Assembly (NCBI GenBank): GCA_001873365.1
Contig: MNYZ01000018.1
Span: forward strand, 1 to 64,000
DNA from: Oscillatoriales cyanobacterium CG2_30_40_61
GTDB lineage: Bacteria; Cyanobacteriota; Cyanobacteriia; Cyanobacteriales; Microcoleaceae
Direction: 5' to 3'
DNA: 64,000 nucleotides
Shown here: in pieces, positions 1 through 64,000 of the stretch
Position numbering within the stretch: position 1 is the stretch's first letter
Layout of the letters: each line of letters starts with the position of its first letter
The notes under the pieces: model-generated
Told to the model about the DNA's origin: nothing
What the model saw: the letters and a program-made list of their open reading frames with translations, nothing else
Database searches by the model: none
Position numbers and translations under genes: made by a program

Positions 1-47
1 GGGGAGCAGGGGGAGCAGGGGAAGTAGGGGAAGTAGGGGAGGTAGGG
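1..47. repeat. Purine-rich 9-bp tandem repeat
   Basis: Five consecutive 9-bp units start the window: GGGGAGCAG twice, GGGAAGTAG twice and GGGAGGTAG once, trailing into a degenerate copy. The array may continue to the left of the window. No reading frame or regulatory role is evident. It lies about 150 bp upstream of psaM. Confidence 0.8.
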
Positions 48-199
48 TGTCCTCGGTTATTAACAGTCAACGATTAACTGTCAAATAACTGTCAAAACCC
101 TTCGCTTTTCAACTTTTTGTTACGATCCCCTTCCCAAAATGCCCAAATTAGTTGACATTAGTTAACGATTCTCTCAATTTATGAAGGAGCTATTCAACA

Positions 200-295
200 A
201 TGGCATTAACAGATACTCAGGTTTATATTGCCTTGGTTGTTGCCTTGATCCCTGGAATTTTAGCCTTCCGTTTGGCGACCGAACTGTATAAATAG
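200..295 (+). CDS. psaM: Photosystem I reaction centre subunit XII (PsaM)
   Basis: This is a 31-residue protein that begins [12 protein letters not shown] and ends RLATELYK, which is the characteristic PsaM sequence. PsaM is a single transmembrane helix of the photosystem I monomer in the thylakoid membrane and helps trimer organisation. The hydrophobic segment spans about residues 8-24. An AAGGAG ribosome binding site at 184-189 sits 10 bases before the ATG. A TTGACA box at 152-157 could be a -35 element, but no convincing -10 follows. The gene stands alone and is followed by a candidate structured RNA or terminator. Confidence 0.95.
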
Positions 296-348
296 AAAAT
301 TTCCAACTTATTAGTGAAAATTCACTGGTAACGGGTCAATTTCTAAAC

Positions 349-445
349 CTGTCTCGACAAAAAGAACCAAAATAGCAGACAATCATGCCCGAATGGGATA
401 AAGTATTGTGTGTTAACTCGGTAAAAGTGTCGGGACAGTTTTTTT
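349..445 (+). ncRNA. Candidate structured RNA or long-loop terminator downstream of psaM
   Basis: CTGTCTCGACA at 349-359 pairs with TGTCGGGACAG at 428-438 (11 bp including one G-U), and seven T residues follow directly. About 68 bases lie between the arms. They contain a weaker internal pairing, CAAT with ATTG and GCCC with GGG. The closing stem plus U-tract is what the 3' end of a Rho-independent terminated small RNA looks like. The alternative is simply the psaM terminator with an unusually long loop. No Rfam-type family was recognised. Confidence 0.4.
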
Positions 446-546
446 ATAAGAATCCTGATTAGATGTCGCTTCTTACCCCGTTTTGGGAAAGCTAGAACCC
501 GCTCCTACTGTTAGTGTTCCCCGCGTTATAACATTCGTGAAAAGTC

Positions 547-987
547 ATGTCTGCAATTCGACCTGTTCCCCAAATTATCACGCCCGTTGACCCTGTTCGC
601 CGTCCCCGCGTGCGTCGAACCGCAAAGCGCCGACCTATTCGCAACCCGGGTCTACTGACTGTTGAAACAACCGTTAAATTAGGCATTAATCTGATTTTAT
701 CTACTTTTGCCCTCTCGGCATTAATTCAGATGTTACCCCAACATCGTTCGGCGTCGGAAAAACTTCAAGATATTCGGGCTGAGGTCAAAATAACAGAAGA
801 AAGGGTGATCAAAGAACGGGAAGAATTTACTCGCTATTTTGATCCCCAGGAAACTCAAAGAATTATGCAGGAACAAGGGAACCGAGTTGATCCGAGTCAA
901 AAGCCAATTGTTTTCCTCCCAGAACGTACCAGCAGCGCCGCCGAATTAACGGAGGAACCAACCGCTAACTATGCGGGTTTGGAATAG
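547..987 (+). CDS. Conserved membrane-anchored coiled-coil protein
   Basis: A 146-residue protein of unknown function. The N-terminus is rich in proline and arginine (residues 1-37, with RRPRVRRTAKRRP) and should stay on the cytoplasmic side. One hydrophobic segment follows at about residues 44-62. A charged helix at about 75-100 (EKLQDIRAEVKITEERVIKER) is likely to form a short coiled coil. The tail is acidic. The architecture resembles small membrane-anchored proteins seen in many cyanobacteria, but I cannot name the family. The ATG is the only reasonable start. The gene ends 25 bp before a perfect palindrome. Confidence 0.75.
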   Translation: MSAIRPVPQIITPVDPVRRPRVRRTAKRRPIRNPGLLTVETTVKLGINLILSTFALSALIQMLPQHRSASEKLQDIRAEVKITEERVIKEREEFTRYFDPQETQRIMQEQGNRVDPSQKPIVFLPERTSSAAELTEEPTANYAGLE

Positions 988-1012
988 CAACTTCAATTAA
1001 TGAATTCAGATG

Positions 1013-1038
1013 TAGGGGGAATTCATGAATTCCCCCTA
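1013..1038. repeat. Perfect 26-bp palindrome
   Basis: TAGGGGGAATTCA is followed immediately by its exact reverse complement, with no loop. It lies just after the 146-residue gene and may act as a terminator. It belongs to a family with the perfect palindromes at 45322-45353 and 58532-58559; all three begin TAGGGG. Confidence 0.85.
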
Positions 1039-1065
1039 AAATAGAGTCCTAAATCCTAAATTTAT

Positions 1066-1172
1066 AGGACTGACGCAGGTCGCCCGAGCAACCGGGTTTT
1101 TTAGAGAATATCTGGGTCACAAGCAAGTATTTTAGTAAAAACCCGCTTTCTTTGGTTGGGTGCGTAAATCCT
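1066..1172. mobile_element. MITE-like element, copy A
   Basis: A non-coding element of 107 bp with terminal inverted repeats related to AGGACTTACGC, here AGGACTGACGC and GCGTAAATCCT. Internally it carries AACCGGGTTTTTTAGA, AATATCTGGGT and CTTTCTTTGGTTGGGTGCG. The same internal sequence recurs at 16006-16114, so these two copies form one subtype. The element ends three bases beyond the stop codon of the convergent cysteine synthase gene, so it probably now supplies that gene's 3' end. Confidence 0.7.
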
Positions 1173-1175
1173 AAT

Positions 1176-2159
1176 TTATTTTAAATGATTTGGCCAGAGA
1201 TTTCGTTCCTGTAACCATTGTTGATTAAACAATTTAGATTGATAGCGAGCGCCCCCATCACATAAAACCGTCACAATGGTATGACCTGGCCCCATTTCTT
1301 TCGCTAAAGCTACCGCCGCCGCCACATTAATCCCAACCGAACCCCCCATAAATAATCCGTCTTTTCTTAATAGTTGATAAACCACCCGTACCGCTTCCAA
1401 ATCATCAACTAAAATAGCATCATCAATCGGCACATCCTGCATATTTGCCGTAATTCGACTATTGCCAATACCTTCTGTAATCGAATTACCTTGTAAAGTA
1501 ATTTCTCCGGTTTTCACATAACTATATAAACCGCTTCCCATCGGGTCAGCGACAACGGTTTTAATCTGAGAATTTTTCTCTTTTAAAAACAGCGAAACCC
1601 CCGCAAAAGTTCCTCCGGTTCCGGTGGCTGCCACCCAACCATCAACTTTCCCGTCGGTTTGTTGCCAAATTTCTGGCCCGGTGGTTTCATAATGGGCAAT
1701 CCGATTAGCTAAATTATCAAATTGATTCGCCCACACGGCATTTTCCATTTCTGAAGCCAAACGTCCCGATAATTTTACATAATTATTGGGGTCTTTATAG
1801 GGTACGGCTGGAACTGGACGAACTTCTGCCCCTAAAGTTCTTAACGCTTCCATTTTCTCCGGGGATTGAGTTTCGGGAATAATAATTAAACATTTGTAAC
1901 CTTTTGCATTACAAATATGGGCTAATCCAATCCCAGTATTACCTGCGGTTCCTTCTACGACGGTTCCACCAGGTTTTAGTAATCCTTTTTCTTCTGCATC
2001 TTTAATAATATATAAAGCCGCCCGATCTTTCACAGACCCCCCCGGATTTAAAAATTCTGCTTTCCCTAAAATTTCACACCCGGTTTCATCGCTGAAACTA
2101 TTTAATCGAATTAAAGGTGTATTCCCAATTGTGCCAATAAAACCGTTTTTGATGTCCAT
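1176..2159 (-). CDS. cysK: Cysteine synthase (O-acetylserine sulfhydrylase family)
   Basis: A pyridoxal-phosphate enzyme predicted to make L-cysteine from O-acetylserine and sulfide. Visible signatures are the N-terminal GNTPLIRL, the cofactor-binding lysine in GGSVKDRAA (K44), the substrate loop EGTAGNTGIGLA and the phosphate-binding GTGGTFAG. At 327 residues it is slightly longer than a minimal CysK, so it could be a CysM-type or cystathionine beta-synthase-like variant. The frame stays open to a TTG two codons upstream (2165), but the ATG at 2159 fits the family. It lies downstream of the peroxiredoxin gene on the same strand, separated by a terminator hairpin. Confidence 0.9.
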   Translation of the reverse strand: MDIKNGFIGTIGNTPLIRLNSFSDETGCEILGKAEFLNPGGSVKDRAALYIIKDAEEKGLLKPGGTVVEGTAGNTGIGLAHICNAKGYKCLIIIPETQSPEKMEALRTLGAEVRPVPAVPYKDPNNYVKLSGRLASEMENAVWANQFDNLANRIAHYETTGPEIWQQTDGKVDGWVAATGTGGTFAGVSLFLKEKNSQIKTVVADPMGSGLYSYVKTGEITLQGNSITEGIGNSRITANMQDVPIDDAILVDDLEAVRVVYQLLRKDGLFMGGSVGINVAAAVALAKEMGPGHTIVTVLCDGGARYQSKLFNQQWLQERNLWPNHLK

Positions 2160-2226
2160 GAGCAACGTCCTAGTTAAAATTTAGTCAGGGGTTTCTTTTA
2201 TTTTAGGGATTAACAGGACTAATGCC

Positions 2227-2257
2227 AAAAACCCGGCTTGGTGAAACCAGGTTTTTT
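2227..2257 (-). terminator. Terminator hairpin after the peroxiredoxin gene
   Basis: AAAAACCCGG and CCAGGTTTTTT form a stem with one mismatch around a 10-base loop, flanked by A-rich and T-rich tracts. It could terminate transcription on either strand. It lies between the 3' end of the peroxiredoxin gene and the start of cysK. Its core resembles the AAACCCGGTTTC motif in the local MITEs. Confidence 0.6.
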
Positions 2258-2270
2258 GTTCAAGATGGGT

Positions 2271-2909
2271 TTATTTATTCGGTTGAGGAGTCAGACGTAA
2301 ATAGGGCTTAACTTCTTGATAACCTTTGGGAAACTTCTCTTTTAAGACTTCTGGGTCTTTCAGGGAAGGCACAATCACACAATCTTCCCCATCTTTCCAG
2401 TCGGCCGGAGTAGCAACGCTGTAGTGGTCAGTCAGTTGCAGGGAATCAATTACCCGCAGAATTTCATCAAAGTTGCGTCCGGTACTGGGAGGATAGGTGA
2501 AGCTCAGACGGAGTTTTTTGTTAGAGTCAATGATGAAGACACTACGCACGGTCAGGGTGGCATTAGCGTTGGGATGAATCATATCGTACAATTCGGATAC
2601 TTTGCGATCGCCATCCGCTAAAACAGGATAATTAACAATGGTATTTTGGGTTTCGTTAATATCTTGAATCCAACCTTTATGGGATTCGGCATCATCCACA
2701 CTCAGAGCAATTACTTTAACATTGCGTTTGTCGAATTCGGGTTTTAACTTAGCAACAGTGCCCAATTCCGTTGTACAAACGGGAGTATAGTCGGCCGGGT
2801 GAGAAAATAACACCACCCAGCTATCCCCGGCCCAATCATAAAAACTGATGTCGCCTTCAGAAGACGCTTGAGTAAAGTTAGGGACAGTATCCCCAAGTCG
2901 AAGTGTCAT
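2271..2909 (-). CDS. 1-Cys peroxiredoxin (Prx6 family)
   Basis: A 212-residue thiol peroxidase predicted to reduce hydrogen peroxide and alkyl hydroperoxides in the cytosol. The peroxidatic cysteine is C45 within HPADYTPVCTTELG. The long C-terminal extension with TPADWKDGEDCVIVPS and FPKGYQEVKPYLR is typical of the 1-Cys/Prx6 subgroup and separates it from 2-Cys enzymes. Length matches the family. It is a single-gene unit with its own terminator. The partner reductant cannot be read from context. Confidence 0.93.
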   Translation of the reverse strand: MTLRLGDTVPNFTQASSEGDISFYDWAGDSWVVLFSHPADYTPVCTTELGTVAKLKPEFDKRNVKVIALSVDDAESHKGWIQDINETQNTIVNYPVLADGDRKVSELYDMIHPNANATLTVRSVFIIDSNKKLRLSFTYPPSTGRNFDEILRVIDSLQLTDHYSVATPADWKDGEDCVIVPSLKDPEVLKEKFPKGYQEVKPYLRLTPQPNK

Positions 2910-3138
2910 AGTTAATATCCTGTAAGTTCAATGAAAACCTGTGTTTTTATTATACCCCAGTTTTCCCATCAAATTTAAGGGGTTATATATAAAATGGGTT
3001 TCAAGCCTTAAAAAATCTTGGTTTAGCAGACACAAGAATATTGTAATGGGCTAAATTATAGAAATAGGACTACCTTCTTAAATCGGGTAAACTCGTATTA
3101 CAGTAAATAGAAATAGAGTCTTGGGAATAGATACAAGA

Positions 3139-4302
3139 GTGGATATTGTAATTGGTCGGGGCAAAGTTGCCCGCAGAGCTTATGGCATTGATGAAATTGC
3201 GTTAGTCCCGGGACAACGCACCCTTGACCCGGGTTTGGCAGATACAACTTGGACAATTGGTGGCATTCAACGAGAAATTCCGATTATTGCTAGTGCCATG
3301 GATGGGGTAGTTGATGTGCGCATGGCGGTAGAATTGTCTAAGTTGGGGGCTTTGGGCGTATTGAACCTAGAAGGGATTCACACCCGCTATCAAGACCCAG
3401 AACCGATTTTAGACCGCATCACTTCAGTCGGGAAAGATGGGTTTGTCACCCTAATGCAAGAATTATATGCAGAACCCATCAAACCAGAATTGATTATCCA
3501 ACGGATTCAGGAAATCAAGAAAGGGGGCGGAATTGCAGCCGTGAGTGCGACACCAGCCGGAGCGAGTAAATATGGTTTGGTGGTGGCTGAAGCCGGGGCC
3601 GATTTATTCTTCGTGCAAGCCACAGTAGTCTCAACTACCTTCCTATCTCCAGAATCTGTGATTCCTCTGGATTTAGTCAAGTTTTGCCAAGAAATGCCGA
3701 TTCCGGTGATTTTAGGTAACTGCGTCACCTATGATGTCACCCTGGATTTACTTAAAGCCGGAGCCGCCGGAATTTTAGTCGGGATTGGCCCTGGTGCGGC
3801 CTGTACCTCCAGAGGAGTTTTAGGGGTAGGAGTTCCCCAAGCGACGGCCGTGGCTGACTGTGCCGCCGCCCGCAATGATTATTACCAGGAAACCGGACGT
3901 TATGTGCCGATTATTGCCGATGGGGGCCTAATTACCGGAGGAGACATCTGTAAATGTATCGCCTGCGGTGCCGATGGGGTGATGATTGGTTCCCCCTTTG
4001 CTCGGGCGAAAGAAGCACCCGGACGGGGTTATCATTGGGGTATGGCGACCCCTAGCCCGGTGTTACCCCGTGGAACTCGGATTCGGGTGGGGACAACGGG
4101 AACCTTAGAACAAATTCTGCGGGGCCCGGCTCAACTTGATGATGGGACTCATAATTTATTAGGGGCGTTAAAAACCAGTATGGGAACCCTGGGAGCCCAG
4201 ACGATTAAAGAAATGCAGCAGGTGGAAGTGGTGATTGCGCCTTCGCTGTTAACTGAAGGAAAAGTCTATCAAAAAGCCCAACAGTTAGGCATGGGTAAGT
4301 AG
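3139..4302 (+). CDS. guaB3: GuaB3 family IMP dehydrogenase-related protein
   Basis: A TIM-barrel protein of the IMP dehydrogenase/GMP reductase superfamily. It lacks the CBS pair of GuaB, as expected for the cyanobacterial GuaB3 group. The catalytic-loop cysteine lies in GIGPGAACTSRGVLGVGVPQ, and the phosphate-binding segment is IADGGLITGGDICKCIACGADGVMIGSPFA. I chose the GTG at 3139, which gives VDIVIGRGK at the N-terminus and 387 residues. The frame stays open to a TTG at 3121, but those residues look non-native. Predicted to act in guanine nucleotide synthesis. The gene is monocistronic, with a hairpin before smpB. Confidence 0.9.
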   Translation: MDIVIGRGKVARRAYGIDEIALVPGQRTLDPGLADTTWTIGGIQREIPIIASAMDGVVDVRMAVELSKLGALGVLNLEGIHTRYQDPEPILDRITSVGKDGFVTLMQELYAEPIKPELIIQRIQEIKKGGGIAAVSATPAGASKYGLVVAEAGADLFFVQATVVSTTFLSPESVIPLDLVKFCQEMPIPVILGNCVTYDVTLDLLKAGAAGILVGIGPGAACTSRGVLGVGVPQATAVADCAAARNDYYQETGRYVPIIADGGLITGGDICKCIACGADGVMIGSPFARAKEAPGRGYHWGMATPSPVLPRGTRIRVGTTGTLEQILRGPAQLDDGTHNLLGALKTSMGTLGAQTIKEMQQVEVVIAPSLLTEGKVYQKAQQLGMGK

Positions 4303-4335
4303 TATCCTTCCTAAATTAAGTTTCTGGTAATTCCC

Positions 4336-4371
4336 GGGGGACTGATGGCAGAAGTGTCAGAGCAGTCCCCT
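4336..4371 (+). terminator. Hairpin between guaB3 and smpB
   Basis: GGGGACTG at 4337-4344 pairs perfectly with CAGTCCCC at 4363-4370, and a flanking G-U extends the stem. There is no U-tract after it, so it is a terminator-like or mRNA-end hairpin rather than a classic intrinsic terminator. Confidence 0.5.
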
Positions 4372-4400
4372 TCCTATGAGAAATCTGCTAAGTTAAAAAT

Positions 4401-4868
4401 ATGACTAAAAATACTGAAGGATTTAAAATTGTTAGCGACAACCGCAAAGCCCGCTATCTTTATGAGATTTTAGAGACCTATGAAGCGGGAATCGCCCTGG
4501 AGGGAACGGAAGTAAAATCGATTCGGGCGGGTAAAGTCAACCTGCAAGATGCCTATGCTTTAATTCGAGGGGGTGAAGCCTGGTTATTGAATGCCCATAT
4601 CTCACCCTTTGAGAAAGCTAGTGTTTATTTTAACCACGATCCTCGCCGCACCCGCAAATTATTGTTACATAAAGAACAAATTAATAAACTATTGGGACAG
4701 GTCGAACAAAAGGGGTTAACATTAGTTCCCCTGAAAATGTACCTCAAGGGGGGACGGGTTAAGGTTGATATTGCTGTCGGACGAGGCAAAAAACTCCACG
4801 ATAAACGGGATGATATTCGTCAAAAAGATGATAAACGGGCGATGGAAAGGGCGATGAAACGCTATTAA
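4401..4868 (+). CDS. smpB: SsrA-binding protein SmpB
   Basis: A 155-residue RNA-binding protein that delivers tmRNA to stalled ribosomes for trans-translation. Typical SmpB sequences are NRKARYLYEILETYEAGIALEGTEVKSIRAGKVNL, HISPFEKAS, HDPRRTRKLLLHKEQI and LVPLKMYLKGGRVKVDIAVGRGKKLHDKRDDI (each quoted here only as a landmark). The basic C-terminal tail (DKRAMERAMKRY) is present. Length and start are normal. The tmRNA gene itself is not in this window. Confidence 0.95.
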   Translation: MTKNTEGFKIVSDNRKARYLYEILETYEAGIALEGTEVKSIRAGKVNLQDAYALIRGGEAWLLNAHISPFEKASVYFNHDPRRTRKLLLHKEQINKLLGQVEQKGLTLVPLKMYLKGGRVKVDIAVGRGKKLHDKRDDIRQKDDKRAMERAMKRY

Positions 4869-4904
4869 ATTTAGTTTTTAGCGGTTTTGTTCTGGGCTGA
4901 AAAG

Positions 4905-5035
4905 TTGTGTCACCTCTCCCCCAACCCCTCTCCTACAAGCAGAGGAGAGGAGGATTAGGAATATTAAATTATCACGATATTTAATAACATTATATTCTCC
5001 CCATTCCCTTGTAGGGAAGGGGGCTGGGGGGTTAG
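4905..5035. repeat. C-rich/G-rich intergenic repeat pair
   Basis: Two related repeat fragments lie between smpB and fumC. The first, near 4913-4951, holds CCCCTCTCC, CTACAAGCA and GGAGAGGAGG and can fold as a hairpin. The second, near 4999-5035, holds CCCCATTCCC, TTGTAGGGAA and GGGGGCTGGGGGG. They look like variants of a dispersed cyanobacterial repeat. The open frame crossing them on the minus strand appears to be repeat-derived and is not annotated. Confidence 0.55.
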
Positions 5036-5093
5036 GTCTTAGTTTATAGTAAAGTAAAATAATTAATCGCCTAGAATCGGGAGAACTCTCAAC

Positions 5094-6497
5094 ATGACAA
5101 CGGAACAGCCGACCCGCAAAGAACGCGATAGTATGGGAGAAATTGAGGTTAAAAGCGATCGCTATTGGGGCGCTCAAACTCAACGTTCTATCCATTATTT
5201 TAGCATCGGAAATGACTTAATGCCCAAAGAAGTGATTACCGCCTTTGGGATTCTCAAAAAAGCCGCCGCTATCACCAATCAAGAATTAGGAAAACTCCCC
5301 GCAGATAAGGCTGAATTAATTGTTCAAGCCGCCGATGAAGTAATTGATGGCAAACTAGGTGATCACTTCCCTTTACGGGTTTGGATGACCGGAAGTGGAA
5401 CCCAATCTAATATGAATATTAATGAAGTAATTGCCAATCGGGCGATTGAAATTTCCGGCGGAATATTAGGCAGTAAAACCCCAATTCATCCAAATGATCA
5501 TGTGAATATGTCCCAATCTTCTAATGATACCTTTCCTACGGCTATGCACATTGCGGCGGCGATTGCTGTGACCCAAAGGTTAATTCCTAGTGTCAGAAAA
5601 ATGCGGGATGAGTTACAAAAAAAAGTCGATGAATTTGCCGATATTGTTAAAATTGGCAGAACCCATTTACAAGATGCTGTTCCCTTAACTTTAGGTCAGG
5701 AATTTTCCGGTTATGTGGCTCAACTCGATGCAGATTTAAAGCGTCTGGAACTTATTTTACCCGATTTATATGAATTAGCCATTGGTGGAACCGCCGTGGG
5801 AACGGGATTAAATACCCCGAAAGGATTTGCAGAAAAAGTGTCAAATCAGATTAGTCAATTAACCGGATTACCTTTTATTTCTGCTCCGAATAAATTTGCA
5901 GCCATGGCCGCCCATGATGGTCTAGTTATGGCTAGTGGAGCCTTAAAAACCCTAGCCTGCTCCTTGATGAAAATTGCCAATGATATTCGGTTTTTAGGAA
6001 GCGGCCCCCGTTGCGGTTTAGGAGAATTAATTTTACCAGAAAATGAACCCGGTTCGTCAATTATGCCAGGGAAAGTTAACCCCACTCAATGCGAAGCGAT
6101 GACCATGGTAGCCGCTCAGGTAATTGGTTATGATACTGCTATTACTATTGCGGGTTCCCAGGGGCATTTTGAGTTAAATGTGTTCAAACCGATGATTATT
6201 TTTAATTTCATTCAATCGGTGGCTATTTTGTCCGATAGTTGTCATAATTTTACCGATTTCTTATTGGCTGGATTAAAAGTTAATCGCAATAAAATTAACA
6301 GCTATGTTGAACAATCTTTAATGTTAGTAACAGCTTTAGCTCCTAAAATTGGCTATGATCATGCGGCTCATGTTGCCCATATTGCCTTGGAAAAAGATCT
6401 AACTTTAAAGGAAGTTTGTCTGGAATTAGGGTATATTTCCAGTGAAGAATTTGATCGGATTGTCAATCCCTATAAAATGGCTTATCCTGATGTCTAG
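5094..6497 (+). CDS. fumC: Fumarate hydratase class II
   Basis: A 467-residue homotetrameric enzyme that interconverts fumarate and malate. It shows the superfamily signature [11 protein letters not shown] near residue 323, plus [35 protein letters not shown] and [22 protein letters not shown] as landmarks for the three active-site regions. Length matches FumC. The N-terminus ([16 protein letters not shown]) is normal. The gene is monocistronic and is followed by a complex inverted repeat. In cyanobacteria the enzyme serves the TCA cycle and recycles fumarate from purine and arginine synthesis. Confidence 0.95.
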
Positions 6498-6854
6498 TTG
6501 GTGATTTTAGCTAAGGTCGCCAATTGTATCTGAAACCGTTGATTAAATCCTGAATTAGACCCCCTGCATCCTCTTTAACCAAAGTGCGTTTAACAGTTTT
6601 GCTCCCGGGGAAAGCTGTTGAGCAGGGGTCTAGGATAGGACAACAAGTTAACTGTATTTTTTGTAACATTAGTTCGGATTAAGCCTATATGGGTGTGCGA
6701 GCTTTATATTAATTGGTATTTAGGGAAATCTATTGAATTTCAATAAGTAAGGATATATACTAATCAAAGTATATCTTTTAATACTTTAATTAGCATCGTT
6801 TTTTTTGAAACTTGATTTAATTTATGGATTTAACCTCAACCCATTTAATAATTT
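6498..6854. other. 357-bp intergenic region with a nested inverted repeat
   Basis: The space between fumC and the ATPase-GGDEF gene contains no convincing gene. Its left half holds the nested hairpin at 6556-6632. The right half is AT-rich and probably holds the promoter of the downstream gene. No clear -35/-10 pair could be fixed there. Confidence 0.6.
6556..6632. ncRNA. Nested hairpin, candidate structured RNA or terminator
   Basis: TAGACCCCCTGC at 6556-6567 pairs with GCAGGGGTCTA at 6622-6632 with a single C bulge. Inside, AACAG and CTGTT close a second hairpin whose loop side contains TTTGCTCCCGGGGAAAG. Two coaxial stems in about 77 bases without a U-tract suggest a structured RNA element or fumC 3' end rather than a simple terminator. 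Orientation is unknown. Confidence 0.4.
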
Positions 6855-8504
6855 ATGCCTTCCCAAAACAAAATGTCACCAGAAAATACATTAATATTTC
6901 CTGACCGACCTCTAGCCTTAAATTCTCCTTTTTATATTCGTCGTTCTCCGGGTGAAGAATTAGCCTATGCAGAATTAGAAAAATCTGGGAGCTTATTGCG
7001 AGTTAAAGCCGCCAAAAAACTAGGCAAAAGTTCCTTAATGCTGAGGTTGATCCATCGTGCAGAAATCCTGGGATATCGTCCCGTTTTAATTGATTTTATG
7101 CAAGTTGATCAAGAAATTTTTCAAAATAGTGATAAATTTCTGAGGTGGCTGTGTATAAATGTAGCTCGACAATTAGAACTTGATCCCAAATTAGAGGATT
7201 ATTGGGATGAAGATATGGGAAGTAAAGTTAGTTGTACTCTCTATTTTGAACTCTATATTTTACCACAAATTAATTCCCCGCTATTTCTAGTTTTTAATGA
7301 GTTAAATATTGTATTTGAACATACAAATATTAGTCAAAATTTTTTACCTTTAATTAGATTTTGGTATGAGCAATCTCGACATAACCAGACTTGGAAAAAT
7401 ATCCACTTATTTTTGGTTCAATCAACTGAAGTTTATGTATCTTCAAATATTAATCAATCTCCTTTTAATATTGGATTATCGATTGAACTGCCTCCGTTTA
7501 CAGTGAATCAAGTTCAAAATCTAGCTGAACTTTATCACCTAAATTTAAGCGATACTAAAATTCAAAATTTAACCAATTTGGTCGGAGGACATCCCTATTT
7601 AGTCCATTTAGCTATTTATCATTTAGCTAATAATTTAATCAGCCTAGAAGAATTATTAAACAAGGCTCCAACCCTAGAGGGAATTTATAAAGACTACCTG
7701 GAATCCCTGTGGCTGATTCTACACAATAAACCCGAACTTGCGATCGCCATGAAGCGGGTGGCTACCTCTGGGGCAGGTATACAGCTAGAACCCATAATTG
7801 CCTATCAATTATATAGTTTAGGTCTAGTTAATTTAGATGGGAATTACTGTACAGCATTTTGTGAACTTTACCGTCAGTATTTTGGCTCACAAATTATTAG
7901 TGAGAATCCCAATAATCCGGTTAATTTAAAACAACTAGAAGCAGAAAATAAACTTTTAAAATCCCTGGTTTATATTGACACCCTGACACAGGTTTTTAAC
8001 CGCCGACAATTTGATCGCTCCGTAGATATTGAGTGGAAACGAATGATGCGAGAAATCGCCCCATTATCTTTAATTTTGTGTGATATTGATCATTTTAAAA
8101 TTTATAATGATACCTATGGTCATCAAGCCGGAGATCAATGTTTACGCGCGGTAGCCCAGGCTATTAGTGATATAATTCAACGTCCGGCCGATCTGGTGGC
8201 CCGCTATGGTGGTGAAGAATTTGTGATTATTCTCCCTCAAACCGATGCTAAAGGTGCTACTTATATTGCGGAGGCCGTTCGTGAGCAGATTAAAGCCTTA
8301 GCTCTACCTTTTCACACGGATAAATTACCCAACCGTCCAGAATCAATTATTACAATTAGTTTAGGGGTAGCTAGTGCTATTCCTGGTGTCGATGTGATGG
8401 ATATTGAAACCTTATTTTTAGCTACGGATGAAGCTTTATATGAAGCGAAAAAACATGGTAGAGATCAGGTTCAATTGAGTTCATTTCTTCGATTTAAATA
8501 TTAA
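6855..8504 (+). CDS. AAA-like ATPase domain fused to GGDEF diguanylate cyclase
   Basis: A 549-residue signalling protein. Residues about 15-330 look like the AAA-like (AAA_35) module common in cyanobacteria, with a degenerate P-loop KKLGKSSLM near residue 55 and SPLFLVFNELNIVFEH as the Walker B region. A linker helix (LEAENKLLKSL) leads to a C-terminal GGDEF domain. It has LTQVFNRRQFD, LILCDIDHFKIYNDTYGHQAGD and an intact active-site GGEEF at residues 452-456. The domain is therefore predicted to make cyclic di-GMP. No inhibitory RxxD site is obvious directly upstream of GGEEF. A broken phosphatase gene follows 15 bp downstream, so the two probably formed one signalling unit. Confidence 0.85.
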   Translation: MPSQNKMSPENTLIFPDRPLALNSPFYIRRSPGEELAYAELEKSGSLLRVKAAKKLGKSSLMLRLIHRAEILGYRPVLIDFMQVDQEIFQNSDKFLRWLCINVARQLELDPKLEDYWDEDMGSKVSCTLYFELYILPQINSPLFLVFNELNIVFEHTNISQNFLPLIRFWYEQSRHNQTWKNIHLFLVQSTEVYVSSNINQSPFNIGLSIELPPFTVNQVQNLAELYHLNLSDTKIQNLTNLVGGHPYLVHLAIYHLANNLISLEELLNKAPTLEGIYKDYLESLWLILHNKPELAIAMKRVATSGAGIQLEPIIAYQLYSLGLVNLDGNYCTAFCELYRQYFGSQIISENPNNPVNLKQLEAENKLLKSLVYIDTLTQVFNRRQFDRSVDIEWKRMMREIAPLSLILCDIDHFKIYNDTYGHQAGDQCLRAVAQAISDIIQRPADLVARYGGEEFVIILPQTDAKGATYIAEAVREQIKALALPFHTDKLPNRPESIITISLGVASAIPGVDVMDIETLFLATDEALYEAKKHGRDQVQLSSFLRFKY

Positions 8505-8519
8505 TTAAATCCATAATCT

Positions 8520-9324
8520 ATGAAAATTATTAACTTTTGTCAACCCGCTATTGCTCTAATTAATAAACTCAAATATCCTCAGAAATTTATTTTAATTAGT
8601 TTTATTTTTATTATTCCTTTAAGTTTGATGATGTATCTTCTAATTTCAGAAGTCCAGAGTCGGATTGATTTTGCAGTCCATGAAAAGTTAGGAAATACCT
8701 ATCTCCGTCCTTTACGACAAATTTATCCCCAGGTTTATCAAGCTCAATTGTTAATGGCTAATCCTAATTTTAGTCCTGAAGATCAAACTCAGTTAGAAAA
8801 AATTAAAGTAGAGATTCAGAAGCAGATTAACATTTTAGATGAAATCGATCAAAAAAAATGTTCAACGGATGAAATCCGATAAAAATTTGACCTTTTCTTT
8901 AATTGATTATTATAACGGATTTTTAAGTATTTGTGGTCAACATGAGGAACTAATTTTGGTGCGATCGCAATTAGAATGTGATCCCAAATCCGATCCAGAA
9001 TGTTTTCCTTTTGTAGAAACGATTGATACAATCGATTTAGGATTTCCCATTGGTTTAGAAGCGGATATTACGGATTTTATAGGTTCTATTAATATTAAAT
9101 TAAATGCTGGAGATGGTGCTGTTTTATATACCGATGGGATTACGGAAGCCGAAAATAATCAAGGTCAATTTTATTCTTTAAAAAGACTCTGTGAAATTGT
9201 CAAAAAACATTGGCATTTAACCGCAGCAGAAATTAGGAAAGCGGTGATTGATGATGTGCGATCGCATATTGGTAAACATAAGGTTTATGATGATATTACT
9301 TTAATTGTTTTAAAACAAAGATAA
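8520..9324 (+). pseudogene. Membrane-anchored SpoIIE/PP2C-type phosphatase, internally deleted
   Basis: Two parts of one gene survive in different frames. The 5' part (8520-8882) encodes about 110 plausible residues: a cytoplasmic start, one transmembrane segment (FILISFIFIIPLSLMMYLLI) and the start of an extracytoplasmic region. The 3' part, from about 8884 to 9324, encodes the C-terminal end of a SpoIIE/RsbU-type serine phosphatase, with LTFSLIDYYNGFLSICGQHEE, GDGAVLYTDGITEAEN and VYDDITLIVLKQR. The middle (remaining sensor, HAMP and the metal-binding first half of the phosphatase) is missing, and the frame shifts at the junction near 8840-8884. An active enzyme is not possible. Confidence 0.8.
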
Positions 9325-9464
9325 GTCAGATCATGTCTTGATCCTTGAAAATCTAATAAAATTTTATTTGTGCATTTTTTAGTTGAGGTTTTAAAATGAT
9401 AAAATAAGAATTACTAGATATTAGAGGTTATAATTCAAAAAGCGATTAAAAAATACCTTAGACA

Positions 9465-9674
9465 ATGAAAATTAATCTTAACAACGACCAACAAATTATA
9501 GAAGAAGTATTTAATATTTTAATTGAAAATTTAGATACTTCTAAAATTAGCCGTTTTTGGACAATCTGTAACTTAGGAAGTGGCGACTATTCCCAACTTA
9601 AAGATAAATTATTTGCCAGAGAAACTGTTGATAGTCTTTATGAAAAAATCCAAGCCCAAGAAAATGATAATTAA
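9465..9674 (+). CDS. Small acidic protein of unknown function
   Basis: A 69-residue protein. The N-terminal half is an amphipathic helix (QQIIEEVFNILIENLDTSKISRFW as a landmark around residues 9-32). It is followed by a conserved-looking motif, NLGSGDYSQLKDKLFARETVDSLYEKI. Similar short proteins occur in many cyanobacteria and some sit beside toxin-like genes, so an antitoxin or adaptor role is possible. No partner gene is seen here. The neighbours are the phosphatase pseudogene and a convergent tRNA nucleotidyltransferase gene. Confidence 0.65.
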   Translation: MKINLNNDQQIIEEVFNILIENLDTSKISRFWTICNLGSGDYSQLKDKLFARETVDSLYEKIQAQENDN

Positions 9675-9712
9675 ACCGCAATTATTTTTTTTAGTTTAGT
9701 TATATGAAGTTT

Positions 9713-12466
9713 TTATTGTAACGGATAATTCCGTTGTAAAAAGGCTTCCGCAGAAGGGCGATCGCCAATTTCTCCATCTAAGGTAACTGTTAATAAATCA
9801 TCCAAAATTTGCTTAAATTGATGACTAGGTTTATATCCCATGGCTTTTAAATCATTACCATTTAAGGGGGGTTTAACCTCTCGCCATTGGGTTAAATATT
9901 GCCAAATTCGCTTTCTAACTGGTCGAGGAGATTGCACTGCGATCAAAATTAACATCGATAAACTATAGGGTTTAAATAACCAGAAAAACTGACTATTTTT
10001 TTCGAGTTCAGAGATAGTTTGAATGATCTGATTTTGGGCTAATTCTAAACTTTTTAACCGTTCAATAGTTCCCACCTGTAGCTGAAGATTCTGGGCTACT
10101 TTTTCCCGATATTCTGGGGATAAATAGGCTATTAATACCTCCAAACGCACTTCCCAATGGTTTAAATTTTTTTCTGAATCAAAGCGTTGTAAACAACGAT
10201 CAACAGACCGTACTTGTCGCCATAACTGCGGACTTAATTCTAAAGTTGGATGAATACATCGTAACGCTTTTAACTCCCCTAAAAGTTGTAACGAGCGTTT
10301 CCAATCGGCAGATTGAAAAATATATCTTAACTCACTTTTTAACCGGGTTTCTAAAGCGGGAACTCGACGATTTTGGTCAAAGGATTTATTACTTTCTTCC
10401 CGTTGTTTTTCATAAATTCCACTACTAATCGCATAACTAATATAGTCTTTTGTTTGAGCTTCAATTTCAAATCCTAACCGCACCGAGAACCGCACCGCCC
10501 GATAAATTCGAGTCGGATCTTCAATAAAACTATTGGCGTGTAAAATCCGAATTTTTCCAGATTCTAAATCCGATACTCCCCCAAAAAAGTCTAATAATTC
10601 CCCCACCTTGGGAGCAGTTAACCGTAATGCTAAGGCATTAATTGTAAAATCCCGTCTATATAAATCCTGACGAATGGAGCTTGCTTCTACTTGAGGATTT
10701 GCCGCCGGGTAGGGATAAAATTCCGTTCTGGCGGTGGCAATATCAATCCAAAGAGAATCTAAAATTGGGTCATTATGCCATAATAAAGCGGCGGTTTGAA
10801 ATTGTCCATGAATATCTAATCTTGCTGCGGGATAATGTTTTTGTAAATCCTGGGCTAATTCCACCGCCGGGGAAACAGATGATCCAAGATCTGGGTTAAA
10901 ATTAGCATTTTTATAACAGCCATCCACCACAATATCAATATCATTTAGTAATACCGTCGTTTCCGATTCTGCTAACAATAAATCCCGTACCGCACCCCCG
11001 ACTAAATAAACCTGCCATCCGCGTTTTTCTGCTAAAAATGATAGGCGGTTTAGTAATGTTAATAAAGGTGTGGCTAATTTTTCTGCTAAGAGTTCCTCCA
11101 GGCTGGTACAAGTCAACCCCGGAATACAGCCTTTAAAAATTGATTTTTGAGGCCGTTGTTGTTGATGAAGTAACCTTAAAACATCGGTTCGGGTAACAAT
11201 TCCGACTAAATTTTTGTCTTGTAAAACGGGTAATCTACCAATATCATAAGTCACCATTAAGGCTTCAATTTCGGGTAAAGTTGTTTCGGGAGTAATGGTT
11301 TTTAATTGCGGTGTCATATAGCCTTTCACCGGGGCATGACTAAAGCCATGATGCAGGGCAATATCTAAGTCGCGACGGGAAATAATTCCTACTAATTGAT
11401 CCTGTTCATCTACCACCGAAAGACCGGAATGATCATAACGTAATAAAATCCGATGGGCTTCTTCTACGGAGGTATCGGGGCGAATAGTTCTCACCGGAGA
11501 AGACATTAATTCCTGCGCCGTTGGTGGGTGGGGAATTTGTGCTTTTAATTGTTCAACTAATTGCCCTAAAATTTCAGTAAAATTGCCTTCTTTTAAAACC
11601 ACGGAAGCCGCCCGGGTATGACCGCCACCACCATAGGGTTTAAACAATTGATTTAAGTTGGTTTTTTCAATCCGAGATCGTCCAATAATACTTAACCGAT
11701 CTCCTTCCTCCTTACCATATTGATTAGCTAATAGTAAGGCATCACTTTCAGTTAAATCAATTAATTCCGATGCCAAAGTTGATAACCCCGGCACATATTC
11801 ATCGGTTTTAAATAATATCCAAGCGACGGTATAACCTCTAATTGTTGATTTTTGTAGCTGTTCTAAAGCTAAACTTAATAACTCTTGTAATTTTTGGGGT
11901 AAACCGGGTTCTACATATTCGGCAATCACGGGTAAATTAGCGCCTTGTTCCATTAACCAAGCTAATGCTATGGCATCTCTGGTGGTGGAATGGGGAAAGG
12001 TTAAGGAACCCGTATCTAAGTGAATTCCTAATGCCATTACCGTCGCTTCTGCGGTGGTTAAAACCGGTTTTTGAGGTTGATTTCTTAACAGTTCTACAAT
12101 TAATGTAGTAGTCGCTCCCACTTCTTCAATATAGGTTTCTGTGGCGGGAATATCAGATATGATATCTGGATGATGATCGTATATTCTAATGGCGGATAAA
12201 TTGGCTAACTTCAACCATTCGGCACTTTTTCCTAAGCGATCGCAATTTTGGGTGTCTACCACACTAATTGCATGAATTTTATTAGGATTCACAGAGCGCC
12301 GTTCAATTAAAGCAAATTCATCTCGATATAATGCTAAAAAATCCCTCACCGCCGGATGACTTCCCCCCGCCAAAACAATCCGACTTCCTGGGTAAATTCG
12401 AGTTAATCCCACCGCCGCCCCCAGGGCATCAAAATCAACGGTTGTATGGCATAAAATTAGGTGCAT
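9713..12466 (-). CDS. DHH phosphoesterase-CBS-tRNA nucleotidyltransferase fusion
   Basis: A 917-residue multidomain protein. Residues 1 to about 310 form a DHH/DHHA1 phosphoesterase-like module, with DFDALGAAV, DTQNCDRLG, YDHHPD and the DHHA1 motif GGGGHTRAAS. Two CBS domains follow at about 315-435 (LMSSPVRTIRPD and GYMTPQLKTITPE). The rest is a class II poly(A) polymerase/CCA-adding head with LVGGAVRDLLL and the metal-binding pair in DIDIVVDG, then RRDFTINALAL. Proteins of this layout in cyanobacteria act on tRNA 3' ends. In organisms with split CC- and A-adding enzymes they supply one of the two steps, and which one is not readable here. It is encoded just downstream of rsmB on the same strand. 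Confidence 0.88.
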   Translation of the reverse strand: MHLILCHTTVDFDALGAAVGLTRIYPGSRIVLAGGSHPAVRDFLALYRDEFALIERRSVNPNKIHAISVVDTQNCDRLGKSAEWLKLANLSAIRIYDHHPDIISDIPATETYIEEVGATTTLIVELLRNQPQKPVLTTAEATVMALGIHLDTGSLTFPHSTTRDAIALAWLMEQGANLPVIAEYVEPGLPQKLQELLSLALEQLQKSTIRGYTVAWILFKTDEYVPGLSTLASELIDLTESDALLLANQYGKEEGDRLSIIGRSRIEKTNLNQLFKPYGGGGHTRAASVVLKEGNFTEILGQLVEQLKAQIPHPPTAQELMSSPVRTIRPDTSVEEAHRILLRYDHSGLSVVDEQDQLVGIISRRDLDIALHHGFSHAPVKGYMTPQLKTITPETTLPEIEALMVTYDIGRLPVLQDKNLVGIVTRTDVLRLLHQQQRPQKSIFKGCIPGLTCTSLEELLAEKLATPLLTLLNRLSFLAEKRGWQVYLVGGAVRDLLLAESETTVLLNDIDIVVDGCYKNANFNPDLGSSVSPAVELAQDLQKHYPAARLDIHGQFQTAALLWHNDPILDSLWIDIATARTEFYPYPAANPQVEASSIRQDLYRRDFTINALALRLTAPKVGELLDFFGGVSDLESGKIRILHANSFIEDPTRIYRAVRFSVRLGFEIEAQTKDYISYAISSGIYEKQREESNKSFDQNRRVPALETRLKSELRYIFQSADWKRSLQLLGELKALRCIHPTLELSPQLWRQVRSVDRCLQRFDSEKNLNHWEVRLEVLIAYLSPEYREKVAQNLQLQVGTIERLKSLELAQNQIIQTISELEKNSQFFWLFKPYSLSMLILIAVQSPRPVRKRIWQYLTQWREVKPPLNGNDLKAMGYKPSHQFKQILDDLLTVTLDGEIGDRPSAEAFLQRNYPLQ

Positions 12467-12486
12467 AAAGTCAATAATAATTAAGT

Positions 12487-13857
12487 TTAATTTTTAATTA
12501 ATTTTACCATAAAAAATCCATCCATATTCTGTCTATGGGGCCAAATTTTAATCCAGCCTTGGGGTTCGGGAGTTAAACCAAAACTTTCCGGTGGAGTTTG
12601 AATTTTCCAGTTAGAATGTTGACTTAAAAATTTTTGAATTATGGTTTCATTTTCTTGGGGATGGAGAGTACAGGTGGCATAGACTAAACAGCCGCCAGGT
12701 TTGACCCAATTTTGAGTTGTTTCTAAGAGTTCTGCCTGCAATTTAGACAGGTCTTGGATATTTTTAGGATCATGTCGCCATCGTCCATCCGCCCGTCGAT
12801 GTAAGGTTCCTAAACCGGAACAGGGGGCATCTAATAATAGCCGATCTGCTATCTCGAAATATCCCTCTAATTTGCGAATATCACCGAATTGAGTCTGAAT
12901 AGAATTGAGTTTTAATCTGGTTAAATTATGCTTAATTTTTTTAACTCTGGATTTAATAGAATCAAAGGCTAAAACTTGACCTTGATCTTGGATTAATTCG
13001 GCAATATGGGTGGTTTTTCCTCCGGGGGCGGCACAGGTATCAATAATAGTTTCTCCGGGTTGGGGATCTAATAAATAGCTAACCCATTGCGCACTACTAT
13101 CTTGAATTGACCACCAACCTTGATCATAACCGGGTAAATCTTTAATTGCTCCGATACTTCCGGTTAATCTTAATCCTAGGGGTAGACCGGAAATTCTATC
13201 AACAGAAATTCCCCTAGATTGAAATTCTGATTCTACGGTTTCTAAGGTAGTTTGCAGGGGATTAATTCTTAAATCAATGGCGGGAGATTGATTAAACCAA
13301 GTACAAAGCTGTTCGGTTTCTACCAATCCTAAAGTATCTAACCAAAATTGAATTAACCAGTCAGGAAAACTATAGATAATTCCTAATTTTTCTCTGGGAT
13401 TTTGGGGTAATTTAAAGGGCTTAAAAACAGAGTTAAAAGAATTAGTAGTTTCTCTTGTACATTTTTCAGATTCTCGAATATAATGTCTCAATATCCCATT
13501 GACAAAACCGCTAAAATGGGTTATTCCATTCTGTTTAACTAATTCAACACTCGTATCGACCGCGGCCGAATTGGGAACTTGATTTAGATAGCAAATTTGA
13601 TAAAAACCGAGATGTAGTATAGTACGAATATCCGGGTGCTGTTGATGGGATTTTTTCGGGGCCAAGTAATCAATTAAACTATCAAGTGATCGCCGTCTAC
13701 GCACACAACCATAGACTAATTCTGTAGTTAAGCGTCGGTTAATATCAGATAGCTCAGATTCACGAAGCCATTGATCTAAAACCACATCTGCGAGTGCCCC
13801 CCGTCGGTTAATGTCTCGGAGTGCTAAAAATGCAACTTGGCGTGGATTATTATTCAC
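12487..13857 (-). CDS. rsmB: 16S rRNA (cytosine-5) methyltransferase RsmB
   Basis: About 456 residues. The N-terminal 130 or so residues resemble NusB (RQVAFLALRDINRRGALADVVLDQ). A Rossmann methyltransferase domain follows, with the SAM-binding DTCAAPGGKTTHIAEL. The two cysteines of RNA m5C methyltransferases lie in DAPCSGLG and YATCTLHPQENE. The predicted product is m5C967 in 16S rRNA. No ATG is available. The frame opens at TTG (13875), but I prefer the GTG at 13857 because it gives the usual short lead before PRQVAF. The gap to the downstream nucleotidyltransferase gene is only 20 bp, so the two are probably cotranscribed. Confidence 0.9.
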   Translation of the reverse strand: MNNNPRQVAFLALRDINRRGALADVVLDQWLRESELSDINRRLTTELVYGCVRRRRSLDSLIDYLAPKKSHQQHPDIRTILHLGFYQICYLNQVPNSAAVDTSVELVKQNGITHFSGFVNGILRHYIRESEKCTRETTNSFNSVFKPFKLPQNPREKLGIIYSFPDWLIQFWLDTLGLVETEQLCTWFNQSPAIDLRINPLQTTLETVESEFQSRGISVDRISGLPLGLRLTGSIGAIKDLPGYDQGWWSIQDSSAQWVSYLLDPQPGETIIDTCAAPGGKTTHIAELIQDQGQVLAFDSIKSRVKKIKHNLTRLKLNSIQTQFGDIRKLEGYFEIADRLLLDAPCSGLGTLHRRADGRWRHDPKNIQDLSKLQAELLETTQNWVKPGGCLVYATCTLHPQENETIIQKFLSQHSNWKIQTPPESFGLTPEPQGWIKIWPHRQNMDGFFMVKLIKN

Positions 13858-13946
13858 AGTTATTATAAAATTCAATTCTAGGTAATTGGAAAATAATTGA
13901 TCCTCGTAAGATTGTATGAATCTCCTTCAGGAAACCCAAGTAACCC

Positions 13947-15275
13947 ATGACTACAACTGAATCAAGACTATCAGAATTTGGGGCATTTATTCAAACAAAA
14001 TTGAAGATATTTTCTTCTGGTTTTGTTTTATCTCAGGCTCCAACTTATGATAGTTGGCGAAAGCATTTCATTCAAAAACGCTTAAATTTAGGGTTTGTCC
14101 TAGCCCTGCTTTCCTATTTTACCTTTAGTGTTTCAGAAATTAACAATTTTTTCTTTCATCCTGAGCATTTTCAACCCTCTTGGTTAGGGACACAAATTGT
14201 CGTCGAGGGCGGTTTAATCATCGGTTTATTGATTCTGAGAACTCCCCTGGGTCATCAACATTCAGCCTCAATGTTTCTGCTATTTTCTTGGTTAGTTACA
14301 ATTACCCCCCAAATTCGAGAAACCTTAAATGGAGTCGCCCGGGCTTCGATTATTGAATGGCCCCTAATGTTTTTTTCCCAAGCCACCTTAATTCCAGTAT
14401 ATTGGCCGCTGCATTTAATATCTCAATTAGGGGTATTTGTTTATTATCATGGTAGTCAAATTTTACTGAATCTAAAAGTTGAGCTTCCCGCCGATTGGAT
14501 GACGGCTGATTTCCTGTTTCTGTATCTATTTTGGATTTGTTTAATTTGTAATCTTTCGGTGTATTTATATGATCGTTTAGCCCGATCAGAATTTAACTCT
14601 CGTCAAGCCTTAGAGAAAGCCTATATCCAAGTCAAAGAAGAACAGGAACGCTCAGAAAGTTTGCTCTTAAATATTCTACCCCATTCCATTGCCCAACGGT
14701 TAAAACTGCAACCCACTACCATTGCCGATAGTTTCACCGATGCTGGGGTTTTATTTGCTGATATTGTTGGTTTTACCGAACTTTCAGGACGTTTTGAACC
14801 CCCTGAATTAGTTGATTTACTGAATCAAATCTTTTCTAAATTTGATCATTTAGCCGAACTCCATGGGTTAGAAAAGATTAAAACCATCGGTGATGCTTAC
14901 ATGGTGGTTTCGGGTTTACCTTTTCCCCAGGATGATTATGCAGAAGCGATCGCCAATATGGCATTAGATATGCAAAAAACCTTGAGAGAATTCAATCTAA
15001 AAACAGAACAAAATTTTCATATTAGAATTGGAATTGCTACGGGCCCGGTAGTAGCCGGAGTGATTGGAATTAAGAAATTTATTTATGATTTATGGGGAGA
15101 TACGGTTAATATTGCAAGCCGCATGGAGTCCCATGGTATTGCTGATGAAATTCAAGTCACAGAAACTACCTATTTAGTGTTAAAACAAAACTATCGATTT
15201 GAAAAGCGAGGAATCATTGAGGTCAAAGGTAAAGGAGAAATGACCACCTACTTATTAAAAGGAAAACAAACTTAG
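13947..15275 (+). CDS. Membrane-bound class III adenylate cyclase
   Basis: A 442-residue protein with about five or six hydrophobic segments between residues 48 and 208, a short coiled linker (about 215-245) and a C-terminal class III cyclase domain. Catalytic residues are all visible. The metal ligands are D272 (LFADIVGFTELS) and D316 (IKTIGDAYM). The adenine-selecting pair is K312 and D381 (IYDLWGDTVN). The transition-state residues are N388 and R392. It should therefore make cAMP from ATP at the membrane. It is transcribed divergently from rsmB. A MITE begins 15 bp beyond the stop codon. Confidence 0.93.
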   Translation: MTTTESRLSEFGAFIQTKLKIFSSGFVLSQAPTYDSWRKHFIQKRLNLGFVLALLSYFTFSVSEINNFFFHPEHFQPSWLGTQIVVEGGLIIGLLILRTPLGHQHSASMFLLFSWLVTITPQIRETLNGVARASIIEWPLMFFSQATLIPVYWPLHLISQLGVFVYYHGSQILLNLKVELPADWMTADFLFLYLFWICLICNLSVYLYDRLARSEFNSRQALEKAYIQVKEEQERSESLLLNILPHSIAQRLKLQPTTIADSFTDAGVLFADIVGFTELSGRFEPPELVDLLNQIFSKFDHLAELHGLEKIKTIGDAYMVVSGLPFPQDDYAEAIANMALDMQKTLREFNLKTEQNFHIRIGIATGPVVAGVIGIKKFIYDLWGDTVNIASRMESHGIADEIQVTETTYLVLKQNYRFEKRGIIEVKGKGEMTTYLLKGKQT

Positions 15276-15289
15276 GTATTTATATAATC

Positions 15290-15390
15290 AGGACTTACGC
15301 ACAAGACCAAAGAAACCGGGTTTCTGGCCCTAATTTTGCGGATGAAATCGAGACTTATCGTTCAGAAACCTGGTTTGGTGCGTAAGTCCT
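15290..15390. mobile_element. MITE-like element, copy B
   Basis: A 101-bp non-coding element with perfect AGGACTTACGCAC/GTGCGTAAGTCCT termini apart from short internal differences. Its interior carries CCAAAGAAACCGGGTTTCTGG and TTTTGCGGATGAAATCGAG. The copy at 16945-17046 is nearly identical in inverted orientation. The element is too small to encode a transposase and would depend on one in trans. Confidence 0.75.
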
Positions 15391-15417
15391 GACTTAAATA
15401 AAATCAAGGGATTAAAA

Positions 15418-15969
15418 CTAAAGTAACCAAGTGCTATCAGAAAAATCCTCACCGGAAACCGGCTGAGAGGTGGAAGAATAGGGACGGCGACTCAATTGAT
15501 GAGCCTTGGGTTTTTCAATCGCTTGCGGGGGTAAAGGTTTAACTTTCGGTTCCCATGCTGTTTTCAAAGATTCATTTTCTTGTTTTAGAGTTTTTAATTC
15601 TTCAATTAATTTAGAATTTACCTCAGATAATTGTAACGATGCTGCTTGAGATTTTTGTAATTTTCCTTTTAAATCGGCTGCTTGAATTTCGGTTTTTAGC
15701 CCAGCAATAAATTTATTTTTCTCATCTAATTCAATTTGTAATTGTAAGATTTTTTCTTGAAGCGATCGCTCCTGATTTTGAACCGTTTCTAAAGCCGATT
15801 TCAACTCAACAATTTGCTCCTCTAAGTCTGATTGTATTGCCGATGTTGTGGGTAAGGTAGTTGATTCAGTCACCACCACACTTTGATCAGGTACAATTTC
15901 CACTTCGGCAGCCGTTGAACTTTTTTCCGTTTCCTGGCGTACCATATCGGAAAGACGTTTCCGCACCAT
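15418..15969 (-). CDS. Coiled-coil protein of unknown function
   Basis: About 183 residues. I start it at the ATG at 15969 (MVRKRLSDMVRQETEK), which has a strong GGAGGAAGAAT ribosome binding site. The frame upstream of that ATG runs into MITE copy C and is not native. The middle (about residues 55-135) is a long heptad-rich helix, with LEEQIVELKSALE, QEKILQLQIELDEKN and ELKTLKQENESLK. The tail is proline- and serine-rich. The basic N-terminal motif RKRLSDMVR recurs in other cyanobacterial coiled-coil proteins, but no function is known to me. It sits between two inverted MITEs together with the L,D-transpeptidase gene. Confidence 0.7.
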   Translation of the reverse strand: MVRKRLSDMVRQETEKSSTAAEVEIVPDQSVVVTESTTLPTTSAIQSDLEEQIVELKSALETVQNQERSLQEKILQLQIELDEKNKFIAGLKTEIQAADLKGKLQKSQAASLQLSEVNSKLIEELKTLKQENESLKTAWEPKVKPLPPQAIEKPKAHQLSRRPYSSTSQPVSGEDFSDSTWLL

Positions 15970-16005
15970 TATTCTTCCTCCCCTTGGGTGAGCATTAATT
16001 TCCAG

Positions 16006-16114
16006 AGGACTTACGCATGGGGCCCGAGAAACCGGGTTTTTTAGAAAATATCTGGGTAACAACGAAGTCTTTTTGTAAAAAAACCCGGTTTCTTTGGTTG
16101 GGTGCGTAAGTCCT
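16006..16114. mobile_element. MITE-like element, copy C
   Basis: A 109-bp element bounded by AGGACTTACGCA and TGCGTAAGTCCT. Its interior (GAAACCGGGTTTTTTAGA, AATATCTGGGT, CTTTGGTTGGGTGCG) matches copy A at 1066-1172. It lies in the upstream region of the coiled-coil gene, 37 bp before its start codon, and may influence that gene's promoter. Confidence 0.75.
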
Positions 16115-16245
16115 GTTCGAGAGAATAACCCTAATAAGCCTTAGCTTATCAGATCTTTCCGCCCTCACAGACAATAAAAAAAGAATCAGCAACAGATTTT
16201 AACTCTGACTGATTCGGTGAAAATCTCAATAAGATCTAAACTAGA

Positions 16246-16866
16246 TTAAGGTTCAACAATAACCGGAGTTCCGACATCAACCTGTTCAAATAAGGCAACT
16301 ACATCCTCATTTCGCATCCGGACACAGCCATGGGAAGCCGCCTGTCCGATGGAGTTGACCGTAGGAGTGCCATGGAATCCGATCGCATCTTTTCCATCTG
16401 TCCAGAAGCCAATCCAACGCAATCCCAAGGCAGTATTTGGCCCGGGGGAACGGACTTCTCCCGTCCAAGGATCTTGCCAAACCGGGTTTTCAATCTTTTG
16501 CATGACCTTAAAACTCCCAGTTGGGGTTTCCCATCCCGCTTTCCCCACCGCCACCGGATAACTGGCAACCACCTGTTCTCCTTGATACAGATAAACCCGG
16601 CGTTGACCTAAGCGTAAAATTACACGTTTGGGCTGTTCTAAAGAAGGTAAAAACAAGCCCGGGTTATCCAAAGGCGGAAAAATTGGGTTGAGGGACTGAC
16701 TCGGAATCATCGGGATAGTGCCAGAAGAAGCCGCACTCAGGGTTTCTGGGGCGGGGGCGGTTTGGGCCATCCCGGGTTGCTGTCCCCCTAAAAATAACGT
16801 GGCTGTTGCGATACCAGCGCCGATTAAATATTGAGATAAACGTTGAGCGCTGACTTTGATGGTCAT
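16246..16866 (-). CDS. L,D-transpeptidase (YkuD family), exported
   Basis: A 206-residue precursor counted from the ATG at 16866, which follows a GTGAGGAG ribosome binding site. An in-frame ATG at 16887 is less likely. Residues 1-35 form a signal peptide ending near GMAQ. The catalytic domain starts at RVILRLGQRRVYLYQGEQ and contains WIGFWTDGKDAIGFHGTP. It ends with the active-site SHGCVRM, with H179 and C181. Predicted to form 3-3 cross-links or attach proteins to peptidoglycan in the periplasm. The gene is bracketed by MITE copies C and D. Confidence 0.92.
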   Translation of the reverse strand: MTIKVSAQRLSQYLIGAGIATATLFLGGQQPGMAQTAPAPETLSAASSGTIPMIPSQSLNPIFPPLDNPGLFLPSLEQPKRVILRLGQRRVYLYQGEQVVASYPVAVGKAGWETPTGSFKVMQKIENPVWQDPWTGEVRSPGPNTALGLRWIGFWTDGKDAIGFHGTPTVNSIGQAASHGCVRMRNEDVVALFEQVDVGTPVIVEP

Positions 16867-16944
16867 ATTTGACTCCTCACTTAGCAATAATATTTAGTAT
16901 TTCTCAGAAAATACGACTGGGCAAAAATCAAACTGTTCCTTAAT

Positions 16945-17046
16945 AGGACTTACGCACCAAACCGGGTTTCTGAATGATAAGTCTCGATTTCATCCGCAAA
17001 ATCATCGGCCAGAAACCCGGTTTCTTTGGTCTTGTGCGTAAGTCCT
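16945..17046. mobile_element. MITE-like element, copy D (inverted relative to copy B)
   Basis: A 102-bp element with AGGACTTACGCAC-type ends. Read on the minus strand it is almost identical to copy B throughout, including TTTTGCGGATGAAATCGAG and GACTTATCATTCAGAAACC. Copies B and D therefore flank the 1.55-kb segment holding the coiled-coil and L,D-transpeptidase genes as inverted repeats. Confidence 0.78.
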
Positions 17047-17103
17047 GCTTAATTGAAAGGTATCATAGCAGGGCAGAAGCGAGTTACTGCCCCTAATTGT
17101 TCC

Positions 17104-18210
17104 CTACTTTTTCTTTTGAAATTCCTTTAAGGCGGCTTGGGCTTTTTGCACCCCTTCGGTATTTCCTTGTTGTTGATAAAGTTCCAGGGCTTTTTGGAAA
17201 AATGTGATCGCCTGTGTATCTCGGCTTCCCCGACCTTTAAGCGCCATTCCCATATTAAAATGGGCGGAAGCATCCTCGGGATTATTTTCAATCACCCGAC
17301 GGTAACTAATAATTGCCCCGACATAATCTTCCTGGGCTAGTTGAATTTCCCCTAGGGCTGCGTTGGCTGCCATCAGGGTTGGTTTTAAGGCTAAAGCCCG
17401 TTGATAGGCTTGACTGGCGGCTTCAAAGTTCTGTTCCACCTTAAAAATTTCACCGATTTGGAATTGCACATCCCCATCCCGGGGGGCGAGTTGGGCTGCT
17501 TTTTCAAAGGCGGCAATTCCACCATTGCGATCGCCATATTTGAGCAGAGCAGCCCCTAATTTAATCTGGATACTGGCTTCATTCGGGGCTAACATCTCCG
17601 CCTGTTGCAGCACTTCTAAAGCCTTGATCACGTTTTCTTGCTTCAAAAACGCCATACCCATAGCAGAATAGGCTTGCCAATTACGCGGATCAACCGTTAA
17701 CAGGGTTTGATAGGCTCGGATCGCCCCCGCATAGTCCCCTTTTCGGAATAGGGTGGCTGCTAATCCTTGATGGGCTTGGATATTATCCCGTTTGAGCAGG
17801 GTGGCTCGACGATAGGCCTCGGCCGCCGCGTCGTATTGTTGTAAATTGGCCAGAGTAAACCCTAAACCATACTGAAAATCAGCATTATTCGGTTCTAGGA
17901 TTAAGGCATTTTGATAATATTGAGATGCTACCAGGAAGTTACCGCGTAAGGCTTCTAAGTAGGCAATCCCAGAATAGATCTTAGGGTTTCTTGGATCTAA
18001 AGGGACGGCTTGGGTATAGATTCTAATGGCATTTTCCAGATCCCCGGTATCGACCAACTTTCGACCCTGTTCTAACAAATCATTAAGCTGTTTGTTAGCT
18101 TGGGGGTTGGCTTGAGCTACAATTTCCGTAGCTTGAGCAATTTGGGGTGTACTTATAGCAATCACAGCCATAAATACACTACTGACCAGTAATTGAGTTC
18201 GATTTGACAC
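17104..18210 (-). CDS. Exported TPR-repeat protein
   Basis: A 368-residue protein. It starts at a GTG (MSNRTQLLVSS) followed by a hydrophobic signal segment ending near QATEIVAQA (residues about 7-33). The rest is about nine tetratricopeptide repeats, for example AYLEALRGNFLVASQYYQNALILEPNN and so on with a 34-residue period and the usual W/L-G-Y-A-P spacing. A lysine-rich tail ends the protein. TPR solenoids bind partner proteins; no specific partner can be inferred. The gene is monocistronic. Confidence 0.85.
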   Translation of the reverse strand: MSNRTQLLVSSVFMAVIAISTPQIAQATEIVAQANPQANKQLNDLLEQGRKLVDTGDLENAIRIYTQAVPLDPRNPKIYSGIAYLEALRGNFLVASQYYQNALILEPNNADFQYGLGFTLANLQQYDAAAEAYRRATLLKRDNIQAHQGLAATLFRKGDYAGAIRAYQTLLTVDPRNWQAYSAMGMAFLKQENVIKALEVLQQAEMLAPNEASIQIKLGAALLKYGDRNGGIAAFEKAAQLAPRDGDVQFQIGEIFKVEQNFEAASQAYQRALALKPTLMAANAALGEIQLAQEDYVGAIISYRRVIENNPEDASAHFNMGMALKGRGSRDTQAITFFQKALELYQQQGNTEGVQKAQAALKEFQKKK

Positions 18211-18391
18211 GGCCTATTTTGTGTGAGAAGTTGAGCGAGTTGTCACAGGAGTTCCTAACCGATGGTTAGGGGTGAAATTGATACTGACATACTTCGGGCC
18301 ATTTGTGAAGCGATCCGGTTGATCGGTTTTCCCTGAGCTTTAGAGCCGGGATCTTTGCCAAGATTGGTCAGTTTTATTTAACCTCGGATCT

Positions 18392-18539
18392 GATCCCCCT
18401 AAATCCCCCTTCCCAAGGGGGACTTTGCCTGTCCAATTCCCCCCTTCCCAAGGGGGACTTTGCCTGTCCAATTCCCCGCTTCCCAAGGGGGACTTTGCCT
18501 GTCCAATTCCCCCCTTATTAAGGGGGGTTAGGGGGGATC
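18392..18539. repeat. 35-bp tandem repeat inside a GATCCCCC inverted repeat
   Basis: Three copies of a 35-bp unit (TCCCAAGGGG, GACTTTGCCT, GTCCAATTCC) start at 18411, 18446 and 18481. The array is framed by GATCCCCCTAAATCCCCC on the left and GGGGGGTTAGGGGGGATC on the right, so the whole block can fold. Shorter relatives are at 27942-27983 and 49521-49563. An open frame through it is composed only of repeat sequence. It ends 30 bp before ksgA. The remainder of the 18211-18569 gap shows no gene. Confidence 0.85.
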
Positions 18540-18569
18540 TTTCTATTAACCTTTTATTTAATTATTTAT

Positions 18570-19406
18570 ATGCGATCGCCCCAACCCCGCAAACAATTCG
18601 CTCAACATTGGTTACGCAGTGAAAAAGCCCTAAATAAAATTGTCAAATCGGCGTTATTATCTCCATCGGATTGTCTGTTAGAAATTGGACCGGGAACGGG
18701 GATTCTCACGACTCAATTATTATCGGTAGCTCGGTCTGTGGTTGCCGTAGAAATTGATCGGGATTTATCTCAAAATCTAGTAAAAAGATTCGGCAATCGA
18801 GATAATTTCTTATTACTAGAAGGAGATATTCTTACCCTAGATATCGCCGGTCAACTCCAAGATTTTCCTAATTTTCAAAATCCTAATAAAGTTGTTGCCA
18901 ATATTCCCTATAATATTACGGGGCCGATTGTTGAACAATTATTAGGAACGATTTCAGAGCCTAATCCTCACCCATACCAATTAATTGTCCTGTTAGTGCA
19001 AAAAGAAGTCGCTCAAAGGATCACGGCCAATGCTGGATCTAAAACCTTTGGGGCGTTGTCGGTACGAGTCCAATATCTGGCCAACTGTGAATATATCTGT
19101 GATGTCCCCGCCAAGGCCTTTTATCCAGCCCCTAAAGTCGATTCTGCGGTATTGCGTTTAAGTCCCCGTCCCATTAATCATCCCGCCACTAACCCGCAAT
19201 ATTTGGAAACCTTACTCAAATTAGGATTTTCCAGCAAGCGGAAAATGTTAAGAAATAATTTACAAAGTGTGATCAGTCGAGATCAATTAACCCAATTACT
19301 GGAACAATTAGAGATTAACCCCCAAGTTCGCGCCGAAGACCTCAGCGTTGAACAATGGGTTAATTTAGCTAACTTGATGGAAATAACCGATCTAGTCACC
19401 GATTAA
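18570..19406 (+). CDS. rsmA: 16S rRNA dimethyladenosine methyltransferase RsmA/KsgA
   Basis: A 278-residue SAM-dependent enzyme that dimethylates two adjacent adenosines (A1518/A1519 in E. coli numbering) near the 3' end of 16S rRNA. The start PRKQFAQHWL, SAM motif LEIGPGTGILT, acidic VEIDRDL and catalytic NIPYNITGPI are present. So are the C-terminal KAFYPAPKVDSAVLRL and FSSKRKMLRNNL. The ATG at 18570 lies within a GCGATCGC context. ispE follows 44 bp downstream, and the pair may be cotranscribed. Confidence 0.95.
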   Translation: MRSPQPRKQFAQHWLRSEKALNKIVKSALLSPSDCLLEIGPGTGILTTQLLSVARSVVAVEIDRDLSQNLVKRFGNRDNFLLLEGDILTLDIAGQLQDFPNFQNPNKVVANIPYNITGPIVEQLLGTISEPNPHPYQLIVLLVQKEVAQRITANAGSKTFGALSVRVQYLANCEYICDVPAKAFYPAPKVDSAVLRLSPRPINHPATNPQYLETLLKLGFSSKRKMLRNNLQSVISRDQLTQLLEQLEINPQVRAEDLSVEQWVNLANLMEITDLVTD

Positions 19407-19450
19407 AATACGCTTAATCCTGTCTTTTCTGTCTCTAATTCCAAATAAAA

Positions 19451-20398
19451 ATGCGTTACTATTCTTTAATTGCTCCGGCAAAAATTAACCTTTACTTAGA
19501 AATTATTGGCGATCGCCCGGACGGATATCACGAACTGGCGATGGTACTCCAAAGTATCAGTTTAGCTGATCAAATTGATATTCAATCAATTGGTATTGAC
19601 GCCATTAGTGTCCGTTGTGATCATGCAGAAGTTCCCAATGATCACACTAATTTAGCCTATCGGGCGGCGGCCTTATTAACTGAACAATTCCCCGAGGCCA
19701 TGGCACAATTTGGGGGAGTAGAAATTAACATTAAAAAAAATATTCCCATTGCCGCCGGGTTAGCCGGGGGTTCTACCGATGCGGCTGCGGTTTTAGTCGG
19801 TTTAGATCTAATGTGGCAATTGGGCTTAACTCAAAGCGAATTAGAAGTATTTGGATCTCAAATTGGTTCCGATGTTCCCTTTTGTATTCAAGGAGGAACG
19901 GCCTTAGCCACCGGACGGGGGGAAGAACTTTCGCCCCTAAAAAATTTAGATCATTTGTATGTAGTTTTAGCTAAATATCGGAACTTGGGAATTTCTACGA
20001 TTTGGGCCTATAAAACCTATCGTCAACAGTTTAGCCAAACCTATATTTCCCAAGCTCAAGATTTAGAAACCCGTCAACACCGAGTTCATTCCGGGCCGAT
20101 GGTTTCTGCTATCATGCACGCAGACGGCGCGGCCATTGGTCAATTACTGCATAATGATTTAGAGAAAGTCGCCTTACCGGAACATCCTCAAGTATTGGAA
20201 CTGCGACAAGCTTTTGAGTCCCAGGGGGTTTTGGGAACGATGATGTCCGGTTCCGGGCCAACGGTTTTCGCCTTAACCGAATCTGAAGCCGAAGCCCTAC
20301 GGGTTTTAGAAGCAGTTAAAACCCAAATTGCCAACCCAGAATTAGAGTTTTGGACAGCAAAATTTGTCTCTACTGGTATTCGTTTAGCCCAATCATAA
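19451..20398 (+). CDS. ispE: 4-diphosphocytidyl-2-C-methyl-D-erythritol kinase IspE
   Basis: A 315-residue GHMP kinase of the MEP isoprenoid pathway that phosphorylates CDP-methylerythritol. It shows APAKINLYLEIIGDRPDGYHEL at the N-terminus, the ATP-binding PIAAGLAGGSTDAAA and the C-terminal MSGSGPTVFAL. In cyanobacteria this pathway supplies carotenoids, phytol and quinone side chains. The stop codon lies 3 bases before the ATG of the DUF3082 gene, which indicates one operon. Confidence 0.95.
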   Translation: MRYYSLIAPAKINLYLEIIGDRPDGYHELAMVLQSISLADQIDIQSIGIDAISVRCDHAEVPNDHTNLAYRAAALLTEQFPEAMAQFGGVEINIKKNIPIAAGLAGGSTDAAAVLVGLDLMWQLGLTQSELEVFGSQIGSDVPFCIQGGTALATGRGEELSPLKNLDHLYVVLAKYRNLGISTIWAYKTYRQQFSQTYISQAQDLETRQHRVHSGPMVSAIMHADGAAIGQLLHNDLEKVALPEHPQVLELRQAFESQGVLGTMMSGSGPTVFALTESEAEALRVLEAVKTQIANPELEFWTAKFVSTGIRLAQS

Positions 20399-20401
20399 AC
20401 C

Positions 20402-20737
20402 ATGACTAAAACTACTTCTAAAACCTCCGAAATTTCCTCAACAACGGAATCAGTTAATTTATTTCGTTGTCTGAGTAATGCGGGAATTTATGCAGCCATT
20501 GCCTTCGGTTTGTATAATTTAACCTATGCTATTTCTGGAAAATTTGCCGCCAAACCAATTCATTCTGAGAATTTTACCGCTATCCAAATGTCCGCCGCCG
20601 TTCGGACTTTGGTGCTGGGTTTATTTACTATGGGAACGATTTTATTTACTTTCCTGGCGGTCGGATTAATTGGGTTAGCATTATACGTTAGTATTCAACG
20701 ATTAATTAAACCTAATATTCCTTCCTCTAATAGTTAA
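20402..20737 (+). CDS. DUF3082-like small membrane protein
   Basis: A 111-residue protein with a serine/threonine-rich N-terminus and two hydrophobic segments, near residues 26-46 (NAGIYAAIAFGLYNLTYAI) and 65-100 (VRTLVLGLFTMGTILFTFL and the following stretch). Its length, layout and sequence match what I recall of the cyanobacterial and plastid DUF3082 family. Function is unknown. It starts 4 bp after ispE and ends at a hairpin shared with the convergent M48 gene. Confidence 0.75.
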   Translation: MTKTTSKTSEISSTTESVNLFRCLSNAGIYAAIAFGLYNLTYAISGKFAAKPIHSENFTAIQMSAAVRTLVLGLFTMGTILFTFLAVGLIGLALYVSIQRLIKPNIPSSNS

Positions 20738-20743
20738 AAAAAC

Positions 20744-20769
20744 GTAGTGAGCCCTAAAGGGCTTACTAC
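20744..20769. terminator. Bidirectional hairpin between convergent genes
   Basis: GTAGTGAGCCC and GGGCTTACTAC pair around a TAAA loop with one G-U. The stem lies between the converging DUF3082 and M48 genes. It belongs to the dispersed GTAGTRAGCCC hairpin family of this window. Confidence 0.65.
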
Positions 20770-20774
20770 TAGAT

Positions 20775-21734
20775 TTATTTAAACTTAATCCGATTAATTT
20801 GATTCTGTAACTCCTCAATTTGTCGGCGTAAATCATCGACTTCATCTTGAGATTTTTCCGCTTTCACATTAACCGACCCTTCCGTGGTGGCTTGTTGATA
20901 TTGACCCGAACGAATTTGACTATATTCGACTGAATTATGCCACTCTTTTAGATATTGAATCCGTTCAACGGGAAAGGGATGGCTTAACATCATGCCCTGA
21001 CCTCCATTGTACAATAAAAACTTATAAACTTGATTCAAACCATCTTGATCTAAGTCTCGATATTGTTCCGATTGACGAATAAATTCATCTAAACTACATT
21101 CGTGAGCATATTTTGTACTAACTCCCGCTAATTGCATCATGGATGTCATCACACATTTGAGATCATCTGTTACTAATAACGCCGCCCGGTCTGCGGATAA
21201 TTCCGCCTTTCTTCGCCATTCATAAAAGGCATAAATTAAGCCACTATTGACTAAATTTCCTAACCCAAAAGTTAATTCCCCAATCATGGAAGCCACACCC
21301 ATCGCCCAAATTGACATCTGATTTAAAATCGGATGACCACATTTAATATGTCCTAATTCATGGGCTAAAACCGCTCTTAATTCAGCTTCATCAACTAAAT
21401 CTAAAAGACCCGTATTGACAATAATATAGGGGTGTTCCTGTCCCAAAGCATAGCTATTAACTAGAGGATTTTGAGAGACAAATAAACCCGGTTCGGGAAT
21501 AATATCTAAATCTCTAACACATTCTCGAAAAATATGGTAAATACTCGCATATTGTCTTGGCCCAACTTGCAGAGCATTTCCCATTAAGTAAACATATTGA
21601 GGACGTTCATAGACAAATTCTACAAATTTACTCGCAATTAAATCAAAGCCTGGAACACTTCTTAAAGCAACTTCTGCTTCTCTATCCAGGGGATGACGAA
21701 AGGCTTCGCTAGAAATTCCGGTGTAGGTTGGCAT
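20775..21734 (-). CDS. M48 family metalloprotease
   Basis: A 319-residue zinc protease. The zinc-binding motif HELGH is at residues 125-129, and the third ligand is expected in RKAELSADRAALL. QEHPYIIVNTGLLDLVDEAEL precedes the motif as in other cyanobacterial HtpX/M48 proteins. The central region (about 140-170) is only moderately hydrophobic, so membrane insertion is uncertain. The C-terminus is a short coiled coil (DEVDDLRRQIEELQNQINRI as a landmark). A role in membrane-protein quality control is likely from the family but not shown here. Confidence 0.88.
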   Translation of the reverse strand: MPTYTGISSEAFRHPLDREAEVALRSVPGFDLIASKFVEFVYERPQYVYLMGNALQVGPRQYASIYHIFRECVRDLDIIPEPGLFVSQNPLVNSYALGQEHPYIIVNTGLLDLVDEAELRAVLAHELGHIKCGHPILNQMSIWAMGVASMIGELTFGLGNLVNSGLIYAFYEWRRKAELSADRAALLVTDDLKCVMTSMMQLAGVSTKYAHECSLDEFIRQSEQYRDLDQDGLNQVYKFLLYNGGQGMMLSHPFPVERIQYLKEWHNSVEYSQIRSGQYQQATTEGSVNVKAEKSQDEVDDLRRQIEELQNQINRIKFK

Positions 21735-21769
21735 AATAATAATTTACAGGTTATGTTAATACAATGTTT

Positions 21770-21793
21770 GGAAGCCCGGAAGGGCTAACTACA
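21770..21793. repeat. AGCCC-GGGCT hairpin
   Basis: AGCCC and GGGCT with a GGAA loop, followed by AACTACA, are a diverged member of the GTAGTRAGCCC hairpin family. It lies upstream of the M48 gene and just before a tiny lipoprotein-like frame. Confidence 0.5.
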
Positions 21794-21807
21794 TTTTAGG
21801 TATTCCG

Positions 21808-21903
21808 ATGATCAAACTATCTCCTGTTTCTATTTTAGGGGTTATTGTTATTTTGAGTGGATGCAGGAGTCAAACTGATCCAATGCCAGGTCATATTCAG
21901 TAA
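21808..21903 (+). CDS. Tiny lipoprotein-like peptide (31 residues)
   Basis: ATG to TAA encodes a 31-residue peptide with a hydrophobic signal (SPVSILGVIVIL) and a lipobox-like LSGC followed by RSQTDPMPGHIQ. If expressed, it would be lipidated at C19 and leave a mature peptide of only 13 residues. It may be a truncated relic of a longer lipoprotein gene. No strong ribosome binding site is visible. The rest of the 21735-22044 gap shows no other gene. Confidence 0.4.
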   Translation: MIKLSPVSILGVIVILSGCRSQTDPMPGHIQ

Positions 21904-22044
21904 GTTACCTCCTATTTAACGGGTATAATGGAGACTTCAGCCCCAGCTAAAGCGATCCTATCAATATCAGAAAATAGAGATTAAATCTCCCTCTGGAATT
22001 TTTAACCCATTTGTGTTTTTTAATCATATTATAGGCAAAAAATC

Positions 22045-23238
22045 ATGAAGCCATTAAAGTTAATCTTACTTCCTTTTTTGAAAGTAAAAAAAGTATCCGA
22101 CGATCAAATAATTATTACTCAAAAGTTTATTGACGGTGTTTTTGAATATCAAAAATATTGGTCGGGTTCAATCGTGGTTCTCTTAGAAAACGATAATTTT
22201 TATAATAATAATCTTGACCATATATTAATTAATATCAATGATTTACCTTTTGAAATAAAAATTATTGACTTAAACTTCCTGAAAGACTGCCCAGAATTAC
22301 AGGAAAATTCAATTTTTCTGATTAGCACAGGTTTTAGACAGAATCAAATTAGCAAAATTTGTAAACAGCATAAGATTCCCTGTATTTATATCACTGAATA
22401 TAGCTTAAAAACTCGAATCCAGATTATCAATACCACGACTAAAAATCCGATTTTAAGACTGAGAAGATATGCTTGGGAAGTTTCTCAAGAGTTGAAACAA
22501 AGAAAGGCGATCGCGATCGCTGATGGGGTTCAGTGTAATGGTGTTCCTACCTACCAATCCTATCACAAAATTAATCCCAATCCCCTGCTTTATTTTGATA
22601 CTAGAATTGCCGAATATATGATAATTAGTAGTGATAATTTAATGGCAAAAACTTCTGAGTGTTTGCAAAAAAAAAACCTACGGTTAATATTTTCTGGACG
22701 TTTAATTAAGATCAAAGGTGCGGATCATTTAATATCAGTTGCTGAACATCTTAAACAACTTGGGGTTGAATTTGAGATGTTTATTTGTGGAGATGGGGAA
22801 CTGAAAGAAACCATGGAAAAACAGATTATTAAAAAAGGACTTTCTGATTGTGTTAAAATGCTAGGAGTTTTAGAGTTCAAAACAGAACTTGTTCCTTTTA
22901 TCCAGAACAATATTGATTTATTTATCTGTTGTCATCGTCAAGGAGATCCCTCCTGTACCTATTTAGAAACTATGAGTTGTGGTGTTCCCATTATCGGATA
23001 TGATAATGAGGCTTTTGTTGGAGTTGTGAATCAATCTCAGGCGGGTTGGTTAGTAAAAATGAATCGACCAGATTTATTAGCTGAAAAAATTGCCGAATTA
23101 AACCAAAATCGAGAATTAATTATGGCTGAATCTTATAAATCCCTAGAATTTGCCAAACAACATACTTTTGAAAAAACCTTTCAACGCCGGATTAATCATA
23201 TTCAAGAAATAGCAGCTAATAAAACAATTTTATGTTAG
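22045..23238 (+). CDS. Glycosyltransferase family 4-like protein
   Basis: A 397-residue GT-B glycosyltransferase. The C-terminal nucleotide-sugar half is clear: LRLIFSGRLIKIKGADHLISV, MFICGDGELKETME, VKMLGVLEFKTELVPF and the donor-binding motif QGDPSCTYLETMSCGVPIIGYDNEAF. The N-terminal half is poorly conserved. Substrate is unknown; cell-surface polysaccharide or glycolipid synthesis is likely, since a family 61-type glycosyltransferase gene follows. Two adjoining HIP1-like sites (GCGATCGCGATCGC) lie within the coding sequence. Confidence 0.85.
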   Translation: MKPLKLILLPFLKVKKVSDDQIIITQKFIDGVFEYQKYWSGSIVVLLENDNFYNNNLDHILININDLPFEIKIIDLNFLKDCPELQENSIFLISTGFRQNQISKICKQHKIPCIYITEYSLKTRIQIINTTTKNPILRLRRYAWEVSQELKQRKAIAIADGVQCNGVPTYQSYHKINPNPLLYFDTRIAEYMIISSDNLMAKTSECLQKKNLRLIFSGRLIKIKGADHLISVAEHLKQLGVEFEMFICGDGELKETMEKQIIKKGLSDCVKMLGVLEFKTELVPFIQNNIDLFICCHRQGDPSCTYLETMSCGVPIIGYDNEAFVGVVNQSQAGWLVKMNRPDLLAEKIAELNQNRELIMAESYKSLEFAKQHTFEKTFQRRINHIQEIAANKTILC

Positions 23239-23382
23239 ATTATACGGTAACTATAATTGATGATTTGATCTCAACTCAGAAAATTTTAAAAATAGTATTT
23301 TATCGAAATTATATGGCAATCCCCAATAGGTTTTAATAATTGACAACTGACATCAAACAGCCATAAGTATTATCCGTTGTTC

Positions 23383-23430
23383 CCTATTACCTATTACCTA
23401 TTACCTATTACCTATTACCTATTACCTATG
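23383..23430. repeat. CCTATTA heptanucleotide tandem repeat
   Basis: Six perfect copies of CCTATTA plus a partial seventh (CCTATG) run directly into the start codon of the next gene. Short heptameric tandem repeats are known in filamentous cyanobacteria. The ATG at 23428 is formed by the last, altered unit. Confidence 0.9.
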
Positions 23431-24483
23431 CTCAATTTACCTATGCTCAATTTACCTCTGTTGAAACAGCGTGGATTGCGTCTTTTAACTGGACGTAAAA
23501 CCTATAAAGATTTATCAGATAAAAAATGGACTCTTTGCCCGGTTGAGAGTTCAATTTCTCCCCCAGCAATTTATTTACCTGGAGAACTCGATAAGGTTAC
23601 GGGTGTCGCCGAACAAACGACATACAAAAATGAATTACAACGCATACAAGGAGGTCTGACCCAACACGAAGCAACCACCGCCTATCGCTTGAGAGATGTA
23701 GAAATTCATAATGGATATATTTATAAAGGGGCGATGAAATTACCCTTAACAACAACGAAAGAATCTTGGTTTAATCAATATCAAACAGAATATATTTCTG
23801 AAGCAGCACTCGCTTGTACGTTATATGGAAACCGTTATTTTGGTCATTGGATGACCGATGATGTGCTGTTGAATTTGGCGGCGAGAGAATTAGCAATGGC
23901 GGTGAGAACTTCTCAGAAACTTAGTCCTAATCAAATTGAATATAGTCATATTTTTGAGATTAATTCAACCCCTGTTACCCACGCTAAATTTAAGAAATTA
24001 ATCATCATTGAAGATTATGCACAAAATCAATTTAAACGCCAACGCTATCAATATCTTCGCACTAAAATTAAGCCGTTAGGTTCATCTTTAGTTAGTCCAG
24101 GGGTGATGTTACTCCGGGGAAAATCAGGGGCTCAGAGATGCTTAGTTAATGAGGATAAAATTGCTGAATTTCTCAGGAGTCAAGGTTTTATTATTATTGA
24201 TCCTGAACAGACGCCCGCCGGGGAAATTGTGCGTCAAAGTTTAGGAGCAAAAATGATTATTGGAGTTGAAGGGAGTCAATTAGCGAATGGATTATTTACG
24301 GTAGCAGATGGTGGCGTGATTCTCACATTACAACCGCCCTATCGATTTAATAATATTTATAAAGGTCGGGCGGATTGTTTGGGAATTAAGTATGCTTTTG
24401 TTTTGGGAAAACAGGTTGATGGTGGGTTTGAAATCAGCATCGAAGATTTAGTCAAAACCCTAGAAAAAATTGATTCTAGGTAA
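23428..24483 (+). CDS. Glycosyltransferase family 61-like protein
   Basis: About 351 residues from the ATG at 23428. The frame stays open upstream through the CCTATTA repeat to a TTG, but that part is repeat-encoded. The first codons are a duplicated 15-mer (ATGCTCAATTTACCT twice), so the true start may be the second ATG at 23443. The body resembles DUF563/GT61 enzymes: a central YGNRYFGHWMTDDVLLNL and the C-terminal IIGVEGSQLANGLF and ADGGVILTLQPPYRFN. Probably adds sugars to a surface polysaccharide together with the upstream GT4. Acceptor unknown. Confidence 0.8.
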   Translation: MLNLPMLNLPLLKQRGLRLLTGRKTYKDLSDKKWTLCPVESSISPPAIYLPGELDKVTGVAEQTTYKNELQRIQGGLTQHEATTAYRLRDVEIHNGYIYKGAMKLPLTTTKESWFNQYQTEYISEAALACTLYGNRYFGHWMTDDVLLNLAARELAMAVRTSQKLSPNQIEYSHIFEINSTPVTHAKFKKLIIIEDYAQNQFKRQRYQYLRTKIKPLGSSLVSPGVMLLRGKSGAQRCLVNEDKIAEFLRSQGFIIIDPEQTPAGEIVRQSLGAKMIIGVEGSQLANGLFTVADGGVILTLQPPYRFNNIYKGRADCLGIKYAFVLGKQVDGGFEISIEDLVKTLEKIDSR

Positions 24484-24521
24484 GGGTTATTCGTGAATTT
24501 CCCCTACCCATATTTCTCTTT

Positions 24522-26030
24522 TTATCGACTATAGAGTTGATTTAATTTGAGCAAGCGATCGCTTAATTCCTGAGTTAATAATTCTGAACTTTGATAACGC
24601 CACCGCCAATTACCATCATTATGACTCGGATCATTCATTCTTGAATCATGCCCTAAATCAAGAACATCCTGTAAAGGAATAATCGCTAAACTCGCAAGAG
24701 AACTTAAGGCTAAACGAATCATCACCCAATTAATATTAGTGATTTCATCGGGGTAAGTATAACCTAAATATTCAGCAAAATGTTGTTTTTCTGTGGCACT
24801 GGCTGTTTCCCACCAACCAATAGTTGTATCATTATCATGGGTTCCTGTATAAACTAAACAATTGCTAATATAATTATGGGGAAGATAAACACTATTTGCA
24901 TCTCCACCAAAGGCAAATTGTAAAATTTTCATCCCTGGAAAATGATAATGATCTCGCAATTGTTCAACTTCCGGGGTGATAATTCCCAAATCTTCCGCTA
25001 AAACGGGTAAATCTCCTAATTGTTGTTTGAGGGTATCAAAAAACTCATAACCCGGCGCTTTAATCCATTCTCCGTTAATAGCATTTTTTTCACTTCCAGG
25101 AACCCGCCAATAGGCTTCAAAGGCTCGAAAATGATCAATCCGAACATAATCTGCATATTCCAGGGTAGCTTTAAATCGTTCAATCCACCAAGCAAATTTG
25201 GTGTTTTGTAGTTCTTCCCAATTATAAATCGGATTACCCCATAATTGTCCGGTTTCACTAAAGAAATCCGGGGGAACTCCGGCGATATAAATGGGTTCTA
25301 AGGTTTCAGAATTGAGTTGGAATAAATTGGGATTCGACCAAACTTCCACACTATTATAACACACATAAATAGAAATATCTCCAATAATTTTTATCCCTTT
25401 TTGATTGGCATATTGACGTAATTTTTCCCATTGTTTAAAGAAAGTAAATTGCAGAAATTTTTGATAGGTTATGGATGCTTTTAATACTTCGGCTTTGGCT
25501 TTTAAAGCCTCGGGATCTCGATGGGCTAAACCCGGTTCCCAATAATTCCACGATTGACCTTCATGGGCTTCTAATAAAGCCATAAATAAGGCATAATCAT
25601 CTAACCAAGAAGCGTGTTTTTGACAAAAGGCTACAAAGGTAGGATTAGGTGTTTCTTCTAATTGTTGTTGAAAACTTGCGTAGGCTTTTTTGAGATATAA
25701 TGTTTTGTGCGGAACAACAGCTTCAAAATTAACCTTGCTAGAATCTTGAGTTTCTAAAGGAATAATTTCTGCTAATTCTAATAATCCTTCTTGGGCTAAT
25801 TCTTCTAAACTAATCATTAACGGATTACCCGCAAAGGTGCTATAATTCATAATATAAGGAGAATGTTCTTCGCCCGTTGGCCCCAGGGGTAAGATCTGCC
25901 ATAATTTATAGCCACTTTTTTGTAAAAAATCAATAAATTCATAGGCGGATTTTCCTAGATCTCCAATTCCATGTTGACTAGGAAAAGAGGTAGGATGCAG
26001 TAAAATTCCACTCGAACGTTGAAATAACAT
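24522..26030 (-). CDS. malQ: 4-alpha-glucanotransferase (amylomaltase)
   Basis: A 502-residue GH77 enzyme that transfers alpha-1,4-glucan segments during glycogen breakdown. Family signatures are RSSGILLHPTSFPSQHGIGDLG, WQILPLGPTG, VRIDHFRAFEAYW (containing the nucleophile aspartate), PVLAEDLGIITPEVEQLRD (containing the acid/base glutamate) and YTGTHDNDTT. Length matches bacterial MalQ. It is a single-gene unit. Confidence 0.95.
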   Translation of the reverse strand: MLFQRSSGILLHPTSFPSQHGIGDLGKSAYEFIDFLQKSGYKLWQILPLGPTGEEHSPYIMNYSTFAGNPLMISLEELAQEGLLELAEIIPLETQDSSKVNFEAVVPHKTLYLKKAYASFQQQLEETPNPTFVAFCQKHASWLDDYALFMALLEAHEGQSWNYWEPGLAHRDPEALKAKAEVLKASITYQKFLQFTFFKQWEKLRQYANQKGIKIIGDISIYVCYNSVEVWSNPNLFQLNSETLEPIYIAGVPPDFFSETGQLWGNPIYNWEELQNTKFAWWIERFKATLEYADYVRIDHFRAFEAYWRVPGSEKNAINGEWIKAPGYEFFDTLKQQLGDLPVLAEDLGIITPEVEQLRDHYHFPGMKILQFAFGGDANSVYLPHNYISNCLVYTGTHDNDTTIGWWETASATEKQHFAEYLGYTYPDEITNINWVMIRLALSSLASLAIIPLQDVLDLGHDSRMNDPSHNDGNWRWRYQSSELLTQELSDRLLKLNQLYSR

Positions 26031-26267
26031 TGCAATATTGGATTAATTTTTTACTCTTACAAAAGTACCATAGATTCAAACCCATAGCATCTTTCTCACG
26101 ATAGGTAAATATTGAACAGGGAATAGAGATCTCCTATCCTCCGGCGCAGATGTGCCAAGGGCGTCGGGTCGTTTAAATAGGAAATTAATTAAAATTCCGG
26201 TTACTACTACTCAGGAATAGATATGATTAAATCAGTAGTATCTCAATGAACAGACTCGGTGAAATTT

Positions 26268-26738
26268 ATGATCAAATTACCTCATCATTTCCATTCTTTT
26301 TTGTTAATGGGTTGTTTCAGTAGTATTTTTTTATGCCTATCTTCGGCTCCAGCTCAAGATCCCATTGATATTCCAGTCCCCGTAATTCAAGGAACACCCT
26401 CCCAAACCTATACCCCTGGGGCTTGGCAACCTGTGGCCAGAATTAATCCCAATCAACCGATTAAAGTGACAATTTTGAATCAAACCGGATATAATTTAGA
26501 AACGGGATTAACTACCGGAAAAACTAATACTCAAATTGCTCCCGGTGGCAGTTTTACTATCAATAATGTTCCGGTTAATTCTGATATTGTGATTAATTCT
26601 ATAGCCAGAGCCGCCATTCTTGATTATAGAATTAATGTGCAAGATAATATGGTTAATGTTACGGTAACAACTGCGCCTGGTGTCGCCGGAGACAATGCAA
26701 TTAATATTCAAGACACGGGCGCAATTTATATTTATTAA
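26268..26738 (+). CDS. Small secreted protein of unknown function
   Basis: About 156 residues from the ATG at 26268; an in-frame GTG three codons upstream is also possible. A signal peptide covers about residues 1-30 (FHSFLLMGCFSSIFLCLSS, then APAQ). The mature part is rich in asparagine, threonine and valine and looks all-beta, with VKVTILNQTGYNLETGLTTG and FTINNVPVNSDIVI. No family is recognised. The pattern suggests a single beta-sandwich domain in the periplasm or outside the cell. Confidence 0.65.
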   Translation: MIKLPHHFHSFLLMGCFSSIFLCLSSAPAQDPIDIPVPVIQGTPSQTYTPGAWQPVARINPNQPIKVTILNQTGYNLETGLTTGKTNTQIAPGGSFTINNVPVNSDIVINSIARAAILDYRINVQDNMVNVTVTTAPGVAGDNAINIQDTGAIYIY

Positions 26739-26764
26739 TCGCCTTCAAAAATTCCGCTAGTAGT

Positions 26765-26780
26765 GAGCCCGACCGGGCTC
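26765..26780. terminator. Hairpin after the secreted-protein gene
   Basis: GAGCCC and GGGCTC flank a GACC loop, preceded by TAGT and followed by TATTAAATTTT. It is another member of the AGCCC hairpin family and sits where a terminator would be expected. Confidence 0.55.
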
Positions 26781-26932
26781 TATTAAATTTTGGTTAATGA
26801 TCACGGATGGGTCATCAGTTGACTATTGTACTCTTATTCGATATGAATATTAAAGGAGTGAATAAAAAACTATCAGAATAAAAATTAATTCTGCTAGTTT
26901 GATTAATCATTAAACTGTTTTAGAGGGTAAAA

Positions 26933-27868
26933 ATGAGAATTTTAATCATGGGTGGAACCCGATTTATCGGGGTGTATTTAACTAAAATCTTAGTTGAACA
27001 AGGGCATGAAGTGGTGCTATTTAATCGCGGGAAAAAACCTGCACCCGTTGCCGGAATTGAACAAATTCATGGCGATCGCACCGATGCCCAACAAATTCAA
27101 GAAAAACTGGCAAACCAACAATTTGATGCCATTTTTGATAATAATGGACGAGAACTTAATGATACAAAACCCCTGGCGGATTTATTCAAAGATCGGGTGC
27201 AACATTTTGTTTATATGAGTTCGGCGGGAGTGTATTTAAAATCCGATCAAATGCCCCATATTGAAGGGGATGCAACTGACCCGAAAAGTCGTCATTTAGG
27301 TAAATATGAAACCGAGAGTTATTTGCAAGCTCAAAATTTACCCTGGACATCAATTCGCCCTACCTATATTTATGGGCCATTGAATTATAATCCCTTAGAA
27401 TCATGGTTTTTTGATCGGATTGTGGCGGGTCGTCCAATTCCGATTCCGGGGAATGGATTTCACCTTACCCAGTTAGGTCATGTTCAGGATTTAGCAACAG
27501 CAATGGCCGCGGTTTTAGGGAATCAAAAAGCCATTGGTCAGGTGTATAATATCTCAGGAGAACGTTATGTTACCTTCGATGGTTTAGCGAAATCTTGCGC
27601 TATTGCTGCGGGCAAATCCTTGGATTCAGTTAAACTAATCCATTACGATCCTAAACAATTTGATTTCGGCAAACGGAAAGCATTTCCGATGCGAGTCCAA
27701 CACTTTTTTGCTGATGTTCATAAAGCCATACAGGATTTAAACTGGAAACCCGAATTTGATTTAATTTCCGGTTTAAAAGATTCTTTTGAAAATGATTATT
27801 TAGCCCAAGGTTTAGGGCAAAAAGAAGTTGACTTTTCAACGGATGATGAAATTATCGCAAGTCATTAA
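26933..27868 (+). CDS. NAD-dependent epimerase/dehydratase-like protein (CSP41-like)
   Basis: A 311-residue short-chain dehydrogenase fold. The Rossmann motif is MGGTRFIGVYL, where GGTRFIG replaces the common GxxGxxG. FDAIFDNNGRELNDTKP and FVYMSSAGVYLKSD follow, and YETES takes the place of the catalytic YxxxK. This substitution is typical of the CSP41/stem-loop-binding branch shared by cyanobacteria and plastids, whose plant members bind RNA. An enzymatic role is therefore uncertain. Confidence 0.8.
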   Translation: MRILIMGGTRFIGVYLTKILVEQGHEVVLFNRGKKPAPVAGIEQIHGDRTDAQQIQEKLANQQFDAIFDNNGRELNDTKPLADLFKDRVQHFVYMSSAGVYLKSDQMPHIEGDATDPKSRHLGKYETESYLQAQNLPWTSIRPTYIYGPLNYNPLESWFFDRIVAGRPIPIPGNGFHLTQLGHVQDLATAMAAVLGNQKAIGQVYNISGERYVTFDGLAKSCAIAAGKSLDSVKLIHYDPKQFDFGKRKAFPMRVQHFFADVHKAIQDLNWKPEFDLISGLKDSFENDYLAQGLGQKEVDFSTDDEIIASH

Positions 27869-27941
27869 TTGGGTTTATTAATACCGCGATTCTTTGCCGA
27901 TATCAAGCGTTGCTGAAAACCCCTGATAATAACCTCGATTA

Positions 27942-27983
27942 GATCCCCCTAAACTACCGTTAAAAATGGGGATTAGGGGGATC
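27942..27983. repeat. GATCCCCCTAA inverted repeat
   Basis: GATCCCCCTAA is separated by about 20 bases from TTAGGGGGATC, giving an 11-bp perfect stem with a shorter inner CC/GG stretch. It is the short form of the block at 18392-18539. The open frame of the kinase gene runs back into it. Confidence 0.8.
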
Positions 27984-28064
27984 TATTCCCAATTGCCGAT
28001 TCCCTGCTATAAAATAAACTCAGGCGTGATTCAGCGCTTAATATTAGCAATCATAATCGGGGAT

Positions 28065-30230
28065 ATGCTGGGAACCACACTAGGCGGACGCTACCACATT
28101 TTGCAATCCTTGGGGGGTGGAGGATTTGCACGCACCTATTTAGCGGAAGATCTTCAACTTCCCGATCGTCATCAATGTGTGGTTAAACAACTCAAACCCC
28201 ACGCCACAAACTCCACAACTTTACAAATTGCCCGGCGTTTATTTGAAACAGAAGCTCAAGTTTTATATCGTTTAGGACATCACGAACAAATTCCCCAGTT
28301 ATTTGCTTTTTTTGAAGAAGATCAAGAATTTTATTTAGTTCAAGAATTTATTGAAGGTCACGATTTAACCCAAGAATTAATCCCTAATTTCTCTGTTTCC
28401 CCGACCCTACCGCCTCCTGATCCTTCCATTCATTCGAGTTTGACTCAAGTTCTCCCAAATCCGCCTAAAGGCAGTTTAAATGAATCGGAAACGATTATCT
28501 TATTACAGGATATTTTAAAAATATTAGATTTTGTCCATCAGCAAAATGTTATTCACCGGGATATTAGTCCTAAAAATATAATTCGACGCAAAAAAGATCA
28601 TCAGTTAGTATTAATTGATTTTGGAGCGGTTAAACAAATTACCACCCAAATGTTAAATGCTCCGGGTCAGAGTGGTTTGAGTGTGGGGATTGGAACACCT
28701 GGTTATATGCCGGGGGAACAAGCTAGGGGAAATCCTAAACTTAGCAGTGATATTTATGCGGTGGGAATGATTGGGATTCAAGCATTAACAGGAATTACGC
28801 CCCATCAGTTACAAATTGATCCCGATACGGAGGAAATTATTTGGCAAAATCAAGTTAGTTTGAGTCCAGAATTGGCTGAAGTTTTAAATAAAATGGTACG
28901 GTATGATTTTCGAGAACGCTATACTTCAGCCCAGGAAGCATTAGAAGCTATAAAAAGTTTAAATAAACCCAATATAGCAACGGTTCTAGCTTTTAAGTCT
29001 TGGCTTAATCCCTTAAAAAATCAGCCCAAAAAAACAAAAATTTATTTGACTATAATGGCAACATTGGGATTAATAGGATTGGGGACAGTAACCGGATTTT
29101 ATTTATGGTCTTCTCTGAAATCGTCTAATGCAATAGAACTCTATAACCAAGGGAATACTTTATCTCAATTAAACCGTTATTCCGAGGCTTTAAGACATTA
29201 TGATCAGGCTCTGGAGTTAATGCCAGATTATAAAGAAGTCTGGAATAATAAAGCTAAAGTTTTATATAAATTGGAACAATATTCTCAAGCTCAAGAAGCC
29301 TATGATAAAGCGATTCAAATTGATCCAAATTATACTGAATCTTGGATCGGTCGAGGAAAAGTTCTGAGCGCTTTAGGAAAGTATTCGGAGGCTTTAACTG
29401 CTTTTGAAGAAGCGATTAAACAAAATCCCGATGAGGTAGAAGCTTGGTTAGGAAAAGGGGATATTTTACTCAATTTAAAACGCTATGAAGAAGCAATTCA
29501 ATCTTATCAAGTGGTTTTAGATCGGTTTCCTGATTCCTTTGACGCCTTATCTAAAACGGGAAAAACCTATCATTATTTAGAAGATTATCAAAATGCTTTT
29601 AAATTTTATGACCAAGCGGTTAAAGTTAAACCGAATGATCCGAATGGGTGGTATCACCGAGGGAATGCTTTAATGCAACTTAAACGCTATCAAGATGCGA
29701 CAGATTCCTACGATAAAGCAGTGCGTTTTAATCCTAATTTTTTCGCCGCTTGGTATAGTCGCGGTCAGGGATTATTAAAACAAGATAAGGAAAAAGAAGC
29801 CGTTGAATCCTTTGAAAAAGCGGTTAAACTTCAACCCAATGATCATCAATCTTGGTATAATTTGGGATGGTCATTGCATCTGTTGAAACGCTATGAAGAA
29901 GCAATTTCTAGCTATGATCAAGCCTTAAAAATTAAACAAAATGATTATTTAGTTTGGTATAATAGAGGCAACGCTTTATATAATTTAGGTGATTATCAAG
30001 AGGCGATCGCTTCCTATGATCAGGCGATTAATCAACAAATCAATCATGGAGAATCTTGGTACAGTCGGGGTAATGCCTTGATGAATTTAAAGCAATATCC
30101 CGAGGCTATTTCTTCATATCAAAAAGCCTTACAATATCGTCCAGATTATCCAGCCGCAAAGGAAGCGAAAGAAAAGATAGAACAACAAATTGAAGTCTTA
30201 AATAACCCAACAGATTCTACAAACCCGTAG
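28065..30230 (+). CDS. Serine/threonine protein kinase with TPR repeats
   Basis: About 721 residues from the ATG at 28065 (MLGTTLGGRYHIL), the usual start of cyanobacterial kinases. The open frame extends upstream only through a repeat. The kinase domain (1-300) has the glycine loop LGGGGFARTYLAED, lysine K41, catalytic D166 in HRDISPKN and the metal-binding DFG at 185-187. HRDISPKN (not HRDLKPxN) is typical of this subfamily. A transmembrane helix lies at about 327-348. About ten TPRs fill the rest (355-705) and probably form the extracytoplasmic or partner-binding part. Substrate unknown. Confidence 0.92.
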   Translation: MLGTTLGGRYHILQSLGGGGFARTYLAEDLQLPDRHQCVVKQLKPHATNSTTLQIARRLFETEAQVLYRLGHHEQIPQLFAFFEEDQEFYLVQEFIEGHDLTQELIPNFSVSPTLPPPDPSIHSSLTQVLPNPPKGSLNESETIILLQDILKILDFVHQQNVIHRDISPKNIIRRKKDHQLVLIDFGAVKQITTQMLNAPGQSGLSVGIGTPGYMPGEQARGNPKLSSDIYAVGMIGIQALTGITPHQLQIDPDTEEIIWQNQVSLSPELAEVLNKMVRYDFRERYTSAQEALEAIKSLNKPNIATVLAFKSWLNPLKNQPKKTKIYLTIMATLGLIGLGTVTGFYLWSSLKSSNAIELYNQGNTLSQLNRYSEALRHYDQALELMPDYKEVWNNKAKVLYKLEQYSQAQEAYDKAIQIDPNYTESWIGRGKVLSALGKYSEALTAFEEAIKQNPDEVEAWLGKGDILLNLKRYEEAIQSYQVVLDRFPDSFDALSKTGKTYHYLEDYQNAFKFYDQAVKVKPNDPNGWYHRGNALMQLKRYQDATDSYDKAVRFNPNFFAAWYSRGQGLLKQDKEKEAVESFEKAVKLQPNDHQSWYNLGWSLHLLKRYEEAISSYDQALKIKQNDYLVWYNRGNALYNLGDYQEAIASYDQAINQQINHGESWYSRGNALMNLKQYPEAISSYQKALQYRPDYPAAKEAKEKIEQQIEVLNNPTDSTNP

Positions 30231-30254
30231 GATTTTAGACGTTTTTTAACTTAC

Positions 30255-31664
30255 GAGGGGGTTTGGGGGAGCGATAAGTCCCACACTGAATTTCACAAAA
30301 CAAAAAAAACAACCACCAAATCAGTGTGGGTTACATGGACTCCCCCAAGTTAATTTTGCGTTTGTCAATCCCGACAAAATTAACAATAATATGTTAAAGT
30401 ATATCCAAGAGTTTTGAAAGCGACAATGTTTCAGGCATACAAATTCCGAATCTATCCAAATACCGAACAGCAAATCGCCTTAGCCAAAAGCTTTGGTTGT
30501 TGCCGTTGGTATTGGAATTATGCCCTGAACTTGTGCCAAGAAACCTATAAGCAAACGGGAAAAGGATTATCCAGAAAAGTGATTCAAGGATTGTTACCTC
30601 AACTAAAAAAGGAATATCCTTGGTTGGCAGATGCCTATTCCCAATGCTTACAAGTTGTCGCTCTCAATTTATCTACGTCTTACAAAAACTTCTTTGAGAA
30701 ACGGGCGAGATTACCTCGGTTCAAATCCAAGCATGGCAGACAATCAATCAGTTATCCCCAAAACGTCAAGTTGGAAGGGGATTATCTAAAACTACCTGGT
30801 CAAGTCGGATTAGTTTATTGTTTGCGTCATCGGGAATTTCAAGGCGTAATTAAAACCGTTACTGTCTCAAAAAATCCCGATGGGAAATATTATGCTTCTA
30901 TCTTAGTTGATGACGGCAAGGAAACACCCAACCTATCAACCAATGGAAAAGCAATTGGGATTGATTTAGGGTTAACTCATTTGGCGATTACTAGCGATGG
31001 GGACAAGTATAGCAACCCCAAACATTTTGCTAAACATCAACGCAACTTAAAACGAAAACAACAGAAATTATCCCACAAACAAAAAGGAAGTAAGGGTAGA
31101 CAAAAAGCTAAATTAAAAGTTGCTAAAGTCCACGCTAAAATCTCTCGTTGCCGGGAAGATTTTCTCCACAAACTATCCCGCAAGATAGTGAACGAAAACC
31201 AAGTGATTGCTGTAGAAAATCTAGCAGTTAAGAATATGGTGAGAAACCATAAATTAGCCAGAGCGATTAGTGATTGTGGTTGGGGAATGTTCTGTACAAT
31301 GCTCAAATACAAAGCCGAAAAAGAAGGGAAAACCTATCAAGAAGTTGATCGATTTTTCCCTTCTTCTAAAACTTGTAACGTCTGTCTAAATCAAGTAGGT
31401 AGTTTACCGCTTGATATTAGAAGTTGGACTTGTGAATATTGCCAAACAACTCATGACCGAGATATAAATGCTTCTATCAATATCAAAAATGAAGCCTTGC
31501 GGATACTTCGACTACGCTCAGTACAAGTTTTGTCGTTAGGAACTAGCGACACTGCCATGTTGAGGGGGTGTAAGTCGTCTGATGAAACTTCTGTTTCTTC
31601 AGATGCTATCCCCATTGAAACTGGAAGCCCACACTTACTCGTGCCAGAAGTGTGGGTAGTTCAC
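30255..31664 (+). mobile_element. TnpB-only IS200/IS605-type element
   Basis: The boundaries are approximate. The left end holds CCCACACTGA (30280-30289) pairing with TCAGTGTGGG (30321-30330). The right end holds CCCACACTT (31628-31636) pairing with AAGTGTGGG (31648-31656). Shared hairpin sequence at both ends, no terminal inverted repeats and a lone tnpB gene fit the IS605 group. There is no tnpA, so movement would need a transposase in trans. The right end abuts the 3' end of rsfS. Confidence 0.65.
30263..30384 (+). promoter_or_regulatory. Highly structured leader upstream of tnpB
   Basis: TTGGGGGAG (30263-30271) pairs perfectly with CTCCCCCAA (30340-30348) and encloses the CCCACACTGA hairpin. 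Immediately next, GTTAATTTTG (30349-30358) pairs perfectly with CAAAATTAAC (30375-30384). The two stems are adjacent, so they could stack. This exceeds a simple end hairpin and may be both the transposase-recognition structure and an RNA fold ahead of tnpB. Confidence 0.55.
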
Positions 31665-31694
31665 TCGAATTGCCAATCAACTCGCTCGGCATGA
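30426..31694 (+). CDS. tnpB: RNA-guided endonuclease TnpB (IS200/IS605 OrfB)
   Basis: About 422 residues from the ATG at 30426 (MFQAYKFRIYPN); the TTG four codons upstream is less likely. The RuvC triad is intact: D180 in GIDLGL, E264 in VENLAV and D346 in HDRDINAS. The zinc finger has CNVC and CEYC (C317, C320, C336, C339). Characterised TnpB proteins are nucleases guided by an RNA made from the element's right end, so this copy could be active. The last 60 or so residues after NIKNEALRIL overlap that right end and even the antisense of rsfS, as expected for tnpB-omega RNA overlap. Confidence 0.92.
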   Translation: MFQAYKFRIYPNTEQQIALAKSFGCCRWYWNYALNLCQETYKQTGKGLSRKVIQGLLPQLKKEYPWLADAYSQCLQVVALNLSTSYKNFFEKRARLPRFKSKHGRQSISYPQNVKLEGDYLKLPGQVGLVYCLRHREFQGVIKTVTVSKNPDGKYYASILVDDGKETPNLSTNGKAIGIDLGLTHLAITSDGDKYSNPKHFAKHQRNLKRKQQKLSHKQKGSKGRQKAKLKVAKVHAKISRCREDFLHKLSRKIVNENQVIAVENLAVKNMVRNHKLARAISDCGWGMFCTMLKYKAEKEGKTYQEVDRFFPSSKTCNVCLNQVGSLPLDIRSWTCEYCQTTHDRDINASINIKNEALRILRLRSVQVLSLGTSDTAMLRGCKSSDETSVSSDAIPIETGSPHLLVPEVWVVHSNCQSTRSA

Positions 31695-32077
31695 CCCCAA
31701 AATGCTTCTAATTTATAGAAATCTCGGCCTTCGGGCAACAAAATATGGACAATGACATCACCATAATCCATTAAAACCCAGTTACCCTCGTTTTGGCCTT
31801 CGACTCTCAGGGGCAACCGTTCTAATTCTATTTCCACTTGGTCTGAAATGGCCAGAGAAATTGCCCGGAGTTGAGCTTGGGAAAAACCCGTTACAATCAC
31901 AAAATAATCGGCTAAATAAGAGACCTCCGACACGCACAGTACCAGAACATTATCCGCTTTCCGGTCATCTGCGGCTCGGGCGGCGGCTAGGGCGGTTTCC
32001 CGACTGGTATGCTCATCAACATTGGTGCCAGATATCATTTGCTCAACAGCGTATTGGGTTTGGGCGTTATCAACCAT
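31661..32077 (-). CDS. rsfS: Ribosomal silencing factor RsfS (Iojap family)
   Basis: A 138-residue protein that binds ribosomal protein uL14 and blocks subunit joining under poor growth conditions. Family landmarks are AARAADDRKADNVLVL, VSYLADYFVIVTGFSQAQLRAI, GNWVLMDYGDVIVHIL and FYKLEAFWGHAERVDW. The C-terminus is short (QFE) and overlaps the 3' end of tnpB by 34 bp on the opposite strand, so the final residues may have been altered by the insertion. Confidence 0.93.
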   Translation of the reverse strand: MVDNAQTQYAVEQMISGTNVDEHTSRETALAAARAADDRKADNVLVLCVSEVSYLADYFVIVTGFSQAQLRAISLAISDQVEIELERLPLRVEGQNEGNWVLMDYGDVIVHILLPEGRDFYKLEAFWGHAERVDWQFE

Positions 32078-32188
32078 TCAGTTTTTTTATTCCTCGTATG
32101 CAATCAAGGGTAACAATCAAATTTAGATCTAGTGATCATTTTAATCATTATTTTCGATTTTGGAGACTGAGGTTAAAGACAAAATCGG

Positions 32189-33427
32189 CTATTCCTGGCT
32201 TAATACCTGGGTAAATAACCGTTCATACTCGTCTAACGCCTGTTCAATGCCATAATGTTCTTCTGCATATTTTCGCCCAGATTGACTCAAGGATTCTAAT
32301 TGTGCTCGATTGTTTTGAAGATCCCTAATTGCCTGGGCTAAACTCTGGGCATCCTCGGGGGGTACCACCATTCCCCCGCCACTTTTAAGAATTACATCTT
32401 TTGCGGTTCCCGCATCAGGAACAGAACCAATAATAGCACAACCACTAGCTAATAAAACCGGAATTTTTGACGGTAAATTAAAAGCCGTCACCTGTCGTTT
32501 TTGCACCACTAATCCCACATCAGCCGCCGCCAACATTTCCGGTAATTTTTCCCTGGGTTCTAGGGGAATTAATAAGACATTCTCCGTTTGATGTTCCTGA
32601 CAGACCTTTTCTAACTGTTGTAAAGCCTCCTGTTCCCCGGCAATAATAAAAGAGATTTCAGGAATAGACTGTAATAATTTGGCGGCTTTAATGACCGTTT
32701 CTAAACCTTGAGTTAAAGCAATATTTCCCGAATAGAGAACCACAAACTTATTCTCAAGTTGATGCTTAATCCTAAAAGAATTATTGGTTTTTGATAAAGG
32801 TTTAATAAAATTAGTATCTACCCAATTGGGAATATAAACAATTTTATCTTTTGGTATGCCGAGTTCGACTAATTTATTAACAAAACCATCCGCAATCACA
32901 CTAATCCGATTTACCTTGACATAGGTAAACTTTTCCACAAATTTAGCTGTTTTAATTACAATACCATCGGGATTAACCAACTTCACCCGCAAGGCAGCTT
33001 CTGAGACAATATCCTGAATATTCAAGATCACCGGACAACGGCGCACCCCGGCATAAAGACCCACCGGAATACTGACCAATAAAGGCGGAACCGTGGCAAA
33101 AATTAGATCAGGGCGCCAACCTTTAAACGCTTGAACCAGGCTCGTGACTATAAAACTACTATCAAGCAGGAGACGATCCAATAATCCCGGTTTCGGGCCA
33201 CGCACCCAAATATAGCTGCGCTGAATCACTACCCCATTTCGTTCTTCGGTGAGATACAACTTATTCTGGTATCCCGGATAAATCCGACGTTCGGGATAAT
33301 TGGGCATTCCCGTCACCACCCGCACCTCATGGCCGCGCCTGACCAGACCCTCGGCGAGTTCGGTCATCAGAGGAGCAATGCCAATCGGTTCAGGATAGTA
33401 GTTATAAGAGTAAATTAGTATACGCAT
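32189..33427 (-). CDS. Glycosyltransferase family 4 (WcaI-like)
   Basis: A 412-residue GT-B enzyme. The N-terminus is YSYNYYPEPIGIAPLMTELAEGL, followed by VVTGMPNYPERRIYPGY, both typical of WcaI-like glycosyltransferases of extracellular polysaccharide synthesis. The donor-binding half has VVLYSGNIALTQGLETVIKAA, FIIAGEQEAL and LPSKIPVLLASGCAIIGSVP. Predicted cytoplasmic or membrane-peripheral. It does not cluster with other exopolysaccharide genes here, so the polymer cannot be named. Confidence 0.88.
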   Translation of the reverse strand: MRILIYSYNYYPEPIGIAPLMTELAEGLVRRGHEVRVVTGMPNYPERRIYPGYQNKLYLTEERNGVVIQRSYIWVRGPKPGLLDRLLLDSSFIVTSLVQAFKGWRPDLIFATVPPLLVSIPVGLYAGVRRCPVILNIQDIVSEAALRVKLVNPDGIVIKTAKFVEKFTYVKVNRISVIADGFVNKLVELGIPKDKIVYIPNWVDTNFIKPLSKTNNSFRIKHQLENKFVVLYSGNIALTQGLETVIKAAKLLQSIPEISFIIAGEQEALQQLEKVCQEHQTENVLLIPLEPREKLPEMLAAADVGLVVQKRQVTAFNLPSKIPVLLASGCAIIGSVPDAGTAKDVILKSGGGMVVPPEDAQSLAQAIRDLQNNRAQLESLSQSGRKYAEEHYGIEQALDEYERLFTQVLSQE

Positions 33428-33441
33428 ACGGTGATTATTTA

Positions 33442-33530
33442 TCAGTTATCAGTTGTAGGGGCGGGTTCATCGAGATGCGCGGCGATTAACAAATATCTAA
33501 AAGAACTCGCCCGTACCAGGTATCAGTTGT
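33442..33530. repeat. Imperfect inverted repeat flanked by TATCAGTTGT
   Basis: GGGCGGGTTC near 33459 pairs with GAACTCGCCC near 33503 (one mismatch) within a block starting GTAGGGGC and ending CCGTAC. Near-identical TATCAGTT(A/G)T motifs lie on each side. It resembles an insertion of a larger member of the TAGGGG palindrome family into a TATCAGTTGT repeat. Confidence 0.55.
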
Positions 33531-35173
33531 TAGGTTTTGGGTTTGAGTCCCAATAACATCTCCACTTCAACCTCAGCAGTATCGGGAAAACTGGCACTGA
33601 TCCCCACACCCCGAATTGAACTGAGCAGGATCATTTTATTCGGTTGCAGGGCGATCGCCGGAGACGCTAACAGATATCCCATGGCCCAGGATGTAATTTT
33701 TTCAATATCCAAATAGACATAACTATGGTGGGAACTGGGTAGGGATTTACTAATCTCTTGAAACCGTTGGCTTTGATTTAGGGGGTCGGTGGGGTTCTGA
33801 GTCATCGCTTCCACCACTGGCCCGCCAAAGGCAACAAACATAATATTGGGACTTAACCATCCATGTCCAAATAAAGTTCCCTGTTTCGGGTCATTCCATT
33901 CTGTTACCTCAATTCCAGCTAAACTCCGTTGTTCAATATTAATCGGAGGATTACCCCGGGCAACCAGAGTATTGAGTTTATTTAACATTATTTCTGCGGC
34001 CGGGCGATCGCTAGTTTCAATTAATATCACTCCCCCCAACCCCAAGGACGCTAATACCCCTTTTTCAGAAGCGATCGCAGCCAAAGCAAATTCCCCATCC
34101 ATCCAGCCAAACACCTCCGTGTCCGCATCCAAATTAATCGCTTGCAGTGCCAAACGAATTTGACTAATGATCCTGTTGAGATCCCGGTTATTTTCCCCCA
34201 AAGTTAACAACTGTAACCACATTTGATGCAGATCATGGCTATTAACCAGGGCTACGGTTTCACTGGGGAAGCGATCCATCATTTTCCCGAATTCAGGTAG
34301 GTTTGGGGATACCGTGGCTTTGGGACGTAAATGAGCCATCGCTTTTAAGCGAATCCCATCCGACTCCACCCCGACTCCTATTACCATCGATTGAATCGGT
34401 TTCAGCGAAGATAGGGACTGACCCGATAAACTCAAAACTTCTGGCCAAGTGCCACTCAAATCCTTCGTTAACCGATCATAATCGGCAATAAACACCGTCA
34501 ATAAAGGATTAGCAAGATTTGCACTTTTAAAAAAAAGGTCAGATTTTCCCGATAAACTAACCAAGGAAGGAGAACCCATGAAGGTATCGATCGCCCGTTT
34601 CACAGTTTCAGGACTCACCGCGATTACCAGATGATCGTTGATCACCGCCACGTTATATTGTTTTCCCGTTTTTTCGGTATAACTCGATAGACTCACTCCT
34701 CGATATTGACTCCGTTGAGATTTAATCTCCGGTGAAGCCTGTAATTTTTGGGCAAAATGCCAGGCTTTCAATTTATTTTTAATTCCCACAACCATCAACA
34801 GTTGGGGCTCCGAACCCAGTTTGCCCCCATCAGCAGGCAATAAAGCCACCATCACCCCCCCGATCCAAGGTTGAACATCCCGATTAAAATTAATCTGGGT
34901 TTGAGCTAAACTCTGTTGTTGAAAAATTTTGATTCCCCGACTCACTAACCCTTGAGCTTCGGGTGTGCCGAAATTTTGTAATTCTGATAAAACATCAGGC
35001 GTTGCCGATACATAAGTTGCGATCATGGCTTCATCCGGTATTAGTTTGCCACTTTCTAAGGGACTATAGGCTTTGTAGCGCCCGACCGTTAAGTAAAGGG
35101 CGGCGGCGACACTCCCACATACGCTTAGGACTGCAAAAGCCAAAAGCAGCTTAGATTTTTTTCGGATCAGCAT
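33530..35173 (-). CDS. DUF3352-family exported or membrane-anchored protein
   Basis: A 547-residue protein. Residues about 8-28 form one hydrophobic segment (LLLAFAVLSVCGSVAAALYL), either a signal anchor or signal peptide. The rest resembles cyanobacterial DUF3352 proteins: LIPDEAMIATYVSATPDVLSELQNFGTPEAQ near the start, then repeated alpha/beta units such as QLLMVVGIKNKLKAWHFAQKL and GLGGVILIETSDRPAAEIML. Function is unknown. Its C-terminus ends in LLGLKPKT. It probably faces the periplasm or thylakoid lumen. Confidence 0.78.
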   Translation of the reverse strand: MLIRKKSKLLLAFAVLSVCGSVAAALYLTVGRYKAYSPLESGKLIPDEAMIATYVSATPDVLSELQNFGTPEAQGLVSRGIKIFQQQSLAQTQINFNRDVQPWIGGVMVALLPADGGKLGSEPQLLMVVGIKNKLKAWHFAQKLQASPEIKSQRSQYRGVSLSSYTEKTGKQYNVAVINDHLVIAVSPETVKRAIDTFMGSPSLVSLSGKSDLFFKSANLANPLLTVFIADYDRLTKDLSGTWPEVLSLSGQSLSSLKPIQSMVIGVGVESDGIRLKAMAHLRPKATVSPNLPEFGKMMDRFPSETVALVNSHDLHQMWLQLLTLGENNRDLNRIISQIRLALQAINLDADTEVFGWMDGEFALAAIASEKGVLASLGLGGVILIETSDRPAAEIMLNKLNTLVARGNPPINIEQRSLAGIEVTEWNDPKQGTLFGHGWLSPNIMFVAFGGPVVEAMTQNPTDPLNQSQRFQEISKSLPSSHHSYVYLDIEKITSWAMGYLLASPAIALQPNKMILLSSIRGVGISASFPDTAEVEVEMLLGLKPKT

Positions 35174-35322
35174 GATGATTTTTTAGCGGGGGTTTGGGAT
35201 GATCACCCAGGGTTTCAGTTAATTTTCTTTATGTTAGCTTGTTCCCCCCTCGGGAGAAGGGGTCGAAGATTTGTTAATCTATAGAAAAAGGTGCGAGCAT
35301 TCAGCCATTAATAGTCATTTTA

Positions 35323-36249
35323 ATGAAAGTAGCAGTTACAGGAGCCACAGGTTTTGTCGGTAGTCGTTTAGTAGAGCGACTCCAACGGTCAGGACATTCG
35401 GTATTAGTTCTCACCCGTCATCCGGAAAAAGCTCAACGGGTATTTCCCAGTTCTGTCTATTCCCAGTTAGAAATTGTTGGTTATACTCCCACGATATCCG
35501 GGGCTTGGCAACAGGCAATTTCTGGATGTGATGGAGTAGTGAATTTAGCCGGGGCGGGAATTGCCGATGAAAGATGGACACCGCAACGCAAACAGGAAAT
35601 TTTAGAAAGTCGGGCCACGGCTACCCAGAAATTAGTCGAAGCGATCGCTTTAGCTAATTCTAAACCTAGCGTCCTGGTTAGTGCTTCGGCCGTCGGATAT
35701 TACGGAACCAGCGAAACCGCCCTATTTGATGAACATAGCCCCTCTGGACAGGATTTTTTAGCCAAGGTCTGTCTCGCCTGGGAAACCGCGGCCCAACAGG
35801 TCAAGGAAGGGGGAACCCGTTTAGTTATTTTAAGATTGGGGATTGTTTTAGCCATGGGGGGAGCCTTGGGAAAAATGCTGACTCCCTTTAAACTGTTTGC
35901 CGGGGGGCCATTGGGTTCGGGGGAACAATGGTTTTCTTGGATTCATCGAGAGGATTTAGTCAATTTAATTCTATTAAGTTTAACCAATTCCGAAATCGAA
36001 GGAGTTCTAAATGCCACCGCCCCCAACCCGGTCAAAATGGGGCAGTTATGTCATGCTTTAGGGGAAGTTCTCCATCGTCCCTCTTGGCTTCCGGTTCCTG
36101 ATTTTGCCCTAGAAATGTTATTAGGAGATGCCGCCCAAGTTATTCTCCAAGGTCAACAAGTCCTACCCAAACGTACCCTATCCTACAATTTTAATTATCA
36201 ATATCCAACAGTTAAACCTGCCCTAGAAGACATTTTATCTTCTTCATAA
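35323..36249 (+). CDS. TIGR01777-type epimerase
   Basis: A 308-residue atypical SDR of the YfcH/TIGR01777 group. It has the NAD(P)-binding ATGFVGSRLVERLQRSGH, GVVNLAGAGIADERWT, LVSASAVGYYG and ILRLGIVLAMGGALGKML. The C-terminus with LPVPDFALEMLLGD is typical. Plant and cyanobacterial homologues have been described as related to chloroplast SulA-like proteins, but the biochemical reaction is uncertain. Monocistronic. Confidence 0.88.
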   Translation: MKVAVTGATGFVGSRLVERLQRSGHSVLVLTRHPEKAQRVFPSSVYSQLEIVGYTPTISGAWQQAISGCDGVVNLAGAGIADERWTPQRKQEILESRATATQKLVEAIALANSKPSVLVSASAVGYYGTSETALFDEHSPSGQDFLAKVCLAWETAAQQVKEGGTRLVILRLGIVLAMGGALGKMLTPFKLFAGGPLGSGEQWFSWIHREDLVNLILLSLTNSEIEGVLNATAPNPVKMGQLCHALGEVLHRPSWLPVPDFALEMLLGDAAQVILQGQQVLPKRTLSYNFNYQYPTVKPALEDILSSS

Positions 36250-36257
36250 ATAAACAC

Positions 36258-36330
36258 GGATTTAAGAAGATTACGCAGATTAACGCAGATTAAAATCCGT
36301 GAAATCCGTGAAATCCTCTTAAATCCGTGA
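36258..36330. repeat. AAATCCGTG / ACGCAGATTAA direct repeats
   Basis: A stretch with two copies of ACGCAGATTAA and four of the ATCCGTGA-like motif (GGATTTAAGAAG at one end, CTTAAATCCGTG at the other, complementary to each other). It can fold as a long imperfect hairpin ahead of the GTPase gene. Similar sequence is a widespread intergenic repeat in cyanobacteria. Confidence 0.65.
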
Positions 36331-36349
36331 TCCCCATTCCCTATTAATA

Positions 36350-37750
36350 ATGAATCATTTTGATCAAGCTCGTTCTAGTTTAAAACAAACTTTATCCCGT
36401 TATCACCATTTACAACGGGGGCGACGCAGTTCCCATCCTGAATTACAAGCCACCTTACAAAAACAGTTAGAAATCCTCTCAACTAATTTAGAAAAACTAG
36501 AACAAGGAATTATTAGAATTGCGGTATTTGGTTTAGTCAGTCGCGGAAAATCGGCGGTTTTAAATGCTTTATTGGGGGAAAAAATTCTCCAAACTGGGCC
36601 GTTAAATGGGGTAACTCAATGGCCCCGTTCTATTCGTTGGAGTGTGCCTTTATCTCAGATTGAAGCACCAAATCGGATTGATAATATTGACGAATCAAAT
36701 CCGATTCAAGTTGAGTTAATTGATACCCCAGGATTAGATGAAGTCGCCGGACAGGTGCGGGGGGATATGGCAAAGGAAGTTACCCGCCAAGCGGATTTAA
36801 TTTTATTTGTGGTAGCGGGGGATTTAACTAGAACTGAATATGAGGCTTTATTAGAATTACAAAATGCTCATAAACCATTAATTATTGTTTTTAATAAAAT
36901 TGATTTATATACAGAAATAGAACGGGAAAAAATCTATCAAAATTTACAAAATCTAGCCAAAGGTAAAGATATTTCTATTGTTGAATCTTCTAATAAATCT
37001 CAACCTTTTGAAATTGTCAAGGTATCAGCCGAACCCGCACCCATCCAGTTAAGAATTGAATGGCCGGATGGTCGAATAACATACCAATGGGAATCTCCCG
37101 CTTCCCAAATTGATGAATTAAAACAGATTATTTTAAAGCTATTAAATCGAGAAGGACGCTCACTTTTAGCTTTAAATGCTTTAGTTCAAGGGAGAGAAGC
37201 GGAAAGGATTATCGCTCGTCAAAGTATTGAATTACAAGCGACGGAAGCAGAGGAATTAATCTGGAAATTTACTTGTTATAAAGCCGTAGCCGTAGCCTTA
37301 AATCCGATTGCAATTTTAGATGTTTTGGGTGCAACTATTAGCGATTTAATTTTAATTCGGTCTTTAGCCCGTTTATATGGTTTACCCATGACCAGTTATC
37401 AAGCGGGGAAATTATGGAAAAAAATTCTATTAAGTTCGGGAGGGTTACTATTAGCTGAAATGGGTAGTGGTTGGATATTGGGATTTGGTAAAAGTGCGGC
37501 TGGGTTAGCAACGGATCTCGCTAATTATGCCGGAATTGCTATTACTCAAGCCTCAATTTCTGCCTATCTAACCTATACGGTTGGTCAGGCGGCGCAAGTC
37601 TATTTAGAAAAAGGCTGTACTTGGGGTGAACAGGGTATTGATACCGCTATTCAAGAGATTTTAAATCAAGTTAACCGAGATAGTTTTATCCTGCGCTTAA
37701 AGTCGGAAATTGATCGAAGTTCTCAACTTGATTCTTTGGAAGTAGATTGA
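36350..37750 (+). CDS. Dynamin/Era-like GTPase with DUF697-type C-terminus
   Basis: A 466-residue protein. A coiled N-terminus (1-55) precedes a P-loop GTPase: G1 GLVSRGKS at 61-68, G3 DTPG at 125-128 and G4 NKID at 182-185. The C-terminal half (about 295-440) contains several hydrophobic helices (ALNPIAILDVLGATISDLIL and GIAITQASISAYLTYTVGQAA) as in DUF697 proteins. It is therefore probably a membrane-associated GTPase; role unknown. The last 28 bp overlap the convergent gene's 3' end. Confidence 0.82.
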   Translation: MNHFDQARSSLKQTLSRYHHLQRGRRSSHPELQATLQKQLEILSTNLEKLEQGIIRIAVFGLVSRGKSAVLNALLGEKILQTGPLNGVTQWPRSIRWSVPLSQIEAPNRIDNIDESNPIQVELIDTPGLDEVAGQVRGDMAKEVTRQADLILFVVAGDLTRTEYEALLELQNAHKPLIIVFNKIDLYTEIEREKIYQNLQNLAKGKDISIVESSNKSQPFEIVKVSAEPAPIQLRIEWPDGRITYQWESPASQIDELKQIILKLLNREGRSLLALNALVQGREAERIIARQSIELQATEAEELIWKFTCYKAVAVALNPIAILDVLGATISDLILIRSLARLYGLPMTSYQAGKLWKKILLSSGGLLLAEMGSGWILGFGKSAAGLATDLANYAGIAITQASISAYLTYTVGQAAQVYLEKGCTWGEQGIDTAIQEILNQVNRDSFILRLKSEIDRSSQLDSLEVD

Positions 37751-38157
37751 GTTGAATTAGGATCTTTTGTGGGAAAGGTCATAAAATTACCAAATCCCCC
37801 CAATGTTTGATATTTATATCCGGCTATTTCGGTGGTATAAACACTAAATAAAATCGCATTTTGTCGCGTTGTGGATTTATCTACCGTGTCTTTAATTAGG
37901 TGACGTTGGTTGACTACTAAGGTATTACAAGTATTCACTAATGCACTAGAAAATCCTTTTAAAAATTCAGGAACTTGGGATTCTTTACAAATTGATTTTT
38001 TAATTTCGGCGGATAATTTATCGGAAGCATAATTAATATATTCCTCCCGTTGGGGATTGGTAAATGCCATGGTTCCGGCTAAAATAGTCAGTAGGATTGC
38101 GCCTTTTCCTAGATAACCCGAAGATGATTGAGATGGAACATAATCAAGTCTCGCCAT
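37723..38157 (-). CDS. DUF4359-like protein
   Basis: A 144-residue protein with one hydrophobic N-terminal segment (KGAILLTILAGTMAF, residues about 18-32). A conserved-looking block follows, TNPQREEYINYASDKLSAEIKK, with cysteines at KSICKES and NTCNTLV, then QNAILFSVYTTEIAGYKYQTLGGFGNF. This fits DUF4359 as I recall it; function is unknown. The two cysteines could form a disulfide if the protein faces the periplasm. The serine-rich tail overlaps the GTPase gene on the other strand. Confidence 0.7.
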   Translation of the reverse strand: MARLDYVPSQSSSGYLGKGAILLTILAGTMAFTNPQREEYINYASDKLSAEIKKSICKESQVPEFLKGFSSALVNTCNTLVVNQRHLIKDTVDKSTTRQNAILFSVYTTEIAGYKYQTLGGFGNFMTFPTKDPNSTQSTSKESS

Positions 38158-38187
38158 GGCATTTACTAAAAATAAAGACTATCCCAA

Positions 38188-38811
38188 TTATATCTTTCCA
38201 GGGTTCCTCTGTCGATTCAGGATTTCGCTAGAAGCAGAAAAACCAGATTTGGGAGTAACCGCTTGAAATTGCGAGTCTAAGGTAACAAAATAGAGTTCCA
38301 CATCCAAACTCGGATATCGCTCCCGAATTGCTGTATAGGCTTGGTTTAAATAATCAACATGGGCTTGATATTCCCGTTCGGGATTTTCATGCAGGTTAGG
38401 GTCAATTAAACTAGAGTATGCTCCACAATCTTCATGATCTAAGATGATCACTTTTTCAATATCATGGAGTTTATAGGATAACTCTAATTGATCCCAAAAA
38501 ACCGTTGATTCTTCTTGATGGGGAAAACCAGAAATTGCTAAGGAAGCTCCGGCTAGGGCTGTCCAGTCATACTTTTGAGGTAAAATATTAGACATAAATT
38601 GTTGTTCGGCGTTCATAAACCGAAAATCAATACAACTTAATACTAAAGCCTTGGCGTGATGATTCTCAGACAGAGCGGGTTTAGCAAATTCTAACAGAGG
38701 AATAGAAACAATAGTTGTTAATAGCGATCGCATAAACCAACGACGACTTAACAAATGGGAACAATTCCCCCCACAGTCACATCCGGTGAATCCCTTAAAA
38801 TTATGGTTCAT
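38188..38811 (-). CDS. Beta-carbonic-anhydrase-like protein with Tat-type signal
   Basis: A 207-residue protein. The zinc-site motifs of beta-carbonic anhydrases are present: CIDFRF (C60, D62, R64) and HEDCGAY (H126, C129). The N-terminus has SRRWFMRSLLTTIVSIPLLEFAKPALS, quoted in part, whose SRRWFM matches the twin-arginine S-R-R-x-F-L/M pattern. Export to the periplasm or lumen is therefore likely. A cysteine cluster precedes it (C11, C13, C17). The ATG overlaps the SulP stop codon by four bases, so the two are translationally coupled. The natural inference is bicarbonate/CO2 interconversion beside the transporter. A carbonic-anhydrase-like protein with another activity cannot be excluded. 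Confidence 0.82.
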   Translation of the reverse strand: MNHNFKGFTGCDCGGNCSHLLSRRWFMRSLLTTIVSIPLLEFAKPALSENHHAKALVLSCIDFRFMNAEQQFMSNILPQKYDWTALAGASLAISGFPHQEESTVFWDQLELSYKLHDIEKVIILDHEDCGAYSSLIDPNLHENPEREYQAHVDYLNQAYTAIRERYPSLDVELYFVTLDSQFQAVTPKSGFSASSEILNRQRNPGKI

Positions 38812-40451
38812 GTTTGAAATTCCAGTGCTTTTTCTTTAATAGGTTCTTCCAGGGAGCGAATAGCTGCATCAGTGGTTTCAAAACAGTTATTTTGACCAAT
38901 TTTATCCAAAAGACCACTTCGTTCTAAACGTTCTTGAACTTGAGGTTGCATACCACTTAAAATCAAACGACAACCCCGACGTTTTAGGTCTTGATAAATG
39001 TCTTCGAGAGCCACTAAAGCGGTGGTATCAATATTAGGAACAAACCGGAGTCGTAAAATTAAATACTTGACTTGAGGTTCTTCTCTTAAGAAGGTAGCAA
39101 ATCGTTCCGCCGCTCCAAAAAATAGAGGGCCATCAACCCGATACACGGCAATTTCTTTAGTTAATTCTAAAGGAATTCCAGGGGGAAAAGCTTCGGATTC
39201 GGGCACTTTTGCCAAATCCATTTCACTCATGCGCTTGATAAACAAAACACTAGCCGCAATTAAACCCACTTCCACAGCCAGAATTAAATCAAAACCAATG
39301 GTAATCCCCCAAGTCAGTAACATCACGCCAAAATCAGCGTAATCGGCTCTCAAAAGCAAGCCAATGGTTTCCCACTCAATCATTCTGACACTGGTGACCA
39401 TCAAAATTCCCGCTAAGGCAGCTAGGGGAATTTGAGCAGCTAGAGGTGCCAATATAACTACAATCAAGGCCAGGACAACACCGTGAATCACTCCCGAAAG
39501 ACGAGTCCTCCCCCCAGAGCGGACGTTAACAGCAGTGCGGGCGATGGCTCCAGTGGCCGGAATTCCCCCAAAAAAGGGAACAACGATATTAGCCAATCCT
39601 TGACCAATCAGTTCTCGGTTACTATTGTGTTTATCACTAACGGTCATGCCATCGGCTACCACCGCCGATAGTAAGGATTCAATACTTCCTAACGCCGCTA
39701 ATGCTAAGGCGGGATTAATTAATTCTCGGAGTAAGCTCCAATCTTGCCAATGGGGAATAATATGGGGAAGGGGCAAAGATTGGGGAATTTCGCCAATCAT
39801 TTGAATATTCAGGTGAAAATAGGCGGTTAATCCGGTTGCTAAGACTAATCCGACCAAAGAGCCCGGAATTAGACGGGTGATTTTGATCCAAAATAGTTTG
39901 GTGACAATCACAACGCTGGCGATCGCGACCGTTGGCCAATTAATATTTTCTAAATGGCTAAAAGTTTCTAATAGACCAGGAAAGAAGTGTTCACTTCGAG
40001 GTAAATCTAAGCCGAAAAAATTATTCAGTTGGCTACAAAAAATAATCACCGCAATCCCATTGGTAAAGCCAGTGGTGACCGGATAGGGAATAAATTTAAC
40101 GATTTGGCCTAATTTAGTCACTCCCAGAGCCACCTGGATGATTCCGGCCATGACTCCTGCGATCCAAACCTTCTCAATCCCATATTTGCTGACAATTCCA
40201 ATCAAAACTACGGCCATGGCTCCGGTGGGCCCGGTAATTTGTACCTGTGACCCCCCACAGATAGCGGCTACAATCCCGGCAATAATGGCGGTATAAAGTC
40301 CGGCCTTGGGTTCGACTCCACTGGCGACGGCAAAGGCTAGGGCTAGGGGTAGGGCGACAATGGCGGCGGTAATTCCTCCGGTTAAATCACCTCGCCAAGA
40401 GCCAAAAATATTACCTAAGCCCAAGTTTGGTTTAATTACTTCTTCTGTCAT
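38808..40451 (-). CDS. SulP-family anion transporter (BicA-like)
   Basis: A 547-residue membrane transporter with 10-14 hydrophobic segments in residues 20-420 and a C-terminal STAS domain (about 435-540, with YRVDGPLFFGAAERFA and YLILRLRFVPNIDTTALVALEDI). SulP landmarks include LPLALAFAVASGVEPKAGLYTAI and GPTGAMAVVL. Members carry sulfate, bicarbonate or other anions. Coupling to a carbonic-anhydrase-like gene favours bicarbonate, as in cyanobacterial BicA, but this is inference. An ArsR-type regulator gene lies 72 bp upstream on the same strand. Confidence 0.88.
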   Translation of the reverse strand: MTEEVIKPNLGLGNIFGSWRGDLTGGITAAIVALPLALAFAVASGVEPKAGLYTAIIAGIVAAICGGSQVQITGPTGAMAVVLIGIVSKYGIEKVWIAGVMAGIIQVALGVTKLGQIVKFIPYPVTTGFTNGIAVIIFCSQLNNFFGLDLPRSEHFFPGLLETFSHLENINWPTVAIASVVIVTKLFWIKITRLIPGSLVGLVLATGLTAYFHLNIQMIGEIPQSLPLPHIIPHWQDWSLLRELINPALALAALGSIESLLSAVVADGMTVSDKHNSNRELIGQGLANIVVPFFGGIPATGAIARTAVNVRSGGRTRLSGVIHGVVLALIVVILAPLAAQIPLAALAGILMVTSVRMIEWETIGLLLRADYADFGVMLLTWGITIGFDLILAVEVGLIAASVLFIKRMSEMDLAKVPESEAFPPGIPLELTKEIAVYRVDGPLFFGAAERFATFLREEPQVKYLILRLRFVPNIDTTALVALEDIYQDLKRRGCRLILSGMQPQVQERLERSGLLDKIGQNNCFETTDAAIRSLEEPIKEKALEFQT

Positions 40452-40523
40452 GGCGGTGATTTACTCTAATTAATGTTGTGATAGTCATTGGCCAGCTTCA
40501 GAGTTCGGATCTTCGAGATTTTC

Positions 40524-40829
40524 TCAAGCATCACGCACTTCTAGGAGATGGTTATTAAAAACTTCTAGGGCGGCATCGAGAACTTTAAAAATCCCTGGAT
40601 CACGAATGCAGTAAAAGATATAGTTTCCCTGTCGTCGGGCTTTTACCAAATTATAGCGACGCAGAATTGCTAATTGCTGAGAGACTGAAGATGCTTCAAC
40701 TTCAATCCATTGGGCGATATCGTTAACGCTTTTTTCCCCAACACGCAAGGTGTCTAAAATCTGGATCCGCAGAGGGTTAGACAGGACTTTGAAGAAATCG
40801 GCTTTGAAGTAACTGGGCTGAAATGTCAT
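40524..40829 (-). CDS. ArsR-type winged-helix repressor
   Basis: A 101-residue HTH regulator with ADFFKVLSNPLRIQILDTLRVGEKSVNDIAQ and the recognition helix ASSVSQQLAILRRYNLVKARRQGNYIFYCI. No CxC metal motif is visible in the recognition helix, so sensing of arsenic or cadmium is unlikely. It is the first gene of the unit with SulP and the carbonic-anhydrase-like gene, so it may control them and itself. What it senses is unknown; inorganic carbon status would be a reasonable guess. Confidence 0.87.
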   Translation of the reverse strand: MTFQPSYFKADFFKVLSNPLRIQILDTLRVGEKSVNDIAQWIEVEASSVSQQLAILRRYNLVKARRQGNYIFYCIRDPGIFKVLDAALEVFNNHLLEVRDA

Positions 40830-40995
40830 TTCATTAGGTTTCTATCTGAGTACCTGCAAATATCTTCAGATAGTTTAGCACAAAAATGGGAGGAGCAACC
40901 CGCGATCCTGTGGATTGTTGTTCTCCTCCCTGTGGGCTATGATTTTTGAAACCCCATGTCGGGAATGAATTAAAATTCACTGATTCCGATGATTT

Positions 40996-43431
40996 TCAAC
41001 TCAAATCTTTTGTAATATTCTGAAATAGCCAATAATCTTGATATTCTGATAAAATAAAATCCATAGCTTCTTCTAGTTTGACTTCTAAATCATAATTTTG
41101 AATATCTACTATCATTTGATAAAATAACTCAAACAAAACTCGATAATCTTGATTCCAAACCATCAATTTTCCATTTTTAGAATGTTGCAGTTTTTCTAAC
41201 TCAAATAGGCTTTTCTGACCACTGATGGGATAATCGGTTTGATCTCGACAGAGAATAAATTTAAAATTAGGTTTTAAAATCAATAACTCATTCCAGTTTT
41301 TCATTCTATGGAAAAAGGGCGCTCCACCTAGATGCAAAAATCCCACGACAAAACTATGGGTTTGAGTTTGAATAACTAAATGTTCAGGAATCACCCGTTT
41401 TCCTAAGTGTAAAACATCAAAACTCAAGGGAGAAATAACTAACATTAAGGCTTCTAAAATCGTGATTAATTTTCCTAAATCGTCACTATCGGTGAGGATT
41501 TTAGGTTTAGCTAAATTCGCTTCTAAACAAATTCGTTGCGCGTTTAAATAATTTTTGAGTTGACGTTTAGACGCGGAATCAAAGGAGGGGATAAACCCAA
41601 ATAATTCCTCGTTAAATACTTCTAAATTTTGCTGATTTTTTTCCTCTAAAACCTTGATAATTTGAGTCATTCCCTGTTTCATTTGTTCCAGTTCAATTTC
41701 TAACTGTTTTAACCGGATTTCCACCTCGGTTTCATCGGTTTGTAATACGGGAATTAGTTGATGTTTCGGGAGAGGAATTCCATCAACTTTATAGCGGTAA
41801 TAATCCGCCGCCACATTCAGGACTGTCCGAATAGAAATATGATTTAAAATTCCAGTAATTTCGTCCACTTCAAATAAATCATCCAGGGTGACATCTAACC
41901 CTTGTAATTTTAAATTCAATAACTGTTTTAACTCTTGATTAGAAGGACGGTTGAGAAACACCTGGGACTGGGATACCCGATCAATAATTGACCCATCAAA
42001 AACCTGTTTAAATTGTTGCCAGCGATCAGGAAATAGATTTAAAATAATTAAACTATTCGGAATATGGGTAAAAATCTCTTTAATCGCAGTTCCAAAACAG
42101 TGTAATAACCGTTCATTATGTTTTAATCCTAATCCTTCTAACTGATCAAAAACAATGATTAAAGGTTCATCTAATAGGGATAAACACCCCAAAACCTTTA
42201 ACGCTTCTAAAGATGCTTCCTCCCGACTCAATTCATCTTCCCAAGAGGGTAAACCTACCCGGTCTAATTCTTCTTGGGGGAGATTATTCATGGCTAACCA
42301 TTGGGTAATAATTTGACGCCGATTAAAGTCCGTATAGCCACAAAATTTCACAATTCCCTGTAAAAATTTAGGGGCGTAACCGGCGGCGGAAAAGTTATTA
42401 TTCCACCACTCTAAAGCCCGTTTTTCAATATGTTGCCAAAATTCCCGTTTGGTCTTGGTTTCCGCTTGGGATAAGTCGGTAAATAGCTTTAAATTTCCCC
42501 CTTGAATTAGTTGTAAGATCTTTTCATCTTTTTGGGTTTTTGAGGTAAAATAGTTATCGGTAGATTTAATAATCTCGGCAAAACTATTAGCCAATAAATA
42601 CTCAAGCTGAGTGTGAATACTATTTGGAACAATTTGGATTAAGGATTCTAAAATTCGACTATAGGTATGAAATAAAACCGTATCAGAATTATTGGGTTGA
42701 CGGATAAATAATAATCTATTTTTGGTTAATAAATCCTTGGCTAATCGCATCATCAGATGGGTTTTACCTGATCCGGGTTCCCCAATCACAATCGCCCCTT
42801 TTGTTTGATGATTAAAGTCTAATTTAATATCTGCTAAAATAGATTTTAAGCGATCGCATTCTTCCGCAAAAATTCCGCGAAAATCCGGGTGATCCTGAAA
42901 AGGAGTATCAACCCGACTGCTTCCAAAAGGGTTAGGTTGGGTTTTTAATTCTTTTTTCAGAAATTCATTTGCAATATGTTTATAAAGTTGATAGGTAAAT
43001 AACGCATCATATTTAGCTCTATGGGCAGAATCTTTCTTGAAAAATTGACCCTCTAATTTAAGTCTTAAATGTTTACTTAAAGCCTCTAAAGAATGACTAT
43101 TTAATTGGGGTAAATAGCGTTGAGCTAGTTCAAAACTACACTGGAAATCTAATTGGGGAGCAGAGATTCCCACGGCTTTAAAAGTATTTCTCAATATTTC
43201 AATATCATGTTGAGCATAATGACAAATAATCACTTGAGATTGAGCAATTTCCAGAAATTCTGTTAAAATTACTTTTAACGGTTTAGTTAGATGGGCAATT
43301 TTAGGACTTTGGGGATGATTTTCCACAAAGGCTTCATAGATTAATTCTCCTTGCTCATTGACAATGGCTAATTCTCTTAAAATTGGTTGTCCTTCCGTAT
43401 CAATAACAATAAAGTTTTTTGTAGTTTTCAT
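40996..43431 (-). CDS. DEDDh 3'-5' exonuclease fused to a P-loop ATPase
   Basis: An 811-residue multidomain protein. Residues 1-160 match an RNase T/DnaQ-like exonuclease with all five catalytic residues: D11 and E13 (IDTEG), D76 (HYAQHD), H137 and D142 (HRAKYDALFTYQLY). A P-loop ATPase follows, with Walker A GEPGSGKT at 217-224 and Walker B LIIVFDQLE at 424-432, extending to about 560. A coiled coil at about 567-605 leads to a C-terminal region (about 640-811) I cannot assign. It stands alone, convergent to nothing. The combination resembles defence or DNA/RNA repair ATPases, but no known system is recognised. Confidence 0.8.
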   Translation of the reverse strand: MKTTKNFIVIDTEGQPILRELAIVNEQGELIYEAFVENHPQSPKIAHLTKPLKVILTEFLEIAQSQVIICHYAQHDIEILRNTFKAVGISAPQLDFQCSFELAQRYLPQLNSHSLEALSKHLRLKLEGQFFKKDSAHRAKYDALFTYQLYKHIANEFLKKELKTQPNPFGSSRVDTPFQDHPDFRGIFAEECDRLKSILADIKLDFNHQTKGAIVIGEPGSGKTHLMMRLAKDLLTKNRLLFIRQPNNSDTVLFHTYSRILESLIQIVPNSIHTQLEYLLANSFAEIIKSTDNYFTSKTQKDEKILQLIQGGNLKLFTDLSQAETKTKREFWQHIEKRALEWWNNNFSAAGYAPKFLQGIVKFCGYTDFNRRQIITQWLAMNNLPQEELDRVGLPSWEDELSREEASLEALKVLGCLSLLDEPLIIVFDQLEGLGLKHNERLLHCFGTAIKEIFTHIPNSLIILNLFPDRWQQFKQVFDGSIIDRVSQSQVFLNRPSNQELKQLLNLKLQGLDVTLDDLFEVDEITGILNHISIRTVLNVAADYYRYKVDGIPLPKHQLIPVLQTDETEVEIRLKQLEIELEQMKQGMTQIIKVLEEKNQQNLEVFNEELFGFIPSFDSASKRQLKNYLNAQRICLEANLAKPKILTDSDDLGKLITILEALMLVISPLSFDVLHLGKRVIPEHLVIQTQTHSFVVGFLHLGGAPFFHRMKNWNELLILKPNFKFILCRDQTDYPISGQKSLFELEKLQHSKNGKLMVWNQDYRVLFELFYQMIVDIQNYDLEVKLEEAMDFILSEYQDYWLFQNITKDLS

Positions 43432-43659
43432 AGCAATTAATCACAATAAATAATCTCTAAACGTAGAATTAAATGATCAAGAGCACAAGATCCCCTGGAC
43501 TTCCCTCACTTGCTTCTATGTTCATTGTCACTCAAATTGAACGTTATTATCACAGAATTTTAGAGATGAGCGTCCCTGATTTAACCGGGAAAATACGGAA
43601 TAATTAAATTATTCAGTTAATCTCTATTCTTTCCACCGTTAAGGATTTGGAGGGTGATT

Positions 43660-43773
43660 ATGAAAGTTTATCCTAAACCTCTGCGCTCTAACCCCTACAA
43701 CAGTTACCGCGACCCTAAAACCGGACGCTGGTTAGTTGTCAAACCCCTGGAGAATTCCGCTAGAATGGATTAA
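43660..43773 (+). CDS. Conserved 37-residue protein
   Basis: ATG to TAA encodes MKVYPKPLRSNPYNSYRDP followed by KTGRWLVVKPLENSARMD. A good GGAGGGTGATT ribosome binding site precedes it. The sequence has a single-strand-like folding pattern (YRDPxTGxWLVV) that I have seen in small cyanobacterial hypothetical proteins, so it is likely real. No function is known. It lies in the 423-bp gap upstream of Cry-DASH; the rest of the gap shows no other gene. Confidence 0.65.
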   Translation: MKVYPKPLRSNPYNSYRDPKTGRWLVVKPLENSARMD

Positions 43774-43854
43774 GTGTAACGTTTTGTAAATCCGTGGGTT
43801 AGACTAACAGATGGACTGCTAAAACGAACTTAACCCTTTAGACGGCTAATTATT

Positions 43855-45318
43855 GTGACCCCAAAACGCATTTTAATCTGGTATCGAAACGATTTACGGC
43901 TTCATGACCATCAACCCCTATCCTCAGCATTAAACACTAAAGCACAGATTATTCCTGTGTATTGTTTTGACCCCAGACAGTTTAAAAAAACCTGCTATGG
44001 ATTCCCCAAAACCGGAGCTTTTCGCACTCAATTTTTATTAGAAAGCGTTACAGATTTACGTCAATCTTTCAGAAATTTAGGAAGTGATTTAATCATCCGT
44101 CAAGGTCAGCCAGAAATAGTTATTCCTGAATTAGTTAAAATCTTAAATATTGATGCGGTCTATTATTATCAAGAAGCCACTTCCGAAGAATTAACCGTAG
44201 AACAAAATTTAAAAACTGCCTTAGCTGCTTTGGGGATTGTTGTTAAATCCTATTGGGGTGCAACCCTTTATTCTATCACAGATTTACCCTTTTCTATTCC
44301 TAAACTTCCAGAAATTTTTACTCAATTTAGAAAGCAAGTTGAATCTCAATCAATTATTAATAGTCCGTTTTCTTCCCCTCAACAATTACCTCCTTTACCC
44401 GAAATTGAATTAGGAGAATTACCCACAATTCAAGATTTAGGTTTAGAAATACCTGTTTTTGATCCTCGGGCAGTGATGGAATTTAAAGGCGGAGAAACCG
44501 CAGGATTAGACCGTTTAAAAGATTATATTTGGGAACAGGATTGTCTGAAAACCTATAAAGAAACCCGCAATGGAATGTTAGGGGCAAATTATTCTTCTAA
44601 GTTTTCCCCCTGGTTAGCTTTAGGTTGTTTGTCTCCCCGACTAATTTATAATACAGTTCAAACCTACGAAAAAGAACGGGTAAAAAATGATTCAACTTAC
44701 TGGCTAATTTTTGAATTATTATGGCGAGACTATTTTAAATTTATTGCTTTAAAACATGGAAATAAAATATTTTATCCTCAAGGTCTACAGGGAATTTCTA
44801 TTCCTTGGAAAGACAATCCCAAACAGTTTGAACAATGGCAACAGGGAATCACAGGTTTTCCCTTAGTTGATGCGAATATGCGAGAATTATTAACCACAGG
44901 ATTTATGTCAAACCGAGGGCGGCAAAATGTAGCCAGTTTCCTGACTAAAAATTTAGGAATTAATTGGCAAAGGGGGGCAGAATGGTTTGAATCCCTATTA
45001 ATTGATTATGATGTTTGTAGTAATTGGGGTAACTGGAATTATACCGCCGGAGTGGGTAATGATGCCAGAGGATTCCGTTATTTTAATATTCTCAAACAAT
45101 CCAAAGATTATGATCCTAATGGGGATTATGTTAAACACTGGATCCCCGAATTAAGGGATTTACCGCCATCAAAAGTTCATCAACCTGGGAAATTATTACC
45201 CGTGGAACAAAAACGCTTTGGGGTAATTTTAGGAGTTGATTATCCTCAACCCATGGTTGATTTAGAAAAATCCGTTCAAGCAAATCAATTGATTTATGAC
45301 GCTGCGGTTAGAATTTAA
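43855..45318 (+). CDS. DASH-type cryptochrome / DNA photolyase
   Basis: A 487-residue flavoprotein starting at GTG. The N-terminal antenna-binding domain begins RILIWYRNDLRLHDH. The C-terminal FAD domain has SKFSPWLALGCLSPRLIY, WLIFELLWRDYFKF and ITGFPLVDANMRELLTTGFM, then SNRGRQNVASFLTKNLG and VCSNWGNWNYTAGVGND. The last motifs are diagnostic of Cry-DASH rather than classical CPD photolyase. The family repairs CPDs in single-stranded DNA and may act in light signalling. Followed by a perfect palindrome. Confidence 0.93.
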   Translation: MTPKRILIWYRNDLRLHDHQPLSSALNTKAQIIPVYCFDPRQFKKTCYGFPKTGAFRTQFLLESVTDLRQSFRNLGSDLIIRQGQPEIVIPELVKILNIDAVYYYQEATSEELTVEQNLKTALAALGIVVKSYWGATLYSITDLPFSIPKLPEIFTQFRKQVESQSIINSPFSSPQQLPPLPEIELGELPTIQDLGLEIPVFDPRAVMEFKGGETAGLDRLKDYIWEQDCLKTYKETRNGMLGANYSSKFSPWLALGCLSPRLIYNTVQTYEKERVKNDSTYWLIFELLWRDYFKFIALKHGNKIFYPQGLQGISIPWKDNPKQFEQWQQGITGFPLVDANMRELLTTGFMSNRGRQNVASFLTKNLGINWQRGAEWFESLLIDYDVCSNWGNWNYTAGVGNDARGFRYFNILKQSKDYDPNGDYVKHWIPELRDLPPSKVHQPGKLLPVEQKRFGVILGVDYPQPMVDLEKSVQANQLIYDAAVRI

Positions 45319-45321
45319 GAT

Positions 45322-45353
45322 CTGTAGGGGTAATTCATGAATTACCCCTACAG
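45322..45353. repeat. Perfect 32-bp palindrome
   Basis: CTGTAGGGGTAATTCA is followed directly by its exact reverse complement. It lies between the converging Cry-DASH and 67-residue genes, where it could terminate both. Same family as 1013-1038 and 58532-58559. Confidence 0.9.
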
Positions 45354-45355
45354 CT

Positions 45356-45559
45356 TTATTCCTGATTCATTTGAGCATCTTTAACCGCCGCCAAAAATAG
45401 AAATACACCTAAAGGAATACTCATGGCTAAAATTACACTGGTGGTTAAACCCCCCAGTTGGGGATCGCCTGACGAGAGTTCAAAAACTGAACCCACCGCC
45501 GCGATCGCCGCCACACAAGATCCTAATAACAAAACCATACTTTTGGGAGTGCCGACCAT
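45356..45559 (-). CDS. Small two-helix membrane protein
   Basis: A 67-residue protein with hydrophobic segments at about residues 8-26 (MVLLLGSCVAAIAAVGSVF) and 38-58 (TTSVILAMSIPLGVFLFLAAV), and a short polar loop with SSGDPQLGG. The family is not recognised, though similar tiny membrane proteins occur widely in cyanobacteria. It ends at the palindrome shared with Cry-DASH. It begins 16 bp after the def stop codon on the same strand, so it is probably cotranscribed. Confidence 0.7.
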   Translation of the reverse strand: MVGTPKSMVLLLGSCVAAIAAVGSVFELSSGDPQLGGLTTSVILAMSIPLGVFLFLAAVKDAQMNQE

Positions 45560-45575
45560 CTGAAATTATCCTATA

Positions 45576-46139
45576 TTATTTAACAGATTTAACCGCTTTA
45601 GGGGAGAATTTATGCTTGGTCAATTCTTCATTTAAAGCCAATTTATTCTCGACTCTATCGACAAACAAAACCCCCTGCAAATGATCGATTTCATGTTGAA
45701 TGGCACGACATAATAATTCCGTCGCTTTTAGGGTGCGCGGTCTGCCATTTTCATCTTTAAAAGATACTTCTATCTCCTCCGGGCGAGTCACATCCATATA
45801 AACCCCCGGAATACTCAAACATCCCTCTTGAAAGGGTGAAATTTGTGTACTGGATTTAGTAATTATCGGATTAATTAAGACCAAGGGAGGAGTAGCCGCG
45901 TTATCGGGTTCGCAGTCGATCACAATCACCTGTTTATTCACCGCCACTTGGGGGGCGGCTAAACCAATACCGTCCGCACTATACATGGTTTGTAACATCT
46001 CCCGCACCAGTTGGCGAATTTCATCATCAATCCGCGCTACCCTTTTGGCAGAATTTCTTAAGGCGCGATCGCCTAAATAGTGAATCTCAAAGGGAGGTTT
46101 TTCTAACTTTTTCTTTTCAACTAAAACTTGTACGGTCAT
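45576..46139 (-). CDS. def: Peptide deformylase
   Basis: A 187-residue metalloenzyme that removes the N-formyl group from new proteins. The three motifs are GIGLAAPQVA (from residue 57), EGCLSIPG with metal ligand C107, and QHEIDHLQG with H149, E150 and H153. Length matches the type 1B group found in cyanobacteria. The small membrane-protein gene follows. The 237-bp region upstream toward the sigma gene shows no gene. Confidence 0.95.
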   Translation of the reverse strand: MTVQVLVEKKKLEKPPFEIHYLGDRALRNSAKRVARIDDEIRQLVREMLQTMYSADGIGLAAPQVAVNKQVIVIDCEPDNAATPPLVLINPIITKSSTQISPFQEGCLSIPGVYMDVTRPEEIEVSFKDENGRPRTLKATELLCRAIQHEIDHLQGVLFVDRVENKLALNEELTKHKFSPKAVKSVK

Positions 46140-46376
46140 AGAAGGGTTACTCTGAAATTCTGAAACAATCTGTTAAACTCAGTCGAAAGATCGCCCCTCC
46201 GACTCGTTTTCCCAACCGTGATGGGTGACTTTCATCTCCGACGGTTTCTTAATTATACGGTGCTGATCACCCATAAAGATCGATATCCTAGGACATTCTT
46301 ACCTCCTTTTCCTGTATAAATGTTTTGAGCCAATATCCCTATGCTTTTGGTTGATGTTCTCCCCTAAATTGAGAAT

Positions 46377-47336
46377 TTAACTCGCCATATAGTCGTCAAT
46401 ATCTTTTTTACGTTTTCGCAATTTTGTTAAAGCTTCTCTTTCAATTTGCCGGACTCGCTCTCGACTAATATTCAAGCGATCGCCAATTTTAGCTAAGGTT
46501 AAACTTTGCCCATCTTCTAAACCAAATCGCAGGGATAGCACCTGACGCTGTTGTTCGGTTAAATCAGCCATCATCACTTCTAAATCGCCGCGGAGGGAAG
46601 ATTGCAAGGCAAAATCTTCTGGAGATGTGCCCGGATCTTCTAAAAGATCTCCTAACTCGGTATCCTGGTTATCGCCTACCCGCAAATCCAAGGACAGAGG
46701 TAGACGAGCCCGTTCTAAATATTCCCGAATTTGTCGCGGGGTAAGTTCCAATTCCACCGCTAATTCCGCCATAGTCGCGGCTCGGCCGAATTTTTGGGCC
46801 AATTGACGTTGGGCTTTTTTAATTTTGTTGAGTTTTTCGGTAATATGAATCGGGAGACGAATGGTACGGCCTTTTTCAGCGATCGCCCGGGTAATCGCCT
46901 GACGAATCCACCAATAGGCATAGGTAGAAAAACGATATCCTTTAGTAGGATCAAATTTTTCCACACCACGCTGCATCCCAATTGTGCCTTCTTGGATTAA
47001 GTCCAGTAGGTCTACATTCCGTTTAATGTACTTTTTGGCAACGGATACCACCAAACGCAAGTTCGCCTCTACCATTTTGCGTTTCGCACTTTGGCCATGT
47101 TCGATTACCCGTTCCAATTCCGCTTCCGATAGTCCCACGGCGATCGCCCATTCTGCGGGACTCGGTGCCCGACCTAAACGGGTGGCTAGATCTTCCCACT
47201 GATTTTGAACAGCATTCAAGTGTTGTACTTGTTTGCCATAGACAATTTCTTGCTCATGGGTCAGCAAGGGAACGCGACCAATTTCTCGTAGATAAGCGCG
47301 TACAGAGTCTGTGTCTGAGGTTTTAGCAAATTTCAT
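46377..47336 (-). CDS. Group 2 sigma-70 factor
   Basis: A 319-residue RNA polymerase sigma factor. Region 1.2 is [20 protein letters not shown]. Region 2 has [38 protein letters not shown] and [15 protein letters not shown]. Region 3 is [17 protein letters not shown], and region 4 has [20 protein letters not shown] then [15 protein letters not shown]. Long region 1.1 is missing, so it is an alternative, non-essential group 2 factor of the SigB/SigD kind. Which regulon it serves cannot be read. The 425-bp upstream region is shared divergently with the Anbu gene. Confidence 0.92.
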
Positions 47337-47761
47337 GGCTCATCTCCGGCTGGATACCTTAACCTATACAGGTTTGATACGTCAAGCCCCTACTCGAATC
47401 GCGAAAAACGATATCTTTCGTGATCAAGTATGGACGGTTAGCCTAGGTGTTAGTACCTGGGGGTTTTTCCAATGTTTAAGCTCTATAACGCTAATTTGCC
47501 GTTACAGTCTTAACATAACTACATTATATGTTAAGAAGTTTAACATTTCTTAAAATAACTGACTATCCCCCCCCCGGGGCCGAATCAATAAAGGCTAGAC
47601 GCTATACTCCTAGGAGGGTAGCCTGTAAAGGTTTTTGGGATTGCATCACACAAAACAAAATCTTCATCTTCCCTTAACAGTTGATGTCGGTTGACAGGTT
47701 CCATCCGAGAAGTCTATGCTCTAAAGTCTGGCATTCTGCTTATGGTGTTTCAACTTAATTT
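47337..47761. other. 425-bp divergent intergenic region
   Basis: Lies between the sigma gene and the Anbu gene and holds no recognised gene. Around 47510-47555 it contains the AT-rich stretch ACATTATATGTTAAG, a possible promoter area for the sigma gene. A run of nine C residues near 47568 and GCTAGACGCTATACTCCTAG near 47593 have no assigned role. Confidence 0.5.
47691..47720 (+). promoter_or_regulatory. Sigma-70-type promoter of the Anbu gene
   Basis: TTGACA at 47691-47696 and TATGCT at 47715-47720 are separated by 18 bp, 41 bp before the ATG at 47762. Both hexamers are close to consensus. Confidence 0.6.
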
Positions 47762-48529
47762 ATGACTTATTGTTTAGGAATTATTACAGATACGGGCTTC
47801 GTAATGGCGGCCGACTCCCGCACAAATGCGGGGGTTGATCATATTTCTACCTATCGAAAATTATTTGATTTCTCTAAACCGGGCGATCGGGTTATCCTAT
47901 TATGTACTGCCGGAAATCTTTCCGTTACCCAGGGGATTATTAGCGAATTAGATCGGGATATCAAAAGTCAGGAAGATGTCAATTTACATAGTCTTCCTTC
48001 CATGTATGAAGTGGCTCGATATATTGGGACAAAACTAAGAAAAGTTCAAGAGATTGATGAGCATTGGCTGAAAAAAGACGGGATTGAACCGAAATGCTCC
48101 ATGCTATTAAGTGGTCAAATCAAAGGACAAGAACCTTGTCTATTTTTGATTTATAGCCAAGGTAATTTTATTCATGCCACCAAAGAAACCCCTTTTTTAC
48201 AAATCGGAGAAACTAAATATGGTAAACCTATTTTAGATCGCACCCTCAGTTTTAATACCCATTTAGAAGCAGCCGCTAAATGTGCTTTACTTTCGATTGA
48301 TTCTACGATGAAATCTAATATTTCTGTGGGGCCACCGATTAATTTAGTTTTGTATGAAAAAGATAGTTTAGAAATTAAAAACTTTGTCAAACTGCGTTTA
48401 GGTGATCCCTATTTAGCCAAAATCCGTAAAGTTTGGGAACAATGTCTCAAACAAGGATTTAATGAAATTCCCGATATCGATTGGCAACATCTAGGCGGTG
48501 ATTTCTCGGAAGATGTTTTAATTGATTAG
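47762..48529 (+). CDS. Anbu-type proteasome-related protease
   Basis: A 255-residue protein of the proteasome beta superfamily (COG3484-like). It begins MTYCLGIITDTGFVMAADSRTNAGVDHIST. The threonine directly after the initiator methionine would be the catalytic nucleophile (T2, mature T1) without a propeptide, which is the hallmark of Anbu. The D and K/R residues of the active-site region are in ADSRTN and STYRKLF. In many bacteria Anbu sits with alpha-E, transglutaminase and ATP-grasp genes; none is adjacent here. Substrates unknown. Confidence 0.9.
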   Translation: MTYCLGIITDTGFVMAADSRTNAGVDHISTYRKLFDFSKPGDRVILLCTAGNLSVTQGIISELDRDIKSQEDVNLHSLPSMYEVARYIGTKLRKVQEIDEHWLKKDGIEPKCSMLLSGQIKGQEPCLFLIYSQGNFIHATKETPFLQIGETKYGKPILDRTLSFNTHLEAAAKCALLSIDSTMKSNISVGPPINLVLYEKDSLEIKNFVKLRLGDPYLAKIRKVWEQCLKQGFNEIPDIDWQHLGGDFSEDVLID

Positions 48530-48577
48530 CTAATCGTATTTTTGGAATTATAGCCCTATTATTCTATCGGAGTTAAC

Positions 48578-49438
48578 ATGAGAATTGGAGTCATTGGAAC
48601 TGGGTTAATGGGATTACCCATCGCCCTCAGAATTCTGGAAACGGGATTTAAACTGACAGTTTATAACCGCACCACATCCAAAGTCGAACCATTAAGAGAA
48701 GCTGGAGCAACAGTAGCAGGAACTCCCCAAGGTTTAATCGCTGCTAGTGATTGTATTTTATTAATGTTAACCAATCAAGAGGCGATTGAGTCGGTATTAT
48801 TCCGAGCAGAATTTCAATCATTTTTATCAGGAAAAACAATTATTTCCCTGGGCACAATTTCCCCAACAGAAAGTAAAAATATCCAAAAAGAAATTATTAA
48901 AGCTGGGGGAAACTATTTAGAAGCACCGGTTTTAGGAAGTATTCCTGAAGCCAAATCGGGGACATTACAAATTATGGTCGGTTCCACCGAAGCCCAGTTT
49001 AAACAGTGGTTTCATGTCTTACAACCCCTAGGAGAACCTAAATATATTGGGGAAGTGGGAAGTGCATCGGCTTTAAAATTAGCCTTAAATCAGTTAATTG
49101 CTTCCCTGACAACCGCCTTCGCCTTGAGTCTAAATTTTGTTCAAGGTCAAGGAGTTGATATCGAACTGTTTATGGAGATTTTACGCAAGAGTGCCTTATA
49201 TGCTCCTACTTTTGATAAAAAATTACAACGGATGTTAGAAGAAAATTATCAAAACCCTAATTTTCCCACCAAACATTTATTAAAAGACACGAATTTATTC
49301 TTAAAAGAAGCCGCCACCATGGGGTTAAATGCCAGTTCTTTAGAAGGAGTGAGAGCCATATTAGAAAAAACTCAAAAACTCGGAAAATCAAACGATGATT
49401 ATTCCGCTTTATTTACTGCGATTAAAAAGGAGAGTTAG
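48578..49438 (+). CDS. Beta-hydroxyacid dehydrogenase (GLYR/3-HIBDH family)
   Basis: A 286-residue NAD(P)-dependent enzyme. The nucleotide-binding site is GVIGTGLMGLPIALRIL, with VYNRTTSKVEPL following, which may favour NADPH. The catalytic lysine is expected in ALKLALNQLIA. The PVLGSIPEAKSGTLQIMVGG-like loop (here QIMVGS) is family typical. Likely reduces glyoxylate or succinic semialdehyde, but 3-hydroxyisobutyrate dehydrogenase activity is also possible. It lies 48 bp after the Anbu gene and may be cotranscribed. Confidence 0.88.
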   Translation: MRIGVIGTGLMGLPIALRILETGFKLTVYNRTTSKVEPLREAGATVAGTPQGLIAASDCILLMLTNQEAIESVLFRAEFQSFLSGKTIISLGTISPTESKNIQKEIIKAGGNYLEAPVLGSIPEAKSGTLQIMVGSTEAQFKQWFHVLQPLGEPKYIGEVGSASALKLALNQLIASLTTAFALSLNFVQGQGVDIELFMEILRKSALYAPTFDKKLQRMLEENYQNPNFPTKHLLKDTNLFLKEAATMGLNASSLEGVRAILEKTQKLGKSNDDYSALFTAIKKES

Positions 49439-49520
49439 ATTCCAAAACTATAGTAGGGGGACGGCTCGCCCAAAGTCCGTCAACGACTACCGAAAACCTC
49501 TGAATTATAGCCAAGATTTA

Positions 49521-49563
49521 GATCCCCCTAAATCCCCCTTCCCAAGGGGGACTTTCCCAAAGG
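49521..49563. repeat. GATCCCCCTAAATCC repeat fragment
   Basis: GATCCCCCTAAATCCCCC, TTCCCAAGGGGGACTTT and CCCAAAGG form one incomplete copy of the block seen at 18392-18539, without its right terminal repeat. It lies between two convergent genes and could act as a terminator. Confidence 0.75.
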
Positions 49564-49582
49564 AGAATAAAGCTCTAGTTTT

Positions 49583-50935
49583 CTATTCCCCTTTTTTGAT
49601 CATTTTTTCCACAAAATTGGTATAAATTTCCCCTCGGAGAAATTCGGGATTTTCTAATATTTTTTGATGAAATCCGATCGTTGTGGGAACTCCGGTAATT
49701 GCAAATTCCCGTAACGCTCGTTTCATTCTTAAAATTGCCGTCGGACGGTCTGGCCCCCAAACAATTAACTTACCAATTAAGGAATCATAATAGGGAGGAA
49801 TTTCATAATCCGTATAGACATGGGAATCAATTCTCACCCCATTTCCCCCAGGAGGTAAATAACCACTAATGCGTCCAGGGTGGGGGCGGAAATTGTGTTC
49901 GGGATCTTCAGCGTTAATCCGACATTCAATAGAATGACCCCGCAAAATTACTTGATTTTGAGTTAATAATAACTTTTCCCCTTGAGCAATGCGAATTTGT
50001 TCAGAAATTAAATCTAATCCGGTGATCATTTCCGTAACCGGATGTTCTACTTGAATCCGGGTATTCATTTCCATAAAATAGAAATTTCCCGATTGATCTA
50101 CTAAAAATTCAACGGTTCCCGCCCCGGTATAATTAATCGATTTAGCCGCTTTTACCGCCGCGGTTCCCATCTTTTGACGCAGTTTAGGAGTAATAAAAGA
50201 ACTCGGTGCTTCTTCTAATAGTTTTTGGTGACGTCTTTGAATCGAACAATCCCTTTCTCCCAAGTAAATTACATTGCCATAATTATCAGCTAAAATCTGA
50301 ATTTCAATATGGCGAGGACGTTCAATAAATTTCTCTAAATATACCCCCGGATTGCCAAAAGCGGCTTCGGCTTCCCCTTGGGCCGCGGCAAAGAGTTTAG
50401 GGAGTTCCGAATCTTCCCTAACTAACCGCATCCCCCGACCTCCACCCCCGGCGGTGGCTTTAATAATTACCGGATAACCGATTTTACGAGCCAGTTGCAG
50501 GGCTTCTTTATCATCACTCAAAAGTCCATCACTGCCGGGTACGGTGGGAACTCCGACCCGTTGCATGGTTTCCTTGGCCGTTGATTTGTCTCCCATTGAC
50601 CGCATGGCGTGGGGTGTGGGGCCAATAAAAGCAATATCATGATCGGCACAAATTTCGGCAAATCGGGCGTTTTCGGCTAAAAATCCATAGCCCGGATGAA
50701 TGGCCGTGGCGTTGCGGGTCAGGGCGGCGGCGATAATATTGGGAATATTTAGATAACTTTTACTACTGCTGGGTTCCCCGATACAAACGGCTTCATCGGC
50801 CAGTTGGACATGAAGGGCGTGGCGATCAACCGTTGAATGAACAGCAACCGTTGCAATACCCATCTCCTCGCAGGTGCGAAGAATCCGTAAAGCTATTTCC
50901 CCTCGATTGGCAATTAATATTTTTGAGAATCGCAT
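49583..50935 (-). CDS. accC: Acetyl-CoA carboxylase, biotin carboxylase subunit
   Basis: A 450-residue ATP-grasp enzyme that carboxylates the biotin of AccB as the first step of fatty acid synthesis. It shows [31 protein letters not shown], the glycine-rich ATP loop [47 protein letters not shown] and [16 protein letters not shown]. Length is standard. accB is not adjacent, as is common in cyanobacteria. Confidence 0.96.
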
Positions 50936-51153
50936 CTTTTATTGACGTTGCTATTGCTGTTCACCTGATCGGACATTTTTTAGGAGTCAGAATCACCAAT
51001 TTTGTCCATCTAGGCACACTTAACATACAGTGGCTTTCCCATTTTAACCCAAACTATCCCCCGGCTCCACAAGATTCGGAAACCAGGTTTCAAGGGATGA
51101 ATTTTTATTGAATCAGTATAGACGACGGGTTTATGATAGTTAATAGAATGTAT

Positions 51154-51549
51154 TTACTGAGTGGCAACCATTTGTCGAGCTTTCATAATAATTGATGCTG
51201 TTTCTTCTTTTAAAGTTTGCTCCTGTTTTTCTAATTCTTGAAGACGACCCATCAAAACTTCTATCCTTTTTTCATGAGATAAGCCTTTAAGGAAGTCTAC
51301 TGCAATAACATTAGACTCACCCTTTAACCAGGTCAAAAATCGCTGAAGTTTTTCTCGATTTTCTGCTTTAATTTTTGAATTTGAGAGCCTATTTTCAACA
51401 GATAATTGTATATCTGATGCAGAATATTCTTTTAAACCTCCGTTTGTTGATACCGCTTTCAATTCTCTGACTAGCTCTTTGATATAGTATTCAGAAAAAC
51501 CAAAAGATTGAAGATGAAGTTTAGTAATTGTGTTTAAATTACTACCCAT
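51154..51549 (-). CDS. Small coiled-coil protein, third gene of the HNH cassette
   Basis: About 131 residues from the ATG at 51549, preceded by a near-perfect AAGGAGGTAAAA ribosome binding site; a longer frame (51573) is unlikely. The N-terminal half looks like a helical bundle (LQSFGFSEYYIKELVRELKAVSTNG, in part) and the C-terminal half is a heptad-rich helix (MGRLQELEKQEQTLKEETAS). Its start overlaps the preceding gene by 8 bp, so translation is coupled. No family recognised. May bind nucleic acid or the partner nuclease. Confidence 0.7.
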   Translation of the reverse strand: MGSNLNTITKLHLQSFGFSEYYIKELVRELKAVSTNGGLKEYSASDIQLSVENRLSNSKIKAENREKLQRFLTWLKGESNVIAVDFLKGLSHEKRIEVLMGRLQELEKQEQTLKEETASIIMKARQMVATQ

Positions 51550-51907
51550 TTTTACCTCCTTGATCTTGACCAAATTGTTTAAGAAGATCGCTAATATAAT
51601 TGGCTTGTTCTTGAATTGTTGATCTTAATGATGGAACTAATTGATTAGCATAAAAATTCTGAATCTTAGTTAATTGTTCCACTAGGCCACTAATTTGCTG
51701 TTTCTGTTGATTATTGATTCTTTTTTGAGCGCCCACTTCATAATTACGTTTTTTTAAATCTTGGCCAGCATAGCGCATCATACACAAAATAGCTTCTTCC
51801 CTTGTGTTTACATTCTCTTGAGAAGCATCAAGCGCCCTTCTCATATCTGCTTGTGTCCAGTTAAACTCGTTAGCCAGTTGTTTGATTAATTCTTCTTTAC
51901 TCGGCAT
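51542..51907 (-). CDS. Small protein with UBA-like N-terminus, second gene of the HNH cassette
   Basis: A 121-residue protein. Residues 1-48 (PSKEELIKQLANEFNWTQ and onward to EEAILCMMRYAG) look like a three-helix UBA/CUE-type bundle by eye, a low-confidence reading. Residues 60-115 are glutamine-rich helix likely to form a coiled coil. It lies 14 bp after the HNH gene and overlaps the next gene by 8 bp. No homologue is recognised. It may be a structural or specificity partner of the nuclease. Confidence 0.68.
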   Translation of the reverse strand: MPSKEELIKQLANEFNWTQADMRRALDASQENVNTREEAILCMMRYAGQDLKKRNYEVGAQKRINNQQKQQISGLVEQLTKIQNFYANQLVPSLRSTIQEQANYISDLLKQFGQDQGGKNG

Positions 51908-51921
51908 AATGACAACCTCTT

Positions 51922-52290
51922 TTAAAAATCAACAATTTTTGTGCCAATTGCTAAATTGCAACCCGGATGTAATAGCTTAAAATTTTCAGGTTTGTTAGCA
52001 GCTGATCCAAAATCTTTTAGTGGAAGAACATGATGTACAACCGCATCTTCAAACCGAAGTGAGGTTTTACAAGCTGCACACATACTTCCTTGAAGTTCAA
52101 ATTGCTTACGCTTCCAAGTCTGACCTGAATTGGTTTTTAGCCAGTTATTAAACTGTTTTCTAGGATCAATAACTGCTTTAGCTTTTTCCAATTTGCGCTC
52201 TGTTTCTTGACGAAGTTTTTCTTCTTGCTGAAGTAGGACAAAAAGTTCGCCATATAATCGAGCTAAATTATCAGCCGAGTTTGTTTCCAT
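51922..52290 (-). CDS. HNH endonuclease, first gene of the three-gene cassette
   Basis: A 122-residue protein. Residues 14-45 form a charged helix (coiled coil). The C-terminal half is a compact HNH domain: zinc-type CAAC (C71, C74), HHVLPL (H86, H87), then NFKLLHPGC (N103, H108, C111) and a final N112. All residues expected for metal and DNA binding are present, so the domain should be active. Restriction-type or homing nucleases carry this fold, but a free-standing 122-residue form next to two small helical proteins is unusual. Confidence 0.8.
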   Translation of the reverse strand: METNSADNLARLYGELFVLLQQEEKLRQETERKLEKAKAVIDPRKQFNNWLKTNSGQTWKRKQFELQGSMCAACKTSLRFEDAVVHHVLPLKDFGSAANKPENFKLLHPGCNLAIGTKIVDF

Positions 52291-52363
52291 ACATTACTGG
52301 CTTTAGTTTAGGCGACACACCAATTATAGTATACAATGAATCTTTAATTAATGCAACCCTTTT

Positions 52364-52499
52364 GTAGTAAGCCCTTCAGGGCTTAGTCTTCTAACCATCA
52401 ACACCGAAATCTAACACCTAGTTAATACTTTCATATTTTGTGATTGGTGTTAGGTTTGACTGCTTAGTCTGGGGAAGAAAGCCCTAAAGGGCTTACTAC
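52364..52499. mobile_element. MITE-like 136-bp inverted repeat
   Basis: The ends are GTAGTAAGCCC and GGGCTTACTAC, each being itself an AGCCC-hairpin (TTC and TAAA loops). Inside them CTAACACC near 52411 pairs with GGTGTTAG near 52445. The sequence GCTTAGTCT is present near both inner edges. It lies between the ileS stop codon and the HNH cassette. A T-run at 52500-52506 follows, so the right hairpin may also terminate transcription toward ileS from the plus strand. Confidence 0.6.
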
Positions 52500-52512
52500 T
52501 TTTTTTATGGTT

Positions 52513-55404
52513 TTAAAAGGTTCCTGCTAACGCCTCCACACACCGTTCGCAAATGGTAGGATCTTCTTTTGATTCCCCAACATGGACGGAATAATTCCAA
52601 CAGCGATCGCATTTTTCCCCATCGGCTTTCACCACACCAATTCCCAAATCTTCAAACTGTTGATTATAGGGTAAACCGTTTAAAGGTTCAGGAGTATCTA
52701 ATAGTTCCACCTGGGAACAAATGAACAGATAACGCAATTCATCTACCCCATTATTTGCTTTTAATTCGGTGGTTTTGAGGTTCATTTGTTGCATCTGCTG
52801 ACGCACATTTTCATCCGCCACATATAACAATACTTTGGCTTCTAAGGAGGCGCCAATCATTTTATCCTGACGGGCTTTTTCCAAGACAACATTAACATCA
52901 CTTCTAATCTGTCTTAACTGTTGCCATAAAGTCCCTAATTCTGGCTTTTCCCACTGTTTTTCTAACCTTACCCAACCCCCTTCAAATACCGAAGTCTGGG
53001 GCGGCGAATAGGGAATATTTTGCCAAATATCCTCGGCGGTATGACATAATACGGGTGCGATCGCTTTTACTAAATTTTCTAACGCCACCGCTAACACCGT
53101 TTGACAACTACGACGCCGGAACCCATCAACTCCACTAATATATAACCGATCCTTGGCAATATCTAAATAGAAATTAGATAAATCCACCACGCAGAAATTC
53201 TGAATTACCTGGAAGAATCGGAAGAATTGATAACTTTCAAAGGATTCTGTTACTTCAGTAAAAACCTCCGTAATCCGGTGTAACATATATTGGTCTAATT
53301 CCGGTAATTCTTCGTATTTCACCGTATCTTTAACCGGATCAAAATCATGCAAATTCCCCAATAAAAATCGAGCAGTATTTCTGATTTTACGGTAAACATC
53401 CCCCATCTGTTTCAGGATATTTTTACCCAGGGGAACATCCGAAGAATAATCCACAGAGGACACCCACAACCGCAGAATATCAGCGCCATAGGGGGGTTCC
53501 TGCTGTTGGTTTTTCCCCCCTTCAATCACAATTGCAGGATCAACCACATTTCCTATGGATTTACTCATTTTCATCCCCTTTTCATCAAGGACAAATCCAT
53601 GGGTTAATACGGTTTTATAGGGAGCGTGACCATAGTTAGCAACACTGGTTAATAAACTCGATTGAAACCAACCCCGATGCTGATCAGAACCTTCTAAATA
53701 CATATCCGCCGGATATTTTAATTCCGGTCGTTGATTAGCCACCGCCGCCCAAGAAGACCCGGAATCAAACCACACATCCATGGTATCGGTTCCCTTGCGG
53801 TAGGTCTTGCCATTATTATGATATTCTGCGGGTAATAATTCTTCAATTGATAACTCCCACCAAGCATCCGAGCCCTTTTCGGCAATAATAGTTTGAACGT
53901 GATTAATTGTGCTTTCATTTAATAACGGTTCGTTGGTTTCTTCATCATAAAAAACCGGAATTGGAACCCCCCAACTCCGTTGTCGAGAAATACACCAATC
54001 ACTGCGATCTGCTACCATGGAAGTAATCCGATTTTCCCCTTGGGCGGGAATCCATTGCACCTCAGAAATAGCTTTTAAAGCCGCATCTCGGAACCCTTCA
54101 ACGGAAGCAAACCATTGTTCTGTAGCCCGAAAAATCGTGGGTTTTTTTGTGCGCCAATCGTAGGGATATTTATGTTGATAGGGTTCTTCTTTTAACAAAG
54201 AATTAACTTCAATTAAAGCCTGAATAATTGCCCCATTTCCCTCACCTAAAACATTCAATCCTTCAAATTTTCCGGCTTCATCGGTAAAGTTTCCTTGATC
54301 ATCCACGGGGGATAAAATTGGCAAGCCATATTTTTGACCCACAATATAGTCTTCTTGACCGTGACCGGGGGCGGTATGAACTAATCCCGTACCGGATTCC
54401 GTGGTAATATAATCTCCTCCAATAACTACCGGACTTTCCCGATCAAATAGGGGATGTTTATAGGTAGAATTTTCTAAATCCTGCCCTTTAAACGTGGCTT
54501 TAATAGTTAAGGAATAACCCAGAGTTGCTGATAATTGTTCGGCCAAATCTTCTGCCACAATTAAATATTTAAAAGCTACGGGTTTGTCAGTTTCCCCGAC
54601 TTCTACCACGGCATAATTTAAGGCTGGGTTAACTGCAACCGCTAAATTACCCGGAATTGTCCAAGGAGTTGTTGTCCAAATGGCTACCCCTAATTCTGAT
54701 AAAAATGGCGTTAATAATTCCCGCAGGGGTTCAGATACTGTTAACAGTTTAAAGGCTGCAAATAAACTGCGGGAAACGTGACCTTCAGGATATTCTAATT
54801 CCGCTTCCGCTAAGGCGGTTTTAGAACTCGGACTCCAGTGCACGGGTTTGTGTCCTCGGTAAATATATCCCTCTAAAAACATCTTCCCAAATACCGCAAT
54901 TTGGGCGGCTTCATATTCGGGTTTTAAGGTTAAATAGGGGTGTTCCCAGTCGCCCCAAACTCCATAGCGTTGAAAACTAATTTTTTGTTGTTCAACGGCT
55001 TGTAGGGCGAAATCCCTGGCTTTATGACGCAAAGTTAAGGGGGTTAATTGTTCCCTTTCCCCGGCTTTCATGTTTTGTAATACTTTTAATTCAATGGGTA
55101 AACCGTGACAGTCCCACCCGGGCACATAACGAACTTTACGACCCTGTAAAATTTGATAGCGATTAATAATATCTTTAAGAATTTTATTGAGAGCATGACC
55201 AATATGCAGCGTCCCGTTCGCATAGGGGGGGCCATCATGTAAAATAAATAATTCACCGGGGTTATTTTGTGATAGGCGTTGATAAATTTCCTGTTCGGCC
55301 CAAAATGCTTGGATTTCCGGTTCTCGCTTCACGGCGTTTGCCCGCATATCAAATTTTGTTTGGGGCAAGTTGACGCTATCTTTATAGGATTTGGCTTCTG
55401 TCAC
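52513..55404 (-). CDS. ileS: Isoleucyl-tRNA synthetase
   Basis: About 963 residues when started at the GTG at 55404 (VTEAKSYKDSVNLPQTKFDM), which has an AGGA ribosome binding site. The open frame extends to 55527 but only through AGGCG/AGCCC repeat sequence. Class I signatures are HDGPPYANGTLHIGHALNKI and KMSKSIGNVVDP. The editing domain includes TTTPWTIPGNLAVAVN and GTGLVHTAPGHGQEDY. The C-terminal zinc finger CDRCWNYS and CERC is present. Charges tRNA-Ile and clears mischarged valine. Confidence 0.96.
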   Translation of the reverse strand: MTEAKSYKDSVNLPQTKFDMRANAVKREPEIQAFWAEQEIYQRLSQNNPGELFILHDGPPYANGTLHIGHALNKILKDIINRYQILQGRKVRYVPGWDCHGLPIELKVLQNMKAGEREQLTPLTLRHKARDFALQAVEQQKISFQRYGVWGDWEHPYLTLKPEYEAAQIAVFGKMFLEGYIYRGHKPVHWSPSSKTALAEAELEYPEGHVSRSLFAAFKLLTVSEPLRELLTPFLSELGVAIWTTTPWTIPGNLAVAVNPALNYAVVEVGETDKPVAFKYLIVAEDLAEQLSATLGYSLTIKATFKGQDLENSTYKHPLFDRESPVVIGGDYITTESGTGLVHTAPGHGQEDYIVGQKYGLPILSPVDDQGNFTDEAGKFEGLNVLGEGNGAIIQALIEVNSLLKEEPYQHKYPYDWRTKKPTIFRATEQWFASVEGFRDAALKAISEVQWIPAQGENRITSMVADRSDWCISRQRSWGVPIPVFYDEETNEPLLNESTINHVQTIIAEKGSDAWWELSIEELLPAEYHNNGKTYRKGTDTMDVWFDSGSSWAAVANQRPELKYPADMYLEGSDQHRGWFQSSLLTSVANYGHAPYKTVLTHGFVLDEKGMKMSKSIGNVVDPAIVIEGGKNQQQEPPYGADILRLWVSSVDYSSDVPLGKNILKQMGDVYRKIRNTARFLLGNLHDFDPVKDTVKYEELPELDQYMLHRITEVFTEVTESFESYQFFRFFQVIQNFCVVDLSNFYLDIAKDRLYISGVDGFRRRSCQTVLAVALENLVKAIAPVLCHTAEDIWQNIPYSPPQTSVFEGGWVRLEKQWEKPELGTLWQQLRQIRSDVNVVLEKARQDKMIGASLEAKVLLYVADENVRQQMQQMNLKTTELKANNGVDELRYLFICSQVELLDTPEPLNGLPYNQQFEDLGIGVVKADGEKCDRCWNYSVHVGESKEDPTICERCVEALAGTF

Positions 55405-55450
55405 AACAGTATCCTGAACGATTCTTGTTAATTGATTTGTATTGTATCCT

Positions 55451-55530
55451 AACATCGTAGTGAGGCGTTTACGCCTCCATTTTTGATCTTCAAGTCGCAA
55501 CACCGTAGTGAGCCCTTCAGGGCTCAATTA
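55451..55530. repeat. Tandem GTAGTGAG hairpins upstream of ileS
   Basis: Two related hairpins lie 48 bp apart: GAGGCG with CGCCTC (55462-55477, loop TTTA) and GAGCCC with GGGCTC (55510-55525, loop TTCA). Each is preceded by CGTAGT and followed by a T-rich stretch ending TTGATCTTCAA. They occupy the 5' leader of ileS and have generated a false extension of its reading frame. Confidence 0.75.
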
Positions 55531-55561
55531 TTGATCTTCAACTAGGAGGGTGAACTTGATC

Positions 55562-55597
55562 TAAAAAACCCGCCCTACCGGAGTAAGACGGGTTGGA
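55562..55597 (-). terminator. Intrinsic terminator of clpC
   Basis: On the minus strand AACCCGTC and the complementary GGCGGGTT flank an ACTCCGGTA-type loop, and six T residues follow. It starts 17 bp after the clpC stop codon. Confidence 0.8.
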
Positions 55598-55613
55598 TGA
55601 GAATTAGAGTTAA

Positions 55614-58091
55614 TTAGGAATGGGTAACGGCGTATTCATTAATAGAATTCAGGGCATGATCTCCGGGTGAAATTGTAACTTTCCCCTCTTGATCCACATC
55701 AATAAATGCCCGATCGCCATCCTTAATTGTTCCAGCTAATAAGGCTTCAGCTAAGGCATCTTCTAACAGATTCATTAAGGCTCGACGTAGGGGTCTGGCT
55801 CCATAATTCTGATCAAAACCCACATTAACTAAATGATCTTTGAAGCCTTCACTGACAGTTAAGGTAATATCTCTTTCCATTAACCGGGCGAGCAGATCTC
55901 TGAGTAAGATTTCAGCAATTTGTTTAACTTCAGATTTTTGCAATTGCCGGAAGACAATAATTTCATCCAAACGGTTGAGAAATTCCGGCCGGAAATATTG
56001 TTTGAGTTCCTCATGGACTAAGTTTTTAATCCGGTTATATTGCTGATCGGCTTCCGAAGTTGCAGCCCATTCAAATCCTAAACCGCCGCCGCCTTTTTCA
56101 ATTACCTTAGAACCCACGTTCGAGGTCATAATAATTAAGGTATTTTTGAAACTGACCGTGCGACCTTTGGCATCGGTTAAACGACCATCTTCTAAGATTT
56201 GTAATAACAAATTGAAGACATCGGGATGGGCTTTTTCAATTTCATCAAATAGCACCACCGTATAGGGACGACGACGGACAGCTTCAGTTAATTGCCCGCC
56301 TTCTTCGTAACCAACAAATCCTGGGGGAGAACCGATTAATTTAGACACCGTATGTCGTTCCATATATTCCGACATATCTAGGCGAATCATCGCTTCTTCT
56401 GAGCCGAAGAAATAGGTAGCTAGGGCTTTAGTTAATTCGGTTTTTCCGACTCCCGTGGGGCCAGAAAAAATGAAACTAGCAATCGGGCGATCGGGATTTT
56501 TTAATCCCACCCGGGCGCGACGAATAGCGCGAGAAACGGCCCCTACCGCTTCATTTTGACCAATTAAACGTTCATGTAAGATATCTTCGAGTTTCAATAA
56601 TTTTACCGATTCCGATTCGGTTAATTTATTGACATTAATACCTGTCCATGCGGCTAGAATTTCGGCAATATCGTCTTCAGTTACGACTAAACCTGTACCC
56701 GCTATATTGGTTTTTTCAGTGGGGGTTTCCAGTTTATCTTTAATTTCCAATTCGCGATCGCGCAGTTCACTGGCTTGATCGAAATCTTGGAGTTTTACCG
56801 CCGTTTCTTTTTCGCCAATAACTTTAGTTAATTCCCGTTTTAACTCGCGCAATTCGGGGGGAACTTTGGAATTCATGACCCGGACTCGGGAACCCGCTTC
56901 ATCGATTAAATCGATGGCTTTATCGGGTAAAAAGCGATCACTAATATAGCGATCGGATAGGGTCGCCGCCGCGTATAATGCCTGATCGGAAATCGTTAAT
57001 TGATGGTGTTGTTCATAGGCGCGACGCAACCCGAACAGAATTTCCACGGTTTCTTCCACGGTGGGTTCGCCGACCATCACCGGTTGGAACCGCCGTTCCA
57101 GGGCCGCATCCCGTTCAATATATTTGCGGTATTCATCCAGGGTAGTCGCCCCTAAACATTGCAACTCACCCCGGGCGAGGGCGGGTTTGAGCATATTGGA
57201 GGCGTCCATAGTCCCTTCGATGGAACCCGCACCCACAATGGTATGAATTTCATCGATAACTAGAATGATATTTCCGGCGGTACGAATTTCTTCGACAATG
57301 GTTTTTAGGCGTTCTTCAAATTCCCCCCGGAAGCGGGTTCCTGAGATCAGGGTTCCCATGTTCAAGCTGATCACTTGTTTGTTTTCGAGGACATCGGGAA
57401 CATCGTTATTAACAATGCGTTGGGCCAAGCCTTCCGCAATGGCGGTTTTGCCGACGCCGGGTTCACCCACCAACACGGGGTTATTTTTTGTGCGTCGTCC
57501 CAGAATTTGAATCACCCGCTCAATTTCCCGTTGACGACCAATCATTGGGTCAAGTTTGCCTTCGGCCGCTAGTTGGGTGAGGTTAGTACCAAATTCGTCG
57601 AGGGTGGCGGTTTTGGTGGACTTGCTGCGACTTCCTCCTCCGGGGGCGACGGTGGCTTCTTCCCCAAGGGAGCGAATCACTTCAGTCCGCACTTGAGAAC
57701 GGTCAACCCCCAGATTTTCTAGGACTTTTGATGCCACTCCTTCGTTATCTTGGAGTAATCCGAGTAGGATATGTTCGGGGCCGATATAGTTATTCCCCAT
57801 TTGTCGCGCTTCTTTCATCGCGGTTTCAAAGATGCGTTTGGCCCTAGGGGTAAAGGGAATTTCTACCGGGAGGAAACCCGACCCACGGCCAATAATTGCT
57901 TCAACTTCTTTTTGGACTTCCCGCAGGCCTAACCCTTGCGCCTTCAAGGTTTTGGCGGCGACACTGGTTCCCTCGCTCATCAAGCCCACAAGAATTTGTT
58001 CTGTTCCTACAAAGTTATGTCCCAGGCGTCGGGCTTCTTCCTGAGCTAACATCACCGCCTTAATTGCCTTATCCGAGAAGTATTCAAACAT
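55614..58091 (-). CDS. clpC: ATP-dependent Clp protease ATP-binding subunit ClpC
   Basis: An 825-residue Hsp100 unfoldase that feeds substrates to ClpP. It has the double Clp-N domain ([21 protein letters not shown] and [20 protein letters not shown]), two AAA+ modules with Walker A GEPGVGKT and GPTGVGKT, and Walker B VIDEIH and LFDEIEKAH. The UVR-type linker is at about 420-455 ([15 protein letters not shown]). Length and layout match ClpC. It may be cotranscribed with nothing; a terminator follows. In cyanobacteria ClpC is usually essential. Confidence 0.96.
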
Positions 58092-58682
58092 TTTTTCTGC
58101 TCACTCCCTTATGACGTTTATTTTTATGGAGTTGTCATCCCTGGTGGGGAGACGATGATAGGTTTTAATGTCCCGATGTAAATTTTTATTGAGATACTAC
58201 AACCTAATGTAACGTTATTGGGGTAAATGTGTAGTAGGGACACCCGTAATTTTATCGAAGATTTCTGATCAATACAGAATTGGGAAGTTTGACTTGGGTA
58301 TGTCCTTAATTGTGATCCCTTTCGGCGGATAGGTTTGTAAATGTCCTAACGGATAGTTGGGCCAGTTTAGGGGCGGCGGTGGGGTGGGTGAGGAATTATG
58401 CGATCGCTAACCTGATTTTAATTCTTTTAAGTGCTTGGCTTGGAGATTTTTTGGGTTTTAAATATAATTTTATTTTCTTCTTAAAAAAACTCGTGCTGAT
58501 TATTAATTTCAAAAAATATCTATATTCCCCTGTAGGGGCGAGGCGCGCCTCGCCCCTACGATGAATTGGATGTCAAACTATTTAGATTGTTTATTTTGAG
58601 TCACTTGCCAATGCTTAATGTTAAAATTTATGCTTAATAAATATTTAAGCAAAATTGACCCTAATAGGTGGAATTTTAATCA
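58092..58682. other. 591-bp intergenic region upstream of clpC
   Basis: No gene is convincing here. A short frame at 58379-58564 runs into the palindrome and lacks support. The clpC promoter should lie within the right-hand 200 bp after 58092, but no clear hexamers could be fixed. The region holds the perfect palindrome at 58532-58559. Confidence 0.55.
58532..58559. repeat. Perfect 28-bp palindrome
   Basis: GTAGGGGCGAGGCG is followed directly by its exact reverse complement, giving a loop-free GC-rich cruciform. It is the GC-rich relative of the palindromes at 1013-1038 and 45322-45353; the outer TAGGGG is shared while the inner arms differ. Confidence 0.9.
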
Positions 58683-59168
58683 TCAAAGTAAAATAGCAGC
58701 TTGAATTTGAGGAGTGGTTAGGCGTGTATTTTCCTGTAAATATTGAGCCGCGATCGCCATTCCAATAGAAGCAGCACCAGAAAATGCAGATAGGGTGGGT
58801 CTACTATCTTCAATCCGAGGAAACACCAGCGCTGCATTATTTCCTAAACTTTCACGACGTTCTGATCCGATTATTACCGAATATTGAGGACTTCTGATTT
58901 CCGCAACCGTAACATCTTGAAATTGTCTATGCAAAAATTCCCGTTGTGCTAACTGAACTTCTAACCTTTTATCCCACCATTCTTGCTGTCTTTTTTGAAA
59001 GAAAGAAAATGCCGATTTTGCCAAGCCTCCCATGACTAAACGTAAAACCGGGTTAGCTAATAAGAAAAACAAGAAAGCATCTGCTCGTTTGGGGTTATGT
59101 AACCCTAAATTAACGATAAAAGAAGCACTCCCCAGACCACTATAGTATATGAATTTTCTCCGTTTCAT
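58683..59168 (-). CDS. Exported or membrane-anchored protein of unknown function
   Basis: A 161-residue protein. The N-terminus KRRKFIYYSGLGSASFIVNLGL has a KRRKF motif followed by a weak hydrophobic stretch, which may be a Tat-like signal. A second hydrophobic segment is at about 31-50 (AFLFFLLANPVLRLVMGGLA). A charged helix follows (FFQKRQQEWWDKRLEVQL), then a C-terminal region ending with STPQIQAAILL-like sequence (here TTPQIQAAILL). Not recognised. It is divergent from the STAND ATPase gene and the two share 228 bp upstream. Confidence 0.65.
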   Translation of the reverse strand: MKRRKFIYYSGLGSASFIVNLGLHNPKRADAFLFFLLANPVLRLVMGGLAKSAFSFFQKRQQEWWDKRLEVQLAQREFLHRQFQDVTVAEIRSPQYSVIIGSERRESLGNNAALVFPRIEDSRPTLSAFSGAASIGMAIAAQYLQENTRLTTPQIQAAILL

Positions 59169-59396
59169 AGAGTTAATTATTCTAACAGATCTTCAAAAAA
59201 ATAAATTGCAGCGCAGACCCCTGAATTTGTATTTGTCCTTTAAAATTGTGATTTTAGAAATCCTGAAATGTACGATTTAATCGTGACTTTTGTTGCGAAT
59301 TATTAGGGTAAAGTTCTAAACTGTTCTAAAATGTTCGATTAAGTGCTATCAGATTTTAGGTTATAATGGCTAGATTCCTGACTAAATCGTAACTCT

Positions 59397-60746
59397 ATGA
59401 CTGTTACAGAGGCTTTACAATTAGCAAATGAGTTAGTCTTTGCTCAAACCGGAAAACATTTAGATGATCTGCAAGAGGAAGTAATTAAGGGGTTGTGGCA
59501 AGGTCAAACTTATAAGACAATTGCAGAGGAATCTAATCGGAGTGAGAGTCGGGTTAAAGATATTGGTCATAAATTATTACATATTTTATCAGAACAGCTA
59601 GGGGAAGATGTTAAAAAATCTAATTTTTGCTCTACTATAGAAAGATTAAAGGTGATATCTTCACCCTCATCACAAGTTGGTATTAATCATAATTTTAATT
59701 TTTGTTCAAAGAGTTTTCATAATAATACGAAAGAACTTCTATTAGACAAACTTTCTAATACTTCCAGAGTATTTCACGATTTAACAATAGCTCCTAAAAT
59801 AAACTATTTTTACGATCGCACCACCGAACTTAACACCCTATCCCACTGGTTAATTGATCAGAATACTCGTCTAATCTCAGTTTTAGGATTAAGTGGTATT
59901 GGGAAAACCACCCTAGTTAAACAATTTGTTGACCTGAACTTACAATACTTTGATATTATTATCTGGAAAAATATCAAACTCTCCCCATCTTTAGATAGTA
60001 TTATGGCTGAAATTTTAACCAGTATTAATCCTGATTCTATTTTATCTGACCATAAATTAACTCAAACTTTAAATCTTTTTCGTGATCAAAAATGTTTAAT
60101 CATCCTAGATGATGTGCAGGAATTATTTATTAAAGAAAAATCAGCCGGACAATATAAAAATGAGTATCGAGATTATCAACCCTTTTTCACAATGATAACC
60201 GAAACTGAACACAAAAGCAGTTTAATTTTAATCAGTCAGGAAAAATGCCAAGAAATGATCTCCTTGGATGAAGAATTATATCCCATTCAGTGTTTGGAAT
60301 TACAAGGTTTAGATAGTATTGAAATTCTGAAAAACTATGGTTTACAAGATCAGGAGAGTTGGTCAACACTGATTGAATTGTATGAAGGAAATCCGGTTTA
60401 TTTAAAAGATATTGCAGGTTTAATTAAAAAAATATTTAGCGGTAAATTATCTCAATTTTTACATGAAAATAGCTTAATCATAACAGAAGGTATAAAATCC
60501 CGTTTAAATCAAATATTTGAGCGATTATCCCGAATTGAACAACAGATTATTATAAAATTAAGTCAGGATAATCACCCGGTATCCAGAGAAGATTTAAGAG
60601 AAAGTTTATCGTTATCGTCAATGGATTTAATTAATGGTTTAGAATCTTTGACGAGACGCTATTTAATAAAAATAATAGAATCTGATCAGGTTTTATTTGG
60701 TTTATCTCCTGTGGTGCGAGAATATATTAAAAGTTGCTGTGATTAA
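59397..60746 (+). CDS. Short STAND (NB-ARC-like) ATPase
   Basis: A 449-residue protein. Residues 1-85 (LANELVFAQTGKHLDDLQEE to IGHKLLHILSEQLGEDV) form a helix-turn-helix-like domain typical of cyanobacterial NB-ARC proteins. The NTPase has Walker A GLSGIGKTT at 164-172 and Walker B CLIILDDVQEL at 233-243, then a winged-helix part (QQIIIKLSQDNHPVSREDLRE). There is no WD40, TPR or effector domain after it, so it is either a minimal form or a C-terminally truncated sensor. STAND proteins often act in defence or programmed death; function here is unproven. Confidence 0.8.
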   Translation: MTVTEALQLANELVFAQTGKHLDDLQEEVIKGLWQGQTYKTIAEESNRSESRVKDIGHKLLHILSEQLGEDVKKSNFCSTIERLKVISSPSSQVGINHNFNFCSKSFHNNTKELLLDKLSNTSRVFHDLTIAPKINYFYDRTTELNTLSHWLIDQNTRLISVLGLSGIGKTTLVKQFVDLNLQYFDIIIWKNIKLSPSLDSIMAEILTSINPDSILSDHKLTQTLNLFRDQKCLIILDDVQELFIKEKSAGQYKNEYRDYQPFFTMITETEHKSSLILISQEKCQEMISLDEELYPIQCLELQGLDSIEILKNYGLQDQESWSTLIELYEGNPVYLKDIAGLIKKIFSGKLSQFLHENSLIITEGIKSRLNQIFERLSRIEQQIIIKLSQDNHPVSREDLRESLSLSSMDLINGLESLTRRYLIKIIESDQVLFGLSPVVREYIKSCCD

Positions 60747-60883
60747 CAAAATTAATTGATTCGTTATCAAAATGATTGGTTAAATTGGGGATGCGATCGC
60801 TTCATTTAAGATAATTCTAAAAAATTAGCGAATCTATGATAAAATAAAATCAGACCTAGTTTACTTATCTATTTTCTACATTT

Positions 60884-61087
60884 ATGGAAATGGAAACCTT
60901 AAAACAACTCATGAAAGAAAGCATTCGAGAAGTTCTTAGAGAAGAACGTCTCTCGTTAATGCAAGTTTTAATCCCTGATGTCAGTGATCAAGAGATGAAA
61001 GAAATTATTAAAAAATTTGATTCCCCAGACAAATATGATGAGGCTGATTTTGTAGATATGACGACATGGATGAACAATGAAAGTTAA
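60884..61087 (+). CDS. Antitoxin of a RelE/ParE-type pair
   Basis: A 67-residue acidic protein (METLKQLMKESIREVLREER at the start, DKYDEADFVDMTTWMNNES at the end). It overlaps the downstream toxin gene by 11 bp. No DNA-binding motif is obvious, so the pair may be regulated otherwise. The identification rests mainly on its position. In-frame starts at 60884 and 60890 are both possible. Confidence 0.7.
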   Translation: MEMETLKQLMKESIREVLREERLSLMQVLIPDVSDQEMKEIIKKFDSPDKYDEADFVDMTTWMNNES

Positions 61088-61355
61088 ATTTAGTAAAAAT
61101 GCTGTTAAATTTTTAAATAGTTTATCTGAAAAAGAACAAGAAAAAATTAGGCAAAAATTAAAAGAGCTAGTTTCTGCTATTGAAATTAGTGGGCTTATTC
61201 CTTTTCGAGAGTTAGATATTAAAAAATTAAAAGGGGATTGGAAAGGATTTTTAAGATTGAGGATCGGTAAAATTAGACTGATCTTCAACATCAATATTGA
61301 GGATGATGAGTTAATGGTTTATGAGATCGATTATAGAGGAGGTGTTTATAAGTAG
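61077..61355 (+). CDS. RelE/ParE superfamily toxin
   Basis: A 92-residue basic protein with the RelE/ParE layout: KVKFSKNAVKFLNSLSEKEQEKI, a helix pair, KLKGDWKGFLRLRIGKIRLIFNIN (in part) and the C-terminal VYEIDYRGGVYK. The core arginines of the WKGFLRLRIGKIRLIF strand pair are the usual active or binding residues. It could be a ribosome-dependent mRNA nuclease or a gyrase inhibitor. The gene overlaps the antitoxin gene by 11 bp. Confidence 0.85.
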   Translation: MKVKFSKNAVKFLNSLSEKEQEKIRQKLKELVSAIEISGLIPFRELDIKKLKGDWKGFLRLRIGKIRLIFNINIEDDELMVYEIDYRGGVYK

Positions 61356-61434
61356 GTTGAGGGATGCGATCGCATCTCAACAAAAATAATATAAAAGTAT
61401 ATTTTAAAGATGCGATCGCTCTTATTATCTTATT

Positions 61435-61470
61435 AAAACCCGGTTTCTCAACTAATCAGAAACCAGGTTT
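61435..61470 (-). terminator. Hairpin after aroA
   Basis: AAACCCGGTTTCT and AGAAACCAGGTTT pair with one mismatch around a short loop. It lies 21 bp beyond the aroA stop codon and may terminate transcription. Its core is the AGAAACCCGGTTTCT motif of the local MITEs. Confidence 0.6.
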
Positions 61471-61490
61471 CTTGAGTTTTTGCGACAATT

Positions 61491-62840
61491 TTAAACCGTA
61501 CAAATTTCCGTTAAGGTAGCCACGAAATTTGGGTAGGAAATTCCGGCAGCTTCGGCGCGGTGAATAGTGGTTTTTCCTTGACAATTTAAAGCGGCGATCG
61601 CTAAACTCATAGCAATACGATGATCGGTATCGCTATCAACTTCTGTCCCGGTTAAAGGGAAACCCCCGGTAATTTCTAAACCGTCGGGACGTTCACTAAT
61701 TTTAGCTCCCAATTGGCTCATTTGAGTCGCCATCACGGTAATCCGATCGCTTTCTTTCACCCTTAATTCTTCCGCATCTCTAATAATAGTTGTTCCCTCA
61801 GCAAAAGCCGCCGCCACCGCTAAAATCGGAATTTCATCAATTAATCTAGGAATAATACACCCCCCAATTTCACAGGCTTTTAATTGACTATATTTAACCC
61901 GAATATCCGCCACAGGTTCCCCCGCCACAGTCCGTTCATTCTCTAATTGCAGATTTGCTCCCATTTTTTCCAAGGCTTCTAAAATCCCCGTGCGAGTTGG
62001 GTTGACCCCCACATTTTCTACGACTAATTCTGACCCGGGAACAATGGCCGCCGCCACTAACCAAAAAGCCGCCGAACTAATATCCCCCGGAACCACAACC
62101 TGCTGACCATACAGTTCTGCTGGCCCCTTAACCGTTACACTATAGGTATCCGGTTCAACGGTTAAATTAGCCCCAAATGCCCTTAACATTCGTTCACTAT
62201 GATCCCGGGACAGGGCGGGTTCGGTGACGGTGGTTTCTCCTTCGGTCATTAAGGCGGCCAACAGAATACAGGATTTCACCTGGGCTGAAGCAATGGGGGA
62301 AATATAATGAATCGGGCGCAGGGCTTGACCCTGAACCGCTAGGGGCGCGTAAGACCCCCCTTGACGACCCCAAATAGTTGCCCCCATCTGTTGTAAAGGT
62401 TTGGTGACTCGGGACATGGGACGACGGACGAGGGAACTATCCCCGGTAACACTAAAAAATCGTCCGGGGTGGGAGGCGAGTATTCCTAACATTAATCGTA
62501 GGGTTGTACCGGAATTTCCGGCGTCTAAAACCTCTAGGGGTTCTTGAAGATTACCTAGTCCAATGCCTTTGACTTCTATCCGTTCGGAATTTAACTCGGA
62601 AATTTCCGCCCCCATCTGAGAAAAACATTGGGCGGTGCTGCGGGGGTCGGCTCCTAACAGCAAGCCCTCAATGGTGGTGACACCCTTGGCTAAAGCTCCT
62701 AACATTAAGGCGCGATGGGAAATTGACTTATCCCCAGGAATGCGGATGCGACCTTGTAAGGATAATCCCGATTTGGGGGGGTGTATTGTTAATATTTGCT
62801 CAGTTTCTCTATTTTCTGTTGTTACGATAGTCTCTTGCAT
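61491..62840 (-). CDS. aroA: 3-phosphoshikimate 1-carboxyvinyltransferase (EPSP synthase)
   Basis: A 449-residue enzyme of the shikimate pathway that joins shikimate 3-phosphate and PEP. Signatures are [50 protein letters not shown] and [14 protein letters not shown]. The 15-20 residue leader ([20 protein letters not shown]) is extra relative to E. coli AroA. The alanine/glycine in the GNSGTT loop is wild-type-like; the GNSGTT and LRVKESDR class assignment suggests a class II-type enzyme, but this cannot be settled by eye. It is monocistronic. Confidence 0.94.
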
Positions 62841-62947
62841 TTTATGATCTTAGATTAGGTCACTGATTTCTAAAAGTGATCCTACCGCTTTCTCGACTCT
62901 AAGCAAATTAGAAACGTTGAGAATTTTACCTAATATTGAGATGAATT

Positions 62948-63433
62948 ATGTTAACACACTATCGTGTCCCCGTGAGTCTGTCTTTAGTTGCCATAGACTT
63001 ACCCCTGCGCTCTTTAATTGAAGGGTCGGCAACTCTCTATCAGAAGGAGCGAGATCAATTCCATTTATTGTTACATGAACCGGCGTTAATAGAATGGGAG
63101 CCTGATATTTTGCCCCAAGAAACGGCAAAACCTCCCCAAAAACCCCGGTTATTGTGGCTGGAGGTGTCTCCCTATCGGGCGGTGATGACGATGCAGGGAC
63201 AGGGTAAATATAGTTATCGTCATTTATGGCAACAGGGAATGTATGGCTTGAGTCGCTATTATTTACAAACGGATTTACAGGCTATGGCGGGTCAATTGCG
63301 TCTGCGGAATTTTACTCGCAAGTTAGAGTTAGTCGGACATCCTCTACCGGAATATGTGCGCTTGGAATACGAACTCTGGTCAGAAAATCTACAAATGGGT
63401 CGTTATGTTTTAAGTCTGGAAATTCATTATTAG
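62948..63433 (+). CDS. Conserved cyanobacterial protein of unknown function
   Basis: A 161-residue soluble protein, mostly beta-rich by pattern: VPVSLSLVAIDLPLRSLIEG, LLWLEVSPYRAVMTMQGQGK, YSYRHLWQQGMYGLSRYYL and YVRLEYELWSENLQMGRYVL. No signal peptide or membrane helix. I do not recognise the family. The last four bases overlap the 3' end of the convergent lipoprotein gene. It is divergent from aroA, with about 107 bp between their starts. Confidence 0.72.
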   Translation: MLTHYRVPVSLSLVAIDLPLRSLIEGSATLYQKERDQFHLLLHEPALIEWEPDILPQETAKPPQKPRLLWLEVSPYRAVMTMQGQGKYSYRHLWQQGMYGLSRYYLQTDLQAMAGQLRLRNFTRKLELVGHPLPEYVRLEYELWSENLQMGRYVLSLEIHY

Positions 63434-63906
63434 GGTTTTTTAATAGGGCAATAATTGACTAATTCTTTCAATAATGCCTCATTATTTGTAGCAATTTGTT
63501 TGGCTTTTTCTCCGGCTTCTTTGACCTTTTGTTGAGCTTCTAGGAGTTGTTTTTTCCCTTCGGGAGTAACGGGGGCTTTCTCCGCAATGGTTAGGTCTTC
63601 AGCGATTTGTTTGAGGCTGTTGGAGAGGTCTTTAAATTGTTGGGTTGAGTTTTTTTGAAAGGTTTGTAGGGATTTATCTTTAATCGTTAGGGTTTCTATT
63701 TCCTTCGCAATACTGTTTAATTCTTGAGATAGTTGTTGGGTGGTTTTCCCATCTAGTTTAGGACTCAAATTGATCACTAAGGTTTGAGCTTCATTGATCA
63801 TACCGATTAGTTTGATGCAGTCGGCGGGTTTACTGCTACAACTGTTTAGGGAAAATGCGATCGCAACAACGGTTACAATCTTCGATAAATAGGGGTTAAA
63901 ACGCAT
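63430..63906 (-). CDS. Coiled-coil lipoprotein of unknown function
   Basis: A 158-residue precursor. The signal is IVTVVAIAFSLNSC with a lipobox LNSC; C23 would be lipidated. The mature part is almost all helix with heptad character (QQLSQELNSIAKEIETLTIK, QQKVKEAGEKAKQIATN). Two further cysteines, in PADCIKLI and NYCPIKKP, lie near the ends and could bridge in the periplasm. No family is recognised. The remaining 94 bp to the window end hold no gene. Confidence 0.78.
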   Translation of the reverse strand: MRFNPYLSKIVTVVAIAFSLNSCSSKPADCIKLIGMINEAQTLVINLSPKLDGKTTQQLSQELNSIAKEIETLTIKDKSLQTFQKNSTQQFKDLSNSLKQIAEDLTIAEKAPVTPEGKKQLLEAQQKVKEAGEKAKQIATNNEALLKELVNYCPIKKP

Positions 63907-64000
63907 AAATATTAATTTTAGTGAAATGGTGCGGGTATTTTAATACACGCACCCTACTTTGATGTTAACCTTCGATTTCATCCGGTTGCAATTCCCTGAC

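Follow-up and report, generated by a model that had tools for sequence, protein, structure and literature searches.

A cyanobacterial gene that joins a DEDDh exonuclease to an Orc/Cdc6-like ATPase, possibly directed against invading DNA

The question raised by this locus is what a protein that starts as a 3'-5' exonuclease and continues as an ATPase does in the cell, an earlier note made on the same letters having proposed a defence role, with repair as the alternative. The gene lies in the window, that is, the whole stretch of 64,000 nucleotides of Oscillatoriales cyanobacterium CG2_30_40_61 (contig MNYZ01000018.1) that was analysed, and its features are collected in Table 1. The chain of 811 residues described before was found intact, as one open reading frame on the minus strand and with an ATG start, the plus strand being full of stops. 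The copies of Planktothrix paucivesiculata PCC 9631 and P. rubescens PCC 7821 are 94-95% identical to it, the window being from a Planktothrix, and the gene is not specific to the genome of the window. The domains and their order had been read correctly. The fusion of a DEDDh exonuclease to an Orc/Cdc6-type conflict ATPase in one gene is a well supported architecture, and a C-terminal domain, possibly an inactive REase, follows.

Table 1. Positions in the window of the gene, its parts and its divergent neighbours
Feature	Position	Strand	Evidence
Whole gene, 811 codons, ATG start	40996..43431	-	stop at 40996-40998; ORF list and homologues
DEDDh 3'-5' exonuclease, about residues 5-160 (D11, E13, D76, H137, D142)	42952..43419	-	Pfam RNase_T, residue conservation, PDB PolC match
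Orc/Cdc6-like (BrxD/HerA-capture type) AAA+ ATPase, about residues 160-560	41752..42954	-	hhalign to families of about 680 and 610 aa; weak collinear PF10923 match
Walker A, residues 217-224 (GEPGSGKT)	42760..42783	-	lysine in 66/66
Walker B, residues 424-432 (LIIVFDQLE)	42136..42162	-	D429 and E432 in 66/66
Predicted long helix, possible coiled coil, residues 567-597	41641..41733	-	secondary structure, low-confidence model (pLDDT 35)
C-terminal domain, about residues 620-800, possibly inactive iREase	41032..41574	-	weak collinear profile match
37-codon ORF (MKVYPKPLRSNPYNSYRDPKTGRWLVVKPLENSARMD), divergent from the gene	43660..43773	+	conserved next to the gene in the Planktothrix loci compared
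DASH-type cryptochrome, divergent neighbour	43855..45318	+	TIGR02765, E 9.8e-189

The exonuclease was recognised by Pfam RNase_T (PF00929) at residues 31-150 with 34.2 bits, above the cut-off of 24. Conservation was measured in an alignment of 66 proteins (72 matches minus five fragments and one duplicate), in which 57-58 of the 58 exonuclease-bearing rows retain each of the five DEDDh residues and 62 of the 63 rows with a letter at its place retain D11, while G217, G220, G222 and K223 of Walker A and the stretch F428-D429-Q430-L431-E432 of Walker B are found in all 66. The residues that had been read as intact are therefore also intact in homologues, and the DEDDh set, far from being lost in most of them, is kept in nearly all those that bear the exonuclease. 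When a profile of 38 homologues was compared with the PDB, the closest structures were the PolC exonuclease (E 1.5e-9), DnaQ (1.6e-4) and RNase T (0.006), and no significant match was obtained outside the exonuclease part.

The ATPase part scored below the Pfam cut-offs, slightly so for AAA_16 (30.8 bits versus 32.6) and also for the NACHT/nSTAND models (20.0 versus 26.7 and 21.6 versus 34 bits), and its N-terminal edge carries a linker, NPFxSxRVDxPFQxHxD, that is near-invariant in the 66 aligned proteins. With hhalign, residues 160-560 matched at 99.6% two cyanobacterial ATPase families of about 680 aa (g1) and 610 aa (g2), the homology spanning about 306-346 columns, and the window family again reached 99.6% against an enlarged g1 of 36 members. 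In the five g1 loci examined the ATPase gene is always followed by an FtsK-type gene, all of one family by blastp, and preceded by a gene for 266-313 aa that is whole in four loci and truncated at the contig edge in the other one. Both FtsK-type proteins that were scanned have PD-(D/E)XK, FtsK-alpha and FtsK domains, and one of them also a 3'-5' exonuclease. This layout fits that of the Orc/CDC6-linked HerA/FtsK-capture systems of PMC10853773 (section 22, the part drawn on here), which are predicted to act against invaders, occasionally have a fused exonuclease, and have an inactive REase (iREase) domain placed after the Orc core; the loci L121-L124 and L216 are likely cyanobacterial cases of them. 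The assignment of g1 to Orc/CDC6 rests on that part of PMC10853773 and on the operon match, and the g1 profile found nothing significant among solved structures, the best Cdc6 being listed at E 0.48.

The relation to PF10923 (BrxC/BrxD) was also studied. Its cut-off was passed by one g1 relative (L123), and it had no match in the window protein or at the place of its homologue in eight other genomes. In profile comparisons with PF10923 members, g1 and g2 reached probabilities of 38% and 89%, and the window family gave a collinear match over 289 columns with a probability of only 13.1% and a score of 33.7, versus a maximum of 24.1 in 30 column shuffles. By homology, the ATPase of the window protein shares a clade with g1, g2 and PF10923, the protein itself being neither a BrxD nor a HerA/FtsK-capture system. 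This ATPase is not a generic one, being kin to the ATPases of predicted anti-invader operons.

Behind the ATPase, a coiled coil and a C-terminus with no family had been described. A helix fitting the coiled coil is predicted, but just by the whole-chain model, whose mean pLDDT is 35 (AlphaFold was run on the whole chain and on residues 600-811 with five Planktothrix rows each, the second run reaching a mean of 37). The C-terminus was indeed without a Pfam match above noise at E <= 1, and against a joint g1-g2 profile it showed a weak collinear match of 162 columns, with a probability of 18.8% and a score of 30.4, versus 21.1 for the best of 60 column shuffles and 15.1 for the reversed control. 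Against g1 alone the values were 3.0% and 23.5 (best of 40 shuffles, 21.1), and against g2 alone 1.2% and 19.9. As a lead, this domain may correspond to the iREase of Orc-type capture ATPases. Residues N712, N714, R729, D730 and R764, among others, are near-invariant in it across the 66 aligned proteins, and the protein stops so soon after the domain that no C-terminal winged helix is apparent.

In order to place the protein, it was compared with known systems. With the HerA/FtsK-capture systems, as presented in the part of PMC10853773 used here, it has in common the homologous ATPase core, a C-terminal domain in the corresponding position, perhaps the same iREase, and a 3'-5' exonuclease, which in some capture systems is fused to FtsK. 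It differs from them in being one gene, with the DEDDh domain fused to the Orc ATPase itself, and in that most loci examined here are without an FtsK/HerA or active REase gene. BrxD, classed as an ORC-Cdc6 AAA+ protein in the portion of PMC12839542 consulted, belongs with BrxC of BREX to the same AAA+ clade by the collinear match, whereas PF10923 matches neither the window protein nor its homologues in eight other genomes; furthermore, no BREX gene was recognised around the window gene in the scans made. The DinG protein of PMC12345164, as given in the part of that paper seen here, also has an N-terminal 3'-5' exonuclease followed by an ATP-driven domain, but there it is an SF2 helicase and not an Orc-type AAA+, and DinG models match only the exonuclease part of the window protein. 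PolC and DnaQ have the DEDDh domain in common with a protein that is without the polymerase part, and NACHT/nSTAND defence proteins (e.g. NF053860 DS41_1, EruA) are similar in the P-loop region, all below curated cut-offs, with no repeat-type C-terminal sensor found in Pfam.

The matches listed from NCBIfam, all far below cut-offs, were to models of exonucleases of the DinG, PolC and DnaQ types and, over short stretches, to the ATPase region, and no model of PADLOC-DB 2.0.0 extended beyond the exonuclease (DEDDh, PDC-S48) or short stretches of the ATPase (mad8, TRIP13, GajB). MADS was weighed as a candidate and discarded, because a HerA-like protein is matched by mad8 too, so that the match to the window protein reflects the P-loop. 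The claim that no named system has this order is correct for an Orc-type ATPase in the searches made, the DinG protein of PMC12345164 combining its exonuclease with an SF2 motor, and no description of a DEDDh domain and an Orc/Cdc6-type conflict ATPase in a single gene was found among literature titles and the beginnings of abstracts, with few subscription papers covered. The gene adds a single-gene architecture to an ATPase clade that recurs in bacterial conflict systems, their role being a prediction in the section of PMC10853773 cited.

The family was found at E <= 1e-80 in 30 of 386 genomes sampled across the phylum, every one of them in the window's own class, and outside this class the matches listed were weak and partial (best E 5e-10). 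At E <= 1e-30 it was detected in 83 of 388 genomes of the order, and at E <= 1e-60 in 38 of 388 genomes of the class, a patchy distribution; these three samples have genomes in common, and part of the matches are fragments. Plasmid records contain seven copies with at least 80% query coverage, all cyanobacterial, and no full-length relative was found in phage records (matches to the exonuclease part only) or viral contigs (two short P-loop matches only). The family is likely restricted to cyanobacteria, the survey of chromosomes from other phyla having been a peptide scan that reaches close relatives only. Remnants are common (copies reduced to one domain, copies with internal deletions or with stops in frame), which is expected if the gene is dispensable.

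All three parts of the protein are under purifying selection. The dN/dS ratios were low, of 0.09-0.19 for the exonuclease (12 pairs bearing it), 0.02-0.14 for the ATPase (16 pairs) and 0.07-0.35 for the C-terminus (16 pairs, one of whose C-terminal values rests on a dS of 0.008), with dS above 1, i.e. saturated, in some parts of three pairs, and members without exonuclease are constrained as well. The conservation of catalytic and Walker residues together with these low ratios shows that the architecture is not due to chance. A tree of 82 members was built by a quick method from columns filled in at least 90% of the rows and rooted on four distant ATPases; it has long branches, and leaves out split or truncated members (L088, L118, L208, L209), near-duplicates (L031, L032) and a duplicate record (L084). 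It tracks taxonomy, with 23 changes of family label (the minimum possible being 18) versus 58.8 in shuffles, and the gene has been mainly inherited within families, often lost, and subject to some movement. The exonuclease is absent from 7 of the 82 rows (L090, where a stop cuts off this part, was counted as bearing it), and since these rows are nested among exonuclease-bearing members in two separate places, it was lost at least twice while the remaining parts stayed constrained, and it is therefore dispensable for some function of the protein. Such lineages are natural controls for the ATPase acting alone. The opposite case, an exonuclease-bearing protein without the C-terminal domain, was found once (L116).

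The neighbourhoods of plasmid copies were opened for six of the seven full-length ones, two of them close relatives; the seventh is that of IITB3, whose plasmid has the same size as that of IITB5. Downstream of the gene and on the same strand, GmrSD/HEC-05 was found in the plasmids of Nostoc HK-01 and Nostoc C057 (in the latter with an ISL3 transposase gene interrupting), Thoeris ThsB-ThsA in the 33-kb plasmid of Synechococcus elongatus PCC 11801, and a type IIG enzyme in that of S. elongatus IITB5, with same-strand gaps between the gene and the downstream defence gene of 34, 31, 120 and 46 bases. Upstream, the Calothrix NIES-22 plasmid has an HEC-05-like gene and DISARM DrmA-B-C, and that of Tolypothrix PCC 7910 has HerA-like and NurA genes, the HerA-like one three genes away and the only HerA/FtsK gene among annotated or scanned neighbours. 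The characterisation of the gene as an orphan is accurate for many chromosomal copies and fails for plasmid copies, which defence genes adjoin, and homologues are not found solely beside genes of repair or RNA maturation.

When the plasmid neighbours were scored with PADLOC at E <= 1e-8, taking one neighbour per side and skipping two tiny ORFs, 6 of 12 immediate neighbours (in 5 of the 6 plasmids) were matched, one of them weakly (PDC-S18), versus 0 of 10 distant genes (Fisher one-sided p 0.012). The distant controls were picked at regular intervals among 64 genes that lie 7 kb or more from it on the same plasmids, and cut and intervals were set before the control scan yet after the annotations were seen. 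Of the 54 distant genes outside that scan, an N-6 methylase and a Swt1-HEPN gene, at the least, are defence-like by name.

The two Nostoc plasmids have in common a block that runs from 106 bases before the gene to 3 bases after GmrSD, plus two short matches, the surrounding plasmid DNA being unlike, and a third locus (L214) carries the same pair of genes. In the two S. elongatus plasmids, the common DNA, with an integrase and the end of parA, stops 7 bases past the gene and is followed by Thoeris in one and by the type IIG enzyme in the other. These boundaries fit a unit working with defence genes.

Tentatively, and with slightly under even confidence, we propose for the protein an action against invading or transferring DNA, as a 3'-5' DNA exonuclease under ATP control that belongs to the Orc/Cdc6 conflict-ATPase clade. 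Binding of ATP would make it oligomerise on DNA, the target or partner would be selected with the help of the C-terminal domain (possibly an inactive REase), and the exonuclease would then digest DNA from exposed 3' ends, which for plasmid copies could be made by the adjoining endonuclease (GmrSD/HEC-05 or type IIG). Action on foreign DNA is favoured because of the kinship of the ATPase and the plasmid context, so that the defence role suggested earlier gains support from these two sides, and it is weakened by the mostly housekeeping or regulatory neighbours on chromosomes, the tree that follows taxonomy, the two losses of the exonuclease and a usual locus without HerA/FtsK partner. The copy of PCC 11801, in axenic culture and on a 33-kb plasmid next to Thoeris, opens the role to a simple deletion.

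A function in genome maintenance, in which an Orc-like loader would recruit an exonuclease of proofreading type to DNA that is damaged or stalled, for repair or replication restart, as a lineage-specific accessory gene and not an immune one, seems to us somewhat unlikely and stays nevertheless a serious rival because of the taxonomy-like inheritance, the chromosomal context and the link to a cryptochrome. PolC and DnaQ as closest exonucleases of known structure, and the HerA-NurA pair adjoining one plasmid copy, also speak for it. With respect to the chromosomal context, a Pfam scan of 20 neighbours (19 chromosomal or on draft contigs, one on a plasmid) recovered mostly housekeeping or regulatory genes, including a DEAD-box helicase, acetate kinase, glycogen debranching enzyme, aspartokinase, RF3 and EF-G-like GTPases, PFOR, a transporter and a sensor kinase; the exceptions were GmrSD (the plasmid one), MoxR-type and DUF2201 genes and a separate 3'-5' exonuclease, with two more of no family. 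In PADLOC, no model matched more than 3 of 116 neighbours versus 2 of 116 controls (17 copies versus 17 regions of the same genomes; of the 140 ORFs chosen per set 116 were tallied, excluding three repeat-context loci with their paired controls and very long or repetitive ORFs). Near the gene 261 models were matched, versus 135 in controls, these being numbers of models and not of proteins, and the 25 listed first (kinase, methyltransferase, Cas12f-like) also catch ordinary genes. Besides the gene, 24 ORF families recur in at least 4 of 68 loci, and recurrent partners may be missed because the Pfam scan took in only three of these families (c20, c21, c22), which came out as a DEAD-box helicase, as acetate kinase and as a protein of no family.

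The link to the cryptochrome comes from Planktothrix. In six of eight other genomes of this genus the cryptochrome and the gene form one 4.3-kb block, with no cryptochrome match beside the gene in the remaining two, and the other flanking genes of the window lie elsewhere in seven of the eight, only G602 keeping the window order. Compared with a 20-kb stretch of P. rubescens, the window has in common just this block (cryptochrome, 37-codon ORF and gene) and a short repeat. Such a block would agree with a tie to light or to DNA damage. Against maintenance, however, among the 68 clustered loci the cryptochrome family is limited to those of Planktothrix plus Tolypothrix, where it is 7.3 kb away, no LexA-like box was found near the gene, the window having fewer matches than expected by chance, defence genes adjoin the plasmid copies, and a gene as patchy in its class and as often broken as this one would be odd for core repair.

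Unlikely in our opinion is a general finisher nuclease, where an Orc-type platform would pair with interchangeable adjoining modules (GmrSD, type IIG, Thoeris, DISARM) and digest invader DNA from ends made by the module, members without exonuclease using a nuclease in trans. Still less probable is a function in the plasmid backbone (stability, incompatibility or copy control) that would anchor a hotspot of cargo, the defence genes being the cargo. It agrees with the two S. elongatus plasmids, where the gene is divergent from parA and lies within the common DNA with integrase and parA end, but many copies are on megabase contigs, and what the Nostoc plasmids have in common is the gene with GmrSD and not the plasmid DNA around them. 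Finally, it is very improbable that the DEDDh domain trims RNA under control of the ATPase, in an abortive response or in RNA maturation, as could be thought from RNase T being a DEDDh enzyme that gives the Pfam family its name and from four loci of one genus with one upstream gene family, a DEAD-box helicase in the one scanned, since DNA-proofreading exonucleases match better than RNase T and the relatives of the ATPase pair with FtsK-type proteins.

In two plasmids of S. elongatus that carry a homologue of the exonuclease-ATPase gene, the common DNA stops 7 bases past the stop codon of the homologue (L039, 22434; L040, 17324). Beyond this end, a Thoeris system was found in one plasmid, and genes for a type IIG enzyme, a toxin-antitoxin and a helicase in the other, in such a way that the boundary after the homologue is a possible hotspot for the insertion of defence genes.

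Variants of the homologue, together with the other features located, are collected in the table below. The split copy at L088 may have its origin in a frameshift, in a sequencing error or in a programmed shift, and the shorter copy at L116 may be either a natural form or a broken gene.

ATPases of the same clade were also detected in other cyanobacterial units. The pairs formed by an FtsK-type protein and an Orc-like ATPase at L124 and L216 are likely local cases of the HerA/FtsK-capture systems (PMC10853773). A second unit, of three genes, was found at six loci (L125, L127-L129, L139 and L140), and encodes a protein of 214-228 aa, an ATPase of this clade of around 600 aa, and a third protein of 462-502 aa, which was a DUF1802 protein in both of the two scanned.

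Features located in the window and in loci from other cyanobacterial genomes
Feature	Locus	Position	Strand	Remark
Separate 3'-5' exonuclease gene (DNA_pol_A_exo1)	L101	11399-12304	-	directly upstream of one chromosomal homologue copy
Homologue with exonuclease and ATPase, without C-terminal domain	L116	8851-10785	-	644 aa
Homologue split in two overlapping frames	L088	8766-11134	-	377 + 461 aa
FtsK-type protein with PD-(D/E)XK and added 3'-5' exonuclease (DNA_pol_A_exo1)	L124	5594-8001		adjoins Orc-like ATPase
FtsK-type protein with PD-(D/E)XK	L216	12040-14109		adjoins Orc-like ATPase
37-codon ORF MKVYPKPLRSNPYNSYRDPKTGRWLVVKPLENSARMD	window	43660-43773	+	between the gene and the cryptochrome; preceded by GGAGGG
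Dynamin-like GTPase with DUF697	window	36350-37750	+	
TnpB-like transposon-encoded nuclease ORF	window	30414-31694	+	by eye from the translation, not by profile

The 37-codon ORF is retained in the Planktothrix loci examined, and it is also present at L003 and L004, where no cryptochrome match lies beside the gene. Regarding the dynamin-like GTPase, it was matched by the LeoA models of PADLOC (E 5.7e-17), and its match to the slr1306 family fell under the cut-off.
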